DNA of 64,000 bases, from positions 1-64,000 of the forward strand of contig CALWDE010000003.1 in NCBI GenBank assembly GCA_944376605.1, given 5' to 3'. A program made the translations under genes and the position numbers. The notes below the pieces were generated by a model. The model was not told where the DNA came from, did not search any database, and saw only the letters and a list, made by a program, of their open reading frames with translations. Positions within the stretch are counted from its first letter, which is position 1, and the number at the start of each line of letters is the position of its first letter. The DNA is from an uncultured Bacilli bacterium (GTDB lineage Bacteria; Bacillota_I; Bacilli_A; RFN20; CAG-826). Positions 1 through 64,000 of the stretch are shown piece by piece.

Positions 1-2
1 GA

Positions 3-71
3 ATTGTTAACAAATTCCATATGAGTCCAGTTATGTACAAAAATAAATTATTGGAAAATCAAATGTTGTAG
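3..71 (+). CDS. 3' end of a gene cut by the window edge, possibly AraC-type regulator
   Basis: An open frame runs in from the left edge and stops at TAG 69-71. Its last residues contain FHMSPVMYKN, which resembles the last helix region of AraC/XylS-family DNA-binding domains (pattern F-x-MSP-x-x-Y-(K/R)). Only 22 residues are visible, so the family call is a guess. A rho-independent terminator at 137-170 on the same strand supports a plus-strand gene ending here. Confidence 0.35.
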   Translation: MVNKFHMSPVMYKNKLLENQML

Positions 72-136
72 TATTAAATAAAGTAAGAGTTAAAAACCCA
101 CGGTCAAAAGAAATGGGGAAAGTTCACTTGAAGCAT

Positions 137-170
137 ACCTATAGTGCCTTGGCAGTATAGGTCTTTTTTT
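137..170 (+). terminator. rho-independent terminator
   Basis: Perfect 7-bp inverted repeat ACCTATA (137-143) / TATAGGT (156-162) with a 12-nt loop, followed by C and seven T (164-170). It probably ends the transcript of the gene cut by the left edge. Confidence 0.7.
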
Positions 171-171
171 G

Positions 172-611
172 TTTATCTTCTGATGTGTTTTAAGTGTCGT
201 TAATTTTAGTTATGCCCATCATAGGGGCGAACTACAAGAGAATTTTATATTATTGGAGTTACTCTTGATCATATTTTCTAAAGATGTTCATTTGTCATAT
301 AAAGCATGTTCACGGAAGAAGAGAACATCTTGGGAACATCCTCTATAAACGGAAGTGAACGCCTTATGCTGTGAGAAGATTCTTGCAGCATAAAGGAGAA
401 CGCATCCTCTTTTATCTTTTACTACTGAAAAACAATTACGATTCACCTATATTTTTAAGTAGTCACATTAGACAATAGATGTTATGGAGGGGACTACTCT
501 ATTTTTTGAGAAGTAGTTAGTAATTCATATAGGAAAAGATCTTGTTTTTAAAAGAAAAAGAAATTCACAGAATCTTATTAAGAATAACTTTAATAACGAG
601 ATAAAAGAGAA
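172..611. other. intergenic region with nested inverted repeats, no gene
   Basis: No convincing coding frame is visible. Inverted repeats: GCCC/GGGC around 212-228; GTTCAC (308-313) with GTGAAC (355-360); and a perfect 8-bp pair TTATGCTG (364-371) / CAGCATAA (386-393). The last two lie side by side, so 304-395 could fold as a two-hairpin RNA. No promoter or T-rich terminator directly flanks them, so RNA-gene status is unproven. Confidence 0.4.
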
Positions 612-1967
612 TTAAAGCAGATTAAAATCAATAAAATCAGCCATATAGTATGGCAGATTTAAAATTTTCGTATCTTTGTTAAATGACAAGTTTTTCTCGT
701 AGAACTTTAGACATCTTAGATTGGCATTACCATAAGATTCAGGATATTTTGCTAATGTGGATAAAGATTTGGACTTAGCGTTTGTTGCTTTAACCTCAAT
801 TGCAATAGGTCCCTGATTCGTTTCCGTAATAAAGTCCACTTCTAGTCGATTTGGTTTTTGATAGTAGCAGAGGTTGATTTCTTTGCTTTTCAATAAAGAA
901 CAAACTACATTTTCATAAATCGCGCCTTTATAAACTCCACTATTTCCTGATAGCAATATTTCTTGTGCGATTTTTCCGTAAGAGGGTAAAACAAGCGCAA
1001 CATCCGCAAAATACAATTTGAATTGGTCTTCGATTCGATAAAAATTAAGGGGAATTTCAATAGATTTTATATTATTAATTTTGTAAGCTAACCCAGCTCC
1101 AACTAGCCATTCAATTGCATCATAAAAAGTGCTTGCTCGCGCATTTTTCGCGATGCAAGAGTATTGAAATTTATTATTTTCTTTTGCTAGTTGGTGTGGC
1201 ACGGATTGATAAACAAGTAGTATTCTTTCAAATAATTTATTATCTCTAGTGACAATGTTTTGCGAATTAATATTTCGACCAAAGTCGTTGATATAGGTAT
1301 TTATTAAGTCTTCTTGGGTATGAAAAACTATATCAAAATTTTGGCTTTCGATAAACTTAGAAACAATTTCCGGCATACCGCCTACAATCAAATATTGTTG
1401 AAATAGTTCTAAAACTTGTTGATGAATAAAAGGATCCATTGCCTCTTTTTTAGCAATCGAATTTTCAATATAAGGAATTAACATCTCTCTATTTAAGGCA
1501 AGTAGGAACTCCTTAAAGTTCATAGGATACATCGTTAAATATGTCTCAAATCCTACAGGAACAGATCTGGAAAAATCTTGATTGTAGTTTTGTATTCCAA
1601 GTAGAGACCCGCTACAAATAACGTCGTATCTTTTGTCTAGATAAAAATATTTTAAAGAAGCTCTAGCCTTTGCACATTCTTGAATTTCATCGAAGAAAAT
1701 AATTGTTTTTCCAGGCACAAAATGGACACCAGAAATTTTTGTAGAAATTAAGGAGGTAATGCGGTCAATATTAAAATCGCCTTCAAAAATTTGTGAGAAA
1801 GTTATGTCGCTTCTAAAATCAATATAAATTACATTTTCATAGTTCTTCTTACAAAATTCTAAAATAGTCGTAGTTTTACCTACTTGTCTTAATCCCTTAA
1901 CGATCAAGGGTTTTCTGGAGCCACTTTTCCAGTTCTCTAGTTTTTCTTCAATTAAGCGTTTAAACAT
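612..1967 (-). CDS. AAA_14/DUF4143 family ATP-binding protein (copy 1)
   Basis: 451-residue P-loop ATPase. Walker A is GLRQVGKTT (about residues 25-33) and Walker B is IIFFDEIQE (90-98). The C-terminal DUF4143 part contains a nuclease-fold-like E-V-D...E-V-K signature (EVDF then IAIEVKA), similar to PD-(D/E)xK active sites. The family is widespread in Bacteria and Archaea and its cellular role is not settled. It stands alone, facing away from the other ATPase at 2492, and imperfect 32-bp repeats lie in its upstream region (2022-2117). It belongs to a different subgroup from the copies at 2492 and 25295, whose Walker A begins GPKW. Confidence 0.85.
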   Translation of the reverse strand: MFKRLIEEKLENWKSGSRKPLIVKGLRQVGKTTTILEFCKKNYENVIYIDFRSDITFSQIFEGDFNIDRITSLISTKISGVHFVPGKTIIFFDEIQECAKARASLKYFYLDKRYDVICSGSLLGIQNYNQDFSRSVPVGFETYLTMYPMNFKEFLLALNREMLIPYIENSIAKKEAMDPFIHQQVLELFQQYLIVGGMPEIVSKFIESQNFDIVFHTQEDLINTYINDFGRNINSQNIVTRDNKLFERILLVYQSVPHQLAKENNKFQYSCIAKNARASTFYDAIEWLVGAGLAYKINNIKSIEIPLNFYRIEDQFKLYFADVALVLPSYGKIAQEILLSGNSGVYKGAIYENVVCSLLKSKEINLCYYQKPNRLEVDFITETNQGPIAIEVKATNAKSKSLSTLAKYPESYGNANLRCLKFYEKNLSFNKDTKILNLPYYMADFIDFNLL

Positions 1968-2021
1968 ACAAAGATTTTATTGATGAAGTTGACTACATTC
2001 AACCATCTTATCAATTGATAT

Positions 2022-2117
2022 GCCGTATTTTTTGTCAATTTAGCACTTTTTACGGCGTATAAAGTGTAAAAATGACACTTTTTACGGCGAATCATCGTAA
2101 GAGATATTTTTCACGAT
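2022..2117. repeat. imperfect 32-bp tandem repeat upstream of ATPase copy 1
   Basis: Units at 2022-2053 and 2054-2085 share a G(C/G)CGTAT head and a CACTTTTTAC tail; a third unit (2086-2117) keeps only the GGCG(A/T)AT head and an approximate tail. An inverted pair AAAGTGT/ACACTTT lies inside. The array is about 55-150 bp 5' of the minus-strand start at 1967, so it could be an operator. Confidence 0.5.
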
Positions 2118-2265
2118 GAGATTTGCGGAAAGAATTAACCTATCGAATTAAGCCGCTTTGAGAATGCTTTTTATTCCCAAAAGAAGTAAAAATTAGTGTG
2201 CTAGGTTAAGCCACTTGGGAAGAGATGACACCAAGGAAATAAAACAATAAAATTGTATAAAAAGT

Positions 2266-2314
2266 TGAACTGCACCCCAAATCCTGGACTAACCAGGAGG
2301 AGGGGTACGGTTCA
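2266..2314. repeat. inverted-repeat hairpin resembling two abutted IS ends (mini-element remnant)
   Basis: TGAACTGCACCCC (2266-2278) is matched in inverse orientation by GGGGTACGGTTCA (2302-2314), 11 of 13 bases, with an inner stem CCTGG/CCAGG. The outer sequence, starting TGAACTG and running into CCCC, looks like terminal inverted repeats of IS3-family (IS150 group) elements. No transposase remains. A structured RNA hairpin is the alternative, but there is no T tract. Confidence 0.4.
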
Positions 2315-2392
2315 TAAATAATGATCTTTTTTTGCATTTGTGAAAGACAGTTATTTACTCACAAACCATAAATAGATACCTCTTACGGAATT

Positions 2393-2461
2393 GCCATTTC
2401 TTCGATTAATTACTCGCCATTTCTTCGACTAATTGCTCGCCATTTCTTCGATTTTTGTTGT
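2393..2461 (+). repeat. three 23-bp tandem direct repeats upstream of ATPase copy 2
   Basis: Units start at 2393, 2416 and 2439, each exactly 23 bp with the core GCCATTTCTTCGA; the third diverges in its last eight bases. The array ends 30 bp before the ATG at 2492, upstream of an AT-rich -10-like stretch (TATAAA near 2478). Position and phasing suggest a protein-binding array that controls the ATPase gene. Confidence 0.75.
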
Positions 2462-2491
2462 TACCATAATTTTTAAATATAAAATAGAGGC

Positions 2492-3763
2492 ATGAAAAAA
2501 GGTTATTTACCACGTTTATTTGATGAAACATTAGAGTTTTCTTTAAGGAGCAAAGGCGCAGTTCTTGTTGTTGGCCCAAAGTGGTGCGGAAAGACGAGAA
2601 CGTGTTCTCGTCATGCTAGAACCATCATTGAGATGTTGCCAGCAGACACAAGAAAACAAAATGTGTTGTTTGCTAAAAACGCTCCCTCCTTATTCTTGTC
2701 TCAAGGTCCAAAACCAATCCTAATTGATGAATGGCAAATCATTTCATTCATTTGGGATTCCATTAAGACGGAAGTGGATAAAAACGATGAGTTTGGTCAA
2801 TTTATTTTAACGGGAAGCGTAACAGATCGAATTGCTTATGATAGTGAGGAAAAAGAAGAACAAGAAAGACACACTGGAAACGGAAGAATCACGATTAAAA
2901 AATTAAGAACAATGTCTCTTTTTGAAAGCGGCGATAGTAATGGTGCCGTTTCTCTTTCAAAGTTAGGGGATGGCGTCTTTGAACAAGCGATATCAAATGC
3001 TAGTATTGAAGACTATGCTTTTTGGATTTGCCGTGGTGGTTGGCCGCTTGCAATCGGTGAAAAGGAAGATGTTGCTTTGCAGCAAGCGGTTGATTATTAC
3101 GATGTGCTTTGCAAGGAAGATATGTTTTCCTTAAGAGATATCAAATTTCAAAAAAATACTGATGTTGCTGAAAAAGTAATTCGATCCTACGCTAGAAATA
3201 TAGGTACTTCATGCGCAAGTTCACTCATCGCTAATGATGTTGGAATTGATAAAGAAACGTTGAACAAGTTCGAAGAAGCGCTACAAAGACTTTACATTTT
3301 AGATAATGTTAGAGCGTGGAGCACGAATTTAAGAAGTAGAACTGCTATAAGAACGAAAGATGTTCGTTATTTTGTTGATCCATCCATCGCTACTGCCGCT
3401 TTGGGACTAACACCTTCGTCTCTTTTTAAAGATATGAACTATTTTGGTTTTTTATTTGAATCATTAGCGATTAGAGATTTAAAAATATATAGCGAATCCA
3501 TAAACGCGAAACTTTATCACTATCGAGACAAAAGAGGACTTGAGGCTGATGCAGTCCTTGTTTATAAAAATGGCGCCTTTGCTCTTATTGAAATAAAACT
3601 AGGCGATGATGAAGCAATTGATGAGGCAGCAAAAAATCTTCTTAAACTTCAAGAAGACTTAATCCAAAAACCACTTTATCTTATGGTGATAACAAAATCA
3701 CGCTACGCCTATAAAAGAGACGATGGTGTATATGTTGTCCCACTAGCAACCCTTCGTAATTAG
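2492..3763 (+). CDS. AAA_14/DUF4143 family ATP-binding protein (copy 2)
   Basis: 423-residue P-loop ATPase. Walker A GPKWCGKT (about 28-35), Walker B-like ILIDEWQ (near 80), sensor-like FILTGS, and a conserved CRGGWP block near 180. The C-terminal half ends in GLEADAVL...ALIEIKLG, the D...E-x-K arrangement of a restriction-nuclease-like fold. It is clearly the same subfamily as the gene at 25295-26590: shared GPKW-x-GKT, CRGGWP, FGF(L/I)FE and GLEAD motifs. The start follows AGAGG at 2485-2489. The substrate is unknown; 23-bp tandem repeats precede it. Confidence 0.85.
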   Translation: MKKGYLPRLFDETLEFSLRSKGAVLVVGPKWCGKTRTCSRHARTIIEMLPADTRKQNVLFAKNAPSLFLSQGPKPILIDEWQIISFIWDSIKTEVDKNDEFGQFILTGSVTDRIAYDSEEKEEQERHTGNGRITIKKLRTMSLFESGDSNGAVSLSKLGDGVFEQAISNASIEDYAFWICRGGWPLAIGEKEDVALQQAVDYYDVLCKEDMFSLRDIKFQKNTDVAEKVIRSYARNIGTSCASSLIANDVGIDKETLNKFEEALQRLYILDNVRAWSTNLRSRTAIRTKDVRYFVDPSIATAALGLTPSSLFKDMNYFGFLFESLAIRDLKIYSESINAKLYHYRDKRGLEADAVLVYKNGAFALIEIKLGDDEAIDEAAKNLLKLQEDLIQKPLYLMVITKSRYAYKRDDGVYVVPLATLRN

Positions 3764-3813
3764 TATTTGCTAGAAGCATGAAATAATGGAATGTTCTAAC
3801 TCTTGAAATCGGA

Positions 3814-3880
3814 AAGGTTTCTTAAAACCTTCTTTTCGTAAAAAAGAGAAATCTTCTGTTTTACGTGTACTTCTCTTTTT
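3814..3880 (+). terminator. two adjacent hairpins ending the ATPase transcript
   Basis: AAGGTTT (3814-3820) / AAACCTT (3825-3831) is followed by CTTTT. Right after it comes a perfect 10-bp pair AAAAAGAGAA (3841-3850) / TTCTCTTTTT (3871-3880), which is symmetrical and could end transcription on either strand. The stems are AT-rich, so strength is uncertain. Confidence 0.5.
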
Positions 3881-4077
3881 AAGTTTGGGATTTCATAGGA
3901 TGTAACCATTAGTTTTGTTTTTCTAAAACGAGATAGGTAGTTCTAGTTTTTGCGCGTTTCATCAAAAGGAGAGAAGAAAGAGATATTGGTGTCTTTCCTC
4001 TTTTTATTTCGTCTCTATATCAGGAGTCTAGTGAAGACTATCTTTTCTAAAATCTATATCCATCAAGCTTTAAAGAA

Positions 4078-4109
4078 AAAGGTTAGATTATTGTTTATAC
4101 CTAACCTTT
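4078..4109. repeat. 9-bp perfect inverted repeat in intergenic DNA
   Basis: AAAGGTTAG (4078-4086) and CTAACCTTT (4101-4109) flank a 14-nt loop. The stretch from 3881 to 4256 otherwise shows no gene with a plausible start. It could be a weak terminator for the minus-strand gene at 4257-5108 or an RNA hairpin. Confidence 0.4.
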
Positions 4110-4256
4110 ACTCTTTAAATAGGGAACACAATCTAACTAAGAAATTTGGCTTATTACAACGAGGTCATATTTAACAAATGAAAGCAATAAATTAAGAATT
4201 ATTAATATACTTTGTAGCACTCTATTACTTATCTCTTTTTGTCATTGAACTGCTTT

Positions 4257-5108
4257 TTATCTTTCAAATTTCTTGCTTCCGATTGTCTTATGAAAATTCA
4301 TGATGAGTCTTTCCACATCAGGATCAATCATGAAATATAAAAACTTATCTTCAAATTCTGATATCTGTTCTTTTTGATAGAAAGCTTCCGCGATTGCTCC
4401 CGCCATCGCACTCGTGGTGTCACAGTCTCCGCCAATCGATACACAGTTTCTAATCGTGTCTTCTAACCCATTAGAAATTAAAAAACAGAAGATTGCTTGA
4501 GGAACTGATTTTTGGCAAATTTCTGAAAAACGATAAGTATGGATAAGTTCCTCATAGTTTAACTGCGCGATCTCTGGATAATAATCGCGAATCATTCTGT
4601 CTTTGATTTCTTCTTTTGAAGCACCATGCAAGGCTAAATAAATCGCCATTGCTACTGCTTCAGCTCCTTTTATTCCTTCCGTATGGTTATGTGTAATTTC
4701 TGTAACTGTTTTCGTAAGGATTTTTAGTTCGCCTTCAGTGTTAGCAATCCAGCTAACGGGAGAAATTCTCATTGCAGAACCATTTCCATAAGAATTGTAA
4801 GGTTTAGCTATATGACCGCTTTTTTGGCACGCTAAGCACCATTCATAAAACATCGCGCCAAAACCTGCTCCTTTATGGCTTGACCATATTGTTACAAACT
4901 CTTTCGCTAAATCTTCTTTTAAATCATTTAACGATTTTTGGTCGTATTTAATCGGATAATGCTTCATCAATGCTTTCGCAACAGCAATTGTTAGATAAGA
5001 ATCATCCGTCATTCTCATTTTGTTATTTAAAATATCAAAAGTCTTAGTCTTACATGGCTCAAATTCATAAATAGAACCAACCATATCTCCAATAATTGCT
5101 CCTAGCAT
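4257..5108 (-). CDS. ADP-ribosylglycohydrolase family protein
   Basis: 283 residues of the DraG/ARH fold. The dinuclear-metal signatures are visible: GAIIGDMVGS at the N-terminus, MTDDSYLTIAVA (the TDD motif) around residues 33-44, and GGDCDTTSAMAGAIAEAFY near 230. Family members remove ADP-ribose from proteins, nucleic acids or small molecules. The substrate here cannot be read from sequence. A cluster of TTTTGCC/GGCAAAA sites lies 90-150 bp upstream. Beyond those sites is a remnant of a Fic (AMP-transferase) gene. The two are neighbours, but a functional link is only a guess. Confidence 0.88.
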   Translation of the reverse strand: MLGAIIGDMVGSIYEFEPCKTKTFDILNNKMRMTDDSYLTIAVAKALMKHYPIKYDQKSLNDLKEDLAKEFVTIWSSHKGAGFGAMFYEWCLACQKSGHIAKPYNSYGNGSAMRISPVSWIANTEGELKILTKTVTEITHNHTEGIKGAEAVAMAIYLALHGASKEEIKDRMIRDYYPEIAQLNYEELIHTYRFSEICQKSVPQAIFCFLISNGLEDTIRNCVSIGGDCDTTSAMAGAIAEAFYQKEQISEFEDKFLYFMIDPDVERLIMNFHKTIGSKKFER

Positions 5109-5193
5109 CTTATAGGCACCCCTTTCTCTTTAACTTCTTAAAATCACGAAAGATTTTGTTGTAATAAGTTTACCATCTAACAATAGGAAATGA

Positions 5194-5256
5194 TTTTGCC
5201 TGTATCGGCAAAATTGCCATAAATTACAGATAGATGAATTTGCATTTTTGCCGATA
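5194..5256. promoter_or_regulatory. operator-like cluster of TTTTGCCGATA sites
   Basis: TATCGGCAAAA (5203-5213) and TTTTGCCGATA (5246-5256) form a perfect 11-bp inverted repeat. TTTTGCC (5194-5200) adds a tighter inverted pair with GGCAAAA (5207-5213). The sites lie between the divergent ADP-ribosylglycohydrolase gene and the Fic remnant. They look like binding sites for a dimeric repressor, perhaps one once encoded with the lost Fic gene. Confidence 0.5.
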
Positions 5257-5257
5257 A

Positions 5258-5449
5258 TGTAGATTACTACTTTTTAAGGAGTGCCTAAAATACAATATTG
5301 TGCCATTTATTATCGATGAAGAACTGAAGTTATCTTATTATCGTGGTTTAAAAGAATGGAAAAGGGAACGTGGTTATTTACGGGACACTTGCCTTTCTGC
5401 ACAAGACAAATTTAAACGATACCTTGATTATTTTAAGGTGCCATATTAA
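5258..5449 (+). pseudogene. remnant of a Fic family protein (C-terminal end only)
   Basis: After an in-frame TAA (5255-5257) the frame stays open to TAA at 5447-5449. It encodes about 63 residues including LLFKECL, VPFIIDEELKL, YYRGLKEW and DTCLSAQDKFKRYLDYF. That is the conserved tail of one group of Firmicutes Fic-domain proteins (recognised from memory of the family). The catalytic HPFxxGNGR motif and everything upstream are missing, and no start codon or ribosome site is present, so this is a decayed gene. Confidence 0.65.
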
Positions 5450-5487
5450 GTTGTTTGTCTATTGGCAGGCTGAAAGGATGAAATAAT

Positions 5488-5982
5488 ATGTTGCTTTCTA
5501 TGAAAAGACTTAACCTAACGTTAGGGGTGCTATTTTTTAGTGTATCTTTGGCTTCGTGTACTTCATCTTTTAAACCTATTTCACCTGGGGAGTATTTTCC
5601 TGTTAATGTTCTTAAAGATGAAGAAGAGAAAACTTTTGACGAATTTACTATAGAACTTGAAGAAATTAGTAGAGAAGAGTTTGAAAGTCAAAAATATAAC
5701 GCTTTTGAAGATCCGTGGTCATTAAGAGACTATAACCGCGAAGATATTTATTTATCCTTTGATTTAAGAGTTGTAGATGAAAGGACTCAGCAATCAATTC
5801 CGATTAAATGTTATGATTTCTTTGTAGAAGAGACGTATTGGAAAGAATTTCAAATTAAAGCTGAAAGTAACATATTTAATTTAACTTTTATTCATTACAC
5901 ACCACTAGATAACATTATTAGTTTTACTATTCAGTTAAATGAAAAAACGATAATCACTGAATATCAATTAGAAAGAAGGTAG
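5488..5982 (+). CDS. small predicted lipoprotein of unknown function
   Basis: 164 residues. A hydrophobic signal segment ends in SLASC (lipobox, Cys near residue 24), so it should be lipid-anchored outside the membrane. The remainder is acidic and soluble with no family I recognise. A ribosome site GAAAGGA lies about 10 nt before the ATG. A second in-frame ATG four codons in (5500) gives a more usual MKRLNL signal peptide and may be the true start. Confidence 0.7.
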   Translation: MLLSMKRLNLTLGVLFFSVSLASCTSSFKPISPGEYFPVNVLKDEEEKTFDEFTIELEEISREEFESQKYNAFEDPWSLRDYNREDIYLSFDLRVVDERTQQSIPIKCYDFFVEETYWKEFQIKAESNIFNLTFIHYTPLDNIISFTIQLNEKTIITEYQLERR

Positions 5983-5986
5983 ATTA

Positions 5987-6234
5987 TTAAGAAATTGCTT
6001 TGGCTTTAACTGCAAGCATCTGATTGCTTTGATTTAACAGAATTGGAAACATTTCACCAAATGCTTGAAGGACATAACAGGTTGTGACTATTGATAAAAC
6101 AGAGTATTTCTCTTTTAATTTTTTAGAAAGAATATAGAAATTAATATGAATAAAGCAAAATAAGCACTGTATTCGTGATAATTTGTTTTAGCGGGAATTC
6201 TTACAGCGAGCAAATTACGATTTATAAAACTCAT
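5987..6234 (-). pseudogene. small two-segment membrane protein gene split by a -1 frameshift at a slippery A6 run
   Basis: An ATG (6232-6234) overlaps the TGA of the upstream ATPase in ATGA fashion and opens a 39-codon frame, MSFINRNLLAVRIPAK... with a hydrophobic stretch, ending in TAA (6115-6117). The -1 frame continues from the same place as KEKYSVLSIVTTCYVLQAFG... to TAA at 5987-5989, with a second hydrophobic stretch. The joint, read on the minus strand, is A_AAA_AAT then TAA, a textbook -1 slippery heptamer directly before a stop. Decay, homopolymer phase variation and programmed frameshifting all remain possible. I do not recognise the family. Confidence 0.45.
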
Positions 6235-7463
6235 ATTGAGGAAATTGGAATACAAAATACTTTATCGTCTAGTTTATAAATCGTCTCGGTATTACAAATT
6301 AGATAAGAATAACCAAGTTGATAATTGGAATCTTTTAATTTAGAAAAGCTTTTAATATCGTTTTTATTAAAGCTAACTCCCGATTTGCATTCAATGCAGT
6401 GCAAGATTCCGTCTTCTAAGATAATTAAATCAATTTCATTTTGATTTTTATCTCGATAGTAATAAAAATTATCTTTAATTCCGTTATTCAAAAATGATTT
6501 TCTAATCTCATTAATAATATATGTTTCAATAAATCTCCCGTTAAATATGGAATTTCTTAAGACATTTTCATTATTTAATCTAGCTAAATAGCAAGCCAAT
6601 CCAGTATCGGAAAAATAAAGTTTTGGTCTTTTAACAATTCTTTTTGCAATCGATAATTCATGATACGGCTCAAGAAGATAAATGATATCCCCAGCTAGTA
6701 ACACGCTAATCCATGATTTAATTGTATCAACTTTAACTCCAAGAGCTTTCGCTATGGTGTCATAGACTAGTTCTTGGCCAGTTAAAGAAGCTAAAATTTC
6801 TAAAAACTTTTGAAATCTCAGTTTATCTTTAAGATTAATTAACTGAGATACATCTCTTTCTATATAGGTACTAACATAGTTTGAATAAAACATGTTTAAA
6901 TCTAAATTTGGATTATCGTAAAGTTCTGGATACATTCCTTTCACAATTAACTTATATAATTCATCTACATTTAATTTAAAATCGTTGCTTTTTTTCGCTA
7001 ATTCGAAAGGATCAAAACTCATTTTAGATTCATTCACATTATAAATTTCTCTCGTACTTAAAGGAGACATTTTCACAATAGCAACTCTTCCAGCAAGAGA
7101 TTGCGTAACTCCTTCCATTAGTTCATAAGTTTGAGAGCCAGTTAAAATAAACATTCCATAATTATTGCCTTTTTCTAGTTTTTCTTTATTGACGATAGCC
7201 TCAATAACTTCAAATAACTTAGGAGCATATTGCACTTCATCAATAATAAGAGGCCAATGATGCAACTTTAAAAACATCTCCGGGTCATCTATCGCTAAAT
7301 TTCTTTCTCTAAGATCATCTAAAGAGACATAGTTAAAACCTATTTCTTGCTTCAGAGAATAACATAAAGTTGATTTGCCAACTTGCCTAGACCCAGTAAT
7401 TAAAGTAACTGGTTTATTTTGAATACATGTAAGTATCGTTGCCTTTATTGTTCGATTAATCAT
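6231..7463 (-). CDS. AAA_14/DUF4143 family ATP-binding protein (copy 3)
   Basis: 410 residues. Walker A GSRQVGKST (about 23-31), Walker B LIIDEVQYAP (near 72-81), and FILTGSQTYELM as sensor region. C-terminal DUF4143 with YYRDKNQNEIDL and CIECKSG, the nuclease-like D...E-x-K core. This is the SRQVGKS subgroup, the commonest form of the family and distinct from copies 2 and 4. Its stop overlaps the start of a small frameshifted membrane ORF (ATGA), which suggests the two were once translationally coupled. Confidence 0.87.
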   Translation of the reverse strand: MINRTIKATILTCIQNKPVTLITGSRQVGKSTLCYSLKQEIGFNYVSLDDLRERNLAIDDPEMFLKLHHWPLIIDEVQYAPKLFEVIEAIVNKEKLEKGNNYGMFILTGSQTYELMEGVTQSLAGRVAIVKMSPLSTREIYNVNESKMSFDPFELAKKSNDFKLNVDELYKLIVKGMYPELYDNPNLDLNMFYSNYVSTYIERDVSQLINLKDKLRFQKFLEILASLTGQELVYDTIAKALGVKVDTIKSWISVLLAGDIIYLLEPYHELSIAKRIVKRPKLYFSDTGLACYLARLNNENVLRNSIFNGRFIETYIINEIRKSFLNNGIKDNFYYYRDKNQNEIDLIILEDGILHCIECKSGVSFNKNDIKSFSKLKDSNYQLGYSYLICNTETIYKLDDKVFCIPISSI

Positions 7464-7828
7464 AAAAATAATTCCTAGTTCAATTATGCATTGGTATTTT
7501 TTCTAGTACAACTGGAAATTTTACTAAATCCTCATAAGTACATTATTAAACCCTCTGGAAAGATAATGTCTTAAAGAACTTTGTTACTTTCCAAACTCAA
7601 CGCAAGAAATGCTCTTTTTTATCTTTTGTGCAATAAGCTTGTTACTTAGAAGCTGGATTTTTCAACGTCTTTGCATGAAAAATTGACTATAAATAAGCGA
7701 ACAAAGAAAGAGAAAACTCTCATACAGGCATCTCTTCTTAAATATCTATCTATGGTGAGTTAAAATCATAAGGAAGAAAAGAGATTTCTCTTCTTCCATT
7801 ATTTGCATCTAGTTTCTTTGAGGTCAGC
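7464..7828. promoter_or_regulatory. intergenic leader before pnuC with two hairpins
   Basis: No gene seen. An 8-bp inverted repeat ATTTTTCA/TGAAAAAT lies near 7656-7686. A stronger hairpin GGAAGAAAAGAGA (7772-7784) / CTCTTCTTCC (7788-7797) sits 31 bp before the pnuC ATG, upstream of the ribosome site TGAGGT. The hairpin lacks a T tract, so it is not a normal terminator. It could be part of a leader control element, as pnuC genes are sometimes riboswitch-controlled, but I cannot match a known class. Confidence 0.35.
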
Positions 7829-8560
7829 ATGAATCAAGAAAAGAAAAGTAAACTTCCTATCTTTAATTTATTTGAATGGATTATTGCTCTTCTTAGTCTT
7901 ATTACTTTTATTACTTTAGGAATTATTTATCACTCCTCTCCTTTTGAAATTATTTCTGTCATTCTTGGTCTATTTGCGGCAATGCTGAACATGAAGAGAA
8001 AGAAATATGCCTTTATCGTGTATTCTCTTTATGTTCTTATCTATGGCATCATGTCTCTTCTTCAAAAACAATATGGAGAAGGTATCTTAAATCTTGCCTT
8101 TAATTTACCTGTTTATTTATATACCGTTTACCGTTTTTATCTTTCCAAAAAGAAAACAAAAGAAGAAAGCTTCTCCATTAGTAATCTTTCTTATAAAGGT
8201 TACATAATCGTTCTTCTTTTTGTTCCTGTTGTGACGACAGGATACGGCTTTCTTCTCTCGTATCTAGATTCTAAATTACCCTTCTTAAATGCCTTAGCGA
8301 CCTCTTTTGCCCTGCTCTCTTGCTACTTAGCAAGCAAAGGTAATCTCTCCCAGTGGATTTTCTGGATTTGTTATTCTTCTTCTCTTGTTGCGATATGGAC
8401 AATCAATTATTTAGAAGCAGGGGAAACAGGCTTGCTTTATTTAGTCCTCAATGGTGTTTATATCTTCCTAAATACTTATAGCTTTATTTTATGGATCAAA
8501 GACTATAAGAAGCAGAAGGAGGAGATCAATAAAGCGAAAGAGATTTCTATTGAAGAATAA
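7829..8560 (+). CDS. pnuC: PnuC family nicotinamide (riboside) transporter
   Basis: 243 residues with about seven membrane segments. The family features are visible: LFEWIIALLSLITF at the N-terminus, ILNLAFNLPVYLYTVYRF, GNLSQWIFWICYS, and a final segment ending YSFILWIKDYKKQ. PnuC proteins import nicotinamide riboside or a related vitamin, usually by facilitated diffusion with trapping by a cytosolic kinase. No nadR-like kinase lies nearby, but a glutamine-dependent nadE is at 44298-46196. Transcribed alone; ribosome site GAGGT 6-10 nt upstream of the ATG. Confidence 0.85.
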   Translation: MNQEKKSKLPIFNLFEWIIALLSLITFITLGIIYHSSPFEIISVILGLFAAMLNMKRKKYAFIVYSLYVLIYGIMSLLQKQYGEGILNLAFNLPVYLYTVYRFYLSKKKTKEESFSISNLSYKGYIIVLLFVPVVTTGYGFLLSYLDSKLPFLNALATSFALLSCYLASKGNLSQWIFWICYSSSLVAIWTINYLEAGETGLLYLVLNGVYIFLNTYSFILWIKDYKKQKEEINKAKEISIEE

Positions 8561-8732
8561 AGCTTCTATTGATTTAAGTTTTCTAATCTATAAAGAATTC
8601 TTTACCTATTGAGAACTCTTTTAAGATAACGTGTTATGGTTATTAGATAGGTTCCTCTTGACTCCTGTCTAAGAAATCTTTTTCTACATTGTGTGCTTAA
8701 AACATTTTAAAATATTTTTACAAAAAAGTATT

Positions 8733-10184
8733 ATGGAATTTTATATTAGTGACAAAGCACCAATCGACCCGGATGAAATACGAAATAAGTTTATTGAGTA
8801 TTTTGAAAATATAAATCAGGGTGATTTTGCTAGATACGAAACTGGCTATGACAAAGACATTAGTAGTACAAAAACGTTTTATTATGGCATGTATTTAGCG
8901 AGGGGAAAAACGCCGATATTGTCCAACGATTTTTTGTCTTTTTTGCGGAACAAAAGAAATCTTTATGTTTTAACAACTTCTCATTCGGATTTTTATGTTA
9001 CTTTTGGTTACCATTATAAAATTAATTACACTGTTTCTTATCAAACAACAGAAAGTGAAATAAGTGGTTTTAAAGTCAGCGACGCTCCTTTTTATTCATT
9101 CCATAAATATGATGTAGATCCAGTTTATTCATCATCAAATGTTTTAAAATCTTTTAATGAAACCAGAAGCCACAGCGCAGTTGGCATTGTCAAAATAGAT
9201 TATTCAGGTAATTTTTGTGGATTAAGCAAAACTGACGAGTGTGATTCTTTATCTTATTGGCCGGTAAATCCTAATCGACAAGCCTATTTTAAAGGCTCTT
9301 ATAAAAAGACAAGTGTAGAAGAAATAAAAAAGCTTACCTATCTTAAGCAATTTTCTGTCCCTTCAAATAGCAATATATCCGATTATATCAAAGGTTATTG
9401 TGGTTATTTAAGTGATCACTATAGCGTTATACGCGAAGACAAAGCAAAGATAAAAGATGAATATTATAGCTATAATATTTACGAAATTTCGGATGACAGT
9501 ATATCGATTTCAAATAGCAATTTAATTTCTACCTTTTATCTTGTTTGCGTTAACTCTTATACCTATAAAATCAAATTTACTTATAAGCAAAAAACATATG
9601 AGTATGATTTTGATACTTTGCCTCCTCCTGATAAAATTTTCTTGGAATATAGTCCAGAATTTTCTAAGTATCATAAGGAAGCTTTTTCTATACTCTGGGA
9701 CCAAAAATTTAAAACAGAAAACAATGAAGAAGAAAACCTGCAAAAGACAAATAGTTTGCAAAAGTTATTTCATCGGCGTAAGACCGGACATCTTGTCACA
9801 ATGCTTCTAATAACGGCATTTTTCCTTACCTTTTTTACCTTATCGATGGTTTATCAGGATTATTTAATAAATTACGCGGGATTAATGCCTTGGCTTCGTT
9901 CTATGCTTACTTGGCCAATATGTCTTTATCAAATCGTTCCGCTTTTATTATTCGGTATTTCCTGTTTTTTATATTCTCATAGTCAAACCGTTTTCAAAGA
10001 TTATCGTTTTTCGCGGAACAAAAACTATTTGGGCCAAGTTGAAGTCATTGAAGAAGCACAAATAAAAAAGTTAAAAAGAAAAGATTCTATTTATTCAGCA
10101 ATCCTTATTGTTCTTGAGGTGTTTCTTGCTATTGGCATGATTTTTCATCTTTTATTGTGGATTATCATATTCATGAGTTTTTAA
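8733..10184 (+). CDS. unknown protein with large soluble domain and three C-terminal membrane segments
   Basis: About 483 residues. I chose the ATG at 8733 (MEFYISDKAPID) over a GTG at 8691; neither has a clear ribosome site. Residues 1 to about 360 look soluble, rich in Tyr, Ser and Lys, with no signal peptide and no motif I recognise. Three hydrophobic segments follow (MLLITAFFLTFFTLSMV; ICLYQIVPLLLFGISCFL; and one ending the protein), leaving a tail-anchored topology with the domain probably in the cytoplasm. A positively charged stretch (LFHRRKTGH) precedes the first segment. It stands alone. Confidence 0.65.
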   Translation: MEFYISDKAPIDPDEIRNKFIEYFENINQGDFARYETGYDKDISSTKTFYYGMYLARGKTPILSNDFLSFLRNKRNLYVLTTSHSDFYVTFGYHYKINYTVSYQTTESEISGFKVSDAPFYSFHKYDVDPVYSSSNVLKSFNETRSHSAVGIVKIDYSGNFCGLSKTDECDSLSYWPVNPNRQAYFKGSYKKTSVEEIKKLTYLKQFSVPSNSNISDYIKGYCGYLSDHYSVIREDKAKIKDEYYSYNIYEISDDSISISNSNLISTFYLVCVNSYTYKIKFTYKQKTYEYDFDTLPPPDKIFLEYSPEFSKYHKEAFSILWDQKFKTENNEEENLQKTNSLQKLFHRRKTGHLVTMLLITAFFLTFFTLSMVYQDYLINYAGLMPWLRSMLTWPICLYQIVPLLLFGISCFLYSHSQTVFKDYRFSRNKNYLGQVEVIEEAQIKKLKRKDSIYSAILIVLEVFLAIGMIFHLLLWIIIFMSF

Positions 10185-10252
10185 GAAAATACTGCATAAA
10201 AATGAATCGAAAAATAAAGAACTTCTGTTTCTTTTTATCTCTGCTTTTTCTT

Positions 10253-10321
10253 TTTACACATTTGTGCATTTTTATTTAACACTTTCGTGGTAATTTACTT
10301 TACACATTTGTGCTAATTTTG
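10253..10321. repeat. three 23-bp tandem repeats with CAC-N4-GTG dyads
   Basis: Units 10253-10275, 10276-10298 and 10299-10321 are exactly 23 bp each and share a TT(T/A)ACAC(A/T)TT(T/C)GTG core. Each contains a small dyad: CACATTTGTG at 10257 and 10303, CACTTTCGTG at 10280. Phased dyads suggest an operator array or iteron-like site. They lie about 210 bp before the lipoprotein gene at 10530. The rest of 10185-10529 is AT-rich with no gene. Confidence 0.65.
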
Positions 10322-10529
10322 CTAAAAAACGAACTTTTTTGGTAAATATGACAAAAAACAAGATTTAGGTATATATGCAAAAAGGTGCAATTAATTGCCT
10401 AAATAAAGTTTTAAAAGGCGCAACTTACTATTCTAAAAAGACAAAAAAGTGTGTTTTATCTTGCCTTATTGTTAAACTGGATGTAGTAATTCCGTTCTTC
10501 ATTTTTTATATTTATGGCGAGGAGAACAA

Positions 10530-10934
10530 ATGAAAAAGAAGTGGTACTTCTCTCTTATTTTACTGACTAGTCTTCTTTCTTTTTCTTCTTGCCATAACGC
10601 GGATACTTACTACGATTATTCTCTTTATTATTCCTATCAAAATGCTGGGAAAGGAATTGAAGTATATTGCTGGCAAGATAAGGAGAGTTGGCAAAGCGGT
10701 ATTTTGCCTGGCACAAACCGTTTAAAAAGCGTTGAAGAAGTAGAGTGGCTTCAAGTTAATCTTCCTTGCCCTTTAGCAAAGATGCGAGAAATATTAGATA
10801 CTTACGAGGAAGAGATGATTACCGTGATACTTGTAAGTAACCCTCCTCTTCCTAGTGAACTTACTCACGAGATTAGGGAAGATGATCATACTTATTCTTT
10901 CCTTATGGTGGCTTTAGGTTTAGGGCAAGAGTGA
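10530..10934 (+). CDS. small predicted lipoprotein
   Basis: 134 residues. Signal peptide MKKKWYFSLILLTSLL with lipobox SFSSC (Cys near residue 21), so predicted to be anchored to the outer face of the membrane. The mature part is short, Tyr-rich at first (YYDYSLYYSY), with no recognised domain. Ribosome site GAGGAGA lies about 7 nt before the ATG. It ends 2 bp from the convergent acetyltransferase gene. Confidence 0.75.
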   Translation: MKKKWYFSLILLTSLLSFSSCHNADTYYDYSLYYSYQNAGKGIEVYCWQDKESWQSGILPGTNRLKSVEEVEWLQVNLPCPLAKMREILDTYEEEMITVILVSNPPLPSELTHEIREDDHTYSFLMVALGLGQE

Positions 10935-10936
10935 GT

Positions 10937-11386
10937 TTATTCTTTATTCAGTAAGTTTTTCTTAAGAAAGATTTCTGCAGCTTGATCAAAGGGAGTGTTT
11001 TCTAGAAAAAGCGCTCCACAGTCGATATATCCTAGTCTTCGATATAAAAACTGAGCTTTTTCATCCGCCTGGGTAGATAAAAGAACAAGAGGATAGCCTT
11101 CCTCTTTTAAATTCTCTTCATAAAGAAGAAGACTTTTCGTGCCAAATCCTTTTTCTCTTTCCTCTTCTTTTATAATGAAATGTTCGATGAAAGGTAACTT
11201 TTCCCATAAAAAAGAAGCAAGAATCATTCCTAGTGCTTCTCCTTCTTTCAAAATAAGATAAGACAAGGTAGAGGAGAGATAACTTGCAAAGTGATGCTTT
11301 TTCAGACGCGGTAACAATTCCTTGCAAAAAGCAAAATCATTTTCTTCTAATTTCCTTAGAGAGATCTTCTCACTTCTCTGATTCAT
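10937..11386 (-). CDS. GNAT family N-acetyltransferase
   Basis: 149 residues of the GNAT fold. The acetyl-CoA loop appears as EREKGFGTKSLL (R/Q-x-x-G-x-G/A) near residues 78-89, and ADEKAQFLYRRLGYIDCG is the usual last-third motif (FYxxxGF). It transfers an acetyl group from acetyl-CoA to an unknown amine. Ribosome site AAAGGAG lies 6 nt upstream of the ATG. It is divergent from a second GNAT gene at 11466; the two share an 80-bp promoter region. Confidence 0.85.
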   Translation of the reverse strand: MNQRSEKISLRKLEENDFAFCKELLPRLKKHHFASYLSSTLSYLILKEGEALGMILASFLWEKLPFIEHFIIKEEEREKGFGTKSLLLYEENLKEEGYPLVLLSTQADEKAQFLYRRLGYIDCGALFLENTPFDQAAEIFLKKNLLNKE

Positions 11387-11465
11387 ATCTTTCTCCTTTT
11401 TGCTTTCTAAAGATATCCAAAGAAAAGTGAATATACTACCTTCTAAAAGAAAAAGGAGAGTTTAT

Positions 11466-12023
11466 ATGGCCTCTTATGAAGTAAAATTATTAGAGAAAGA
11501 GAAGTGGAAAGGCACTTATTTGCCAATCTCTTACTCGGTAAAAGAACTCTATGAAGTGCATTATGAGGAAGACACTCTCCATAATGTCACTTTAAAACTT
11601 GTTCGTACTGCTCTAGAGGAGCCCTTTGTTCATACAAATGTCGAAGATGATATGCCCGATAAGCTTTATCAAAACTATTTTCCAAATGCAGAGGCATACG
11701 GCATTTTAGAAGGAGATACGTTAATCGCGGTGATTGAATGCTATGAAGAAGACTGGTCAAACCGCATGAGAGTGACCGAGTTATGGACAGAAGAAAGTCA
11801 CCGCAGAAAAGGACTTGCTACCCTTTTAATGAACTATGTCAAACTTCTAGCCTCAAAAAGAAAAAATAGAGCGATTATTTTAGAAACACAAACCTCAAAT
11901 CTTCCTGCCTTAGACTTCTATTTTTCCCAGGGTTTTGTCTTTGACGGCATCGAAAGAACCTGTTATCACAACGATGATATTAAGCGAAAAGAAGTGCGTC
12001 TTGAACTAGTGTTCTTTTTTTAA
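11466..12023 (+). CDS. GNAT family N-acetyltransferase
   Basis: 185 residues from the ATG at 11466, chosen because AAAAGGAG sits 7 nt upstream; the frame extends further 5' but without a ribosome site. The GNAT acetyl-CoA loop is ESHRRKGLATLLMNYV, followed by the second core motif ALDFYFSQGFVFDG. The N-terminal 60 residues are family-variable. The substrate is unknown; proteins of this shape are often annotated as streptothricin-acetyltransferase-like, but nothing here proves resistance. Confidence 0.82.
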   Translation: MASYEVKLLEKEKWKGTYLPISYSVKELYEVHYEEDTLHNVTLKLVRTALEEPFVHTNVEDDMPDKLYQNYFPNAEAYGILEGDTLIAVIECYEEDWSNRMRVTELWTEESHRRKGLATLLMNYVKLLASKRKNRAIILETQTSNLPALDFYFSQGFVFDGIERTCYHNDDIKRKEVRLELVFFF

Positions 12024-12158
12024 AAGTGAATTGAATTTTTTCGTATTTATTGAGCTTTTTTCGAAATATTTTCCATGAAGGTGGAGCCTTGTATATCGCC
12101 TCTTAGGGATAAGTGAATATGGTAAAATTAGTCATAAGAAATCAAGGGGATATACACA

Positions 12159-12983
12159 ATGAATCAGAAGGAAATTACCGTATTAGAACAGACAATACAC
12201 ATCAATAAAGACGACTATTTTTCTTTGACAGATATAGCACGATATAAAAATCCAGAGGCCCCTGCCGATGTGGTCAAAAATTGGCTCAGGCGTAAAGACA
12301 CGATAGAGTTTATTGGATTGTGGGAACAACTCAATAATCCGAATTTTAACGTGGTCGAATTCGACCAGATTAAAAATGAGGCTGGGCACAATTATTTCAC
12401 GCTTTCGCCGAAGAAGTGGATAGAGAGCGTTAATGCCATCGGATTGGTTTCCAAAGCAGGGAAATATCATGGTGGAACTTACGCCCACAAGGATATCGCA
12501 TTACAGTTTGCCTCGTGGATTTCGCCGGAGATTCATCTTTATATTATTAAGGAGTTCCAACGTCTAAAAGTAGAGGAAAAGAAGCAGCTTGATTGGTCTA
12601 TAAAACGTGAGTTTGCCAAAATCAATTACCGAATTCATACGGATGCAATAAAAGATAACATTATCATCCCTCTTAAAATATCAAAGGAGCAGGCTGCCTA
12701 TGTTTATGCAAGTGAGGCAGATGTGCTTAATGTAGCTTTATTTGGAATGACGGCCAAACAGTGGCAAGATCAAAACCCCGATAAAAAAGGCAACATCCGT
12801 GACTACGCTAAGGTGCCGCAACTCATATGTCTATCTAATCTTGAAAATCTAAACGCTTATTTGATGGAGCGCGGAATAAGTCAATCCGAAAGACTTTTGG
12901 AGTTAAATAAAGCAGCCATTAGACAAATGAAAATCTTAGTAGAGGAGAGGGCAAAATTACTTGATGAAAGTCTAGATGAGTAG
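12159..12983 (+). CDS. KilA-N domain protein (phage-derived)
   Basis: 274 residues. The N-terminal 110 residues form a KilA-N domain: YFSLTDIARYKN, VVKNWLRRKDTIEFIGLWEQ, and GTYAHKDIALQFASWISPEI. The rest is helical and charged. KilA-N proteins are DNA-binding proteins of phages and mobile elements; cellular copies such as this are common in host-associated bacteria and their role is unknown. Codon choice (more GC-ending codons) differs visibly from neighbours. No other phage gene is nearby. Ribosome site AGGGGAT lies about 8 nt upstream. Confidence 0.88.
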   Translation: MNQKEITVLEQTIHINKDDYFSLTDIARYKNPEAPADVVKNWLRRKDTIEFIGLWEQLNNPNFNVVEFDQIKNEAGHNYFTLSPKKWIESVNAIGLVSKAGKYHGGTYAHKDIALQFASWISPEIHLYIIKEFQRLKVEEKKQLDWSIKREFAKINYRIHTDAIKDNIIIPLKISKEQAAYVYASEADVLNVALFGMTAKQWQDQNPDKKGNIRDYAKVPQLICLSNLENLNAYLMERGISQSERLLELNKAAIRQMKILVEERAKLLDESLDE

Positions 12984-13063
12984 AGGTAAAAGTGTGACAT
13001 CATACTTGCTCGAATTTGTTTGAAGAATATTGTCATTATGGCAGCAAGATTAAGATGTTTTTA

Positions 13064-13091
13064 TTCTGAAACATAGGTCTTCAGAATTTTT
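13064..13091 (+). terminator. rho-independent terminator after KilA-N gene
   Basis: TTCTGAA (13064-13070) / TTCAGAA (13080-13086) followed by five T. It ends the KilA-N transcript. The remaining 110 bp to the next gene hold its promoter region only. Confidence 0.6.
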
Positions 13092-13203
13092 ATATCGTAT
13101 CTTTTCTATAAAGTGACTATTTATATCTTCTATACTAGATTAAGAAAGATATATAACGGTTTTTACCTGTAAATATCTAAACTAAAAGCAGGAGGAGCCA
13201 TTT

Positions 13204-14064
13204 ATGGAAAACATCAAACTATATAACGGAGTGGAAATCCCAGTGAATGGGTTTGGGGTTTACCAAGTTTCAAAAGAAGACTGTAAGGGGAGTGTTCTTG
13301 CTGCTTTAAGAGCGGGTTACCGCCATATTGATACTGCTCAGTCTTACTTTAATGAAAGCGAAGTGGGGGACGCTTTAAAAGAAAGCGAAGTAGAACGGAA
13401 AGACATTTTCTTAACCACTAAAGTATGGATTGATCACTATGGAGAAGGAAAAACTTACACTTCTGTTATTGAATCCTTACGAAAATTAAAAACGGACTAT
13501 CTTGATTTAATCTTACTTCATCAGCCAGTAGGAGATTATTACAGTGCTTATCGCGATTTAGAAAAGCTTTATGAAGAAGGCAAGGTTCGCGCGATTGGTG
13601 TTTCCAATTTTTACCCAGACCGCTTAGTGGATATTTGCCGTTTTGTGAAGATTCCTCCTATGGTCAATCAAATCGAAGTCAATGTGTTTCATCAGCAGAT
13701 TGAAGCGAAGAAGTGGGCGGATAAATATCATGTTGTTTTAGAAGCCTGGGCACCTTTTGCAGAAGGTAGAAATAACATGTTCCATAATGAAGTGTTAACG
13801 CGTATTGGACAAAAATATCATAAGAGTGTTGCCCAGGTGATTCTCCGCTGGTTATATCAAAGAGGGATTATCTCTCTTGCAAAATCTGTTCATGAAGAAA
13901 GAATCAAAGAGAATTTTGACATTTATTCTTTCGCATTAAGTGAAGAAGATATGGCAGAAATTGCTAAGTTAGACACCAAAACATCTTCTTTCTTCTCTCA
14001 CCAAGATCCTGCGATTATGGAATGGTTTGGAGAGTTAATTGCTGAAAGAAGAAGCAAAGAGTAA
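13204..14064 (+). CDS. aldo/keto reductase
   Basis: 286 residues, the normal size for a single-domain NAD(P)H-dependent aldo/keto reductase (TIM barrel). Catalytic tetrad in context: Asp in YRHIDTAQSY (about 40-49), the Tyr of SYFNE, Lys in LTTKVW, and His in ILLHQP. GVSNFYPDRL and the C-terminal cofactor loop IISLAKSVHEERIKEN are also present. It reduces aldehydes or ketones; the substrate is not predictable. Strong ribosome site AGGAGGAG about 8 nt before the ATG. Single-gene transcript upstream of GH31. Confidence 0.92.
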   Translation: MENIKLYNGVEIPVNGFGVYQVSKEDCKGSVLAALRAGYRHIDTAQSYFNESEVGDALKESEVERKDIFLTTKVWIDHYGEGKTYTSVIESLRKLKTDYLDLILLHQPVGDYYSAYRDLEKLYEEGKVRAIGVSNFYPDRLVDICRFVKIPPMVNQIEVNVFHQQIEAKKWADKYHVVLEAWAPFAEGRNNMFHNEVLTRIGQKYHKSVAQVILRWLYQRGIISLAKSVHEERIKENFDIYSFALSEEDMAEIAKLDTKTSSFFSHQDPAIMEWFGELIAERRSKE

Positions 14065-14257
14065 TCATGGGAAAAAGTTTATGTTCTTACTGCTATATTT
14101 TTTAGCAAGTGGCTCTAGAGGAAATTGAAATTTATTTTTGAATTCTTAGTGTTTCTTTCTCTGCGATTTAAAAAATGCTGCAAACTTGCTTTTTATAGAA
14201 AAGGAGAGTTGCATTTTTTAATAAAAGAAAAGAAAAAGTAAATCTCTTATATAGGAA

Positions 14258-14275
14258 AGCGAAGCGCGTTTCGCT
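14258..14275. promoter_or_regulatory. LacI-family-like operator upstream of GH31
   Basis: AGCGAAGCG/CGTTTCGCT is an 18-bp palindrome with one mismatched pair and a central GC, the usual shape of LacI/GalR-family operators. It lies just 3' of a TATATA -10-like box (near 14248) and 37 bp before the GH31 start. It does not fit the cre consensus, so a sugar-specific repressor is more likely than CcpA. Confidence 0.5.
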
Positions 14276-14311
14276 AACATAATGGTTAGAAAAAAATAAG
14301 GAGACTTATTT

Positions 14312-16900
14312 ATGGCGAAACGTGCGAAAGCTGTAAAGATGGAAGGAAATAAAAAAGAAGGTGCTCGTTACCTTGTCGAGTATTTGAAAGGCGGCATTAT
14401 TCATATTGAAGAAATTGGTAAAAAAGGAAGTTTAACAGACGATACCTTTTTTGTTCCAAATAAAAGCAAATTAGAAAGAGAAGCGCGTGTAGAAGTTATC
14501 GGAAAAAGAAAGTTCCTTCTTCCATTAGAAGATGGGAAGTATCTCTTAACAATTGATGATGGAAAAGAAAAAATGATTACGTTAGAAGGGCCTCGTTCTT
14601 TCTTCTTCCAAATGCCGATACTCTTAAAAAATACAGGACATTTGCCAGAACCTGCTTTAACGCCAAGCGTGTATATGCTTACCGACTACCCCCGCGTTAT
14701 TATGCCAAAGGAAGCGTATGGCACAGTGCCTACAAGAAAAGGGGGCTGGAAGGTTAGAAGAGATGGCTTTGAGCTTTATCTACTTCTTTGTAAGAGAGAT
14801 CCTTACTTATTAAGAAAGCAATACGCTTCTTTAACTGGCACTGCGCCTTTAGTACCTTTAAGTGCACTTGGCGCTTGGGATTCTCGTTATTTTGAATATA
14901 CCGATGCTTCGGTTAAAGAAGAGGTAGAAAATTACGAAAAGTATGATTTACCTTTAGATTATTTTGTCATTGATACCGATTGGCGGAAGTCTGGAGCAAA
15001 ACCTGGAGCAGGATATACTTTAAACGAAGAAGATTTTCCAGATTTATCTTCCACTTTTGCTTATTTGCATGAAAAGGGAATTTCCTCGATGTTTAATGAT
15101 CATCCAGAACCCTTAAAAGAAGCAAAATCGTTATGGGACTATGTAGAGTCTTCTTATCGAAAAGAGAATTTAACCCATTACTTAGAACTTGGACTTGATG
15201 CTTGGTGGTATGACCGGAACTGGTGGACAAGATTAAAAACCCCAGTGAAAGAAATTCACCCAGAAACTTTTGGCTTATATCTTTATCAAAATGTAGAAGA
15301 AGATTTCCATCAAAAAACTAAAAAAGAAGATTACCCCTTAAGAAGTCTTGTTATGGGCAATGTCGATAACGTCTTAAACGGGGAATGGATTGGGATTGAT
15401 AATTCTGCTTCTCACCGCTATGGCATTCAGTGGACGGGAGATAACTGGATGACGAATTTTGATTTAAAGCAAGAATTTGCGAATATGTTAAGAGGTGGGA
15501 ACGACTTAATTACTTATATTAACAGCGATCTTACTGGTCATATTGGAGATGGCTCTGAGAGACTTTACGCAAGATGGTTGGAGTTTGGTGCTTTTTCTCC
15601 GATTTATCGCTTCCATAGCACAAAAGGGAATAAGCGTTACCGTCAAGCGTGGAATTATGGGGAAGTTGGCTTAAAGGTTGCGAGAGAATATGGACATTTA
15701 CGTTACCGCTTATTACCCCTTTATTATTCTTTAGCGCATGAAGCTTATGAAACAGGTGTTCCGATGATTCGTTCTCTTACTTATCTTGATAAGAGTAAAA
15801 AAGCGCGAAGAGAAGATGTTGCTCTTTTAGGTGATCATCTTCTTTTTGGCTTAGTGCCACACGAAGATATCTCTTATGCACCAGAAGAAGATGCCTATAT
15901 CGACGGAGTTAAGTTTACTTACTTTGAGGGAAAGGAATGTAAAGGAGAACCTATCTATGAAGAGAAGAAAAAAGTGCTTCATGAAGATTGGTCTTATCAC
16001 TCTCCTATCCCTAATCACAGCCTTTATCACTATAGCGCGATTATCGAATTCACTTTCGTTTCAACCTTAAAAGGTAAAAACGCGCTTCTTATCGGATCAG
16101 ATGACGGCATTCGTGTATATGTTGATGGCGAGCTGAAAGATGATTCTTGGGGCAATCGCGGCTTTGCCTATGATGAAATCATGACCTTAGAAGAAGGGGA
16201 GAAGCATCAAATTAAAATTGAATATTTCCAAGATGAAGGAGGCGCAGGAATCTCTCTTTTAATGCGTCCTTTAGAAGAAAAAGACGATATTGCTTCCACT
16301 TATTTACCAAAAGGAAAGATGTACCGCGATTTATTCACAGGTGAGTTAAGGAAAGGGGGAAGGGAGTTTAAGAAAGCTTATTCCTTCTTACAAATTCCTC
16401 TTTATACAGAAAGTTGGAACATCATTCCTCTTTTACCAGACCATAGTAACGCGAAAAAGAAAGCCTGGGATACGCTTATCCTTGATTTATATGCTTCCGA
16501 TGAAGCGGGATCTGCAAGTGTAGATCTCTATGAAGACGATCAAGAAACGCTTGCTTATCAAGACGGGCAATTCCGCCTTACGCGTTACACCTTCTCTTAT
16601 CGCAATGAAAAAGAATATGAACTTACCTTTGGCGTACCACAAGGCAGCTTTACAGGAGAGAAGTGGTGCGAAAAGCGGCATATGGTTTTCCGTCTCCATT
16701 TAAATGATGGTAAGAAACTTGTCCACTGCTACGACCCGGGAGACGGACAGGTATTACCCATCACTTTCTTTAAGAGAGATCCTTCTGCTTTCCCTTTAAA
16801 GAGTAACGGGGCTTCACCAGACGCTGATGTCTATCAAATGGAAGCGGATGTTCCTTTAAAAGATGTAGGAGAAATGCATCTGCGTTTTATCTTAGAATAA
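14312..16900 (+). CDS. glycoside hydrolase family 31 (alpha-glucosidase type) with PA14-like insert
   Basis: 862 residues. N-terminal beta domain, then the GH31 barrel: DYFVIDTDWR, MFNDHPEP, a nucleophile Asp in GLDAWWYDRNWW (about 300) and acid/base Asp in IQWTGDNWM (about 375). Further family motifs are GAFSPIYRFHS and RYRLLPLYYSLAHEAYE. Residues about 565-660 (ALLIGSDDGIRVYVDGE...EGGAGISLLMRP) look like a PA14 carbohydrate-binding module. No signal peptide, so probably cytoplasmic. It should release terminal alpha-linked glucose or a related sugar from oligosaccharides. An operator-like palindrome lies upstream. Confidence 0.9.
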   Translation: MAKRAKAVKMEGNKKEGARYLVEYLKGGIIHIEEIGKKGSLTDDTFFVPNKSKLEREARVEVIGKRKFLLPLEDGKYLLTIDDGKEKMITLEGPRSFFFQMPILLKNTGHLPEPALTPSVYMLTDYPRVIMPKEAYGTVPTRKGGWKVRRDGFELYLLLCKRDPYLLRKQYASLTGTAPLVPLSALGAWDSRYFEYTDASVKEEVENYEKYDLPLDYFVIDTDWRKSGAKPGAGYTLNEEDFPDLSSTFAYLHEKGISSMFNDHPEPLKEAKSLWDYVESSYRKENLTHYLELGLDAWWYDRNWWTRLKTPVKEIHPETFGLYLYQNVEEDFHQKTKKEDYPLRSLVMGNVDNVLNGEWIGIDNSASHRYGIQWTGDNWMTNFDLKQEFANMLRGGNDLITYINSDLTGHIGDGSERLYARWLEFGAFSPIYRFHSTKGNKRYRQAWNYGEVGLKVAREYGHLRYRLLPLYYSLAHEAYETGVPMIRSLTYLDKSKKARREDVALLGDHLLFGLVPHEDISYAPEEDAYIDGVKFTYFEGKECKGEPIYEEKKKVLHEDWSYHSPIPNHSLYHYSAIIEFTFVSTLKGKNALLIGSDDGIRVYVDGELKDDSWGNRGFAYDEIMTLEEGEKHQIKIEYFQDEGGAGISLLMRPLEEKDDIASTYLPKGKMYRDLFTGELRKGGREFKKAYSFLQIPLYTESWNIIPLLPDHSNAKKKAWDTLILDLYASDEAGSASVDLYEDDQETLAYQDGQFRLTRYTFSYRNEKEYELTFGVPQGSFTGEKWCEKRHMVFRLHLNDGKKLVHCYDPGDGQVLPITFFKRDPSAFPLKSNGASPDADVYQMEADVPLKDVGEMHLRFILE

Positions 16901-16916
16901 AATAATTTCTTCTCTT

Positions 16917-16942
16917 AAGCCTCTCTCCTTGAGGGGCTTTTT
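16917..16942 (+). terminator. terminator of the GH31 gene
   Basis: AAGCCTCT (16917-16924) / AGGGGCTT (16932-16939), with one G-U pair, followed by a T run. Confidence 0.75.
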
Positions 16943-16967
16943 AAAAAAGAGGGAACGCTTCCCTCTT
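16943..16967 (-). terminator. terminator of the nitroreductase gene
   Basis: AAGAGGG (16947-16953) / CCCTCTT (16961-16967). On the minus strand the stem is followed by a run of T. It sits back to back with the GH31 terminator, so the two convergent genes are insulated. Confidence 0.75.
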
Positions 16968-16988
16968 CCATAGATTTTTAAATGCTTT

Positions 16989-17450
16989 TTACTTTTCTTT
17001 CCCAAGCGCGATTGCCACAAGAGGTAATAGATTACTAGCAAGATTCTCTTCGTCTCTAATTTTTTCTAAATCTTCTAAAAAAGGCGTATTTTCATGGACG
17101 CCGAGCCAACAAGAAGCAAGCGATAAAGAAGTAGCCATTAAAAGGATATTTTCCGCCATAGCACCCGCTTCTTCCTGCAAAAAGCCCATATTTGGCTGGA
17201 TATTGCTATCGCCATAAATAACAAACAAAGCGCTGCAATCTCCTATCGATTTTTGCCCTTTCCTTTCTAAAATCTCTGCAATTCTTGCTTTATTTTCATA
17301 AAGAAGACCTTTTAACGGGTAGCGGTGCATCGCGCTAGGAAGAAAAGAAGACGCTTCTTTTATTTTTTCTTTTTCTTCCTCGCTTAAGGCATATTCGTTT
17401 AGAAACTGTCTTGTTGAATGACGTTTTTTCAGCAAATCGAGTAATTCCAC
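16989..17450 (-). CDS. nitroreductase family protein
   Basis: 153 residues, at the short end for the FMN-dependent nitroreductase fold. N-terminal KKRHSTRQFLNEY is the FMN-phosphate-binding RxSxRxF motif. EEAGAMAENILLMATSLSLASCWLG is the dimer and FMN core, and LPLVAIALGKEK closes the protein. It is a flavin oxidoreductase of unknown substrate using NAD(P)H. Divergent from degV, with about 95 bp between the starts. The ribosome site reads GGAGGTAA about 6 nt before the ATG. Confidence 0.85.
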   Translation of the reverse strand: MELLDLLKKRHSTRQFLNEYALSEEEKEKIKEASSFLPSAMHRYPLKGLLYENKARIAEILERKGQKSIGDCSALFVIYGDSNIQPNMGFLQEEAGAMAENILLMATSLSLASCWLGVHENTPFLEDLEKIRDEENLASNLLPLVAIALGKEK

Positions 17451-17546
17451 AGTTTGTTACCTCCATAGTAGAGAAAGGTTTTCTTGCAAGAATTCCCTTC
17501 TTCCACATGATATCGTATAAGAAGGGGCCAAAAGAGGAAGGAAAAT

Positions 17547-18428
17547 ATGGAAAAAATTGTCTTAAGTATTGAAGCAAGCTGTGACATGCCCAAGGATTTA
17601 GCGGAGAAATATCACTTTTCTATCTTGCCCGCTACCGTCATCTTAGGAGATGAAATTGTGCACGATGGAGAAGTAAGTGGAGAAGACTTATTCGCATACT
17701 TTAATAAAACAAAAAAGTTACCTCGCACTTCTTGCTTTAATGTCAATGAGTTTGATGCTTATTTTGAAAAGCTTATCAAAGAGACGGATGCTGATACGGT
17801 AATCCATTTCTCGTTATCAAGTGGAATCTCTGCTACATGTCAAAATGCCATCACTTCTGCTGCTCATATGAGTGAAAAGCTTGGGAAGAAGATTATTGTT
17901 GTGGATACTTTATCTCTTTCTACTGGTATGACCTTACAGGCTTTATATGCAGCAAGATTAAAAGAAACAGGGAATTACACTTCTGATGAAATTGTTGCCA
18001 AAGTGTTAGAGAGAAGAGCTTATGCGCAAACAAGCTTTGCCACAGAATCTGTTAACTATCTAGCAGCAGGAGGAAGATGCCCCTCTGTAGTAGCTATCGC
18101 TGCTAACGTCTTAAAACTTCGTCCACAAATTGTGATGCATGATGGGAAGCTTGCTTCAGCGAAAAAGTATCGTGGAGTGATGAAGAAATGGGTGCCAGAA
18201 CTAATCAAAGATACTTTAGAAGAAAATCCCAACGCCGATAAAGAGATTGTCTTTATCACTTATAGTTCCGCTCCAGAAGAAGTTTTAGAAGCAGCAGAAA
18301 AGCAGTTAAAGGATTTTGGCTTCCGCCATGTAAGAAGAGCCACTGCTGGTGCCACCATTTGCACGCACTGCGGTCCTAATACTCTTGGTGTGCTTTATTA
18401 CTGCGACGGCGAACATCCTGTTTTATAA
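17547..18428 (+). CDS. DegV family fatty-acid-binding protein
   Basis: 293 residues. DegV features: EASCDMPKDLAEKY at the start, the ligand-contact segment PRTSCFNVNEF (T-S around residue 63), and HFSLSSGISATCQNA. RRAYAQTSFATESVNYLAAGGR holds the conserved YLxxGGR motif. DegV/FakB proteins bind a fatty acid and present it to the FakA kinase in Firmicutes. No fakA lies in the window. Ribosome site AGAGGAAGG; followed by a terminator. Confidence 0.9.
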   Translation: MEKIVLSIEASCDMPKDLAEKYHFSILPATVILGDEIVHDGEVSGEDLFAYFNKTKKLPRTSCFNVNEFDAYFEKLIKETDADTVIHFSLSSGISATCQNAITSAAHMSEKLGKKIIVVDTLSLSTGMTLQALYAARLKETGNYTSDEIVAKVLERRAYAQTSFATESVNYLAAGGRCPSVVAIAANVLKLRPQIVMHDGKLASAKKYRGVMKKWVPELIKDTLEENPNADKEIVFITYSSAPEEVLEAAEKQLKDFGFRHVRRATAGATICTHCGPNTLGVLYYCDGEHPVL

Positions 18429-18450
18429 ATTGCACATACTCTTGGAAAAG

Positions 18451-18473
18451 ACCGCCCATAGTGGCAGTTTTTT
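18451..18473 (+). terminator. terminator of degV
   Basis: ACCGCC (18451-18456) with GGCAGT (near 18463-18468), one mismatch, followed by TTTTTT. Confidence 0.6.
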
Positions 18474-18516
18474 CTTTTGATAGCAAGAAAACGCTTATTT
18501 AGACAAAGTAAAGAAA

Positions 18517-18559
18517 ATGTAATCGTTTTCATTGACGAAAATGCCTTTTCTATTATATT
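18517..18559 (+). promoter_or_regulatory. cre box and promoter of surface starch-binding gene
   Basis: ATGTAATCGTTTTCA (18517-18531) matches the CcpA cre consensus WTGNAANCGNWNNCW at every fixed position. Directly after it comes TTGACG (18532-18537), a 16-nt spacer and TATATT (18554-18559), a plausible sigma-A promoter. The cre abuts the -35 on its upstream side, unlike the other cre boxes here, so CcpA could activate rather than repress. Confidence 0.75.
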
Positions 18560-18578
18560 TACACCATAAGGTGACAAA

Positions 18579-19790
18579 ATGAAGAAAATAGCGAAGTTAT
18601 GGATGTGGTTATTAGCGCTAGTAGGATTAACAGGTGGAGCGCTACTTGCTGGCGAAACTGCCACTCCTTTTGTTGCGGAAGCCGCACCTGTTGAAGCTAC
18701 CAGCGTTATAGAAGAGATAGATGCTAGCGATAAGGCTTTTTTGATTTTAAAAGACAATAGATGGGGCGTTGATAGTAAAGATTACACCATTCATTATTGG
18801 GGTGGAAATACTTCGACAAATTGGCCTGGAAAAACATTTGAATGGTCTGATGAACTAAATTGTTATTACGTTGATGACTATGATAATACTTCGACACACG
18901 TCATTATTGTGCGTTGGCATTCTGGACAAATTGGTGCCGAAGGCGGTGAGGCGAATCGCTGGGCTCACTTTGATTCTAACGAAATGACCTCGCCCTATAA
19001 CTTATTTGTGAATACCGACTGGGGTTCTTGTTCCTCTCATGTAGTTACTTCTATTGATACTTATTCGGTTCTTGCGGAAATCCCTAATTCATGGGCGACT
19101 CCACATCTTCATAAATGGCAAGTGTTTGATAATGCGCCTACAGATGAAACTACTCCTGATACGAATTGGCCAGGCGTTGCTTTAAATGATGTAGATACTT
19201 CTCTTACGTATTCTCTAAGTGATGGGTATCGCTTATGTGAGGCTACCTTCTCTTTATTTGGTTCTACTGTAGAAGGCATTACCAATAACTTAATTCTAAA
19301 TAATGGTCAGGGAAATGTTGAAACTCCTGGTATTTCTAGTTGGTCAGATGATCCTTATCAAGTTTTCCGTGTAAATGATTTTGGAACTTCAGCAACTGCT
19401 GAGCTTCTTACGGACGCAAAAGCGCGTAGAGAAGCTTATAACTTCTTAACTTATTTCCGCTCTTTAAGGAAAGAAGATGGAGAAACATCTGATTCGATTT
19501 GCTGGGTGCTCGAAGATACAGAAGCCTATACAACTTTAATGGATACTTGGAACTCCTTAACAGATGAGAGTTTAGTAAGCTCTCTTATGGACGGAGATGT
19601 GACAATTAAGAACACGATTGACATGTTACAAAATCGTTATACTGCGCCTGCTTCTTCCTTCTTTGCTTTCCAAGGGGAAGAAGAAAATGGTATGTATCTC
19701 TTCCTTGCTATTGGAGGAGGGGTGCTTTTACTTCTTGGAGGGGGATATTTCTTCTTCCGTCATATGCGGAAACAAAAATCCTCCTTGTAA
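18579..19790 (+). CDS. membrane-anchored surface protein with two CBM26-like starch-binding modules
   Basis: 403 residues. Signal peptide (residues 1 to about 33, ending VAEAA). Two modules carry aromatic N/T-NWPG motifs typical of CBM26: YTIHYWGGNTSTNWPG near residue 80 and HLHKWQVFD...DTNWPGVAL near 190-208. A 65-residue C-terminal module (SICWVLEDTEAY... DVTIKNTIDMLQ) is shared with the proteins at 34879 and 36354. A membrane segment (LFLAIGGGVLLLLGGGYFFF) and a basic tail follow, with no LPxTG. It probably holds starch at the cell surface. cre-controlled. Confidence 0.78.
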   Translation: MKKIAKLWMWLLALVGLTGGALLAGETATPFVAEAAPVEATSVIEEIDASDKAFLILKDNRWGVDSKDYTIHYWGGNTSTNWPGKTFEWSDELNCYYVDDYDNTSTHVIIVRWHSGQIGAEGGEANRWAHFDSNEMTSPYNLFVNTDWGSCSSHVVTSIDTYSVLAEIPNSWATPHLHKWQVFDNAPTDETTPDTNWPGVALNDVDTSLTYSLSDGYRLCEATFSLFGSTVEGITNNLILNNGQGNVETPGISSWSDDPYQVFRVNDFGTSATAELLTDAKARREAYNFLTYFRSLRKEDGETSDSICWVLEDTEAYTTLMDTWNSLTDESLVSSLMDGDVTIKNTIDMLQNRYTAPASSFFAFQGEEENGMYLFLAIGGGVLLLLGGGYFFFRHMRKQKSSL

Positions 19791-19824
19791 AGGAGGCTTC
19801 TATCTTCTATGATGCGTGATGGTG

Positions 19825-19896
19825 AGATTTCTTAAAGAAGTTTCACGGACGCTCAACAACGTTTTGATGAGCGGCCCTTAGGGGTCGCTCTTTCTC
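19825..19896 (+). promoter_or_regulatory. structured leader with attenuator-like terminator before rimP-nusA operon
   Basis: A long stem GTGAGATTTCTT/AAAGAAGTTTCAC starts near 19825. It is followed by GAGCGGCCC...GGGGTCGCTC (about 19870-19890), a GC-rich hairpin running into TTTCTC just before the ribosome site AAGGAGG of rimP. The second hairpin has the form of an intrinsic terminator, so readthrough into the nusA operon is probably controlled. Autogenous control by NusA is known in other bacteria; here it is inference. Confidence 0.6.
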
Positions 19897-19909
19897 GTTA
19901 AGGAGGATT

Positions 19910-20374
19910 ATGATCGAGGAAAAAGTCATTCAGGAATGGATTTCCCCTCTCTTGGAGGAGATGAATTATACCCTCATCTCTATCAAGAAAAGTGTGACAA
20001 AAAATGAAGTCACATTGCAAATTGTTGTGGATAAAGAAGAACCGATTTCCATCGATGATATCGTCGAAGTATCAGAAAAAATAGGGGAATTGCTCGACGA
20101 AAAAGATGTCGGAGATACTTCTTACATTCTCGATGTATCTTCCTTAGGGATTGAAAAACCAATCGCACTTTCTTCTCTGAAAAAGAAGGTTGGTGCCTAC
20201 GTCCACCTTACTCTGAAAGAACCTTATAAAGGATATCAAGAGTTAGAAGGAAGTTTAGAAGAGGCTGCTCAAGAAGATGTTATTGCCATCAAAGTGAACT
20301 TCAAAGGACAAATCAAAATCGTCAGTATTCCTCTTTCTCATATTGAAGGGGCAAGGTACGCTGTGAAATTTTAA
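19910..20374 (+). CDS. rimP: ribosome maturation factor RimP
   Basis: 154 residues, the normal length. Conserved blocks: VTLQIVVDKEEPISIDDIVEVSEKI in the alpha/beta domain and LDVSSLGIEKPI (the D-V-S-S-P-G-(L/I)-(D/E)-(R/K)-P motif, here with L for P), followed by the SH3-like C-terminal domain. RimP assists 30S subunit maturation. First gene of the rimP-nusA-ylxR-ylxQ-infB-rbfA operon; ribosome site AAGGAGG about 5 nt before the ATG. Confidence 0.93.
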   Translation: MIEEKVIQEWISPLLEEMNYTLISIKKSVTKNEVTLQIVVDKEEPISIDDIVEVSEKIGELLDEKDVGDTSYILDVSSLGIEKPIALSSLKKKVGAYVHLTLKEPYKGYQELEGSLEEAAQEDVIAIKVNFKGQIKIVSIPLSHIEGARYAVKF

Positions 20375-20404
20375 AAAGAAAGAAAATAGATAGGAGTAAT
20401 CACC

Positions 20405-22303
20405 ATGAATCTAAAATTATTTGGAGAATCCTTAAAAGAAATTGCCGCGAATCATAACTTAACGGAAAAGGCAATTATTGGCGCTTTAGAAACCGCGATT
20501 CAAAAGGCATATCAAAAAGAAATCAAAATCCCTGATGCCGAAGTCAAAGTGGATTTAGATATGGACACTGGCTTTGTCACAGTTGCCCAGTTAAAAGAGG
20601 TGCGTCCTGATGAAGAAATCACCGATGACGCTTTACAAATTGACTACGATGCAGCCAAAGAAGACGCGGATGCTTTTTTAGAGAATTTAGAAGACGAAAA
20701 AGAAGAGGCAGAAGAAGCTCTATCTCGTGCCCAAGCAGGGAAAAAGTCTCCGAAGAAAGCCAAAGAAGTAGAGGATGCGGAGTGGAGAGTTTTAGAAATT
20801 GAGAATTTAGCCAAAAAGGTAAAAGACGCCAAAGAGAATATCCGTTTTGGTGGAAAATATCCTTTATACTGCGATATTGACTCTTTATCGAAAATGCTTG
20901 TGAAACAAGTCTATTCCTTACTCCGTTCACAAATTTCCGAAGCAGAAAGAGAAGCTTTATATGATGTTTATAAAGATCATATTGGCGAGATGGAAACAGG
21001 AACAGTGGAAAAGGCCGATGACCGCAGTGTTATTGTGCGCTTAAGACATGGTGTTACCGAACTTACAAGAAAAGAACTCATTGGGGATGAAACCTTTAAG
21101 CCAGGGGACCAAATCAAAGTTTATATTGAAGAGGTAAAGTCTTCTTCCGACCCTTCTAAACCTAGCAAGGGTCCACAAGTCCAAGCGACACGTTCTTCGG
21201 AAGGCTTCTTAAAGCGTCTTTTTGAAGAAGAAATCCGTGAGATTTATGACGGAACCATCTTCATCATGGGTATTGCAAGAGACGCTGGAGTGCGTAGCAA
21301 GGTCGCTGTCATGTCGAAAGCAGAAGATATTGATCCAACAGGAGCCTGTATTGGGCCACAAGGTTCTCGTATTCAAAAGATTATGGATCAGCTTGGCCAC
21401 AACACTTCTGAGAAAGAAAAAATCGATATCATTGCCTATAGTCCTTATTTGCCCTTATATGTCGCAGATGCCTTACGTCCTGCCGAAGTATTAGGGGTGT
21501 ATTTATCGGAAGAAGAACCAGAAGAAGGAAAAAGAAGAGTAGCCTATCTTGTGGTAGAAGAAGATCAAATCCGTAAAGCCTGGGGCAAAAAGAGAGCAAA
21601 CATTCGTTTAGCAGGACGCTTAACTGGGTTACACGTCGAAGTGTTAACAAGAAAAGAAGCAGAAGAAAAAGAAATTCCTTATGTCCGTATGGACGAGCTA
21701 AAGCGCTTAGCTTCGGAAGAAAAACTCCGCCGCGAGATGGCAGAATACGCCGAAAAGAATCGTCAAGAGACAGAAAAGAAGGCGAAACTGTTAGAAGAAG
21801 CTCGCTTAAAAGGTGAAGAAAAGAGTGAAAAGAAAGAGGTTATCTTGCCTCCTCTTGAAGATACTTATGACTTAGACGAGGCAGAAGAAGAGGCGGATGA
21901 AGACACTTTAGAAGAAGAAACTCCTCTCTCTTCTGAGGAAGAAAAGAAGGAAGAAGAGACTCTTCCTGCTTCCGAGGAGAAGGAGGAAGCTCCTGCTAAG
22001 CAAGAAGAAACTTTGCACGTTACCACCACCACAACCTTACAGGCTTTAGAAGAAGAACTCGGCCATACTGGTAAGAAGGAGTCTTCTTCCAAAAAGAAAG
22101 GAAGCAAGAAACGTCCTCATCATATTTCTGAAGAAGAAATTGCCCACGTGAAGCCTTCTGAAGGCATCACTGCTGCTATGCCAATCTATTCGAAAGAAGA
22201 ACTGGAAGAGATTGAAAAAGAAGAAGCAGAGATGGAAGAAGAGGGCGATTCTTACGACGATTACGATTTCGACGATTACGACGAATATTACGACGAGCAT
22301 TAA
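20405..22303 (+). CDS. nusA: transcription factor NusA, with charged insertion and long acidic tail
   Basis: 632 residues, much longer than the 350-400 usual in Bacillota. RNA-polymerase-binding N-domain (residues 1 to about 80), then a highly charged insertion predicted as coiled coil (about 85-145: ENLEDEKEEAEEALSRAQ... VKDAKENI) before the domain resumes at YSLLRSQISEAEREALYDVY. S1 domain (GTVEKADDRSVIVRL), then KH1/KH2 with GACIGPQGSRIQKIM and VEEDQIRKAWGKKRANIRLA. Residues about 460-632 are a Glu/Lys-rich tail ending in repeats of Asp, Tyr and Glu. Controls pausing, termination and antitermination. Confidence 0.93.
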   Translation: MNLKLFGESLKEIAANHNLTEKAIIGALETAIQKAYQKEIKIPDAEVKVDLDMDTGFVTVAQLKEVRPDEEITDDALQIDYDAAKEDADAFLENLEDEKEEAEEALSRAQAGKKSPKKAKEVEDAEWRVLEIENLAKKVKDAKENIRFGGKYPLYCDIDSLSKMLVKQVYSLLRSQISEAEREALYDVYKDHIGEMETGTVEKADDRSVIVRLRHGVTELTRKELIGDETFKPGDQIKVYIEEVKSSSDPSKPSKGPQVQATRSSEGFLKRLFEEEIREIYDGTIFIMGIARDAGVRSKVAVMSKAEDIDPTGACIGPQGSRIQKIMDQLGHNTSEKEKIDIIAYSPYLPLYVADALRPAEVLGVYLSEEEPEEGKRRVAYLVVEEDQIRKAWGKKRANIRLAGRLTGLHVEVLTRKEAEEKEIPYVRMDELKRLASEEKLRREMAEYAEKNRQETEKKAKLLEEARLKGEEKSEKKEVILPPLEDTYDLDEAEEEADEDTLEEETPLSSEEEKKEEETLPASEEKEEAPAKQEETLHVTTTTTLQALEEELGHTGKKESSSKKKGSKKRPHHISEEEIAHVKPSEGITAAMPIYSKEELEEIEKEEAEMEEEGDSYDDYDFDDYDEYYDEH

Positions 22304-22305
22304 AA

Positions 22306-22545
22306 ATGAAAAAAGAAAACCCAAGAATGTGTATTCTTTCGCGAAAGCGTTTCCCTAAAGAAGAGCTCATCCGTTTTGAAAAGAAAGACGCGAAATATCT
22401 TTATCCTTCTAGTAGCGGGAGAGGCGTCTATGTTTCGAAAAAAGTTCTTCTCTCAATAAACGGGAAAGCACTTCTAGAAAAAAGATTCCATTTCTCTTGG
22501 GACGAGGAAGACTGGGAAAGGATAAAAAGGGATGCTCAAAAATAA
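22306..22545 (+). CDS. ylxR: YlxR family RNA-binding protein
   Basis: 79 residues. Family motifs: MCILSRKRFPKEELIRFEK (normally R-x-C-x-x-C/S-R...K-x-E-L-I-R) and GRGVYVSKK. YlxR is a small protein of the nusA-infB operon; in Bacillus it has been linked to RNase P function and to gene regulation. It starts 2 nt after the nusA stop and overlaps ylxQ by 14 nt, so translation is coupled. Confidence 0.88.
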   Translation: MKKENPRMCILSRKRFPKEELIRFEKKDAKYLYPSSSGRGVYVSKKVLLSINGKALLEKRFHFSWDEEDWERIKRDAQK

Positions 22546-22834
22546 AAAATTATCCTTTCTAGGCTTACTCCATAAGGGAGGTAATCTCCTTTATGGACCA
22601 GAGTTAAAATCTTCCTACCAAAAAGCTTCTCTTATTTTAGAAAGCAAAGGGGAAGAAAGCGGAGAACGTCTCCGCTTCCGCAAAAAGATAAAAGAAGCAA
22701 ACATTGCTTATCTTGCGGAAGAGTTTAGCGAGGAAGAACTTGGAGATGCCTTAGGGAAATCTCCCATAAGTTTCGTTGGTATTCTTGGTAAGAAAGCAAA
22801 AGATGCGTATTTAAGAAAGGAGGAAGAGTCATGA
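22532..22834 (+). CDS. ylxQ: L7Ae-family ribosomal protein YlxQ
   Basis: 100 residues. The opening LSFLGLLHKGGNLLYGPE matches the L7Ae/L30e signature L-x-L-L-G-L-A-x-R-A-G-x-x-x-x-G, somewhat diverged. YlxQ proteins bind kink-turn RNA. Position between ylxR and infB is the usual one. It overlaps both neighbours (14 nt with ylxR, 4 nt ATGA with infB). Confidence 0.85.
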   Translation: MLKNKKLSFLGLLHKGGNLLYGPELKSSYQKASLILESKGEESGERLRFRKKIKEANIAYLAEEFSEEELGDALGKSPISFVGILGKKAKDAYLRKEEES

Positions 22835-24717
22835 AAAAAGGAGAGAATTTTGACAAAAAGCAGCAGCATTATGGGCACAAGAAAAATGAAAGTCCGAAAA
22901 TGCGACAAAGTAACTTTGAGCAGCGTCCTAATAAAAAACAAGAACTTGCCAAAGTGAATGGAGGTGTCTTTGTCTATTCAAAGCCCTTATCTGTTTCTGA
23001 ACTTTCTGAAGCGATTAACACCCCCATTAATGCCATTATTAAGTACTTATTCTCGCAAGGGAAAATGATTACGATCAATCAAATTCTTGATGATGACACG
23101 ATTGGTGAACTTTGCTTAGAGTTTGGTTATGACTTTAAGAAAGAAAAAGTTGTAGATGCGACGCATTTTGAAGAACTCGAAATTGATGATGATCCCTCTT
23201 TACTCGAAGAGCGTCCTCCTGTTGTTACCGTTATGGGCCATGTCGACCACGGCAAAACTTCCATCATTGACGCGATTCGTCATACTAATGTCGCCGGGAA
23301 AGAGGCCGGCGGTATTTCACAGGCCATTGGTGCCTATCAAAAGGAATGGAACGGTAAAAAAGTTACCATTATTGACACTCCGGGACACGCCGCTTTTACC
23401 GCAATGAGAGCAAGAGGTGCTTCCGTAACCGATATTGTTGTGCTCGTAGTTGCTGCCGATGATGGCGTCATGCCGCAAACAATCGAAGCAATCGATCACG
23501 CCAAAGCTGCAGGAAGCGAAATCATCGTTGCCATCAACAAGATGGATTTACCTGGTGCTAACCCCGTTCGTGTTAAAAATGAACTGATGGCGCAAGAAGT
23601 GGTCGCGGAAGATTTTGGTGGCGATGTTTTGACAGTAGAAGTATCTGCAAAAACAGGAAAAGGACTTGATGACTTACTTGACGCAATCCTTTTAAAAGCA
23701 GAAATGATGGAACTCAAAGCCAATCCAAACCGTTATGCAATTGGCACGGTTCTAGAAGCAAACTTAGATAAAGGAGAAGGACCTAAAGCTACCTTACTCA
23801 TCCAAAATGGTACCTTATCGCAAGGGGACTATGTGGTTGTAGGAACAATCTATGGAAAAATCCGCAGAATGGTCAATGAAAATGGAGTCTCATTAAAGGT
23901 TGCTGGGCCTTCTACTCCTGTTTCAGTCATTGGCTTATCAGAGGTTCCGCAAGCAGGGGACCGCTTTATGGCATTCCCAAGTGAAAAGCAGGCCAAAGAA
24001 GTCGCAGAAGCGCGGGCCTTAAAGAAGAAAGAAGAGGAAAGAGGTGGCAGTGCTGCCTTAACTCTTTCTGATTTGAATAACATCGTGAATACGGGAAAAA
24101 TCCAAGACATGAATATTATTGTCAAAGCGGATACCCAGGGCTCTGCAGAATCTTTAAAAGCCAACTTGGAAAAACTTTCGAATGATCAAGTCCGGATTAA
24201 AGTGCTTGAGGCTAGGGCGGGTGCAATTTCCGATAGTGATGTTCTTCTTGCTAGTGCCTCGAAAGCTATTATCTACGGCTTTAATCTTCGCCCTGATGCA
24301 AGAGTAAAAGAAAAAGCCAAAGAAGAACATGTAGAAATCCGTACTTACCGCATCATCTATGAAATCTTAGAAGAGGTGGAAGCGGTTGTAAAAGGTATGT
24401 ATAAGGCTGAACTTACGGAAAAAGTCACCGGTTCTGCTGAAATTCGTCACCGTTATAAAATCACAGATGTTGGTGTTGTCGCTGGTAGTTATGTCTTAGA
24501 TGGCACCATTAAAGTGGGAGAAAAATGCCGCCTCATCCGTGACCAAGTTGTTATTTATGAAGGCAAGATTAACTCTCTTGCTAGATTTAAAGACCGCGTG
24601 AAAGAAGTCAGCAAAGGCTATGAATGCGGTATTACACTTCATAATTATCAAGACATTAAAGAAGGCGATATCATCGAATGTTTTGAAATGGTAGAAAAGG
24701 AAGAGAAAAATGCCTAA
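22831..24717 (+). CDS. infB: translation initiation factor IF-2
   Basis: 628 residues; short N-terminal extension (about 45 residues) ahead of IF2N ([17 protein letters not shown]). GTPase: G1 GHVDHGKT (near 136), G2 region [11 protein letters not shown]3 DTPGH, G4 NKMD, G5 SAKTGKGLD. Domains II, III ([17 protein letters not shown]) and IV (GSAEIR...GVVAGSYV) follow. It places initiator tRNA on the 30S subunit. ATGA overlap with ylxQ at the start and an 8-nt overlap with rbfA at the end. Confidence 0.97.
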
Positions 24718-25081
24718 TAGACGCGATAAATTACAAGCAATCATTCAGCGTGACTTAGCGGATATCTTAGCTTTTGAAATCAAAAACAAAACAGTAGGAT
24801 TTCCTTGCTTAAACGAAGTGCATTTAACCGCGGATTATTCTTTAGCAAAGTGCTACGTCTCTTTCTTGGGCAGCAAGCATCCAAAAGAGAACTTTGAAGA
24901 ACTTTGTAAGTTAAAAGGAGTCATTCGTTCCCTTCTCGCCAAAAAACTTGATATCTATAAAGTTCCTGATCTTCAGTTTATTTATGATGATTCTTTTGAT
25001 AAGGCAGAACGTATTGAAAAAATCATCGAAGAAGAAGGAAGAGAAATTGCTTCCTTTCATCAAGAAGAAAAAGAAGACTAA
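24710..25081 (+). CDS. rbfA: ribosome-binding factor A
   Basis: 123 residues with the RbfA KH-fold pattern: RRDKLQAIIQRDLADILAFE at the N-terminus, LTADYSLAKCYVSFLG in the middle and DLQFIYDDSFDKAERIEKI at the end. It binds the 30S subunit during late maturation. Last gene of the operon; a strong terminator follows, so truB-ribF, which usually comes next, is disconnected here (31761 onward). Confidence 0.93.
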   Translation: MPNRRDKLQAIIQRDLADILAFEIKNKTVGFPCLNEVHLTADYSLAKCYVSFLGSKHPKENFEELCKLKGVIRSLLAKKLDIYKVPDLQFIYDDSFDKAERIEKIIEEEGREIASFHQEEKED

Positions 25082-25098
25082 TCTTGCCTTACTCATTT

Positions 25099-25125
25099 GC
25101 CTCTCTTATCTCAGAGAGGCTTTTT
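25099..25125 (+). terminator. terminator of the nusA-infB operon
   Basis: GCCTCTC (25099-25105) / GAGAGGC (25114-25120) followed by TTTTT. The following 169 bp to the convergent ATPase gene hold nothing else recognisable. Confidence 0.85.
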
Positions 25126-25294
25126 ATTTGCTAGATTATCCTTGCAGAACTGCCTCTGATTTGAAAAACCTATTTCGCATTTATCTCTGCAAAAAGAGTA
25201 TATTTTCTTTGATTTTTAAATGCAAAACTTCGTAACAAAGCAGTTAGGAGAAGCTTCTGTAATAATTAAAAAATGTAGAAAACGAGAAGAGAAT

Positions 25295-26590
25295 CTATGC
25301 TTTTAAGCAACCAATGGGGACTATTTTTACTCCATCATTTCTAGTATATGCGATTTTTCCGCCTGTAATAATCATGAGCAAATCAGGTTCTTTTATATTT
25401 TTATTCTCATTTTTTGCCTTTAACAGTAGTTCTTTCAACTTTAAAAGATTCTTTGCGCCTTCCTCGATTTGTCTTCCACCTAGTTTAAATTCAATCAAGG
25501 CATAACGTCCATCATCTAAATGGAGAACGCAATCTGCTTCTAATCCATATTTATCGTGGTAATAAGATATGGATCCACCAAAATCTGCAGAATATACTCT
25601 TAGATCGCGAATGCAGAGCGTTTCAAAAATAAAACCAAAAGTGTTAAGGTCATGTAGTAACAACTCTGGAGATAAATTTAAGGAAGCTACAGCGATAGAA
25701 GGATCAATAAATTCCCTCTTGTTAGAACTTCTTATTGTAGTGGCAGATCTTATGTTAGGGCACCAAGCAGGAACCTCTTCGATAACATAGAGTTTTTCTA
25801 GAGCGGTTAGATAAGAATTTAACGTCCTTCCGTCCATGCTTATATCGTTTGCACTAATGTCATCAAGTAATGTTTTGTCGCTTGCTAAAGTGGAAACATT
25901 TCGTGCGTATGATTTTAATATCATTCTCATTCGACGCGGGTCTCTTTTGATTCCATCAACAGTTATGCAATCTTCTTCACAAATATTGTCCAGATATACT
26001 TTTTTTGTCATAAGAGAGGACTTAGGTTCTTTATTTAAAGCACTAGGCCACCCGCCCCTGCAAGCAGTCATTATCAAATCTTCAATTGATAAATTTGATT
26101 GAATTCCATCAATATTAATCTTGTCATTATCAAAAAGTTCTTGGAGTGAAATTGTTCCATTGGAGTCTTTTGATTCGTAAAGACTCATTGGATACATTAC
26201 AAGCCTAGCAATCCTTCCTGTTCCAGAATGCATGATTTTACTTCGATCGACAGAAGTAGAACCAGTCAAGATAAATAAGCCGTTTTTACCAATTTCGTCA
26301 ACTTTCGCTCTTACTGCATCCCATAGAATAGGGGCGACTTGCCATTCATCGATTAATCTTGGTGCCTCTCCTTCTAGCAAGAGGGAGGGTTTGATATCTA
26401 TGGTTGCAAGATACTGTTGAATCATATCGGGGTCTTGCATTTTTAGTATACTTTTTGCGTGTCTTTCAGCAGTTGTTGTTTTCCCAACCCATTTTGGACC
26501 CACAATTAAGACAGCTCCAACACTCTGGAGCATTTCATCCAACGCTTTATCTAAATATCTAGGAAAATATTGTTTCATTCTTGCAATCAC
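25295..26590 (-). CDS. AAA_14/DUF4143 family ATP-binding protein (copy 4)
   Basis: 431 residues, same subfamily as the gene at 2492. Walker A GPKWVGKTT (near 30-38), Walker B-like RLIDEWQVAP, FILTGSTSVDR, CRGGWPSAL, FGFIFETLCIRDLRVYS, and C-terminal YGLEADCVLHLDD...ALIEFKLGG (nuclease-like D...E-x-K). The function is unknown. It is inserted between rbfA and the rest of the usual infB-truB cluster. Five 23-bp repeats begin 43 bp upstream of its start. The ribosome site is poor. Confidence 0.85.
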   Translation of the reverse strand: MIARMKQYFPRYLDKALDEMLQSVGAVLIVGPKWVGKTTTAERHAKSILKMQDPDMIQQYLATIDIKPSLLLEGEAPRLIDEWQVAPILWDAVRAKVDEIGKNGLFILTGSTSVDRSKIMHSGTGRIARLVMYPMSLYESKDSNGTISLQELFDNDKINIDGIQSNLSIEDLIMTACRGGWPSALNKEPKSSLMTKKVYLDNICEEDCITVDGIKRDPRRMRMILKSYARNVSTLASDKTLLDDISANDISMDGRTLNSYLTALEKLYVIEEVPAWCPNIRSATTIRSSNKREFIDPSIAVASLNLSPELLLHDLNTFGFIFETLCIRDLRVYSADFGGSISYYHDKYGLEADCVLHLDDGRYALIEFKLGGRQIEEGAKNLLKLKELLLKAKNENKNIKEPDLLMIITGGKIAYTRNDGVKIVPIGCLKA

Positions 26591-26632
26591 CCTAATTTAT
26601 TGATAACAAATTATGTATAAAAAATCAACCTT

Positions 26633-26747
26633 AATGTATATTTTTTCTGCACTTCAATGTAGTTTTTTTCTGTACTCTAATGTATATTTTTTCTATATTT
26701 CAATGTAGTTATTTTCTGTATTTCAATGCAAGTTTTTTCTCTATTTT
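26633..26747. repeat. five 23-bp tandem repeats upstream of ATPase copy 4
   Basis: Units start at 26633, 26656, 26679, 26702 and 26725, all exactly 23 bp, pattern AATGTA(T/G)(A/T)TTTTTTCTGNA-(C/T)T. They begin 43 bp upstream of the minus-strand start codon. The unit length is identical to the array in front of the related gene at 2492, though the sequence differs. The rest of 26748-26954 has no gene and carries the promoter region of the zinc-ribbon gene. Confidence 0.8.
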
Positions 26748-26954
26748 TGGGAAAAGTGAATCTAGTTTCCGTATAAAAAGCTATTAAAAGGTCTCTATCA
26801 TTACGAAAAGTTCATAAATAGTCGCTCAGTAATCTTGGTGATTATTGTCTTTTGCAAGCATAAATACCCAGAATTTTGTTCGATTTATAAAATAATTGCC
26901 CCTTTCTATAAAACGCCTGTTGTCTTATATTTAAAATAGTTAAGGAGTTTTATC

Positions 26955-28385
26955 ATGAAATGTAAATCATGTGGAACGGAAAACGTTGAGGAAGCTATCT
27001 TTTGCCAAGAATGTGGGGCAAGGATAGATGGCAAACTTTTCTGTTATCGGTGCGGGAAATTATCTCCTGAGAATAGCCGCTTCTGCATTCATTGCGGAAG
27101 TAATCTTCAAGCAGGATATTTACCTCGCACGCAAAAATTAGATGAGAGAAAAACTGCTATTTCTTCTCAGGAAGGGGCAGTTGCTACTCTTCATGAAGAA
27201 GGCGAAACACAAAGCGGGCCCGCTCCAGCTACCTCGATGTCTTATCCTGTTGAGACAGCTACTTCTAAACCAAGAAAAGTAGGAAAGAAAGTATCTTCTG
27301 TTTTAGGGCTTATCTCTTTTATTTCAAGTAGCTTAGTTCTTTTAATGAGCTTTATCTTCTCCTTCTTAATTGGAATGGTTCCTTATCTATCTAGTGGCGG
27401 TCAGTCCATTTCTTCTGGAGGAGGATTCACTCTTTATACTTATTTCTCCGATGTCTATAACGTGATTACTCCTGGGGATTCGGCAGCTTATGGTTATGCT
27501 GTTCCTGTCTTCTGCACGCTCATTGTTGTTTGCATCTTAGCTGCCGCAATTGGTGTATTTGTCTTGGGCTTATTAGCTTTCATCCGTTATTTAAGACATA
27601 AGGAAGGAAGTATTACACGTTACGCGGTTTATTCCTATTTTGTTTATCTTGGTTCTGTCATTATTTTCTCTTTGTTAAGTACTTCTAGCACATCTTCACT
27701 TAATGTGACGCTTTCTTTTATTCTTGATCCGGCGACAATATGCGGAGTTACCATTGGCGCTATCTTCCTTGTTGCTTCTATTGTTCTTGATGCGGTTGCA
27801 AAAGGCGTAGAAGGACCAGTGAAAAGTTACATTGCAAAGTCCTGCTTTACAGGAGGCTACTTCGTACTCGGCCTTGTTTGCCTTATTTTGCTTGGCACAG
27901 GATTATTCTCTGCGTCCATGTCTTCAGCAAAATCTTCTGCAGGCATTTATGTTTATGGACAAGTCTTAGCACAAAATGCCGCAGCCTATTATCCTTTGCC
28001 CGATGAACAGTGGTATTCCTTTGTTGGGAATTATATTGGCTCTATCATCTTTATTGTTCTCTTCCTTGCTCTTGCTGTTGCTGCAGTTGTCTTATTTAGC
28101 AAACTTATGAGAGATGGATTTAATCAGTTTGGTTATGCTTCCTTAAAGAAGATGTCTATCACTGGAATTGTCCTTTCTTCTGGATTTATTCTTTTTGGAC
28201 TCTTACAAATCATTCACGATTACACGACCGCTACCTTCATGATTTCTAGCGGCTATATTTTCGATTTAACTACACCCATTTTGCTTATGGTATTTGGGGC
28301 ACTTCTTCTTGCTCTTAGCATTACCACTTTCTGCATCCGTGGCCTTTTTGAGAAGGATGAAAAAGCAGAAGAGAATCTTGCATAA
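26955..28385 (+). CDS. double zinc-ribbon multi-pass membrane protein
   Basis: 476 residues. Two N-terminal zinc ribbons: CKSCGTENVEEAIFCQECG (4-22) and CYRCGKLSPENSRFCIHCG (30-48). A Ser/Thr/Pro linker to about residue 115 and then about eight hydrophobic segments follow. Proteins with this layout are common in Bacillota and usually of unknown role. The ribbons should face the cytoplasm and may bind protein or nucleic acid. Ribosome site AAGGAG about 8 nt before the ATG; a strong terminator follows. Confidence 0.8.
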   Translation: MKCKSCGTENVEEAIFCQECGARIDGKLFCYRCGKLSPENSRFCIHCGSNLQAGYLPRTQKLDERKTAISSQEGAVATLHEEGETQSGPAPATSMSYPVETATSKPRKVGKKVSSVLGLISFISSSLVLLMSFIFSFLIGMVPYLSSGGQSISSGGGFTLYTYFSDVYNVITPGDSAAYGYAVPVFCTLIVVCILAAAIGVFVLGLLAFIRYLRHKEGSITRYAVYSYFVYLGSVIIFSLLSTSSTSSLNVTLSFILDPATICGVTIGAIFLVASIVLDAVAKGVEGPVKSYIAKSCFTGGYFVLGLVCLILLGTGLFSASMSSAKSSAGIYVYGQVLAQNAAAYYPLPDEQWYSFVGNYIGSIIFIVLFLALAVAAVVLFSKLMRDGFNQFGYASLKKMSITGIVLSSGFILFGLLQIIHDYTTATFMISSGYIFDLTTPILLMVFGALLLALSITTFCIRGLFEKDEKAEENLA

Positions 28386-28403
28386 TTTATCTTTTTATAC
28401 AAA

Positions 28404-28431
28404 AAAAGCAGGCATTTTGCCTGCTTTTTTA
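28404..28431. terminator. bidirectional rho-independent terminator
   Basis: AAAAGCAGGCA (28404-28414) / TGCCTGCTTTT (28418-28428), with As before and Ts after, so it works in both directions. On the plus strand it ends the zinc-ribbon gene; on the minus strand it would end the large RNA candidate. Confidence 0.9.
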
Positions 28432-28955
28432 ATGCGCTGAGTTTCCTCATACCTCTCTTTTGTTCTAGGTTTGTTCGGTCATATGGCAATCAAAGCCCGA
28501 GGGCGCGGTGGCGACCCGCGACCGGCAGAGATTATGTTGAGCACCCAATGGGCCATAAGACGGGTGGTACCGTCCAACTTTCAGGGAGCGCCGGGATCAC
28601 AAATTCCTTTTTGCCCTCACGAGACACCCCTACTTATACTAGGTCAACGCATTATAGATGAGTTACCCCATCATCAGCTCGGAAGGCTTATTTTGAGAAT
28701 ACCAAGCTTCTACCCGCAGTTTCTCACACTGTTGGAACCTGGCGGCCATTTCTAGCACTTGCGCCTCTGCATCAACCTATACCTTAACCATCAACAGGAA
28801 AGGCAACATATCCTAGAAGGCGATTTTACTCACCTCCCTTAGTTTTACTCTAAGGCCATTCGCTATAGAAGAAGGTATCCCTCCTTGAACGCTCATCTAG
28901 GTTACGTCCCAGCGGTCAGCAAGACCAACTTCACTGGGTTGCGCAGTTTTATATT
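28404..28955 (-). ncRNA. large structured noncoding RNA candidate (about 550 nt)
   Basis: From about 28440 to 28955 base composition jumps to clearly GC-richer than its surroundings, no credible protein is encoded, and hairpins are dense. Examples: CCCAG...CTGGG enclosing GGTC/GACC (28908-28938), CCTTAG/CTAAGG (28837-28855), GATGA/TCATC (near 28657-28676), CAGT/ACTG (28717-28731), GACGG/CCGTC (28559-28574) and CGCGG/CCGCG (28505-28520). Read on the minus strand, 5' TGCGC (near 28941) can pair with 3' GCGCA (near 28433), closing the molecule just before the terminator. RNase P, tmRNA and SRP RNA signatures are absent. The size is near that of ROOL-class RNAs; identity is unproven and strand is inferred. 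Confidence 0.65.
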
Positions 28956-29057
28956 AAGGGGAATTCAAGATAGAGATAAGGTGCAAAATAATTTTTTACT
29001 ATGACCCTATATTTTATAGAAAATCATAGATTAAAACGATATTTATAGATAAGATAT

Positions 29058-29076
29058 AGTTCCTAAAAAGGGAACT
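29058..29076 (+). promoter_or_regulatory. hairpin overlapping the ribosome site of the WYL-like gene
   Basis: AGTTCC (29058-29063) and GGAACT (29071-29076) form a perfect inverted repeat. The only Shine-Dalgarno candidate (AAGGGA, 29069-29073) lies in its 3' arm, 4-8 nt before the ATG at 29080. It could hide the ribosome site in RNA or be a DNA operator for autoregulation. Confidence 0.5.
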
Positions 29077-29079
29077 TTT

Positions 29080-30054
29080 ATGAAAAATTATGAGAAAATT
29101 AAAATTAATTTATCGTACCGAACCTATTCTCTTTTACTAAGTGATATGGAACGCTTTCTTTTTTACCGCGGGGAAGAGGTAAATAAGAATAAGTTTTTAA
29201 ATACTCTCATTTCTCATTACTATCCCTTTCTTCAAAAAGAGGCGAAATCCAATCAAGAAAAGGTCATTTCTACATTAGAAGAAAATAACATAAAGCACAC
29301 GAAAGCCTTCCTTTTAAGTGAGCAGCTTCTTCCTTATATGTCCTTAAAGGCTGCTTCTTTTCTTGAGAAAAAGAAAAACTTTTCTTTGTCCTTCCGTCCT
29401 ACAAAACTAACAAGCCAATATTTAGATTATATGGAAGAACACGATTTAAAAAATCGTTCATTATCCGATTACTTAAGGCATTTATGTGATTGTTATGCTT
29501 CCTTATTACCAAGTGAACGAGAATATCTTATTTTTTATGACCGGGTTAAAACAATTGAAGACGCTATAAAGGAGGGGTACTGTATCAAGATTCTTCTGGA
29601 TAAGAAAAAGGTTTTATTTCGCCCTTACTTTTTAACTTCTACCAAAGAACAACTTTATATGTATCTCATCGGGGAAAAAGATAAGGTAATCTATTCCTTG
29701 CATCTATATAAATTGGGGGACTGCTATCTTTCTTCTTGTCCTTCTAAGTTTTTAAAAGAAGAAAAAGAAGAGATGGATAAAGTGATAGAAAAGGGTGTGG
29801 ATTATTTTTTAAGTGAAAAAATGAGTATCAAAGTAAAGTTCACTCCAAAAGGAAAAAAGATGCTCCGCACCTATTGGCATAATCGTCCTGAACTGCTTCT
29901 AGAGCAAGATGGTATCTATGTTTTTGAAGGCCCTAAGTTACAAATGTTTAATTATTTTGTGCAGTTTGGGAAAGAGGTAAATATTCTCTATCCTTCTTCT
30001 TTTAAGAAAAAACTCTATCGTTTTTATCATGAATCATGTGTCTCTTTTTCTTAA
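29080..30054 (+). CDS. WYL-like domain protein with ribbon-helix-helix-like N-terminus
   Basis: 324 residues. The first 50 residues (KIKINLSYRTYSLLLSDMER, then NKNKFLNTLISHYYPF) have the spacing of a ribbon-helix-helix DNA-binding unit, repeated weakly at about 105-145 (FSLSFRPTKLTSQYLDYMEE). Residues about 165-320 resemble a WYL domain: FRPYFLTSTKEQLYMYLIGE, IYSLHLYKLGDCYLS, IKVKFTPKGKKML and FVQFGKEVNILYPSSFKK. WYL proteins sense nucleotide or nucleic-acid ligands and often control defence genes. It is divergent from the large RNA candidate, with about 125 bp between them. The call rests on pattern resemblance only. Confidence 0.6.
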   Translation: MKNYEKIKINLSYRTYSLLLSDMERFLFYRGEEVNKNKFLNTLISHYYPFLQKEAKSNQEKVISTLEENNIKHTKAFLLSEQLLPYMSLKAASFLEKKKNFSLSFRPTKLTSQYLDYMEEHDLKNRSLSDYLRHLCDCYASLLPSEREYLIFYDRVKTIEDAIKEGYCIKILLDKKKVLFRPYFLTSTKEQLYMYLIGEKDKVIYSLHLYKLGDCYLSSCPSKFLKEEKEEMDKVIEKGVDYFLSEKMSIKVKFTPKGKKMLRTYWHNRPELLLEQDGIYVFEGPKLQMFNYFVQFGKEVNILYPSSFKKKLYRFYHESCVSFS

Positions 30055-30072
30055 TCTTGATAAGATAAACAT

Positions 30073-30612
30073 ATGAATTTAATCCATATTGTTCCAAAAG
30101 AGTATCAAAAGAAGGATGATTTCTACGCTGCAATCGAGATAAGTGCAGGTAGCTCTTCTAAATATGAAATCGACCACGAAACAGGGGCACTTATTCTTGA
30201 CCGCTTTTTACGTACCTCCACCCATTATCCCCATAACTATGGTTTTATTCCTAAAACTTGGGCAGACGATGATGATCCACTCGATGTTTTAGTGATTTCA
30301 AGTGGACCTATTCTCCCCATGGCTTTAGTAGCCTGTCATCCCATTGGCATGCTTGAGATGAAAGATGGGGGAAAAATTGACGAGAAAATTATTGCAGTTC
30401 CTCACAATGATCCTCTTTATGGAGAATTCCATTCTATCGATGAACTTCCTTCTCATGTAGAAGAGGAAATGAAACACTTTTTTGAAGTCTATAAACAGTT
30501 AGAGCACGGTAAAAGGACTATTGTAGAGGGGTATTTAGGAAGAGAAGCGGCAGAAAACGCTATTGAAAGAGCCTTTCTTCTTTATCAGAAAAAATTCCCT
30601 TCTAATGATTAA
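30073..30612 (+). CDS. ppa: inorganic pyrophosphatase (family I)
   Basis: 179 residues, the family-typical length. Motifs: EISAGSSSKYEID (active-site Lys/Glu), HYPHNYGFIPKTWADDDDPLDVLV (the D-x-D-P-x-D metal site) and KIIAVPHNDP. It hydrolyses pyrophosphate in the cytoplasm. The ATG has no ribosome site; a -10-like TAAGAT ends 6 nt upstream, so the transcript may be leaderless. Its 3' end overlaps the convergent ttcA gene by 11 nt. Confidence 0.95.
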   Translation: MNLIHIVPKEYQKKDDFYAAIEISAGSSSKYEIDHETGALILDRFLRTSTHYPHNYGFIPKTWADDDDPLDVLVISSGPILPMALVACHPIGMLEMKDGGKIDEKIIAVPHNDPLYGEFHSIDELPSHVEEEMKHFFEVYKQLEHGKRTIVEGYLGREAAENAIERAFLLYQKKFPSND

Positions 30613-31720
30613 GGCCGTGCGATAACACTTTTCTGTAAGTATATTTTTGTCTTTTACTATCAAAAATCTTTGTAAAACCTGCCTTTTCGGCAAGATTTTT
30701 CTTTGCGCGTAAATCTAGCGTTAAAGGATTTTCTGCGCGGGCAAGCTTATTTGCTAAAAAGTCAATCGCGTATTGAAGTGCCTCTTCTTCTCCTTCTAAG
30801 TGCAGCAATTCATAATGCCTTTTTCCTAGAGGAATGACAGCAATCTCACCAACCTTTTTGCCCTTTTTCAAAATAAGATAATCCTTTTCTCCTTCTTTTT
30901 TCTTTTTCTTAAGGAAAGAAGAGTTTCTTAAATCTTCTTCTTTACGAATGACTTTTAAAGAATAAAAAGACGCTCTCCAGGAATTCTCCTCATCTAGGAA
31001 AGGTAAATAGAACGAATCCGCATTGAGGAGCATCGATAAAAAGTTTTCTTTTGCGTCTTTGTTTTCCTCATAAAAATTTTCTAAAAACTCTTTGATTTTT
31101 TCTCTATCCGTATAGCCATCCGCGGGACATTTGCTTGCTAAAACAGGGATTGCTTCTTCTTTCGCCATGAGAGATATATCGCTTTCTCTTGCAAAATATA
31201 GAGGACGAATAAAGCGAATATTACTTCGTTTTAATTCCATTTTAGGAGAAAAGGTTGCTACTCTGCTCCCATGTATCATATTTAAAAATAAGGTTTCAAT
31301 GGCATCGTCGGCGTGATGGGCAAAAGCGACCGTGTGCGCTCCTAATTTTTTAGCTGCACTTACAATGGCAGCCTTTTTCATCCTAGAACATATGGAACAG
31401 GGAAGATGGGCTAAATTCCCTTGATGCTCCTTTAAAACTCCATAAACAAAACGCGAATCATCAATCGTTAAAGAAAAACCTAATTTCTCTGCATATTCTG
31501 CAATAGGAGAGGGGTCTGCTCCAAAGCCTAAATCAATAAAGACAGGAAGAATTTCAAAATCTTTTTGGGAATAATAACGATATTCTTTGAGCGCCTTTAA
31601 AAGCACCATGGAATCTTTTCCTCCTGATACCCCAATAACGATTTTTTCTTTTGGGCGAATCAGAGTGAAATGTTCATCGGCAGCGCGGATAGAACGTAAA
31701 ATGCGACGGATTGTTTTCAT
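30602..31720 (-). CDS. ttcA: tRNA 2-thiocytidine synthetase TtcA-like protein with C-terminal extension
   Basis: 372 residues from the ATG at 31720; the frame extends further 5' but would overlap truB. N-type PP-loop GVSGGKDSMVLLKAL (about 32-46), the cluster-type CSIC motif in HLPCSICSRMKKA, and AFAHHADDAIETLFLNMIHG. These fit TtcA, which thiolates C32 of some tRNAs. The C-terminal 110 residues (Lys/Glu-rich, ending GFTKIFDSKRQKYTYRK) go beyond usual TtcA length. It shares a 40-bp divergent promoter with truB. Confidence 0.85.
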   Translation of the reverse strand: MKTIRRILRSIRAADEHFTLIRPKEKIVIGVSGGKDSMVLLKALKEYRYYSQKDFEILPVFIDLGFGADPSPIAEYAEKLGFSLTIDDSRFVYGVLKEHQGNLAHLPCSICSRMKKAAIVSAAKKLGAHTVAFAHHADDAIETLFLNMIHGSRVATFSPKMELKRSNIRFIRPLYFARESDISLMAKEEAIPVLASKCPADGYTDREKIKEFLENFYEENKDAKENFLSMLLNADSFYLPFLDEENSWRASFYSLKVIRKEEDLRNSSFLKKKKKEGEKDYLILKKGKKVGEIAVIPLGKRHYELLHLEGEEEALQYAIDFLANKLARAENPLTLDLRAKKNLAEKAGFTKIFDSKRQKYTYRKVLSHGLNH

Positions 31721-31742
31721 AGAAAGGAAAGAATCTCCGAAA

Positions 31743-31753
31743 AGTATTATACT
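31743..31753. promoter_or_regulatory. symmetrical divergent -10 element between ttcA and truB
   Basis: AGTATTATACT is nearly self-complementary. The minus strand reads TATAAT (toward ttcA), and the plus strand reads TATTAT/TATACT, 7-11 nt before the truB ATG. One -10 region could serve both directions, and truB would then be leaderless. Confidence 0.5.
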
Positions 31754-31760
31754 TATCCTA

Positions 31761-32609
31761 ATGAAAGACGGCATTCTTCTTATTGATAAAAGCGCTGGAG
31801 TAACCTCGCGCAAAGTGGATAATCTTGTGCAGCATCTCTTTCATACAAAAAGAGTAGGGCATCTTGGTACACTTGATCCTTTTGCGACTGGCTTACTTCT
31901 TGTTGCGGTAAACTCTGCAACCAAATTTTTACCTTTTCTTCCTGATGAGGAAAAAGAATATGAAGGCGAACTTATTTTGAACAGAAAAACAAATACCGGC
32001 GATGTAGACGGCGAAGTTATCGCGGAAGAAAATAAGCCTTTTCCTTCTAAGGAAGAGACTCTTCTGGCTGCCCAAAAAATGTTAGGAGAGAGCGAGCAGC
32101 TTCCTCCTATGGCAAGCGCGATTAAAATAAACGGAGTTCCTTTATATCAAAGTTTTCGTGAAGGAAAAGAAATTGAAAGAAAAGCGCGCAAAATAAAGGT
32201 ATTTTCGTTTGATATTTTGGCGACTTTTCCTGAAGATCAAGCCATTATTTTTCGTACGAAAGTTTCAAAAGGCACCTATATTCGTACGTTAGGAGAAACT
32301 TTTGCCTCCTATATGGGAAGAACAGGTTACTTAAATCAGTTAAGAAGAACAAAAATCGGGAATATTTCTTTAAAATCCGCGCAAAAGTTAGAGGAAATTA
32401 CGGAAAATTCTCTTCTAAATCCTCTCGATTTCCTTCCATATCCGAGAGTAGAAGTAAACGATTCTCTTCTTGATGCTGTTCGTAATGGAAGAAAAGTTAC
32501 TCTTTTTTCTAAAGAAAAACGAATTGTTTTTACAAAAGACAATACTGTTTTAGCGATTTATGAAAAAGAAGAAAATTGTTCTTCCTATTCCTGCCTTAGA
32601 GGTTTCTAG
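31761..32609 (+). CDS. truB: tRNA pseudouridine(55) synthase
   Basis: 282 residues from the ATG at 31761. TruB motifs: GILLIDKSAGVTSRKVDN, VGHLGTLDPFATGLLLVAVN (catalytic Asp in GTLDP) and SKGTYIRTLGE. It makes pseudouridine 55 in the T loop of tRNAs. No ribosome site precedes the ATG, while a -10 element ends 7 nt away. Followed by ribF after 2 nt, the normal truB-ribF pair, but cut off from rbfA by about 6.7 kb. Confidence 0.95.
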   Translation: MKDGILLIDKSAGVTSRKVDNLVQHLFHTKRVGHLGTLDPFATGLLLVAVNSATKFLPFLPDEEKEYEGELILNRKTNTGDVDGEVIAEENKPFPSKEETLLAAQKMLGESEQLPPMASAIKINGVPLYQSFREGKEIERKARKIKVFSFDILATFPEDQAIIFRTKVSKGTYIRTLGETFASYMGRTGYLNQLRRTKIGNISLKSAQKLEEITENSLLNPLDFLPYPRVEVNDSLLDAVRNGRKVTLFSKEKRIVFTKDNTVLAIYEKEENCSSYSCLRGF

Positions 32610-32611
32610 TT

Positions 32612-33529
32612 ATGCTAAAGAAAATCGTTCTTAACTATGGAGAAAAAATTCCTTCTGTTCCTGTTGGAGGGTTATTGCTCGGTACTTTTGATGGAGTTCA
32701 CCGTGGTCATCAACAGCTTATTTTAGAGGGAAGGCTAAACGGAAATGGACCTGCCTCTGTCCTTTTATTTGATGACTCTCCTGCTCGAAGTCTTAATCTG
32801 ACAAAAAGAAAAGAAGTTCTTACTTCTCTAGAAGATAAACTTCTTCTTTTTTATCAATACGGGGTAGAACAAGTATTTCTTCTTTCTCCTGCTAAAGATT
32901 ATTACAAGATGGAGGCTTCTTCCTTTATCGAGAATGTATTAAAGCCGTTAGGGAGTGAACGTCTTATTTGCGGCGAAGATTACCGTTTTGGAAAAGGAGC
33001 AGTGGGCACTCCTTCCTTATTAAAGAAATACTTTAAAGTAGATATTGTTCCACTTCTTTCAATTAACGGAAAGAAAGCTTCTACCCAAACAATTGGTGAT
33101 TATTTAAAAGAAGGGGAAGTTGAAAAAGCTAGCCAAATGCTAGGACGTTACTATAGCGTGAAAGGCAAGGTAATATCGGGATTTCATAACGGTAGAATCA
33201 TTGGTTTCCCTACGATGAATTTATCCTTATCTTCTCCCTATTTATTACCCAAAATTGGTGTTTATTTTTCGCTTACTTGGGTAAACGGAAAGCCATATCG
33301 TTCCATTACTAATGTTGGGAATAATCCTACCGTTGGCTTATTAAACGAGGTGAAAATAGAGACGCATCTACTCGATTTTAAAGAAGATGCTTATGGAAAA
33401 GAAATTGAGGTACAATTTTTATCTTTCTTAAGAGAAGAGATTACCTTTTCCTCTTTAGAAGATTTGGCTCTTCAGCTAAAAGAAGATCAAGAGAAGGCAC
33501 GGAAATTGCCCTTCCCATCATTACTATAA
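32612..33529 (+). CDS. ribF: bifunctional riboflavin kinase / FAD synthetase
   Basis: 305 residues. The N-terminal FAD synthetase (nucleotidyltransferase) domain has GTFDGVHRGHQQLI, and LICGEDYRFGKGAVG near residue 120. The C-terminal flavokinase domain has GRIIGFPTMNLSL and KIGVYFSLTWVNGK...NVGNNPTVG. It converts riboflavin to FMN and FAD. Starts 2 nt after truB. Confidence 0.95.
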   Translation: MLKKIVLNYGEKIPSVPVGGLLLGTFDGVHRGHQQLILEGRLNGNGPASVLLFDDSPARSLNLTKRKEVLTSLEDKLLLFYQYGVEQVFLLSPAKDYYKMEASSFIENVLKPLGSERLICGEDYRFGKGAVGTPSLLKKYFKVDIVPLLSINGKKASTQTIGDYLKEGEVEKASQMLGRYYSVKGKVISGFHNGRIIGFPTMNLSLSSPYLLPKIGVYFSLTWVNGKPYRSITNVGNNPTVGLLNEVKIETHLLDFKEDAYGKEIEVQFLSFLREEITFSSLEDLALQLKEDQEKARKLPFPSLL

Positions 33530-33540
33530 AAGGAGAGATT

Positions 33541-34830
33541 ATGGATATCTTATTTCGCAACGTTCTCATTCTTGCTGACCCTAGCACTGGCAAAGTTCAA
33601 AAAGGCGAACTTGCCGTGCATGAAGGAACCATTTCTTATGTCGGAGAGAAGGCTCCTGCTACTACTTATGACCGCGTGATTGAAGGAGAAAATAACCTTA
33701 TTCTTCCTGGCTTTAAAAACGCTCATTCCCATAGTGCGATGGTATTTGCAAGAAGCTCTTCTGACGATTTGCCCTTATCGCGCTGGTTAAATGAGAGAAT
33801 TTTTCCCTTAGAGGAACATTTAAGAGAAGGCGATGTTTACGCATTAAGTAAAGTCGCTATTTTGGAATATTTATCTTCTGGAATTACTGCTAGCGCCGAT
33901 ATGTACTATTTTCCAGAAGAGATTGCAAAAGCAGGTGATGATCTTGGTTTTCGCTTCTTAATTGTCGGCACACCTAAGGAGGATGGAGAGGGATTAGATG
34001 AGTTTATTGCCTTATGCAGGAACTATAATCAAAATCCATCTTCTTTATGTCATTTTGTTCCAGGTTTTCATGCCGAATATACGGCAAATGAAAAGATGCT
34101 TCTTGCTTTAAGTAAGGCTTCTCATGAGTTAAACGCTCCCGTTTGGGCGCATAACTCAGAAACTTTCGATGAGGTAGAAGCTTGTAAAAAGAGACATCAC
34201 GGCCTTACTCCTACCGAATATATGGAATCGCTTGGTTTATTCGATTATGGAGGAGGGGGTTATCACTGTGTATATTTCTCTCCTCATGATTTTGAAATAT
34301 TTCAGAAGCATCACTGTCACTTTGTCTCTTGCCCAGGTTCTAATTCCAAACTAGCTTCCGGTATTGCCTCTCTTACTAGGGTCAATGAACTTGGCATTAA
34401 TCTTGCCTTAGGCACTGATGGTCCTGGTTCTAATAATGCTTTAGATATGTTTTATGAGATGCGTTTTGCCTCTGTTTTACAAAAAATAAAAGAGAAAAAA
34501 GCAGATGCTTTTGATGGCTTATTAGCCCTAAAAGCTGCCACGATTGGTGGCGCTTTAGCCCTTGGAATGGAAGATGCTACTACCTTAAAAGAGGGGAATA
34601 AGGCAGACATTGTTATGCTTGATTTAAAGCGTCCTTCCATGCAGCCACTTAACGATATTGCGCGAAACATTGTTTATTCTGGTTCCAAAGACTGTGTCCT
34701 TCTTACGATGGTTAATGGCAAAGTTCTTTACGAGAAGGGTAACTTCTATGTAGGAGAAGATATGTCTTCTATTTATCAAAAGGCGCAAGAAATTACGAAT
34801 CGCCTTCTTAAGGAAAGCGAAGCATCTTGA
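33541..34830 (+). CDS. amidohydrolase family protein (MtaD/TrzN-like deaminase)
   Basis: 429 residues. Metal-dependent amidohydrolase: H-x-H in LILPGFKNAHSHSAM (near 58-72), a His in VPGFHAEYTANEK, the His in WAHNSE, CPGSNSKLASGIASL, and the metal Asp in LALGTDGPGSNNALDM. This pattern matches the 5'-methylthioadenosine/S-adenosylhomocysteine deaminase and chlorohydrolase group. The substrate is not determined. Ribosome site AAAGGAG, 11 nt after ribF. Its TGA stop lies inside the cre box of the next gene. Confidence 0.85.
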   Translation: MDILFRNVLILADPSTGKVQKGELAVHEGTISYVGEKAPATTYDRVIEGENNLILPGFKNAHSHSAMVFARSSSDDLPLSRWLNERIFPLEEHLREGDVYALSKVAILEYLSSGITASADMYYFPEEIAKAGDDLGFRFLIVGTPKEDGEGLDEFIALCRNYNQNPSSLCHFVPGFHAEYTANEKMLLALSKASHELNAPVWAHNSETFDEVEACKKRHHGLTPTEYMESLGLFDYGGGGYHCVYFSPHDFEIFQKHHCHFVSCPGSNSKLASGIASLTRVNELGINLALGTDGPGSNNALDMFYEMRFASVLQKIKEKKADAFDGLLALKAATIGGALALGMEDATTLKEGNKADIVMLDLKRPSMQPLNDIARNIVYSGSKDCVLLTMVNGKVLYEKGNFYVGEDMSSIYQKAQEITNRLLKESEAS

Positions 34831-34841
34831 AAGCGCTTTAA
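34827..34841 (+). promoter_or_regulatory. cre box upstream of surface protein, overlapping a stop codon
   Basis: TTGAAAGCGCTTTAA fits the alternative CcpA consensus WTGAAARCGYTTWNN at every fixed position. It overlaps the TGA of the amidohydrolase gene (34828-34830) and lies 37 bp before the next ATG, so it probably covers the -35 region and represses. Confidence 0.75.
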
Positions 34842-34878
34842 TCTGTCATAAAATAAAGAAGAAGGAGAAAAATTTTCT

Positions 34879-36234
34879 ATGAAGAAGAAATTTTCTACAC
34901 TCTTACTATCGCTTCTTCTTGGTGCTTTTTTAGTGGCACCAATCACTCCGCTAACCGTTAATGCTGCGGAAGATACAGGTCTTGGGGGAGATACTACTGA
35001 TCCTATTGAGTATGGCTTAGTAGGAGACTTTATTGATCCTACAACAGGAAACACCCAGAACTGGCAAACTTCTACTCCTTTTGCCTATCAGGCAACGGTG
35101 GAACAAGACGGAGTAACTTGGTACAGTTTTACTTTACGTTTTGAAGAGGGAGATGAGTTTAAAGGATATAAACCTGCATCAGGTTCTTGGATTAGTCCTA
35201 AAACTTCTTTAGGTTTAGATCCTGCCTACTTCGAACCTGCTAATCCTTCTAATCCTAATGATAGTAACTGGAAAGTGTTAGAAGCAGGCGTTTATGAAAT
35301 CTTACTTCGCGATGGCGCCGAAGCGATTGATGACGCGCCTATTTGGGATAGAGGCGATCCTGTCCAGACAGAAACTGCAACAATTACTTATTACCATGGG
35401 GGTGAAGTAATTGACACAGATGTTGCAGACATCGGTGCTCACTATAATCCGCACTGGGTCTATCAAGAAGGATATGTTTTAGCAGGCTGGTATTTAGACG
35501 CTTCTCTTGATCCTTCTTATTATGTTCCTAACGGCTTTACCGTAGAAGGAGATACTTCTGTCTATGGTCTTTATAACGAAGCAGGCCCTGATTTAACCAT
35601 TTATCATGATGGTAACTACACATATGCGCATTACTGGAACGATGTTTCTGGAGCAGGAACAGAGTGGCCAGGTGTCGAGATGAGCAGTGTAGAAAACTCT
35701 TGGTCTACCGTCCATAAAATTGTCATTCCTGCCGAATATGAATCTACTAGAATCATTTTCCATTCGAATGATGGGGAACAGACAAGTGATTTAGTGATCG
35801 ACCGTTCTATGATTTTAGCAGATGGCACTTATCCCTATTGGGGCTCAGATAGCGGTTGGTACAGTGTTGATTCTTCTAACGCAAGAACTAGTGCTTTGTC
35901 CTTTATTGATCACTGGGTAAAAGAAGTACGTGTAGAAGGTGATGTTTGCTATTTAGAAGAGGATGCTGCTGCTTGGGCAGAATTAAAAGCATCTTACGAA
36001 GACTTAAATAGCGAAGCACGCGCAATTGTAGATAGCGCTGCAGATGGAGATAGCACCATCGGAGAAACAATGGCCTATTTATCACTGCTTATTGACGGAA
36101 CAGGTACGCCAAGCGGAACTAGTCCCTATGTATATGGCACCTATGTTGCAATTGGTGTTTCCAGCGCAATCGTTCTTTTACTTCTTATTTCTCTCGCTTT
36201 CATCTTTGTGCAGAAGAAAAAGAAAGCAGAATAA
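34879..36234 (+). CDS. membrane-anchored surface starch-binding protein (SusE/F-like, InlB-like and CBM26-like modules)
   Basis: 451 residues. Signal peptide MKKKFSTLLLSLLLGAF... ending near VNAA. Module 1 (about 35-155, YGLVGDFIDP, WYSFTLRFEEGDEFKGY, VLEAGVYEILL) resembles SusE/SusF starch-binding folds. Module 2 (about 168-235, ITYYHGGEVI, GYVLAGWYLD) is InlB/Listeria-repeat-like. Module 3 (about 238-325, YAHYWNDVSG, TEWPGVEM) is CBM26-like. A C-terminal module with VCYLEEDAAAW and STIGETMAYLSLLI, a membrane segment and a KKKKAE tail follow. Close paralogue of the next gene. cre-controlled. Confidence 0.8.
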   Translation: MKKKFSTLLLSLLLGAFLVAPITPLTVNAAEDTGLGGDTTDPIEYGLVGDFIDPTTGNTQNWQTSTPFAYQATVEQDGVTWYSFTLRFEEGDEFKGYKPASGSWISPKTSLGLDPAYFEPANPSNPNDSNWKVLEAGVYEILLRDGAEAIDDAPIWDRGDPVQTETATITYYHGGEVIDTDVADIGAHYNPHWVYQEGYVLAGWYLDASLDPSYYVPNGFTVEGDTSVYGLYNEAGPDLTIYHDGNYTYAHYWNDVSGAGTEWPGVEMSSVENSWSTVHKIVIPAEYESTRIIFHSNDGEQTSDLVIDRSMILADGTYPYWGSDSGWYSVDSSNARTSALSFIDHWVKEVRVEGDVCYLEEDAAAWAELKASYEDLNSEARAIVDSAADGDSTIGETMAYLSLLIDGTGTPSGTSPYVYGTYVAIGVSSAIVLLLLISLAFIFVQKKKKAE

Positions 36235-36251
36235 CTTATTTTTCCTTCCTA

Positions 36252-36275
36252 AAGGGGCCAATCGCCCCCTTTTTT
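36252..36275 (+). terminator. rho-independent terminator
   Basis: GGGGC (36254-36258) / GCCCC (36264-36268) followed by a T run. It separates the two paralogous surface-protein genes, so each has its own promoter and cre. Confidence 0.85.
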
Positions 36276-36286
36276 CATGAAAATTT

Positions 36287-36325
36287 CTGTAAGCGCTTGC
36301 GCAATTTGTAAGCGTTTTCTAAAAT
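36287..36325 (+). promoter_or_regulatory. tandem cre boxes and promoter of second surface protein
   Basis: CTGTAAGCGCTTGCG (36287-36301) matches the cre consensus except at its first and last positions; TTGTAAGCGTTTTCT (36306-36320) matches fully. A promoter TTGCGC (36298-36303), 17-nt spacer, TAAAAT (36321-36326 or one earlier) has the second cre inside the spacer. This is the arrangement for CcpA repression. Confidence 0.75.
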
Positions 36326-36353
36326 AGCGAGGTATTAAAAGGAGATTTCATTC

Positions 36354-37766
36354 ATGAAGAAGAAATATTTCCTCGCACTTGCAGCCTCTTTGTTGCTAGG
36401 GATTTCTAGCGCGGCTTTTACTGGTATTACACCTCTTACCGCGGATGCTGCAGAAAGCGAACCTACTACTACTTCCTCCTCTTCTCCTGCAGAAGAAGAT
36501 TGGACATGGCATAAATATGGGCTTATTGGCACCTTTACCGATCCAAGAGATGGCCAAGAACAGGGATGGGACACTAATACAACTCTTCCTTTTGGACCTG
36601 GATATGAATACGAGGGCGCAACTTGGTACGACATCACTGTCTATTTAGAAGAAGGTGATTTATTCAAAGCCTATTATCCTGAAACAGATACTTATATGGG
36701 TGCTAATGGTTGCAGTGATGAAATTGGGCTTAACTCAGCTTACTTTGGATGGTCAGATAGTGGTAACTGGATTGTGAAAGAATCTGGTATGTATTCTCTT
36801 TCCATCATTGACGGCCTTGAAACATACGGAGATCATGCTTATGGCTGGAGAGGCGGAGAAAAGGTTGAGACTGCCACTGGCACAATTAATTACTACCATG
36901 GTAACGAGATTATTTTTACCGCAGAAGCGCCAATTGGAACTTACTATACCCCAACTTGGCAATACCAAGATGGCTATGTTCTAAATGGTTGGTACAGTGA
37001 TCCTGAATTAATGACACCAATTACTACTGTTGTAGTGGAGGAGACTACTAACATTTATGGTGATTATTCTCCAGCAGGAGAGGATTTAATTGTCTATTTC
37101 GAAGGCACATATACCCACGCTTATGCTTGGAATAACACTTCTGGTGCGATGCCTGTTGCTTGGCCAGGTGCGGAAATGACACCAATGGAGTATGCCTATA
37201 ACGAATATGTGAAGATGGTAGTTATTCCTGCTGAATATCAAGCAGACCGCATTATTTTCAATAATGGAGTAGGCGGCGAAGTAGGCCAAGGCCAAACTGA
37301 CAATTTAACTCTTGATCCAGCGTTAGTGGAAGCTGCCACATATACCATTTGGGGTAATGATGGTGGTTGGTGGACTGCAGAAGAATCTGCAGATCGCAGC
37401 ACCGCTATGGAAATGATGAATCTATGGGCAACTGAAGTACGTCTTGATGGCGATATTTGCTGGATGGTAGATAACGCGGAAGCTTGGGGACGCCTTAAGA
37501 GCGCAGTCGCTTCTTTAAGTGAAGGTGCCTACGATTTACTTTATAACGCTCCAGACACTGTTGAGGGCGTGACCATTGGTCAATCCTATGAATATCTCTC
37601 GAATCTTATCGAGGGAACAGGCAGCGCCGCTGGCTATGCGCCATTCAGCGGAGATATGACAAGTGAAGATCTTGCCCTTATTGTTGGCATCAGTTTACTT
37701 GCAGTTAGTGCTCTCGGGGCAGCTGTCTATTTCATCTATCGGAAAAAGAAAGCAAATCGCGCATAA
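36354..37766 (+). CDS. membrane-anchored surface starch-binding protein, paralogue
   Basis: 470 residues with the same order of parts as the gene at 34879. Signal peptide (to about ADAA), SusE/F-like module (YGLIGTFTDP, WYDITVYLEEGDLFKAY), InlB-like module (INYYHGNEIIF, GYVLNGWYSD), CBM26-like module (HAYAWNNTSGA, AWPGAEM), the shared C-terminal module (ICWMVDNAEAWGRL, VTIGQSYEYLSNLI), a membrane segment and a basic tail. Aromatic residues are conserved at the likely sugar-contact positions. It probably works with the other two surface proteins in starch capture. Confidence 0.8.
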   Translation: MKKKYFLALAASLLLGISSAAFTGITPLTADAAESEPTTTSSSSPAEEDWTWHKYGLIGTFTDPRDGQEQGWDTNTTLPFGPGYEYEGATWYDITVYLEEGDLFKAYYPETDTYMGANGCSDEIGLNSAYFGWSDSGNWIVKESGMYSLSIIDGLETYGDHAYGWRGGEKVETATGTINYYHGNEIIFTAEAPIGTYYTPTWQYQDGYVLNGWYSDPELMTPITTVVVEETTNIYGDYSPAGEDLIVYFEGTYTHAYAWNNTSGAMPVAWPGAEMTPMEYAYNEYVKMVVIPAEYQADRIIFNNGVGGEVGQGQTDNLTLDPALVEAATYTIWGNDGGWWTAEESADRSTAMEMMNLWATEVRLDGDICWMVDNAEAWGRLKSAVASLSEGAYDLLYNAPDTVEGVTIGQSYEYLSNLIEGTGSAAGYAPFSGDMTSEDLALIVGISLLAVSALGAAVYFIYRKKKANRA

Positions 37767-37774
37767 TTAAAGTT

Positions 37775-37798
37775 AAGAGGCCTTCGGGCCTCTTTTTT
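37775..37798 (+). terminator. rho-independent terminator
   Basis: AGAGGCC / GGCCTCT with a TTCG tetraloop, followed by TTTTTT. Confidence 0.92.
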
Positions 37799-37869
37799 GT
37801 AGGAATTTTTGATTTTCTCTGCAAAAGTCCTTTCTTTTCGATAATATATAAATGCATTTGGAGGTTCTT

Positions 37870-38433
37870 ATGTCAAAAAAGAAAAAGAGTTTTTCGCTTC
37901 TTGCCATGCTTCTTCTTATCATCGGTATTGCTGCTTCCATTTTAGCAATTGCTGCGCCTGCCGCTGATGCCATCATGTTAAATTACTCCGTACTAAATCC
38001 GCTTAACGGGGAGGTGATTTCTACAGATAGCTCCGCTTTAGTGACTGGGTTTGGTTTCATCTTTGGTGAAACAATGAGTAATGAACACATCACTGTGAAC
38101 GTCAGCGAGCCTAATACTGCAGCGATGGTTTTCTATATCCTCTTCTTAGTAGGCGCTTTGGCACTTATTCTGTCTCTTCTGATTCGTTTTACGAAAGCGA
38201 AGGGCGTTTCGCGTGTATTAGCACTTGTTGCAGGGCTTGCCTTACTAGTAGGGGGAATTGGCTTCTTCTGCCTTCCAGAATTTTTAAGTCAAGACATCAA
38301 AGATATGGTGGAACTCCTCAATACTCCTGTCAGTTCCGTGTCTCTTGGCTTAGGGACTGGCGCAATCTTACCTGCTATTGGTGGATTAGTGGGCGCCCTT
38401 ACTTCCTTCGGGGCAGCGATTTTGAAAAAATAG
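37870..38433 (+). CDS. small four-helix membrane protein
   Basis: 187 residues from the ATG at 37870, chosen because TTTGGAGG lies 7-14 nt upstream; an in-frame ATG at 37852 has none. Four hydrophobic segments: LLAMLLLIIGIAASILAI, MVFYILFLVGALALILSL, LALVAGLALLVGGIGFF and GTGAILPAIGGLVGALTSFG. A loop of about 50 residues lies between the first two. No family recognised. A cre box and promoter for the downstream sRNA begin 14 nt after its stop. Confidence 0.65.
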   Translation: MSKKKKSFSLLAMLLLIIGIAASILAIAAPAADAIMLNYSVLNPLNGEVISTDSSALVTGFGFIFGETMSNEHITVNVSEPNTAAMVFYILFLVGALALILSLLIRFTKAKGVSRVLALVAGLALLVGGIGFFCLPEFLSQDIKDMVELLNTPVSSVSLGLGTGAILPAIGGLVGALTSFGAAILKK

Positions 38434-38446
38434 TATCTTTTCAAAA

Positions 38447-38465
38447 TTGAAAGCGCTTTTATAAT
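38447..38465 (+). promoter_or_regulatory. cre box inside the promoter of an orphan sRNA
   Basis: TTGAAAGCGCTTTTA (38447-38461) fits WTGAAARCGYTTWNN at every fixed position and overlaps the -10 TATAAT (38460-38465). A weak -35 TTTTCA (38438-38443) is 16 nt upstream. CcpA bound here would block transcription of the RNA that follows. Confidence 0.75.
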
Positions 38466-38471
38466 AGGACT

Positions 38472-38581
38472 ACTAAGAAGGACAATTCGGCTACGCCTTT
38501 GCCTTCTAGTGTGCCGAACGGAGAATCGATCTCCGTCGACTGAATGAAGGGGACAGGGTAAATTACCCTGTCTCTTTTTTT
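38472..38581 (+). ncRNA. cre-controlled structured small RNA (pseudoknot, hairpin, terminator)
   Basis: About 110 nt between a promoter and a strong terminator, with no coding frame and no same-strand gene downstream (the next gene is convergent typA). Stem 1: ACT(A)AGAAGG (38472-38481) with CCTTCTAGT (38502-38510). Stem 2: TTCGGC (38486-38491), in the loop of stem 1, pairs with GCCGAA (38513-38518), giving an H-type pseudoknot. Then hairpin CGGAGA/TCTCCG (38519-38535) and terminator GACAGGGT/ACCCTGTC (38552-38572) with eight or more T. CcpA-controlled sRNAs are known in other Firmicutes (for example RsaI of Staphylococcus); homology to any of them is not claimed. Confidence 0.8.
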
Positions 38582-38589
38582 ATAAAAGA

Positions 38590-38612
38590 AAAGGAGGAAT
38601 ATATCCTCCTTT
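38590..38612 (-). terminator. terminator of typA, overlapping its stop codon
   Basis: AAAGGAGGA (38590-38598) / TCCTCCTTT (38604-38612). On the minus strand it is followed by TCTTTT. The typA stop codon (38611-38613) lies in the stem. Confidence 0.75.
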
Positions 38613-40437
38613 AATTATTTTTTTCAGCCTTTTTATGGGCGTCGTATTTTTTTCTTTCTGAAGTGTCTAAGATTCTCTTCCGCATACGAATCGCATTTGG
38701 TGTAATTTCAACGAGTTCATCAAGATTAATATAGTCTAGACATGCTTCTAGAGTCATTTTACGAGGAGTCTTTAAGACAACCGTTGTATCTTTTGTAGAG
38801 CTACGGACATTCGTCATTGGTTTCGACATGGTACAGTTGACTGCTAAATCATTTGGATAACGATGTTCTCCTACAATCATTCCTTCGTAGCAAGTTTCAC
38901 CAGGCGTAATGAACATGGTTCCGTGTTCTTCTACCTTTTCTAAGGCATAGGCTGTTGCCATGCCTTTATCGGTAGATACTAAGACGCCGATTTGTCTTTC
39001 TCCTACCTCTTTGCTGTATAAAGGACGGTATTCCTTAAAGGTATGATTAATAATACCGTACCCCTTGGTCATGGTGAGGAAGTTTGACACAAAGCCAAGT
39101 AAGCCGCGGGAAGGAATAATATAGGTTAAAGTAGAATTATTTCCATCATCTTGTAAATCAAGAAGTTCCGCGCCTCGATCACCAAGAGTGGTCATAATGT
39201 CACCAACAAATTCATTGGGAACATCAATTCTTAAATCTTCATAAGGTTCACACTTCACTCCGTCAATTACGCGTAAAATTACTTGCGGCTTACTCACTTC
39301 AAGTTCATAGCCTTCTCGACGCATATTTTCAATCAAGACGCCTAAGTGAAGTTCTCCTCTTCCTGAGACGAGCCACGCTTCACGATTTGCAAGTCTTTGA
39401 TAACGAAGAGAAACGTCTTTTTGTGTTTCTTTAAAAAGACGTTCTTCGATGAGTCTTGCTGTAACAAATTTGCCATCTTGCCCTCTTAAAGGAGAAGAGT
39501 TTGTACCAAATTCCATTTGCAAAGTTGGCTCATCCACGCGTAAAGGGGGAAGAGGAGAGATGTAACCATCTCCGCATACAGTGTCGCTCACCCCGATATC
39601 TGGTAAGCCTGCAATGCCAATAATATCGCCTGGTTCTGCCTCATTTACTTCTTCACGTTTCATCCCGTAGAAAGTATAGATTTTCATTGCTTTGAAGTTT
39701 TTGGTGCTTCCATCAGGGCGAACATCCGTCAAAGTGTCACCTAGCTTAACGCGTCCGCGGCGGATTGTTCCAATACCGATTCTTCCAACAAAATCGTTAT
39801 AGTCTAAAAGAGCGGCCTGCCACTGGAAAGGTCCTTCGCTACATTCAGGATCAGGAATTTCATTTAAAATTAAATCTAATAAAGGAGTCATTCCTGGCTT
39901 TTGGTCTTCGATTTTTGGCGATAAAGAAGATGTATTATTCAAAGCAGAAACGTAGCATACTGGGAAATCAAGTTGGGCATCATCGGCACCTAGTTCAATA
40001 AATAAATCGAGCACTTCATCTACTGCCTTTTTTACGTCAGCATGAGGACGATCTACTTTATTAATGACAACAATCGGCTTAATTCTATTTTCTAAAGCTT
40101 GTTTTAAGACAAAACGCGTTTGGGGCATAGTGCCTTCATAGGCATCTACCAAAAGAAGACAGCCATCTACCATCCGCATAATTCTTTCTACTTCTCCACC
40201 AAAATCTGCGTGTCCCGGAGTGTCGACAATGTTAATCTTAGCCCCTTTATAATGGATGGAAGTCGTCTTTGCTAAAATGGTAATGCCTCTTTCGCGCTCA
40301 ATCGCATTACTATCAAGCATTCTGTCTTGAACCGCTTCATTTTCCCGGAAGGTACCAGAAGAGGCTAAAAGAGAGTTCACCAAGGTCGTTTTTCCATGGT
40401 CAACGTGAGCAATGATGGCGATATTTTTAATCTTCAT
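38611..40437 (-). CDS. typA: GTP-binding protein TypA/BipA
   Basis: 608 residues from the ATG at 40437, preceded by AGGAGG; an upstream in-frame start lacks a ribosome site. Translational GTPase: G1 [12 protein letters not shown]2 [14 protein letters not shown]3 [13 protein letters not shown]4 VINKVDRP. BipA C-terminal domain [19 protein letters not shown], with [19 protein letters not shown] between. It binds the ribosome and helps assembly under stress and cold. Divergent from the GT2 gene. Confidence 0.96.
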
Positions 40438-40439
40438 GG

Positions 40440-40480
40440 AAAAACCTCCTACATGTAGCGCGCGAATTATAGAGGTTTTT
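40440..40480 (-). promoter_or_regulatory. typA promoter with a 9-bp inverted repeat flanking the -10
   Basis: AAAAACCTC (40440-40448) and GAGGTTTTT (40472-40480) are perfectly inverted. The minus-strand -10 TATAAT (40466-40471) lies just inside the upstream arm, and the typA ribosome site AGGAGG lies in the downstream arm. An operator is possible. Confidence 0.45.
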
Positions 40481-40494
40481 CGCACGAAAAGAAT

Positions 40495-40533
40495 TTGTAA
40501 GCGCTACAAAGACGATTGCTAGAAGCGCTTTCT
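40495..40533. promoter_or_regulatory. two cre-like sites between divergent typA and GT2 genes
   Basis: TTGTAAGCGCTACAA (40495-40509) differs from the cre consensus at one fixed position; CTAGAAGCGCTTTCT (40519-40533) differs at two. Their centres are 24 bp apart. Weaker than the cre boxes at 36306 and 38447, so CcpA control here is only possible. Confidence 0.4.
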
Positions 40534-40568
40534 CGTGGTTTAATCCTTTCGCCTTAAGAAAGGGTTTT

Positions 40569-41942
40569 ATGTCTGCATCACAAATTGTTTGGTATATCTT
40601 TGAAATCATCAACTATATCGCTATTGTCCTTACTTCTGTAACTTTTCTCTTCCAAATCGTCATGATTCTCTTCTTCTTTTTGAAGGAGAAACATTTTAAA
40701 AAGTCAGATAAACTCGCAAAGATTGCGATTTGTATTCCAGGACATAATGAGGCAGATGTCATCACTTCCACCATTGAAAAGATGTTTTCTACTCTAGATT
40801 ACCCACGTGATCGATATGACATTTTTGTGTGTGCACATAACTGCACCGACAAAACTGCTGAGCTTGCTGAAAAAGCAGGAGCGAAAGTTCTTATTTTGAA
40901 TAACCCCGAACAAAAAACAGCAGGTTATCCTACCGATTTTTTGTTCCGTCACGTGATGAAGGAAGAGCTTGGCTATGACTTTGCGATTAAATTTGATGCT
41001 GACAATATTCCTGATAAAAATTATTTACACGCGATGAATGACGCCTTCCAGAGCGGAGTAGAGATTGCACGTCCTTTTGAAGCCTCTACCAACGCTACAC
41101 AAAACACCTGGACAGCAGTTTCTGCTGCCTACTATATTCGTGATGGCAGAATTGCTTGTAACTTCCGGGAACGCTTTCATCTCGACTCAATTCTCACTGG
41201 CGCAGGGATGATGATTTCTACGAAAGTTTTACGCGAAGTTGGGGGGTATGACGCTTATTCTCGCAGTGATGATACTGAGTTTTCTATTAAGCGTTTGGTA
41301 GAAAACCGCCGCATTCACTATGTCGCGGATGCTATCGTCTATGAAGACCAACCAAGTAGTGCAAAAGATACTTACGCTAGATTATCGAGAATGGGAAATG
41401 GTATTAACCGCGTTTTCTGGCGTCATGGTTATAAGCTTTTTGGACACTTCTTTGTCTCAGGAAAGTGGAGCAATATCGACTTATTTGTGCAGTTATTCTT
41501 TGTCCCGCTTGATGTAATCTGTTTCCTTTGGTATCCGCTTTACTATATTGCTTATGCAATTTGTCATATGATGAACGGATTTGGTGAGTTTGCAGGACAA
41601 GTATTGCCTTGGCTTGGCAGTGATGCGGCAAGCGCAGCTCTAGCAAGTCAAGAAGCGCTACTTTCTTTAGCGCTGATGGCAGGAGTTGTTGTTGCCTCCT
41701 TCTTGATTTTATACACTTTACAAACTTTCTTAGCGATTTTCTTAGTGAAAAAGAAACTTGGTATCAAGCATATTAAAGGACTAAAAAGAGGTGCGTTCCT
41801 CTCTTCCTTATTTATGGTGTTCTATGGCTTCTGCGTTATTGCTGGTATTTTCACAAATGCAGGCTGGGCAAAAGTACAAAGAAATGTATCGCCTTCTCCC
41901 TCTAATCAGATAGAAGAAAAAGAAAATCCAAAAATAGAATAA
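40569..41942 (+). CDS. membrane-bound glycosyltransferase family 2
   Basis: 457 residues. One N-terminal membrane segment (about 14-38), a GT-A domain with AICIPGHNEADVI, FVCAHNCTDKTAELA, AIKFDADNIPDKNYL (the DxD), TGAGMMIS and SRSDDTEFSIKRL. Three or more membrane segments follow from about 300. This layout resembles processive or polyprenyl-linked GT2 enzymes of surface polysaccharide synthesis. The acceptor is unknown. Ribosome site AAGAAAGGG; own terminator; no capsule genes nearby. Confidence 0.87.
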   Translation: MSASQIVWYIFEIINYIAIVLTSVTFLFQIVMILFFFLKEKHFKKSDKLAKIAICIPGHNEADVITSTIEKMFSTLDYPRDRYDIFVCAHNCTDKTAELAEKAGAKVLILNNPEQKTAGYPTDFLFRHVMKEELGYDFAIKFDADNIPDKNYLHAMNDAFQSGVEIARPFEASTNATQNTWTAVSAAYYIRDGRIACNFRERFHLDSILTGAGMMISTKVLREVGGYDAYSRSDDTEFSIKRLVENRRIHYVADAIVYEDQPSSAKDTYARLSRMGNGINRVFWRHGYKLFGHFFVSGKWSNIDLFVQLFFVPLDVICFLWYPLYYIAYAICHMMNGFGEFAGQVLPWLGSDAASAALASQEALLSLALMAGVVVASFLILYTLQTFLAIFLVKKKLGIKHIKGLKRGAFLSSLFMVFYGFCVIAGIFTNAGWAKVQRNVSPSPSNQIEEKENPKIE

Positions 41943-41964
41943 GAAGGGGCTGCCCTTCTTTTTC
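41941..41964 (+). terminator. terminator of GT2 gene
   Basis: AAGAAGGG (41941-41948) / CCCTTCTT (41953-41960) with loop GCTG and following T run. It begins inside the stop codon. Confidence 0.85.
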
Positions 41965-42019
41965 TTTCTATTTTCTTTATAAAAGTTTAAAATGCGCTGC
42001 TGTTAATGAAAGGAATCTT

Positions 42020-44194
42020 ATGAAAAAAATTCCAAGTTTACTTGTTTTAAGCGGGGCAATGCTTGTCCTTGCTAGTTGTGGAGGAAATGGAATTAGTAGT
42101 GAATCGATTTCTTCCTCACCTTCCTCTTCCGATACTTCTTCTAGTGCAAATTCTTCTATTTCTACTGAAGTAATGCGGACTTATGAGCTCACTCTTCCTA
42201 GTGTAGAACATGCCACAATTGAGGTTGTTACAGAGCCTATTGGTGATGGCTACGTATATGAAGGCGGGACAGAGGTAAGTTTCAAAGTAACCCCTGAATC
42301 GAGCCGCTACGCCATCCGCACCGTAAAAATTGATGATAAAGAGTTAACAGGAAATAATGGTGTTTACTCTTTTACCATGCCCAATCATAACGTGGAACTC
42401 CAAGTAGAAGTTGCCACTCTTGGCGAAGAAGGACTTGATGCTCCTAAAGAGGTAACGCAGGATTTAATTCCTGGTGATCCTACTGCTGTAAGAGAACTTC
42501 TTCTCAAGCAAAGAACTCTAGGCGAAACTTACTTCAAAGAAGGAGAAATCCATTTAGATTCTTCTTCCTCAAGCGATGAGCGTTATGACTATCATATCCG
42601 TGCTTATCAAGATGAAGTTTTGACCGTTTCTGGCACTACTTCTGGTTATGGCGGCAGTCAAACTGCTCTTCCTTTTTATCAAGAAATTGGGAAAAATGAA
42701 GCGGAAGATAAGCTTTACACTTATGAAAAAACGGGTAGTAGTCTTTCTGCTACAAGTGGCGCTTTAAATGAATCTTTATCTTTTAAGGTTATTACAGAGG
42801 ATGCAGATGGCATCTTAACAACAGAAATTAGCCCTGAAGATGCTGATTTAGCTGTGAGCACCTATGATTTATTTGACGAAATTATCTCTGCTGCTTTTGA
42901 TCCTGAGTCTTATTCGGGTAGCTTTATTGAGAACCCAAATGCCTTCTCGTCTTGGGATAATATTCAAACAAGAAGCACTTTAAGCGAAGACCGTAATAGT
43001 TGGACCACAACCATTACTGCTTCGGAAGTGGATTCTTATACCGGTGATACGACCTATTATGAATTCATAGGAGAGTTCGACGGCTTATCCTTCTGTACAA
43101 GCGCTTCTTTCACGGCAAAAACTTATTTAGCAAGTGATTTTGTGGAAGGCGGAGAGTTAAATCCTAATGCGACACCAGATTCTTTCTCTTCTATTGAGGT
43201 TAGCGCTGAGAGAGGATACCGCCCTTATTCTACAAGCCGTATCTCTCTTAGTGATTATGCGATGCATGATTACGATGTACGTGTTTTTGGCGCCCAAGAA
43301 GGTAGCATATCTGCTGTCGAAGCTGTTAATAACGAAGTTGAAATTGGTAGCACCTTATCCTTCCAGTTCAAGAGCCACGATGAGAATTCCTTCTTAATGC
43401 TTCCTCAACTAATCGGCGCGAAAGAAGAAGGTTTCTTTGCCGTCAATGAAGCAGGCGAAACAACCTTACAGCTTATCAAAGAAGGCGATGTAACCTTACA
43501 GTTTGATAATGGAGCAGGCGATATCAAAGAAGTTGTTCTTCATGTAGTTCCTGCTAAGCCCACTTCTATTAACCTTTCTCTTTCTAGTTCGAATGTGTTT
43601 CTTGGGGAAGAGGTGACTTTAACTGCTAGTGTCACCCCGTCTTTCGCAAATCAAGAAGTAGAAATTAGTGTTGCAGAAGAAAGCACTGGAAGCGCCTCGA
43701 TTACCTATGATGCGGAAGCAAAAATGTACCGCGTTAAAGGTGAAGCGTTAGGAGAAGTAACTTTAAACGCTAAATCGAAGGTAGATGAAAATATCACTGC
43801 TTCGATTACCTTAAGTGTCTTAGAGAAGCCAAATTATGAGGACGTCTATAATATGATTACCACAAAGACGATGTTCTTTGATGATAGTTATAACAATGCT
43901 ATTGCTATGAACTTTAATGCGGACGGAACTGGTTCTTACCGCTTTGGGGAATATGATTATTGGTCTTCTTCTTTAGAGTATGAAGATGAGGCAACCTTCT
44001 CTTATAGCTTCGATGAGACAACGCTTGCTTTCACAATTTCTGATCTTCAAGTAAATGAGTATTATGGAGCAGAACTTAAATCTATCACTGTCGTGAACTC
44101 TTCCACATTAGAAGTAACATTTGATTACGATTCTTATACTTTAACACCTGTTGATCGTATTGATTTATCTACTTTACCAGGAAGTTCTTATTAA
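42020..44194 (+). CDS. large surface lipoprotein with Ser-rich linker and Ig-like domain
   Basis: 724 residues. Signal peptide with lipobox LASCGG (Cys near 20), then a serine-rich linker (about 24-50). Residues about 52-130 (EGGTEVSFKVTPE, YSFTMPNHNVELQVEV) look like an InlB-type beta repeat. An unassigned central region follows. A bacterial Ig-like (BIG2) domain starts near 515 (PTSINLSLSSSNVFLGEEVTLTASV). A final 110-residue domain has many aromatic residues. Probably exposed on the cell surface; ligand unknown. The start CGGNGISS is shared with the lipoprotein at 46270. Confidence 0.75.
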   Translation: MKKIPSLLVLSGAMLVLASCGGNGISSESISSSPSSSDTSSSANSSISTEVMRTYELTLPSVEHATIEVVTEPIGDGYVYEGGTEVSFKVTPESSRYAIRTVKIDDKELTGNNGVYSFTMPNHNVELQVEVATLGEEGLDAPKEVTQDLIPGDPTAVRELLLKQRTLGETYFKEGEIHLDSSSSSDERYDYHIRAYQDEVLTVSGTTSGYGGSQTALPFYQEIGKNEAEDKLYTYEKTGSSLSATSGALNESLSFKVITEDADGILTTEISPEDADLAVSTYDLFDEIISAAFDPESYSGSFIENPNAFSSWDNIQTRSTLSEDRNSWTTTITASEVDSYTGDTTYYEFIGEFDGLSFCTSASFTAKTYLASDFVEGGELNPNATPDSFSSIEVSAERGYRPYSTSRISLSDYAMHDYDVRVFGAQEGSISAVEAVNNEVEIGSTLSFQFKSHDENSFLMLPQLIGAKEEGFFAVNEAGETTLQLIKEGDVTLQFDNGAGDIKEVVLHVVPAKPTSINLSLSSSNVFLGEEVTLTASVTPSFANQEVEISVAEESTGSASITYDAEAKMYRVKGEALGEVTLNAKSKVDENITASITLSVLEKPNYEDVYNMITTKTMFFDDSYNNAIAMNFNADGTGSYRFGEYDYWSSSLEYEDEATFSYSFDETTLAFTISDLQVNEYYGAELKSITVVNSSTLEVTFDYDSYTLTPVDRIDLSTLPGSSY

Positions 44195-44208
44195 AGAGCG
44201 TGTTTCCT

Positions 44209-44238
44209 AAAAGACCCGGGAAAACCCAGGTCTTTTTT
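44209..44238. terminator. terminator between convergent lipoprotein and nadE genes
   Basis: AAAAGACC (44209-44216) / GGTCTTTT (44229-44236), with CGGG/CCCA inside, then TT. The symmetry allows use from both sides. Confidence 0.8.
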
Positions 44239-44297
44239 ATTTGGAGGGACTTTTGCAGAGATTTTAAAATGCAAAGAAAGAAGGCCTTATTGCAAGT

Positions 44298-46196
44298 TTA
44301 TTTCTTTTTTGCTGCAGGATTAAGAGTATTGAAGGAAGCGATATCACTTGAAAGACGAAGGTCGCCGCGTGGAGAGATTGCTACCGAACCTATTTTCACA
44401 CCATCAGGGAGACAGCTTCTTTTGAACTGGTTTTGAAAGAAACGTGTAAAGAAGAGATCAAGCGTGTTTCTTATCTCTTCTTCCTTTTTGTCTGGAAAAG
44501 CGATTTTTGCTAAGGCAAAGATCTTTTCTTTGGAGAAACCATTTCGTAAAAAGTGATAGAGAAAGAAATCATGTAATTCGTAACTTCCTAAAATTTCTTC
44601 CGTTTTTTGCGAAACTTCATCTTTTTTGCCTGGAATAAGTTCAGGAGAGATCGGGGTAGCAGTAATCTCTTTCAGCACTTCTTTTAAATCATCACGCGTT
44701 TTGGCGATGTCCTTGATGATGGTTCTCACTAAAGTCTTAGGAACAGAAATATTCACCCCATAATTTGACATATGATCGCCGTTATAAGTAGAAAAACCTA
44801 AAACCGCTTCGCTTAAATCTGATGTTCCTATCATTAAAGCGTGTTTGCTATTGGCTTCATCAAGCAAAATCATTGTTCTAATTCTGGCCTGGGCATTTTC
44901 ATAGGTGACATCATAGACATCGAAAGGATGATGAATATCTTTTAAGTGTTCCTCCAATTGTTTTTTGATGGAAATCTCTATAAAACTCGTAGAAAGAAGA
45001 GAACAAAGTTTTTTACTGGAAGAGAAGGTTCTCTTACTTGTTGCAAAAGAAGGCAAAGAATAGGCAAAAATGTTTTCTTTTGGCAGAGATAAGCGCTGAA
45101 AAGCTTCCGAAAGAACTAGAAGCGCTAAAGTGCTGTCCAATCCTCCTGAGACTCCAATGACTGCGTTTTGAAATCCTGTATTTTGGAAACGAGTTTTTAA
45201 AGCCCGTACTTGATAATCAAAAATTTCTAAAGAACGTTTTTCTCTTTCTTCTTCCTTTTTGAGATAGAAAGGGTGAGCATCTACTTGCTCTGGCAATAGA
45301 TCGAGCACCTTACTTGATGCTAAAGAAATGATTCGAGGTGACTTTTTGCTCGCTAAAGAGAAAATACTTTTTGCTTTTATGCGGTCATTTTCAATCCGTT
45401 CGGCGTCAAATACACCGATATGAAGCCCTGTTTCTTCTAAATCAAATATAGGAGTTCCTTCTACATAAAAAAGCTGATGAGAAGAGAAAAGTAAATCTTG
45501 CGAAGATTCTCCTTCTCCACTAGAAGAGTAAAGATATGCACAATAATTTTTGGCAGATTGCATCTTTACGAGTTCGCGTCGATACTCTTTTTTCCCGATT
45601 AAATCGTTAGAAGCGGATAAATTTACAATGCAGTTTGCCCCAAGCAAGCAGTAATCATTACTGGGAGGATTAATTGCCCATAAATCTTCGCATATTTCGC
45701 AAGCTACTTTGCATTCCCCGAAAGAGAAGATTAAATCCGTGCCAAAAGGAATCACTTCTTCCTCTATTAGAACTTCTTTTTCTTCGCTTTCTAACGAGGA
45801 AGAAAAATATCTTCTCTCATAAAACTCACCAGAATTTGGCAAGTAAGTTTTGGGAACAATGCCTACGATTTTGCCATTATTTAAAGCTGCTGCGACATTA
45901 TAAACCCTGCTATTTAGGCGAAGCGGCAACCCAATAAAAACGAGCATCGAATCAGGAACATAAGAGGCAATCTCTTTTGCTGCTTTGAAAGACTCTTCTG
46001 CTAAAGAGGAAGAAAGAAGCAAATCTTGCGCGGTATATCCAGTAAGAGAAAGTTCAGGAAAAAGAAGGATTTGTACCTCTTCTTTTACCGCTTTTTGAAT
46101 AAGAGAAATAGTTTCTTCTTTATTCTTTTCAATATCCGCAATATGGGTATAGAAGCATCCTGTTGCGGCTTTATAGAATCCGTATTTCGATTTCAT
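44298..46196 (-). CDS. nadE: glutamine-dependent NAD+ synthetase
   Basis: 632 residues: an N-terminal nitrilase-type glutaminase domain and a C-terminal synthetase domain. Glutaminase triad in context: Glu in FPELSLTGY, Lys in VPKTYLPNSGEFYE, Cys in ACEICEDLW. Synthetase PP-loop GVSGGLDSTLALLVL (about 345), then IGTSDLSEAVLGFSTYNGDH. It amidates nicotinate adenine dinucleotide to NAD+, using glutamine as nitrogen source. Single gene, convergent with the lipoprotein upstream in the window. Confidence 0.95.
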   Translation of the reverse strand: MKSKYGFYKAATGCFYTHIADIEKNKEETISLIQKAVKEEVQILLFPELSLTGYTAQDLLLSSSLAEESFKAAKEIASYVPDSMLVFIGLPLRLNSRVYNVAAALNNGKIVGIVPKTYLPNSGEFYERRYFSSSLESEEKEVLIEEEVIPFGTDLIFSFGECKVACEICEDLWAINPPSNDYCLLGANCIVNLSASNDLIGKKEYRRELVKMQSAKNYCAYLYSSSGEGESSQDLLFSSHQLFYVEGTPIFDLEETGLHIGVFDAERIENDRIKAKSIFSLASKKSPRIISLASSKVLDLLPEQVDAHPFYLKKEEEREKRSLEIFDYQVRALKTRFQNTGFQNAVIGVSGGLDSTLALLVLSEAFQRLSLPKENIFAYSLPSFATSKRTFSSSKKLCSLLSTSFIEISIKKQLEEHLKDIHHPFDVYDVTYENAQARIRTMILLDEANSKHALMIGTSDLSEAVLGFSTYNGDHMSNYGVNISVPKTLVRTIIKDIAKTRDDLKEVLKEITATPISPELIPGKKDEVSQKTEEILGSYELHDFFLYHFLRNGFSKEKIFALAKIAFPDKKEEEIRNTLDLFFTRFFQNQFKRSCLPDGVKIGSVAISPRGDLRLSSDIASFNTLNPAAKKK

Positions 46197-46269
46197 AAAG
46201 TTATTTTAATCACTTTTCTTTTAGTGCTATCTCTATTTCTTTTATAATTCTTTTGTTAGGAGTTAGTTT

Positions 46270-48480
46270 ATGAAGGGAAAATTATTGCCGCTTGTTGTTT
46301 GCTGTTTTGTATTAGTAGGCTGCGGAGGGGATGGTATTTCTTCTATTTCTTCCTCTTCTGTCGCTTCTTCCTCTTCCTCCTCTTCTATTACGCATTCGCG
46401 CTTTTCTATCGAAGAAGCTTTAGAGCGTCTTACCGCGAAAGAAGGCTTTGCATTTCTTGGAAGCTATGAAGAAGAAACTTATATGGACGGAGTTTCTCTT
46501 GGAAAGACTACTTCTACTCCTAGAGGCTATATTTCTCCTTCTACTTATTATGTTTATGATGGTGGAAAAGACATTATTCGGGCGGAAAAAGACGAAAACG
46601 GTGATGCTTTAGCGCCTTACCTTTCTTACGAAAATGTTTTGGTGAGAAACGAATATTACGTAGATGAGAATAATCAAATTCTTCCTTTTGACACCTTATT
46701 TGCGAATCCTTTTGCTTCTTTATCCGCTTCTGATTTTGAGGAAAGAGAAGATGGTTATCAAGTTTACTTTTCGGAAGCAGATAATTCCTATCCATCCTAT
46801 TTTATGCTGGATGATCAAAAATTCATTCAAGGCATTTGCTTTATTGGGGAAGAGGAGTTAGAAAGAGTGGAATTTATTCCTCTAGAGGAGAGCACTTCAT
46901 ATCGCTGGTCTTTTTCTATGTCACTTGTCAGTGAGCAAGAGGCTTCTTATCACGAATTAACTGCTTATGAAGAAAAAGAGGAACATACCGCTTTAAAAGA
47001 GATCATTTCTGCTCTTCAAGAGGGGAATTACGCTTTTGAAGTGCTCACAGACCGCGAGAGTTATTATGGTGAAATCACTGCAAATTCCCTTTATTTAGAA
47101 GGAAAAATGAAAGGGGAAGTGACAAGAATTGAAGGTTTAGTAAAAGTAGATGAGGAGCATTTAAGACCTTTTGAAGTAATTGATGATAAAGTGCAAGTAA
47201 ATGAAAGCGACTTTCTTGGCACGATTGCTTCTTACTCTTCTCCCTTTGACTTAAATCCTGCCTTATTTCAGCCTCTTTCATCGACCTCTTTTACTCTTGT
47301 AGAAGAAGCCACTTCTTATTTAGCAGAACATTTTTCTACCCCCGCTTCTACTAGCGAAGGCCCTCTTCTCCAAGTAAAACCGAATACTTTGACCTTAACT
47401 ATTGATTCTCCTTCTGCTATCTCGCTTACTTTTACTCCTGATGTGCTTTATGAAGGAGAGGTCACCATTCGCTTTACGAATATAGGACAAATCACCCCTC
47501 GTTACCATTTAGAGGATGTCCCTGCCTATGATCTTCCTTCTTCTTGGGAAGAGTATGATGAGGCTCTCTTTAGCGATTTAAATGACTACTTCCGCGGGAA
47601 TTTAGACTATCTTCCTTATCCCTATTCGCTTCTTTCTTATATGAACGAGATTTCGGGAAGTTATTCTTCTAGTGATGATACTTTCTTCCTTTCTTTTGAC
47701 TTAAGAAGAAGGGAAGATACTGACACGGTATTTTCTTCCTATTTATCGCTTTTAGAAGAAAGGGGGTATCTAGTAGAGAACACAGAAGATCCTACGCACG
47801 CAGATGCGAGTATCTCTACGAGTATTGGCACGATTCAAATCGACTGTGATTCTTATGTCATTGGTTATATTGAGCTTGTGATTTCTTTTTCTCCAGTAAG
47901 TAACCTTGCCCAAGAATATTTCTCGGAGCATTTTATGGAGGAGACAAACGTTACCTTTACCGGTTCTTTCACGCGGGAAGTTTATGAAAATAACCTTCTT
48001 TCCAGTGAAGAGGTAACAACATATTCTTCTTACTGGGAAAGCGTCTCTAAAGCCTATACGGAAAGCGTTCAAAATGAGGTAACTTCTATTCATTATATGG
48101 AAGAAACTTCTTCTCTTTCCTACCGTTTCTATGATAAGAAAGGAGAAGAAGATCCTGTTATTACTACTTCTTATTTTGGGGATTATTCTCTTACCGATGC
48201 GATGTATGTGGACGCTTTTGCCTTAGTAAAGGAAGGAGAAAATGGGGAATATCACTTCACAGAAGAAGCGGCAAATGCTTTTGCTTTATTCTTTGTAAGA
48301 AGTTTACCAAGTGGCAATCTTCAAGAAACTTCTCTCTTTTTAACAGAAGATGGAGTAGAGGTATCTTTCTCTTATGAAAGAGAGATTTCTTCAACCTCTT
48401 ATGAGAAAACAACCTACTCTTTCTCCATAACTGATGCCGGTAAGACAATGATTCCTGCGGAAAAGATTCCTGTTTTTTAA
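46270..48480 (+). CDS. large surface lipoprotein with Ser-rich linker
   Basis: 736 residues. Signal peptide with lipobox LVGCGGDG (Cys near 18) and a polyserine linker (about 24-41). The rest is acidic, rich in Ser, Tyr and Glu, with internal similarity between about 45-190 and 590-715: both contain a segment like EET-x-D-x-x-S...Y-x-D or SYFGDYSL, as in antigen-like repeats. No enzyme motif is seen. Ribosome site AGGAG and -10 TATAAT (near 46242) precede it. Shares CGG(N/D)GISS after the lipid-modified Cys with the protein at 42020. Confidence 0.72.
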   Translation: MKGKLLPLVVCCFVLVGCGGDGISSISSSSVASSSSSSSITHSRFSIEEALERLTAKEGFAFLGSYEEETYMDGVSLGKTTSTPRGYISPSTYYVYDGGKDIIRAEKDENGDALAPYLSYENVLVRNEYYVDENNQILPFDTLFANPFASLSASDFEEREDGYQVYFSEADNSYPSYFMLDDQKFIQGICFIGEEELERVEFIPLEESTSYRWSFSMSLVSEQEASYHELTAYEEKEEHTALKEIISALQEGNYAFEVLTDRESYYGEITANSLYLEGKMKGEVTRIEGLVKVDEEHLRPFEVIDDKVQVNESDFLGTIASYSSPFDLNPALFQPLSSTSFTLVEEATSYLAEHFSTPASTSEGPLLQVKPNTLTLTIDSPSAISLTFTPDVLYEGEVTIRFTNIGQITPRYHLEDVPAYDLPSSWEEYDEALFSDLNDYFRGNLDYLPYPYSLLSYMNEISGSYSSSDDTFFLSFDLRRREDTDTVFSSYLSLLEERGYLVENTEDPTHADASISTSIGTIQIDCDSYVIGYIELVISFSPVSNLAQEYFSEHFMEETNVTFTGSFTREVYENNLLSSEEVTTYSSYWESVSKAYTESVQNEVTSIHYMEETSSLSYRFYDKKGEEDPVITTSYFGDYSLTDAMYVDAFALVKEGENGEYHFTEEAANAFALFFVRSLPSGNLQETSLFLTEDGVEVSFSYEREISSTSYEKTTYSFSITDAGKTMIPAEKIPVF

Positions 48481-48603
48481 TTTCTTCTTTCTTTTTGTAT
48501 CCTCTTTCCTTATACTTTTTCCCGCGACTTCTCCTTGTTATTGCCACTCTCCTTGACATAACAAGAGGGAAAGCCGAAAAAATAGAGAAAGGAGAAAAAG
48601 AGT

Positions 48604-48873
48604 ATGGCGTTAAAGAAAGACGAAAAGAGCGCGATCATTAAGAAATATGGCACAAGCGCAACCGATACAGGTAGTGCTTCTGTCCAAGTTGCTCTTCTTA
48701 CCAAAAGAATTGAAGAGTTAACCGCGCACTTAAAAGCCAATAAGCAAGATGCTTGTGCCCGTCGTTCCTTACTAATTCTTGTAGGAAAAAGACGTAGCCT
48801 TCTTAGCTACCTTATGAAGACGGACCGCGATGCTTATGAAGCGCTTATTGCTTCCTTAGGTTTACGTAAGTAA
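48604..48873 (+). CDS. rpsO: 30S ribosomal protein S15
   Basis: 89 residues, exactly family length. Motifs: DTGSASVQVALLTKRIEELTAHL and HRSLLILVGKRR-like ARRSLLILVGKRRSLLSYL, with KTDRDAYEALIASLGLRK at the end. Primary rRNA-binding protein of the 30S platform. Ribosome site AAAGGAG; a GAAA-loop terminator follows, then pnp, the usual rpsO-pnp order. Confidence 0.97.
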   Translation: MALKKDEKSAIIKKYGTSATDTGSASVQVALLTKRIEELTAHLKANKQDACARRSLLILVGKRRSLLSYLMKTDRDAYEALIASLGLRK

Positions 48874-48888
48874 TAAGAAAGGGAACTC

Positions 48889-48913
48889 ACTGCCTCGAAA
48901 GGGGCAGTTTTTT
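48889..48913 (+). terminator. rho-independent terminator after rpsO
   Basis: ACTGCCTC (48889-48896) / GGGGCAGT (48901-48908), with a GAAA tetraloop and a T run. Confidence 0.9.
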
Positions 48914-48987
48914 GTTTCCTTTCTTTCCCTAATGAAATAGAGAGTGGTAAAATCCTTCCGTTAAAGATAAAGGAAATAGAAAAAGAA

Positions 48988-51213
48988 ATGAAGAAAGTTT
49001 ACACATTCGATTTCGCAGGAAGAAAGTTACAAGTAGAACTTGGCGAAATCGCAAAACAAGCGGATGGTGCAGCCTTTGTCCGTTTCGGGGACACGGTTGT
49101 ACTTTCGACAGTTTGCTGCTCCGACCAACCAAAAGATGGTGATTTCTTCCCCTTAACGGTGGAATTTGTAGAAAAAGAATATGCGGTAGGCAGAATTCCT
49201 CAAAGCTTTTTAAGAAGAGAAGGAAGACCTACAGAGCACGCAACCTTATCCGCGCGTTTAATTGACCGTCCGATTCGTCCTTTGTTCCCAGAAGGCTTCC
49301 GTAATGAAGTGCAAATTGTGAACACTGTCATGTCAGTCGACTACGATAACACTCCTGAAATGACGGGCATGTTTGGTAGCTCTTTAGCGCTTGGTATCTC
49401 CGACATTCCCTTTGATGGACCAGTCGCAGGAGTCTATGTTGGAAGAGTAGATGGGAAACTCATCATCGATCCTAGTGATGAGGAGAGAAAAAGAAGTGAT
49501 ATTGATTTAGCAGTTGCGGGCACCAAAGACGCTATCATGATGGTAGAAGCGGGAGCAAGAGAAGTTCCAGAAGAAGAAATGTTAGATGCCATTATGTTCG
49601 GCTTTGAAGCGATTAAAGAACTTTGCAGCTTCCAAGAGCAGATTATCGCGGAAGTAGGAAAGAAGAAGAGAGAAGTGACTCTTTACGCCCCTGACAAGGC
49701 GATTGAAGAGGACATTAACTCCCGTATCAAAGAGAGAATGGTCAAGGCAATTTCAATCTTTGATAAACTTGAAAGACAAGACGCTATCGATGCTTTAAAG
49801 AAAGAAATCATCGATGATTACGATACGAGAAGTTATCCATCGGAAAAAGATCATATTAAGTGCATGCGCATGGTAAATGACATCTTAGAGAAGATGGTTG
49901 CGGATGAAGTACGCCGTCTTATTACCGAAGAAAAAATCCGTCCTGATGGCAGAAAAGTGGATGAAATCCGTCCTTTAGATGCTCAGATTGATTTACTTCC
50001 TCGCGCGCACGGCTCAGCCATGTTTACAAGAGGACAAACGCAGGTAATTTCCACCACCACGCTTGGGCCTTTATCCGATGTGCAAATTATCGATAACATC
50101 ACAACAGAAACAGAACGTCACTTCTTCCATCACTATAATTTCCCTCCTTATTCAGTCGGGGAAGTTGGCAGAATGGGTTCTGTAGGAAGAAGAGAGGTCG
50201 GGCACGGCAAGCTTGGTGAGAGAGCTCTTTCTTACGTCCTTCCTTCCTTAGAAGAGTTCCCGTACACCATTCGCTGCGTGTCTGATGTTGTAGAAAGTAA
50301 CGGTTCTTCTTCTCAAGCTTCTATCTGCGCTTCTTGCTTATCGTTAATGGCGGCAGGCGTTCCTATTAAGGGGATTGTATCCGGCATTGCTATGGGCTTA
50401 ATTTCTAGCGGCCCTCTTGATGAGGAACATCCTTACACCATTCTTACCGATATTCAGGGTTTAGAAGACCACTTTGGTGATATGGACTTTAAGTGCGCTG
50501 GAACTGAGAAGGGTATCACTGCCTTGCAGATGGATATCAAGATTCATGGCGTCACAAGAGAAGTCTTATCCAAAGCCTTAGCCCAGGCAAATAAGGCTAG
50601 AGCTGAAATTCGTGAAGTCATGAAAGGAGCGATTGCTGAACCTAGAAAAGAGGTATCTGTCTATGCTCCTAAGATGGTTACCTTCTCGATTGATCCTGAT
50701 AAGATTCGCGATGTCATTGGAACGGGTGGCAAGGTAATTAACGACATTATTGCTAAGTGCGGTCAGGTAAAAATTGATGTCGAAGACGACGGCAAAATTA
50801 CCATCTATCACACCGATAAAGCCATGATTGAGAAAGCAAAAGGCATGATTGATGATATTGTGCGTGAAGCAAAGGTTGGGGAAATCTTTGAAGGCACGAT
50901 TAACCGCGTGGAAGAGTATGGCGCCTTCGTGAACTTATTCGGAGACACAGACGGGCTATGCCACGTTTCGCGTCTTGCTTGGGAATATATCGATGATGCA
51001 ACAAAATACTGCCACGTTGGCGATAAGATGAAAGTTGTCGTCATTGGTCTAGACGAGAAAGGAAAGATTAAACTTTCTCACCGCGAATTCTTAGAAAAGC
51101 CAGAAGGATACACAGAAAAGACTGAGCGTCCTTCTAGTGAGAGAAACCGCGATCGGAGTTCTAAAAAAGAGAATTATCATTCACGAAATCCTCGTAACGG
51201 AAATCGTCATTAA
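48988..51213 (+). CDS. pnp: polyribonucleotide nucleotidyltransferase (PNPase)
   Basis: 741 residues. Two RNase PH-like domains (first: VRFGDTVVLSTVCCS, RLIDRPIRPLFPEG; second: RAHGSAMFTRGQTQVISTTTLG, SNGSSSQASICASCLSLMAAG), with the active-site Asp in DIQGLEDHFGDMDFKCAGT. KH domain IRDVIGTGGKVINDI near 575, S1 domain EGTINRVEEYGAFVNLF near 632, and a short basic tail. A 3'-5' phosphorolytic exoribonuclease of RNA turnover. Confidence 0.97.
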   Translation: MKKVYTFDFAGRKLQVELGEIAKQADGAAFVRFGDTVVLSTVCCSDQPKDGDFFPLTVEFVEKEYAVGRIPQSFLRREGRPTEHATLSARLIDRPIRPLFPEGFRNEVQIVNTVMSVDYDNTPEMTGMFGSSLALGISDIPFDGPVAGVYVGRVDGKLIIDPSDEERKRSDIDLAVAGTKDAIMMVEAGAREVPEEEMLDAIMFGFEAIKELCSFQEQIIAEVGKKKREVTLYAPDKAIEEDINSRIKERMVKAISIFDKLERQDAIDALKKEIIDDYDTRSYPSEKDHIKCMRMVNDILEKMVADEVRRLITEEKIRPDGRKVDEIRPLDAQIDLLPRAHGSAMFTRGQTQVISTTTLGPLSDVQIIDNITTETERHFFHHYNFPPYSVGEVGRMGSVGRREVGHGKLGERALSYVLPSLEEFPYTIRCVSDVVESNGSSSQASICASCLSLMAAGVPIKGIVSGIAMGLISSGPLDEEHPYTILTDIQGLEDHFGDMDFKCAGTEKGITALQMDIKIHGVTREVLSKALAQANKARAEIREVMKGAIAEPRKEVSVYAPKMVTFSIDPDKIRDVIGTGGKVINDIIAKCGQVKIDVEDDGKITIYHTDKAMIEKAKGMIDDIVREAKVGEIFEGTINRVEEYGAFVNLFGDTDGLCHVSRLAWEYIDDATKYCHVGDKMKVVVIGLDEKGKIKLSHREFLEKPEGYTEKTERPSSERNRDRSSKKENYHSRNPRNGNRH

Positions 51214-51216
51214 GGG

Positions 51217-51239
51217 AAAGGAGGGCAACCTCCTTTTTT
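51217..51239 (+). terminator. terminator of pnp
   Basis: AAAGGAGG / CCTCCTTT with a GCAA tetraloop and T run. Confidence 0.9.
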
Positions 51240-51255
51240 CTTGCTATACTAGGGC

Positions 51256-52380
51256 ATGGCTAGATATTTAAGACCTTCTAAACTTGAGGTGTTTCATCTT
51301 TTTGGACTTGATGAAGCGACTTTTGATTTTGGAGAAAGAAAAAGAGCAAAAAAGCATACTTTTGATGCGTCAATTCCATCCTTTTTTGGAATATATGGAT
51401 ATAACGGATCGGGGAAATCTGCTCTGCTTACTTCCCTTCGCATTTTGCATTCCTTCTTTTGCGATAAAGCAAATTTCTCTTCCTATCGTAACTACATCTT
51501 TGAAGGGGAGAAGGAAGCGAAAATATGTTTAGACACTTTGTTATTAGAAGAGGAAGTTCCTCTTGGTTTTTTACGTTATGAACTGACGATTTTTAAAGAA
51601 AAAAAGAAAAATATCGCAGGTTATGAACGCCTTTCCTATTCCTCTTATGATGGAAATAAGAAAGAATTACTTTGTCCGAAAAGCCCTATTTATGAAGGAA
51701 AAAGAAGTAAACTTACCAAGATAGACGAGGAAAAAGCCACCTTATTCGTGGATGTTTTGACAAATCATATTTCTTTTTATCCCGATGATAATTCCTCTTT
51801 TGCCTCTTTATTAGAAAAAGGAGAGAAGGTTAAAAAAGAAGAACTACTTTCTTATTTACCAAGATTAACTGCCGCTTTGGAGGCAATGTCTTCGCTTCTT
51901 GCTGTTCCATATCAAGTGATTTCTGAGATAAAAGATGATTCTCTTTTGTTGCTCCTTCATAAAGGAGAAGAAAATCTACCTTATGAGCAGGAATCGAAGG
52001 GAATACGGAAACTTCTTTCTTTGTTTATGAGTGTCTCTTCTTATTTATCTTCTCCTTTAGAATGGGTCATTTTAGATGAGGTGGATTCCGGGATTTTTGA
52101 GTACTTATATGGTGAGATGATGCGCGCTTTATATGAAAGAGGGAAAGGCAGTTTGCTTTTTACTTCACACAATTTAAGAACGTTAGAGACCTTACCGCAT
52201 CATCACGCGCGTTTTGCTTCTTTACTTGTGAAAGGGCGTTTCTTTGAAATTTCTTTAAAGGAAGAAGAAAATTTACGTGATGTATATCTTCGTTCTCTCG
52301 CTTTACGAAAGAAATATCCAGGAGAAGATATTCCTTCTTTTATGCGCAAGATTAAAAAAGCAGGGAGAGAGAATTCGTAA
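51256..52380 (+). CDS. AAA_15/21 ABC-type ATPase, first gene of a possible defence pair
   Basis: 374 residues. SMC/ABC-like ATPase: Walker A GYNGSGKS (48-55), a signature-like region YEQESKGIRKLLSL (about 245-258), Walker B EWVILDEVDSG (about 270), and an H-loop LLFTSHNL. Such ATPases act with a toprim or nuclease partner in abortive-infection systems of the AbiL, PARIS or OLD type. The partner gene starts 1 nt after its stop. A -10-like TATACT ends 5 nt before the ATG, so the mRNA is probably leaderless. The link to phage defence is inferred from architecture. Confidence 0.8.
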   Translation: MARYLRPSKLEVFHLFGLDEATFDFGERKRAKKHTFDASIPSFFGIYGYNGSGKSALLTSLRILHSFFCDKANFSSYRNYIFEGEKEAKICLDTLLLEEEVPLGFLRYELTIFKEKKKNIAGYERLSYSSYDGNKKELLCPKSPIYEGKRSKLTKIDEEKATLFVDVLTNHISFYPDDNSSFASLLEKGEKVKKEELLSYLPRLTAALEAMSSLLAVPYQVISEIKDDSLLLLLHKGEENLPYEQESKGIRKLLSLFMSVSSYLSSPLEWVILDEVDSGIFEYLYGEMMRALYERGKGSLLFTSHNLRTLETLPHHHARFASLLVKGRFFEISLKEEENLRDVYLRSLALRKKYPGEDIPSFMRKIKKAGRENS

Positions 52381-52381
52381 T

Positions 52382-53110
52382 ATGGGTGCGATTTTGTTTT
52401 TGGTGGAAGGCGTGACAGATAAGACCACTTTAGAGGCCCCTATCTGCCATTATTTTTCTTCTCTTTCTGATGAGAGAAGAATCTTTTTTCACGCCGCAAA
52501 TGGTGATTTAACCGCAAAAGGTTCTGCGAAAAGTGTCTCGACGAGAGACGCGATAAAAAAAGAAGTCTCCTCCTTCTTGTCGATGATGAAGTTAAAGGCA
52601 AAAGATCTTGATGCTATCTTAGAGTTGACCGATTTAGATGCCTGCTTTGCAAAAGAGGAAAGTTACGTGCAAAGCGAAGAAGTGTCGCGGCAAACCTACT
52701 TGCCAGAAAAGAAGATGGTATATGTAGAAGAGGCAGCAGGCTTATATCAATCAAGAAAACGGAAAGCGGATAATCTTTTGTTTCTTGTAGAGGGCAGAAC
52801 TTTATGGCTTGAAAGAGTAAAAATTCCTCATTACTTATGTTATTTCTCTATTAATTTAGAGCATGCCTTATATGATGCGCCAAACTGCAAGATGCATGAA
52901 AAGAAAAGTTTAGCTTTTGCTTTTGAAGAAAAATATGCGGAAAATGTAGAAGATTTTCTCTCTTTGCTAGAAAAATTACAAAAAGGAAGGGGGAATTACT
53001 TAGATTCTTGGAATTTAAAGTTATTAAAGGAAACTCCTTATCAAAGAGCGAGCAATCTTTTATCAGGAATCCATTGCCTTTTAGGAGAAGAAAAGATTCC
53101 TCTTTTCTAA
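52382..53110 (+). CDS. TOPRIM/RloB-like partner of the upstream ATPase
   Basis: 242 residues from the ATG at 52382. FLVEGVTDK (Glu 9) and, about 75 residues later, ELTDLDACF (D84-x-D86) have the E...DxD spacing of TOPRIM-type metal sites, also seen in RloB/AbiLii and DUF4435 proteins. Later CYFSINLEHALYD resembles a conserved block of uncharacterised partners of AAA_21 ATPases. I predict a metal-dependent nuclease or nucleotidyl-handling effector controlled by the ATPase. No close named family was recognised. Confidence 0.62.
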   Translation: MGAILFLVEGVTDKTTLEAPICHYFSSLSDERRIFFHAANGDLTAKGSAKSVSTRDAIKKEVSSFLSMMKLKAKDLDAILELTDLDACFAKEESYVQSEEVSRQTYLPEKKMVYVEEAAGLYQSRKRKADNLLFLVEGRTLWLERVKIPHYLCYFSINLEHALYDAPNCKMHEKKSLAFAFEEKYAENVEDFLSLLEKLQKGRGNYLDSWNLKLLKETPYQRASNLLSGIHCLLGEEKIPLF

Positions 53111-53200
53111 ATCTCTGCAAATCTTCTTTCTTCTCTTTCTTTTTAAAAAAGAATTTTCCTTTCATTGAGAAGAAGCAATCTTTCTTTTATGATGTAAATA

Positions 53201-54649
53201 ATGTTTGATGTAGTGATTATTGGAGCTGGCGCTGTCGGCTCATTTCTCGCCCGTGCTTTAAGCCGTTACGAGGGCAAATTTCTTCTTTTAGAGAAGAATT
53301 TAGACGTAGGAGATGTGACTTCTATGGCAAACTCTGCCATATGCCATTCTGGCTACGATCCTCTTCCTGGTACTAAGAAGGCTTTATTTAACGTAATTGG
53401 GAATCAAATGATTCAGAAGATTGCTTCGGATTTAGATATTCCTTATAAACAAATTGGTACTTTAACAATTGGTTATTCAGAAGATGATTATCAAAAACTT
53501 CTAGGGTTAAAAAATCGCGCTAGGTTGAACGGAGTGCCTGCTAAACTTTTAGATAAAGAGGAACTTTTTTCTTTAGAACCGCGCATATCAAAAGAGGCAT
53601 GCTGCGCTTTACTTTGCCCAACAGGAGGCATCATTAATCCTTTTTTGATGGTAGTTCATGCTGCAGAAAACGCTGTCGATAACGGGGTAGAACTGCACTT
53701 AGATGAAGCCGTGATTGCTTTATCTTATGAAAGAGATATTTATAAGGTCAAAACAAGCAAAGGGGAGTATGAGGCTAAGTGCGTGGTGAACGCCGCAGGG
53801 CTACGTGCGGATGATATTGCTGCTCTTTTAACTCCTCCTTCTTGGTCGATTCGCCCGCGGAAAGGGGTCTATTACGTTTTAGATCATTTTGATGATCATT
53901 TTGTGAATCACGTTTTATTCCCTCTTCCTTCTAGCAAAGGAAAAGGAACGGTAGTGACTCCCACAACATCTGGGAACTATTTGGTAGGCCCTACTTCTGA
54001 TTTTATCGATGATAAGGAAGATTTTACAACTGATGCGGAATCCTTACGGAAAGCAAAAATGGACGCGATGCGTCTTATTCCGTCTCTTCCTTTTGCCGAA
54101 GCTATCCGCACTTATGCTGGTTTAAGAGCGGTGCCTTCTACAGGCGACTTTATTGTGGAAGAAGAAAAAAATTATCCCGGAATGATTCATCTTGCTGGGA
54201 TAGAATCCCCAGGACTTATCTCTTCTCCCGCGATTGCCGAATACGCGATTCGTCATTTCCTAAATAAGCGTCTTTCTTTAAAAGAAAAAGAGAACTGGAA
54301 TCCGAAAATTCGTCCCTACGTCCATCCTTTAAAAATGGAGAAAGATGCCCGCGATACTTTTTTGTCTTTGCATCCAGAATATGGCGAGATGGTTTGCGCT
54401 TGTGAAAAGGTAAGTAAGGGAGAAATTCTTGATGTTCTCTCTCGTTCTATTCCTTGTCAAACAGTAAAAGCGGTAAAGAAGAGAACAAGAGCAGGCTTTG
54501 GCAAGTGCCAAGGAGGCTTTTGCCAAGTTAAGGTTGTTCAGCTTTTAGCAGAACATCTTCATATCTCACCAAGCGAGGTGCTTTATAGCGGAATTGGTTC
54601 CTATATTGCACCATATCAAGTGGCAAAGGGGACTCATCATGAAGGTTGA
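53201..54649 (+). CDS. FAD-dependent oxidoreductase with BFD-like [2Fe-2S] domain (GlpA-like)
   Basis: 482 residues. Dinucleotide-binding motif VVIIGAGAVGSFLARAL at the start, DAO-type FAD domain (NSAICHSGYDP, PTGGIINPF, PRKGVYYVLD, VGPTSDFIDD), and a C-terminal BFD-like Fe-S domain with MVCACEKVS and GKCQGGFC supplying four Cys. It resembles anaerobic glycerol-3-phosphate or 2-hydroxyglutarate dehydrogenase A subunits. First gene of a four-gene operon. A -10-like TATGAT ends 7 nt before the ATG, with no ribosome site: probably leaderless. Confidence 0.88.
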   Translation: MFDVVIIGAGAVGSFLARALSRYEGKFLLLEKNLDVGDVTSMANSAICHSGYDPLPGTKKALFNVIGNQMIQKIASDLDIPYKQIGTLTIGYSEDDYQKLLGLKNRARLNGVPAKLLDKEELFSLEPRISKEACCALLCPTGGIINPFLMVVHAAENAVDNGVELHLDEAVIALSYERDIYKVKTSKGEYEAKCVVNAAGLRADDIAALLTPPSWSIRPRKGVYYVLDHFDDHFVNHVLFPLPSSKGKGTVVTPTTSGNYLVGPTSDFIDDKEDFTTDAESLRKAKMDAMRLIPSLPFAEAIRTYAGLRAVPSTGDFIVEEEKNYPGMIHLAGIESPGLISSPAIAEYAIRHFLNKRLSLKEKENWNPKIRPYVHPLKMEKDARDTFLSLHPEYGEMVCACEKVSKGEILDVLSRSIPCQTVKAVKKRTRAGFGKCQGGFCQVKVVQLLAEHLHISPSEVLYSGIGSYIAPYQVAKGTHHEG

Positions 54650-55892
54650 TGTGTTGATTGTTGGTGCAGGCGCGGCTGGACTAGCAAGTGCTTATTCTGC
54701 CAAAAAAGAAGGAGCAAAATCTGTTCTTGTTTTGGAAAAAGGGGATAGTTTAGGAGGAATCCTAAACCAGTGTATTCATAGCGGTTTTGGTTTATCTTTT
54801 TATAAAGAAGAATTAACGGGACCAGAATTTGCAGAACGCCTAGCAAAAGAAGCATTAGAAGAAGGATTTGATCTCCGTTTTGGGGCGAGCATTCTTTCTT
54901 TAACAAAAGATAAAACTGCCACTTTTATTGATAAAGAAGGTTTTCATGAAGTGCAGTTTAAATCGGTTATTTTAGCGGCAGGATCTTATGAAAGAAGCGC
55001 GGGTGCGATCGCTTTGCCAGGCGCTAGAATTGCTGGGGTGTTAACAGCAGGTCAAGCCCAGCAGTATCTTAATTATTACGGTTTATTACCAGGAAAAAGG
55101 TGCTTTATTTTGGGGTCAGGCGATATTGGTTTAATTATGGCAAGACGCTTAACCTTAGAAGGCGCAAAAGTGCTTGGTGTTGCGGAAATTTGCCCATATT
55201 CGAATGGCTTAAGAAGAAATATTGTGCAGTGTTTAGACGATTTCTCCATTCCCTTATATTTATCTACCACTGTGAGTAAGGTTTTTGGAACGAATCGTTT
55301 AGAAGGTATCGAGTTATCCAAGGTAAATGAGAAGAAAGAGATTATTCCTAACACAGAAAAAGTGGTGGAATGCGACGCTTTAATCTTATCGGTAGGTCTT
55401 ATTCCTAATAACCAGCTTTATGATCTTCTTCAAATTAGAAGAAACGGGGCAAGAGGTAGCGCCGTGGATGAACATAATATGACGGAATTAGAAGGCTTTT
55501 TTGCCGCTGGAAACGCTCTTCATGTTCATGATTTAGTGGATCATGTAGCGGAAGAGGGCATTTCCGCAGGGAAATGGGCAGCAAGATACGCCAATAACGA
55601 ATATTTGCCTTCTAAAAAGAAGATTGAAGTACGAGCAGGAGAAGGCATTAGCTATCTTCTTCCATCTTATTTAAGACTTGATCAAGAAGAAGAATCTCTT
55701 TCCTTTCTTTTCCGCGTAAAAAATGTCGAAGGAGCAGGAACAGTCCTCTACCGCTTAAATGGTGAAATCATTCATAAAGTAAATCGTCCCTTTTTATTAC
55801 CAAGTGAAATGGAAAAAGAAAAAGTTCCTTTCTCTTTGCTAAAAGGAAAAGAGGGCGTATTAGAAGTTTCTTATCAAAGGAGAGAAGGATGA
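54639..55892 (+). CDS. NAD(P)/FAD-dependent oxidoreductase
   Basis: 417 residues from the ATG at 54639, inside the end of the preceding gene (11-nt overlap). FAD motif VLIVGAGAAGLASAYSA, NAD(P) motif CFILGSGDIGLIMARRL, and ALILSVGLIPNN, plus EGFFAAGNALHVHDLVDHV. It corresponds to the second subunit that accompanies GlpA-like proteins in Firmicutes, passing electrons between the A subunit and NAD(P). No redox-active CxxC is seen next to the FAD. Confidence 0.87.
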   Translation: MKVDVLIVGAGAAGLASAYSAKKEGAKSVLVLEKGDSLGGILNQCIHSGFGLSFYKEELTGPEFAERLAKEALEEGFDLRFGASILSLTKDKTATFIDKEGFHEVQFKSVILAAGSYERSAGAIALPGARIAGVLTAGQAQQYLNYYGLLPGKRCFILGSGDIGLIMARRLTLEGAKVLGVAEICPYSNGLRRNIVQCLDDFSIPLYLSTTVSKVFGTNRLEGIELSKVNEKKEIIPNTEKVVECDALILSVGLIPNNQLYDLLQIRRNGARGSAVDEHNMTELEGFFAAGNALHVHDLVDHVAEEGISAGKWAARYANNEYLPSKKKIEVRAGEGISYLLPSYLRLDQEEESLSFLFRVKNVEGAGTVLYRLNGEIIHKVNRPFLLPSEMEKEKVPFSLLKGKEGVLEVSYQRREG

Positions 55893-56836
55893 AAGAGTTT
55901 GTTTGTATCTCTTGTCCTAGAGGGTGTCTGCTTCATGTAGAAGGAGATAAAGTAACAGGGAATTTTTGTAAAAGAGGAGAGATTTACGGCAAAGCTGAGG
56001 CCACTCATCCAGAAAGAGCGTTATCTTCTACTGTGCGAATTATCGGTGCAAAACTGCCTTATTTGCCCGTAAAAAGTGCTAAACCAATTCCAAAAGATAA
56101 AATGTTTGAGGCGATGAAGCAGATTAATGAAATTGTTGTTAAAGCGCCTGTTAGAAAAGGAGATGTTCTTTTAGAAAATCTTGCTTCTACCGCGATTCCC
56201 TTAATCGCCACACGAAGTTTCTCTTTATATAATAAAGAAAGTGAGGAAGTTTTTATGGATTTAAAAGGAAAAGTACTCTTTGCTAGCGATTTACATGGTC
56301 GAAGAGAACGTTTGAAAAGTTTCTTAAAGAGAATTGAGGAAGAAAAACCAGACTGGATTTTAATGGGAGGAGATCTTGTCTATTATGGGCCAAGAAACGG
56401 AATCCCAGAGGACCGCGATGAAGATTTTGTCCGTCAAGAGTTAAAAGCGCTTTATGAGAAAGGAAATTTCTTCTCGGTAAGAGGGAACTGCGACCGTAAC
56501 GAAGATCAAATTCCTTTTGATTTACCAATTTTAAGAGAATTAACTTACGAAAAGAAAAAGATTGCTTTATTCCATGGCCATGAAGAATCTCTTTTTGCCT
56601 TATCTTCCAAAAAATATGATGCCTATTTGTTTGGTCATACTCATCTTTACTGCATCGATGAAACAAAGGAAGGACTCTTTTTAAATCCAGGCTCTCTTGG
56701 CTTTCCAAAAGAAAATCACGTTCCCACTTACATGGTACTAGAAGAGGGATGGAAGATCCGTTTACAGAGGTTAGAAGATGGAAAAACCTTGATGCGTTAT
56801 CATGCTTTTAAGGAGGAAAAAGAATGGAAGATGTGA
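55889..56836 (+). CDS. fusion of DUF1667 protein and YfcE-like phosphodiesterase
   Basis: 315 residues. Residues 1 to about 112 are DUF1667, the usual third member of glp-type operons, with CISCPRGC (6-13) and a fourth Cys in NFCKRGE. Residues 123-300 form a calcineurin-like phosphodiesterase: FASDLHGR (DxH), LMGGDLVYYG (GGD), RGNCDRNE (GNCD), FHGHE and FGHTH. ATGA overlap with the upstream gene. An internal ATG (56255) has GAGGAAG 5-11 nt upstream, so the phosphodiesterase may also be made alone. Confidence 0.82.
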   Translation: MKEFVCISCPRGCLLHVEGDKVTGNFCKRGEIYGKAEATHPERALSSTVRIIGAKLPYLPVKSAKPIPKDKMFEAMKQINEIVVKAPVRKGDVLLENLASTAIPLIATRSFSLYNKESEEVFMDLKGKVLFASDLHGRRERLKSFLKRIEEEKPDWILMGGDLVYYGPRNGIPEDRDEDFVRQELKALYEKGNFFSVRGNCDRNEDQIPFDLPILRELTYEKKKIALFHGHEESLFALSSKKYDAYLFGHTHLYCIDETKEGLFLNPGSLGFPKENHVPTYMVLEEGWKIRLQRLEDGKTLMRYHAFKEEKEWKM

Positions 56837-58497
56837 TCCATATTTTTGCTCTAGGAGGACTAGATGAATCAGGGAAAGACTGCTATGTAGTCGATATTAA
56901 TGGTGATTTGTTTGTGGTTGGATGCGGGATGCGCTACCCCGACAAAACAATGCCAGGAGTTGATTTTGTTATCCCTGATTTAACTTATTTAAAAGAACAT
57001 AAAGACCGTATTAAGGGCTATTTTTTGCTGCATGGGCATGATGATGAGCTTGGCGCGCTTGTTTATATTTATGAAAGTGCACCTGCACCAATTTATGGCT
57101 CGGATGTTACCTTAGCGATGCTCCATCTTTTTGCGCGCTCGGTAAAGAAAGACCATCTTGTTTTTGAGGAGCATCCGGTTGCTCCTACTAGTAACTTTGT
57201 TGTCGCCGGAAGAATGATTCATTTCTTCCAAACCGCGCATTCAATTGCAAGAAGTAGTGGAATGGCAATTGAAACAAGTTTAGGACACGTTGTTTTTACA
57301 GGTGATTTTGTTGTGGAAAACTCCGCAGATCCTAATTACTTGCATGACATCAACGCGATTGCGCGTTTAGCCGAAAAGAAAACACTCGTTTTACTTTCCG
57401 AATCTAGTTACGCCGAAAAGCCTGGTTACACTGCTCCAAAACATCGCTTAGCGCCTCATATTGATGTCGCGGTAAAAGATGCTCCGGGGAGAACTTTTTG
57501 TGCTCTTTTCTCCTCAAATTTCTTCAATATTGATGAGGTAATCCGTATTGCCAAAGATACCAAGAAAAAGATTATTCCTTATGATGAAGAAACCTCTTCT
57601 ATCTTAAAGGCGGCGCAAAGTGTGAATCAGTTAATGATTCCAAAAGAAAACTATGCTCCATACGAAGATTTAAACCGTTTAAGAGAACAAGATATTATTG
57701 TTCTTATTTTAGGTGCAGGAAGAGAGCTTTATGGAAAAATCGCGCTTCTTGCCGCAGGCACAAATGAAACACATAAATGCTATTTAAAGGAAAGCGATAC
57801 TTTCATCATGGCTTGCCCGGGAAATGATAATACCGAGATTGAAGCTACCGATGCTCTTGATGAGCTTTATCGAAGCGGGGTAAAGGTTATTTCTTTATCC
57901 AAAAAAGAGCTTCTTAAAATGCACGCAAGCGAAGAAGATTTGAAGATGATGGCTGCCTTACTTCGTCCTGAGTATTTCTTACCTGTAAAAGGCTTTTATA
58001 AAGACCTTTTAGCAAATGCCCGCATCGTTTCTTCCATGGGTATTGGTCTTACGCATCGTAACATTTGCATTTTAGATGATGGAATCACAGCAATTTTTGA
58101 CCGCACTGGTTTAAGAACTATGGACGAAGGGATTCCGCACGGAAACTTACTCATTGACGGAACAGGTGTAGGTGATGTGGGGAAAGAGGTGATTCAGGAC
58201 CGTGAAAAACTAGCAGGAGGAGTCATTTTGATTGGTCTTACTCTTTCGAAAAAGAGAAAACTCCTTCTTGCTGGACCAGAAATTGAGATCAAAGGCCTTG
58301 CATATTTAAAAGAAACTCAGCCTTTACGAAGAGAAGTTGCCAAATTAACTTCGGCAATTGTAGACGATTATTTCCATAAAAGAGAACTCGATTTAAATGC
58401 GATGAAGGCCGAGATTTATGAAAAGGCTGTCCGTTATTTAAGAGGGCGTCTACAAATGGAGCCTTTAATCTTGCCGCTTCTTGTCGAAGTCCCTTAA
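56824..58497 (+). CDS. ribonuclease J-family protein with degraded metal site
   Basis: 557 residues, the RNase J length and domain order (metallo-beta-lactamase, beta-CASP, C-terminal domain). The metal motif, normally HGHEDHIG, reads HGHDDELG; PVHGEYR reads PVKGFYK. TAHSIARSSGMAIET and VVFTGDF are kept. One metal-binding His and the late His are lost, as in the poorly active RNase J2 paralogues, so this may be a non-catalytic partner subunit. Overlaps the DUF1667 fusion by 13 nt. No second rnj gene lies in the window. Confidence 0.82.
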   Translation: MEDVIHIFALGGLDESGKDCYVVDINGDLFVVGCGMRYPDKTMPGVDFVIPDLTYLKEHKDRIKGYFLLHGHDDELGALVYIYESAPAPIYGSDVTLAMLHLFARSVKKDHLVFEEHPVAPTSNFVVAGRMIHFFQTAHSIARSSGMAIETSLGHVVFTGDFVVENSADPNYLHDINAIARLAEKKTLVLLSESSYAEKPGYTAPKHRLAPHIDVAVKDAPGRTFCALFSSNFFNIDEVIRIAKDTKKKIIPYDEETSSILKAAQSVNQLMIPKENYAPYEDLNRLREQDIIVLILGAGRELYGKIALLAAGTNETHKCYLKESDTFIMACPGNDNTEIEATDALDELYRSGVKVISLSKKELLKMHASEEDLKMMAALLRPEYFLPVKGFYKDLLANARIVSSMGIGLTHRNICILDDGITAIFDRTGLRTMDEGIPHGNLLIDGTGVGDVGKEVIQDREKLAGGVILIGLTLSKKRKLLLAGPEIEIKGLAYLKETQPLRREVAKLTSAIVDDYFHKRELDLNAMKAEIYEKAVRYLRGRLQMEPLILPLLVEVP

Positions 58498-58557
58498 GGA
58501 CAAGAAAGAATTTTTATAATATCACTGCGAAAGCCGCCTATCTTATGCGAAATCCTT

Positions 58558-58563
58558 TATAAT
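58558..58563 (+). promoter_or_regulatory. TATAAT seven bases before the ftsK start (leaderless promoter)
   Basis: TATAAT at 58558-58563 is separated from the ATG at 58571 by AAAGGGC, placing the expected transcription start at or next to the A of ATG. The AAAGGG in between is too close to act as a normal ribosome site. Confidence 0.5.
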
Positions 58564-58570
58564 AAAGGGC

Positions 58571-61312
58571 ATGGAAAAGCGTTTGTATTCAAAAGAAAAA
58601 GTGAAGACTGCTCTTGGGGCGCTTTTAACTCTCTTCTCTTTATTTTTGTTTCTTGCTCCTGGAACTAGTTTTGCCGTTTTAATTTTCCCTATCTTTTATT
58701 TGTTTGGTTTAGCGGGCACTTGGATTTTTCTTCCTGCCTTATTTGCAACAGGGTTAGTTTTATTTTTCTGTGGGCATTTTCCCAAGAAGTATTATCGTTA
58801 TAACGCTCTTTTTGGTTATTTGTTTTTGCTTCTTGGCGTTAGCATTCTTTTTGGCAGCACTTTATGTTACAGAGAACCTGTCTCCTATTGGAAATATAGT
58901 GATTTTCTCCTCTCTTTCTTAGGGGAAGGGGTTGGCCCAATGATGTATGTTGATTTAGGAGCAGGAGGCGGCATTCTTGGCTACGCTTTTGTTTCGTTAC
59001 TTTCCGGGGGTGGGACGGCGTTAACCCTTTTTATAGGCGCTTTGCTTTCTTTCCTTGGGATTGCCTTCTTTACTCTTCCTTATTTTCTTCTTTTACACGA
59101 GAAATATTCTTCTCGTCTTCGCTTTCAAAACGTACATCCTGTCCATAAAGAAGAAGAAGTCAAAGAAGATTACGAAAAAGATACTCCTAAACTTGTTTTA
59201 AAAAGCGAAGAAGAACTCTCTCCTTCTCTTTCTCGTAGTGAACTCTATATGGATTTGCCTAAAGTAGATGCTCCAGAAGAGGTGAGAGGAAGTTTACCTA
59301 CTCCTCGCTCTATGGATGAGGGGCTACGTCCTGTTTATTTTGAAAGTAAAAAGGAAGAAACGACTGCTTCCTCTTTCGTCAAAGAGGAAACTATCCCTCC
59401 TTTAAGCAAAGAAGAAAAAACCGTTCAAAAGAAAATAGAGGAAGTTCCTCCTTTGCAGTTTGCGCCAGAAAAAGAGGAGAAAAAAGAGGAGATTATCGTA
59501 GAAGAAAAGCCTACTTTGGAAGAAGTTCCTCCTCTTCCTGCTTTTGCAAAAGCAGAGACGATTATCGAGAAAAAAGAAGAAGATATATCTCCTTCTATTA
59601 TTTCTACAAAAGAAGAAACTTCTTTATCCTTACCTCCTCTTCCTAGCCTAGAAGAGAAAGCAAAAGAGGCGACGTTTATGGAAGAGAAGAAGGAAGAGGC
59701 GTCTCCTAAACAGGTAGAAGTGGATTTAGGTCCTGCTTTATCACAGGAAGAAATTGCGCTTTTTAAACTTGGTCAGCCCAGAAGAAAAGAGCGGGAGCCT
59801 TATGAGTTTCCTTCTCTTGATTTATTAAAAGATTATGGTGAGAGAGAAAATGACGAAGAAATTCGTGCGGAGTGTGAAGAGAGAAAAGCCGCTATTAATC
59901 AAGCTTTTATTGATCTTGGCGTGGGGGCTTCTATTGCCAGTTATACCATTGGTCCTTCTGTTACGCGCTACGACATTCAAACCGATAAAAATGTTTCTGT
60001 ATCTTCTATTGCCCGTTACGTAAAAGATTTATCGGTGCGTCTTGGCGGAGTTCAAACCCGTTACGAGGAAGTGGTTCTTGGCTCTCCTTATAGCGCTTTG
60101 GAAATCGCAAACACCGAAACAACAACAGTGGGCCTTAAAGAAATGCTTACCCATATGAAAAGCGTTGAAAAGATGCCTCTTGCTGTACCTTTTGGAAAAT
60201 CGATTGCTGGTGACTATTACAACGGGGATTTAGGGGACTTCCCACATATGCTAGTCTCTGGCACTTCTGGCTCAGGAAAATCCGTGTTTATGCACGGACT
60301 TATCATGTCGCTTATTATGCGAAACCGCCCAGAAGATTTAAAACTTGTCATCATTGACCCCAAGAAGGTAGAACTTAGTAAGTATCGTGAATTACCCCAT
60401 TTACTCTGCCCTATTATTTCCGAACCTAAAATCGCCAAAGCTTGCCTTGATAAGCTGGTTGATGAGATGGAAAGACGTTATGACCTTATGGCACTTGCGG
60501 ATGCGAGTAACATTAAAGAATTTAATCGTGATTATGCGCCAGAACATGGGGTTGAACCAATTCCTGCTATCGTCTGTTTTATCGATGAATATGCTGACCT
60601 TGCTGATAGTGTTAAAACAATTGGTGAACCTCTTTTAAGGATTGCCCAAAAAGCAAGAGCGGCAGGGATTCATCTTGTTGTTGCTACTCAGCGCCCTTCC
60701 GTCAACGTGATTACAGGCACTATCAAAGCAAACTTGCTTGTCCGTGTCGCTTTGGCAGTATCTTCCGCAACCGATAGTATGACTATCTTAGACCAGGGTG
60801 GAGCAGAAAATTTAGTAGGAAACGGCGATATGCTGGTGAGCTGCACGCAGCTTTCTCGTACAGGTTTAGTAAGAGCACAAGGTGCTTTTGTTTCAGGGCG
60901 AGAAATTAAAGAGGTCTGCGATGCCATTCGCGCTCAGAGAGGGCCAGATTATGATCCTAAGTTCTTACATTTAGAGGAAGAAGAGGAAAGCGTAATCGCT
61001 CCTTCTCCCTCTCCTGCTATTAAAGTTGACCACAATGCTTTAAAAGCGGCTAACGACAATGAGTTTTATGAAGAAGTAAAGCAAGCTGTTATGATTCTTG
61101 ACTACTGCTCGGTAAGCTGGCTTAGAAGAACATACGGCATTGGTTTTCCGAAAGCGGGCGGCATTTTTGACCGTTTAAAGAAAGAAGGCATTGTTGCTTC
61201 TGGCCCTTCTAGCACTTCAGCAAAAGGAAGCAAAGTTTTGATTCATTCTAATGAAGAGTTAGAAGAGAAAAAGCTTTTAGAGGAAGGTAATGTCAATGAA
61301 GGTGGGGATTGA
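58571..61312 (+). CDS. ftsK: DNA translocase FtsK/SpoIIIE
   Basis: 913 residues. About four membrane segments in the first 180 residues, then a Glu/Lys/Pro-rich linker (about 190-400) and the motor: alpha domain SIASYTIGPSVTRYDIQ and GSPYSALEIAN, Walker A SGTSGSGKSVFMHGL (near 563), Walker B PAIVCFIDEYADL, and HLVVATQRPSVNVITG. The gamma domain (VMILDYCSVSWLRRTYGIG) reads KOPS/SRS-type sequences. It pumps chromosomal DNA across the division septum. It overlaps acpS by 17 nt. Confidence 0.95.
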   Translation: MEKRLYSKEKVKTALGALLTLFSLFLFLAPGTSFAVLIFPIFYLFGLAGTWIFLPALFATGLVLFFCGHFPKKYYRYNALFGYLFLLLGVSILFGSTLCYREPVSYWKYSDFLLSFLGEGVGPMMYVDLGAGGGILGYAFVSLLSGGGTALTLFIGALLSFLGIAFFTLPYFLLLHEKYSSRLRFQNVHPVHKEEEVKEDYEKDTPKLVLKSEEELSPSLSRSELYMDLPKVDAPEEVRGSLPTPRSMDEGLRPVYFESKKEETTASSFVKEETIPPLSKEEKTVQKKIEEVPPLQFAPEKEEKKEEIIVEEKPTLEEVPPLPAFAKAETIIEKKEEDISPSIISTKEETSLSLPPLPSLEEKAKEATFMEEKKEEASPKQVEVDLGPALSQEEIALFKLGQPRRKEREPYEFPSLDLLKDYGERENDEEIRAECEERKAAINQAFIDLGVGASIASYTIGPSVTRYDIQTDKNVSVSSIARYVKDLSVRLGGVQTRYEEVVLGSPYSALEIANTETTTVGLKEMLTHMKSVEKMPLAVPFGKSIAGDYYNGDLGDFPHMLVSGTSGSGKSVFMHGLIMSLIMRNRPEDLKLVIIDPKKVELSKYRELPHLLCPIISEPKIAKACLDKLVDEMERRYDLMALADASNIKEFNRDYAPEHGVEPIPAIVCFIDEYADLADSVKTIGEPLLRIAQKARAAGIHLVVATQRPSVNVITGTIKANLLVRVALAVSSATDSMTILDQGGAENLVGNGDMLVSCTQLSRTGLVRAQGAFVSGREIKEVCDAIRAQRGPDYDPKFLHLEEEEESVIAPSPSPAIKVDHNALKAANDNEFYEEVKQAVMILDYCSVSWLRRTYGIGFPKAGGIFDRLKKEGIVASGPSSTSAKGSKVLIHSNEELEEKKLLEEGNVNEGGD

Positions 61313-61616
61313 TTTAGCTGAAATTAAGCGTTTTCTCTCTCCGAGTGAACATTTTCTTGAAGTGGTGCTTTCCAGTTCGGAGCGAATCTTATATGATGCT
61401 GCCTGCGAGAAAGCCTCTTTTCTTGCCGGTTTATGGGCTGCCAAAGAAGCTTATTTAAAAGCCAAAGGAACTGGATTATCTGGACTTCCTCTCAAAGAAA
61501 TTGTTTTAGAGCACGATGAGCTTGGTTGCCCACATTTATTTGCCGAAAAGGAAGAATTTCCTGTTTCAATTAGCCATGATGGAGGATACGCGGTAGCGGT
61601 AGTAATTATCCCATGA
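61296..61616 (+). CDS. acpS: holo-[acyl-carrier-protein] synthase
   Basis: 106 residues from the second ATG at 61296, 8 nt after AGGAAGG; the ATG at 61290 is too close to it. Motifs VGIDLAEIKRF (metal Asp) and AGLWAAKEAYLKAKGTGL (metal Glu and CoA site), and ISHDGGYAVAVVI at the end. It transfers 4'-phosphopantetheine to acyl carrier protein. Coupled by overlap to ftsK and by ATGA to pulA. Slightly shorter than the usual 115-125. Confidence 0.92.
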   Translation: MKVGIDLAEIKRFLSPSEHFLEVVLSSSERILYDAACEKASFLAGLWAAKEAYLKAKGTGLSGLPLKEIVLEHDELGCPHLFAEKEEFPVSISHDGGYAVAVVIIP

Positions 61617-63742
61617 AAGACACTTTTCTCTCAGCACGACTTGTAGAACCTGATTTGATTCGCCTAGTTTTATTTAGCTCTTTATCTTATGAACCTTTTG
61701 ATGCCCTTCTTCTTGTGGACAAGAAAGATTATGTCCCTTTGAAGGCCAGCCGTATTAATAGTACTTCCAATGTTCTTATTGCAGAGTATCACTTGTCTAA
61801 ACCTTTAGAGCTTGGGCATTCTTATGCTTTATCGATTTATAATTATCCTTTGATTCCTCTTGATGTCTCTGAGGCTACTTCTTTTCCTGATTTTGAACAA
61901 AAGTATCGCTATATGGGAAATGATTTAGGCGCAACTTATCAAGAAGAATACACAGACTGGGCTGTCTGGGCACCTCTTGCAAGTTCCGTCGTTTTAAAAG
62001 TAAGAAGAGAAGATAATCTGACAGGCAGATGGCATTTCCGTGAGATGGAACGTTCAGAAAACGGGGTTTGGCGTCTCCGCTTAAAAGGGAATTACTCCTT
62101 AGCGCGTTATTTATATGTTGTTACCAATAGCGAAGTTACTGCGGAGGCTATTGACCCTTACGCAAAAGCTTCCGGGCCAAACGGGGAATATTCGGTTGTT
62201 TTAGATGTTAATCGCTGCGAAAAGATTGATGTTACTTTAAAAGCATCGGATGCTTTTAAAGAAAGCACAAAAGCGATTGTTTATGAAACTTCGCTGCGTG
62301 ATTTAACTGTGAATAAAGATTCTGACATTTTCCATAAAGCCCAGTATTTAGGGATGTGTGAAGAAGGCAGAAAAAGCAAGGGAGGGAATCCTGCTGGCTT
62401 AGATTATTTAGCAAGCTTAGGGATTAGCCATGTGCAAATTTTGCCTTTTTATGATTTCAGCACAATTGATGAACGTCACCCCTTAGCAAGTTATAACTGG
62501 GGATATGATCCAAAGCAGTATTTTGTGCCAGAAGGCTCTTATTGCTCTGATGTAGAAAATCCACTTTCACGTATTAATGAATGCCGAAAAATGATTGCCG
62601 CATTGCATCAAAAAGGGATGCGCGTGGTGATGGATGTTGTTTATAACCACGTTTATGAGTATCAACGTTCTTCCTTTGAAAAGATTGTTCCTAACTACTA
62701 TTTCCGCAGAAAAAGAGACGGAAGAATGGCGAATACGTCTTATTGTGGGGATGATGTGGCTTCTGAACGAGTCATGGTAAGAAAACTCATTGTGGATTCT
62801 TGCAAGCACTGGATTGATTTTTACGGGGTTAATGGTTTCCGTTTTGATTTAATGGGAATTTTAGATGTAGATACTTTGAAAGCCATTGAACGTTACGCAA
62901 AAAGCAAAGATCCTTCCTTCCTTTTATACGGAGAAGGATGGAATATGGGGGGAGAAGTTTCTGTTCCTCTTTCTCATATGGGGAATGCTTCTCTTTTGCC
63001 CGGCTACGGCTTCTTCAATGATTATTTCCGCGAAACAGTGAAGAAATTTTTGGCATGCGACATGTCGATTAAAGATGCGCTTAAGTTTGTCTATATGGGA
63101 TCTTGCCATCCTTATAGCTATATTGGCCCTAAATTTTTAAGCGCGAGTCAAAGTGTCAATTATATTGAATGTCATGACGATAAAACCTTCTTTGACTGGC
63201 TAAGCGATGCAAGAGGCGATTTGAGCAGTGAAGAAAAATTCGATTTAGCAAAGCTTGGTGTCGCTTTTGTTTTACTTTCTTATGGTATGCCCTTTTTACA
63301 TATGGGGCAGGAGTTAGGCTTAACCAAGTTTGGCAGAGGCAATACTTACAATTCTCCTGATGTTTATAATCAAATGCCATATCGCATCCTCGACGAGAGA
63401 AAAAGCATGTACGATTATTGTCGTTCCCTCATCGCTTTCCGCAAAAGCATTCCTGCTTTCGCAGAAGAGAATCCAAACCAAATTGGACCAAAAGTGGAAT
63501 TTGAAGATATTGGCGCAGCACTTCATGTTCACTTATCAGGAGATGGGCTTGGGAAATGGGAGGAACTCGATTTCTTCTTTAATCCCGCAAGAGAATCTCT
63601 TTCTTACGAATTTAAGGAAGACAAGATTATGGTTCTTGGGAAAAACGGCGATGTATCCGCCCCAGAATTTAAAATTAGACGTTTACTTGTTGCAGGAGAG
63701 AGCTTAGCTGCGACAGGAAGAAAGAAGAAATCGAAGGAATAG
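61613..63742 (+). CDS. pulA: type I pullulanase (GH13_14)
   Basis: 709 residues. N-terminal CBM48-like domain (WAVWAPLASSVVLKV), then the GH13 barrel: YNWGYDPKQYFVPEGSY (family hallmark of pullulanases), region I MDVVYNHV, region II GFRFDLMGI (nucleophile Asp), region III LLYGEGWNMG (acid Glu), and region IV YIECHDDKT. It cleaves alpha-1,6 branch points in pullulan and starch oligosaccharides. No signal peptide, so cytoplasmic: substrates must be imported first. ATGA overlap with acpS. Confidence 0.95.
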   Translation: MKDTFLSARLVEPDLIRLVLFSSLSYEPFDALLLVDKKDYVPLKASRINSTSNVLIAEYHLSKPLELGHSYALSIYNYPLIPLDVSEATSFPDFEQKYRYMGNDLGATYQEEYTDWAVWAPLASSVVLKVRREDNLTGRWHFREMERSENGVWRLRLKGNYSLARYLYVVTNSEVTAEAIDPYAKASGPNGEYSVVLDVNRCEKIDVTLKASDAFKESTKAIVYETSLRDLTVNKDSDIFHKAQYLGMCEEGRKSKGGNPAGLDYLASLGISHVQILPFYDFSTIDERHPLASYNWGYDPKQYFVPEGSYCSDVENPLSRINECRKMIAALHQKGMRVVMDVVYNHVYEYQRSSFEKIVPNYYFRRKRDGRMANTSYCGDDVASERVMVRKLIVDSCKHWIDFYGVNGFRFDLMGILDVDTLKAIERYAKSKDPSFLLYGEGWNMGGEVSVPLSHMGNASLLPGYGFFNDYFRETVKKFLACDMSIKDALKFVYMGSCHPYSYIGPKFLSASQSVNYIECHDDKTFFDWLSDARGDLSSEEKFDLAKLGVAFVLLSYGMPFLHMGQELGLTKFGRGNTYNSPDVYNQMPYRILDERKSMYDYCRSLIAFRKSIPAFAEENPNQIGPKVEFEDIGAALHVHLSGDGLGKWEELDFFFNPARESLSYEFKEDKIMVLGKNGDVSAPEFKIRRLLVAGESLAATGRKKKSKE

Positions 63743-63760
63743 GAGGAGTAAATCTCCTCC
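63742..63760 (+). promoter_or_regulatory. SD-like hairpin between pulA and ssb
   Basis: GGAGGAG (63742-63748) / CTCCTCC (63754-63760) with loop TAAAT starts at the last base of the pulA stop. There is no T tract, so it is not a terminator. The 5' arm is itself a perfect Shine-Dalgarno. The real ribosome site of the next gene (GGGGGAG, 63766-63772) follows. Confidence 0.45.
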
Positions 63761-63774
63761 AGAAAGGGGGAGAT

Positions 63775-64000
63775 ATGCTCTCTAGTATTTTTCTTACTGG
63801 CCGCTTAGGCGATGCGCTCGATGAACGGATCCGTTATGTTGAGGTAGACCGTATTATTCCGGGTCCTACTGGTACTTTTGCGACTGACCGCTTTCCTTGT
63901 CGCGGACTTTATGGTCCAAATGGGCGTTTTATGACCGCGCCAAAAGGGTCCTCTATTGTCATCAAAGGAAGACTAGAAATGGACGAGAAATATGGTCTTA
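63775..64000 (+). CDS. single-stranded DNA-binding protein-like, 5' part only
   Basis: 75 residues are visible before the window ends. MLSSIFLTGRLGDALDE and GSSIVIKGRLEMDEKYG follow the SSB OB-fold pattern (N-terminal V-x-L-x-G-R-L, later V-x-V-x-G-R-L). The middle is more divergent than in typical SSB (RIIPGPTGTFATDRFPC), so it could be a paralogue. The ATG follows a strong ribosome site, 32 nt after pulA. Confidence 0.6.
   Translation, partial: MLSSIFLTGRLGDALDERIRYVEVDRIIPGPTGTFATDRFPCRGLYGPNGRFMTAPKGSSIVIKGRLEMDEKYGL

Follow-up and report, generated by a model that had tools for sequence, protein, structure and literature searches.

The window, a 64,000-nucleotide stretch of DNA from an uncultured Bacilli bacterium, contains a full-length ROOL RNA on the minus strand, and a gene for a WYL1-like protein is encoded divergently beside it. 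The same divergent pair recurs in nine genomes. On balance we favor the interpretation that transcription of chromosomal ROOL is controlled by this dedicated WYL1-like (RHH-RHH-WYL) regulator; the regulation itself is inferred, in the absence of expression or binding data.

A full-length chromosomal ROOL RNA

A cmscan search with the Rfam models identifies minus-strand positions 28424-28957 as ROOL (RF03087), with a score of 143 bits against a gathering threshold of 99.1 and E = 1e-29. The match spans the whole covariance model (positions 1-574), the RNA is 534 nt long, and a genome-wide scan found a single copy in the 1.18 Mb genome. Most full-length members score higher (187–217 bits); the ROOL of G111, a genome of the same genus, scores 146 bits. 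ROOL is a giant bacterial RNA that forms RNA-only hollow cages larger than the ribosome, and the cages assemble without protein; according to the cryo-EM study, neither its function nor a protein partner is known (PMC12286853).

A preliminary description, made from the sequence alone, had placed a gene-free, GC-rich block with ornate hairpin folding at 28404-28955, and these characteristics held. The G+C content is 0.42–0.53 within the block compared to about 0.26–0.39 on the near flanks, the internal open reading frames are short with TTG starts, and the minimum-free-energy fold has z = -4.2, with none of 100 shuffled sequences folding equally well. The proposed closing pair TGCGC/GCGCA is helix 1 of the ROOL alignment and covaries. 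The coordinates required correction, to 28424-28957 on the minus strand for the RNA and 28401-28431 for the terminator. RNase P, tmRNA, 6S and rRNA, which the description had considered absent, are ruled out as identities by the lack of any Rfam match. Of its guess at a ROOL- or OLE-class RNA only the first part held, as neither OLE nor GOLLD was matched by Rfam models in the window, or in the block at E up to 1. The description had also stated that a known Rfam family would remove the novelty of the RNA, and this is the case: the class is not new. The covariation test that it had called for showed strong covariation.

In that test, the window RNA was aligned with eight other ROOLs. In eight of these nine the WYL1-like gene is adjacent, and in the remaining one, from G106, it lies 3.1 kb away; the ninth adjacent pair, in G038, was excluded as divergent. 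The structure omitted the pseudoknots P10/P13 and the intermolecular kissing loops. Double-sided changes were found in 65 of 102 pairs, compared with 33 in shuffles and 19–22 when the structure was slid along the alignment. 92% of the cells pair on this structure, and the covariation score is 0.52 versus 0.24. The structure was derived from the same alignment, which biases the test in its favor. Because the effect is large and the Rfam match is independent, the existence of a structured RNA is little in doubt, and the block is a real full-length ROOL on the minus strand.

The 3' end of the RNA is marked by an intrinsic terminator, AAAAAAGCAGGCAAAATGCCTGCTTTTTTT (minus strand, about 28431-28401), read directly from the sequence as a 13-bp stem with a T run, in agreement with the strong minus-strand terminator proposed earlier. 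It was missed by the terminator scanner because the T run belongs to the stem, and it is paired in the minimum-free-energy fold. The terminator is bidirectional and could also serve the plus-strand gene at 26955-28385. At the other end, an AT-rich -10-like element, TTAATATAAAAC (28941-28957, minus strand), lies directly before the closing stem TGCGC, and most relatives have TATAAT/TACAAT-like boxes at this position; a promoter scan found no sigma-70-type promoter for ROOL on the minus strand.

The window ROOL resembles ROOL env-120 and the Enterococcus faecalis ROOL of the octameric cages in its full-length model match, similar length, helix joining the 5' and 3' ends and 3' terminator, and differs from them in its short variable linker. 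Whether it assembles into a cage can only be inferred. Its genomic setting is also different. Published ROOLs come from phages and prophages, often in the vicinity of tRNA islands, and have no known protein partner (PMC12286853), whereas the window copy is chromosomal, lies among housekeeping genes (rbfA, ppa and a TilS/TtcA-like gene) and has a WYL1-like gene alongside. No tRNA was detected in the window by a tRNA scan, and the usual setting of ROOL in a phage or a prophage near tRNAs is not met. PHROGs, Pfam and tRNA scans gave no sign of a prophage beside ROOL in the window, and a similarity search against phage records yielded no match.

The WYL1-like gene beside ROOL

The WYL1-like gene (29080-30054, plus strand; 324 aa) is divergent to ROOL, with 122 nt separating its start from that of the ROOL model, confirming the earlier observation of a divergent WYL-like gene about 125 bp away. 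The protein by itself has no Pfam or NCBIfam match, and two of its relatives have weak WYL/WCX matches. An hmmsearch of the PDB with a profile of ten relatives gave 6oaw, RspWYL1, as the sole match (E = 4e-23, profile positions 7-325), indicating two ribbon-helix-helix (RHH) motifs, a WYL-like middle and an RspWYL1-like C-terminal domain. AlphaFold, given three sequences, produced only a poor model (pLDDT 49) that was kept out of fold searches; the sequence profile is thus the basis of the domain assignment.

RspWYL1, an accessory protein of type VI-D CRISPR-Cas13d, consists of two RHH motifs, a WYL domain and a C-terminal dimerization domain, and prefers ssRNA to DNA (PMC6547453). The profile match covers all of these parts over nearly the whole length, but the mapped ssRNA-binding arginines are not kept in the window protein, and its gene adjoins that of a large noncoding RNA. 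Binding of ssRNA by RspWYL1 depends on R131 and R133; in alignments inspected by eye, the corresponding positions are not occupied by Arg in the window protein or in G111, G113, G038 and G148, and most of the mapped WYL/C-terminal lysines have been lost from this family. K6 and K8 are kept in the first RHH strand, and residues of this kind are common there among DNA-binding RHH proteins. No Cas13d open reading frame was found among those neighboring the WYL1-like gene at this locus. A WYL1-like homologue with 25% identity also occurs beside collagen-like genes in a sequence classed as viral (IMGVR_UViG_2890564350_000003, positions 1-1023 of L044).

Divergent ROOL/WYL1-like pairs were found in nine genomes (G000, G111, G192, G180, G113, G194, G195, G190 and G038) among a sample of 24 chromosomal ROOLs, two of which were not classified by neighbor, namely L037, a fragment, and L075, where the match starts at the first base. 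By the called starts, the spacing from the ROOL model start ranges from 113 to 171 nt; the start in G192 is uncertain, as the longest open reading frame there extends into ROOL, and translation probably begins downstream of the GTTCC palindrome described below. The pairs span two families, with G180 belonging to the other family, and share flanking genes only within a genus. In the genus of the window, ROOL is kept in three species near the same genes. The pairing with ROOL requires three changes on the WYL1-like protein tree, compared to a mean of 7.7 for shuffled labels, none of 500 shuffles being as low. These three changes could also be gains plus losses, and the G038 protein groups with a clade whose members face a gene of about 700 aa. 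The named ROOL-bearing relatives are uncultured gut and rumen Bacilli (Erysipelotrichaceae, Bacillales, Bacilli). About a third of the sequence-pattern matches in genome contigs were in unrelated bacteria and were not counted as ROOL. No paper naming both ROOL and WYL was found in an open-access literature set from which most subscription papers are missing, the first reports of ROOL among them. The recurrent link to a regulator is likely the new part of our results, without certainty of priority.

A palindrome, GTTCC-N7-GGAAC, is located at 29059-29075, just before the WYL1-like start codon, and represents a candidate operator. G111, G192 and G180 have it in the corresponding position, and the 1.18 Mb genome of the window contains it once, with 0.02 occurrences expected per window. 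Because it lies nearer to the regulator start than to ROOL and is missing from the g26 and G038 pairs, it may serve autoregulation only. Its absence from these pairs also leaves the operator site and the sign of regulation uncertain.

The position occupied by ROOL was further characterized by a survey of eighteen relatives of the WYL1-like gene without an adjacent ROOL. In sixteen of them a divergent gene lies opposite: RtcB in 4, DUF2828/DUF7788 in 4 (with RtcB following DUF2828 in 2 of these), an unnamed family of 705–735 aa in 6, and other genes in 2. The genome G190 contains three WYL1-like paralogues, which face ROOL, a gene of about 700 aa and DUF2828, respectively. Since the ROOL-less relatives mostly face divergent genes, ROOL appears to stand in the place of a target under local regulation.

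In two of the surveyed loci (L113 11316-13999 and L117 5172-7870), the DUF2828/DUF7788 (vWA-like) and RtcB genes facing the WYL1-like gene overlap by a few bases and probably form one operon, conceivably an RNA-repair system under a WYL regulator. The 705–735-aa family (L042 6909-9116, L108 5176-7293, L110 10790-12907, L111 7436-9610, L115 310-2484 and L116 10316-12490) is consistently divergent to WYL1-like genes and has no significant Pfam or PDB match. DUF2828 was considered as a relative of Ro60/TROVE and the family of about 700 aa as a relative of TerD; PDB sequence searches found nothing in support of either, and neither is claimed.

Proposed regulation of ROOL and alternative explanations

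The preliminary description had suggested that the WYL-like protein could be a regulator or partner of the RNA, and the recurrent pairing supports a link of this kind. In the mechanism that we propose, the WYL1-like protein would probably bind the 122-nt shared intergenic region, with GTTCC-N7-GGAAC near its own start as the candidate operator. Ligand sensing by the WYL and C-terminal domains would then repress or activate ROOL at the minus-strand promoter; DNA binding, the direction of regulation and the signal are all inferred. The transcript would end at the 28401-28431 terminator and presumably fold and assemble like other ROOL RNAs. As RtcB RNA-ligase genes lie opposite related regulators, the trigger may plausibly be a signal of RNA damage, translation stress or phage attack.

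WYL domains are predicted to act as the ligand sensors of defense systems (PMC4012209). In Salmonella, the rtcBA operon responds to damaged tRNAs, and some RNA-repair operons of the RtcR-rtcBA kind include noncoding RNAs (PMC7790460). The RtcR-rtcBA operon with Rsr and Y RNAs likewise has a ligand-sensing regulator encoded opposite RNA-repair genes, but here an RHH-WYL protein takes the place of the CARF plus sigma-54 activator, and ROOL is the noncoding RNA, with no ligase gene at its locus. The RNA-repair link of the ROOL regulators is a possibility resting on guilt by association, not proof. The exchange of ROOL and RtcB opposite related regulators nevertheless provides a functional hypothesis for ROOL. 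A bolder possibility is that ROOL in the chromosome, switched by WYL1-like regulators, acts as the effector in a stress response to RNA damage or phages. Upon RNA damage, its cage would then protect, store or sequester RNAs or parts of the ribosome.

The main rival to regulation is a role of the WYL1-like protein at the RNA itself: it might bind ROOL as a structural or functional partner, for example in loading, capping or filling the cage. The ssRNA preference of RspWYL1, the only solved relative (PMC6547453), and the persistence of the gene pair across differing neighborhoods speak for it. We consider it unlikely, as R131/R133 and most of the mapped lysines are not kept while K6/K8, as are common in DNA-binding RHH proteins, are retained, relatives are arranged divergently in the same way opposite protein-coding genes, and ROOL cages need no protein to assemble (PMC12286853).

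Two further explanations have very little in their favor. The WYL1-like gene and ROOL could be functionally unrelated passengers of mobile or defense-rich regions, given that most descriptions of ROOL are of phage and prophage copies (PMC12286853) and that WYL proteins are associated with defense systems (PMC4012209). This is difficult to reconcile with nine loci of one divergent geometry whose flanks differ between genera, with their three places on the protein tree, or with the housekeeping flanks of the window and its lack of tRNAs. The window ROOL could also be a functionless remnant of an old prophage, next to a regulator that acts only on itself. Its score below that of most full-length members and the palindrome at the regulator start are compatible with this view, but the strong compensatory covariation, which includes the nearest relatives, the intact closing stem and terminator, and the conservation in three species near the same genes argue against it.

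ROOLs without a WYL1-like neighbor

No WYL1-like gene adjoins ROOL in other genera of this family and order. An XRE (HTH_3) protein of one family is instead encoded convergently downstream of ROOL in all 12 loci with sufficient 3' flank, mostly within 1 kb and at 2.7 kb in G010. Upstream of these ROOLs, 37–83 nt before the model start, is a 19-bp palindrome near GAGGACA-N5-TGTCCTC, about 21–24 nt before a TATAMT-like box where the box is visible. Only 3 of 28000 shuffled upstream regions reached a palindrome of this quality. The core GGACA-N5-YGTCCTC occurs upstream of ROOL in 10 of 10 XRE-type genomes searched, two of which have one additional site, and in a genome-wide search in none of 8 WYL1-type genomes; a reversed control pattern was absent from all genomes searched. 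We infer, without expression or binding data, that chromosomal ROOL has two unrelated kinds of dedicated local regulator. Two such locus-specific regulators, together with their candidate operators, make it genetically testable when and why ROOL is made. In G021 (contig 64, L037 18766), a second GGACA-N5-TGTCCTC lies about 220 nt upstream of the palindrome at ROOL and is followed by another promoter-like stretch.

The viral ROOLs in our collection have neither an XRE neighbor nor the GAGGACA-N5-TGTCCTC palindrome, and those of L045-L048 and L050 are located among tRNAs. One of these viral sequences, L045 (IMGVR_UViG_3300018068_000002), has ROOL at 4262-4815, tRNAs and, at 8676-10199, a DUF2828/DUF7788 gene, a member of the family that faces WYL1-like genes in chromosomes and sometimes precedes RtcB.
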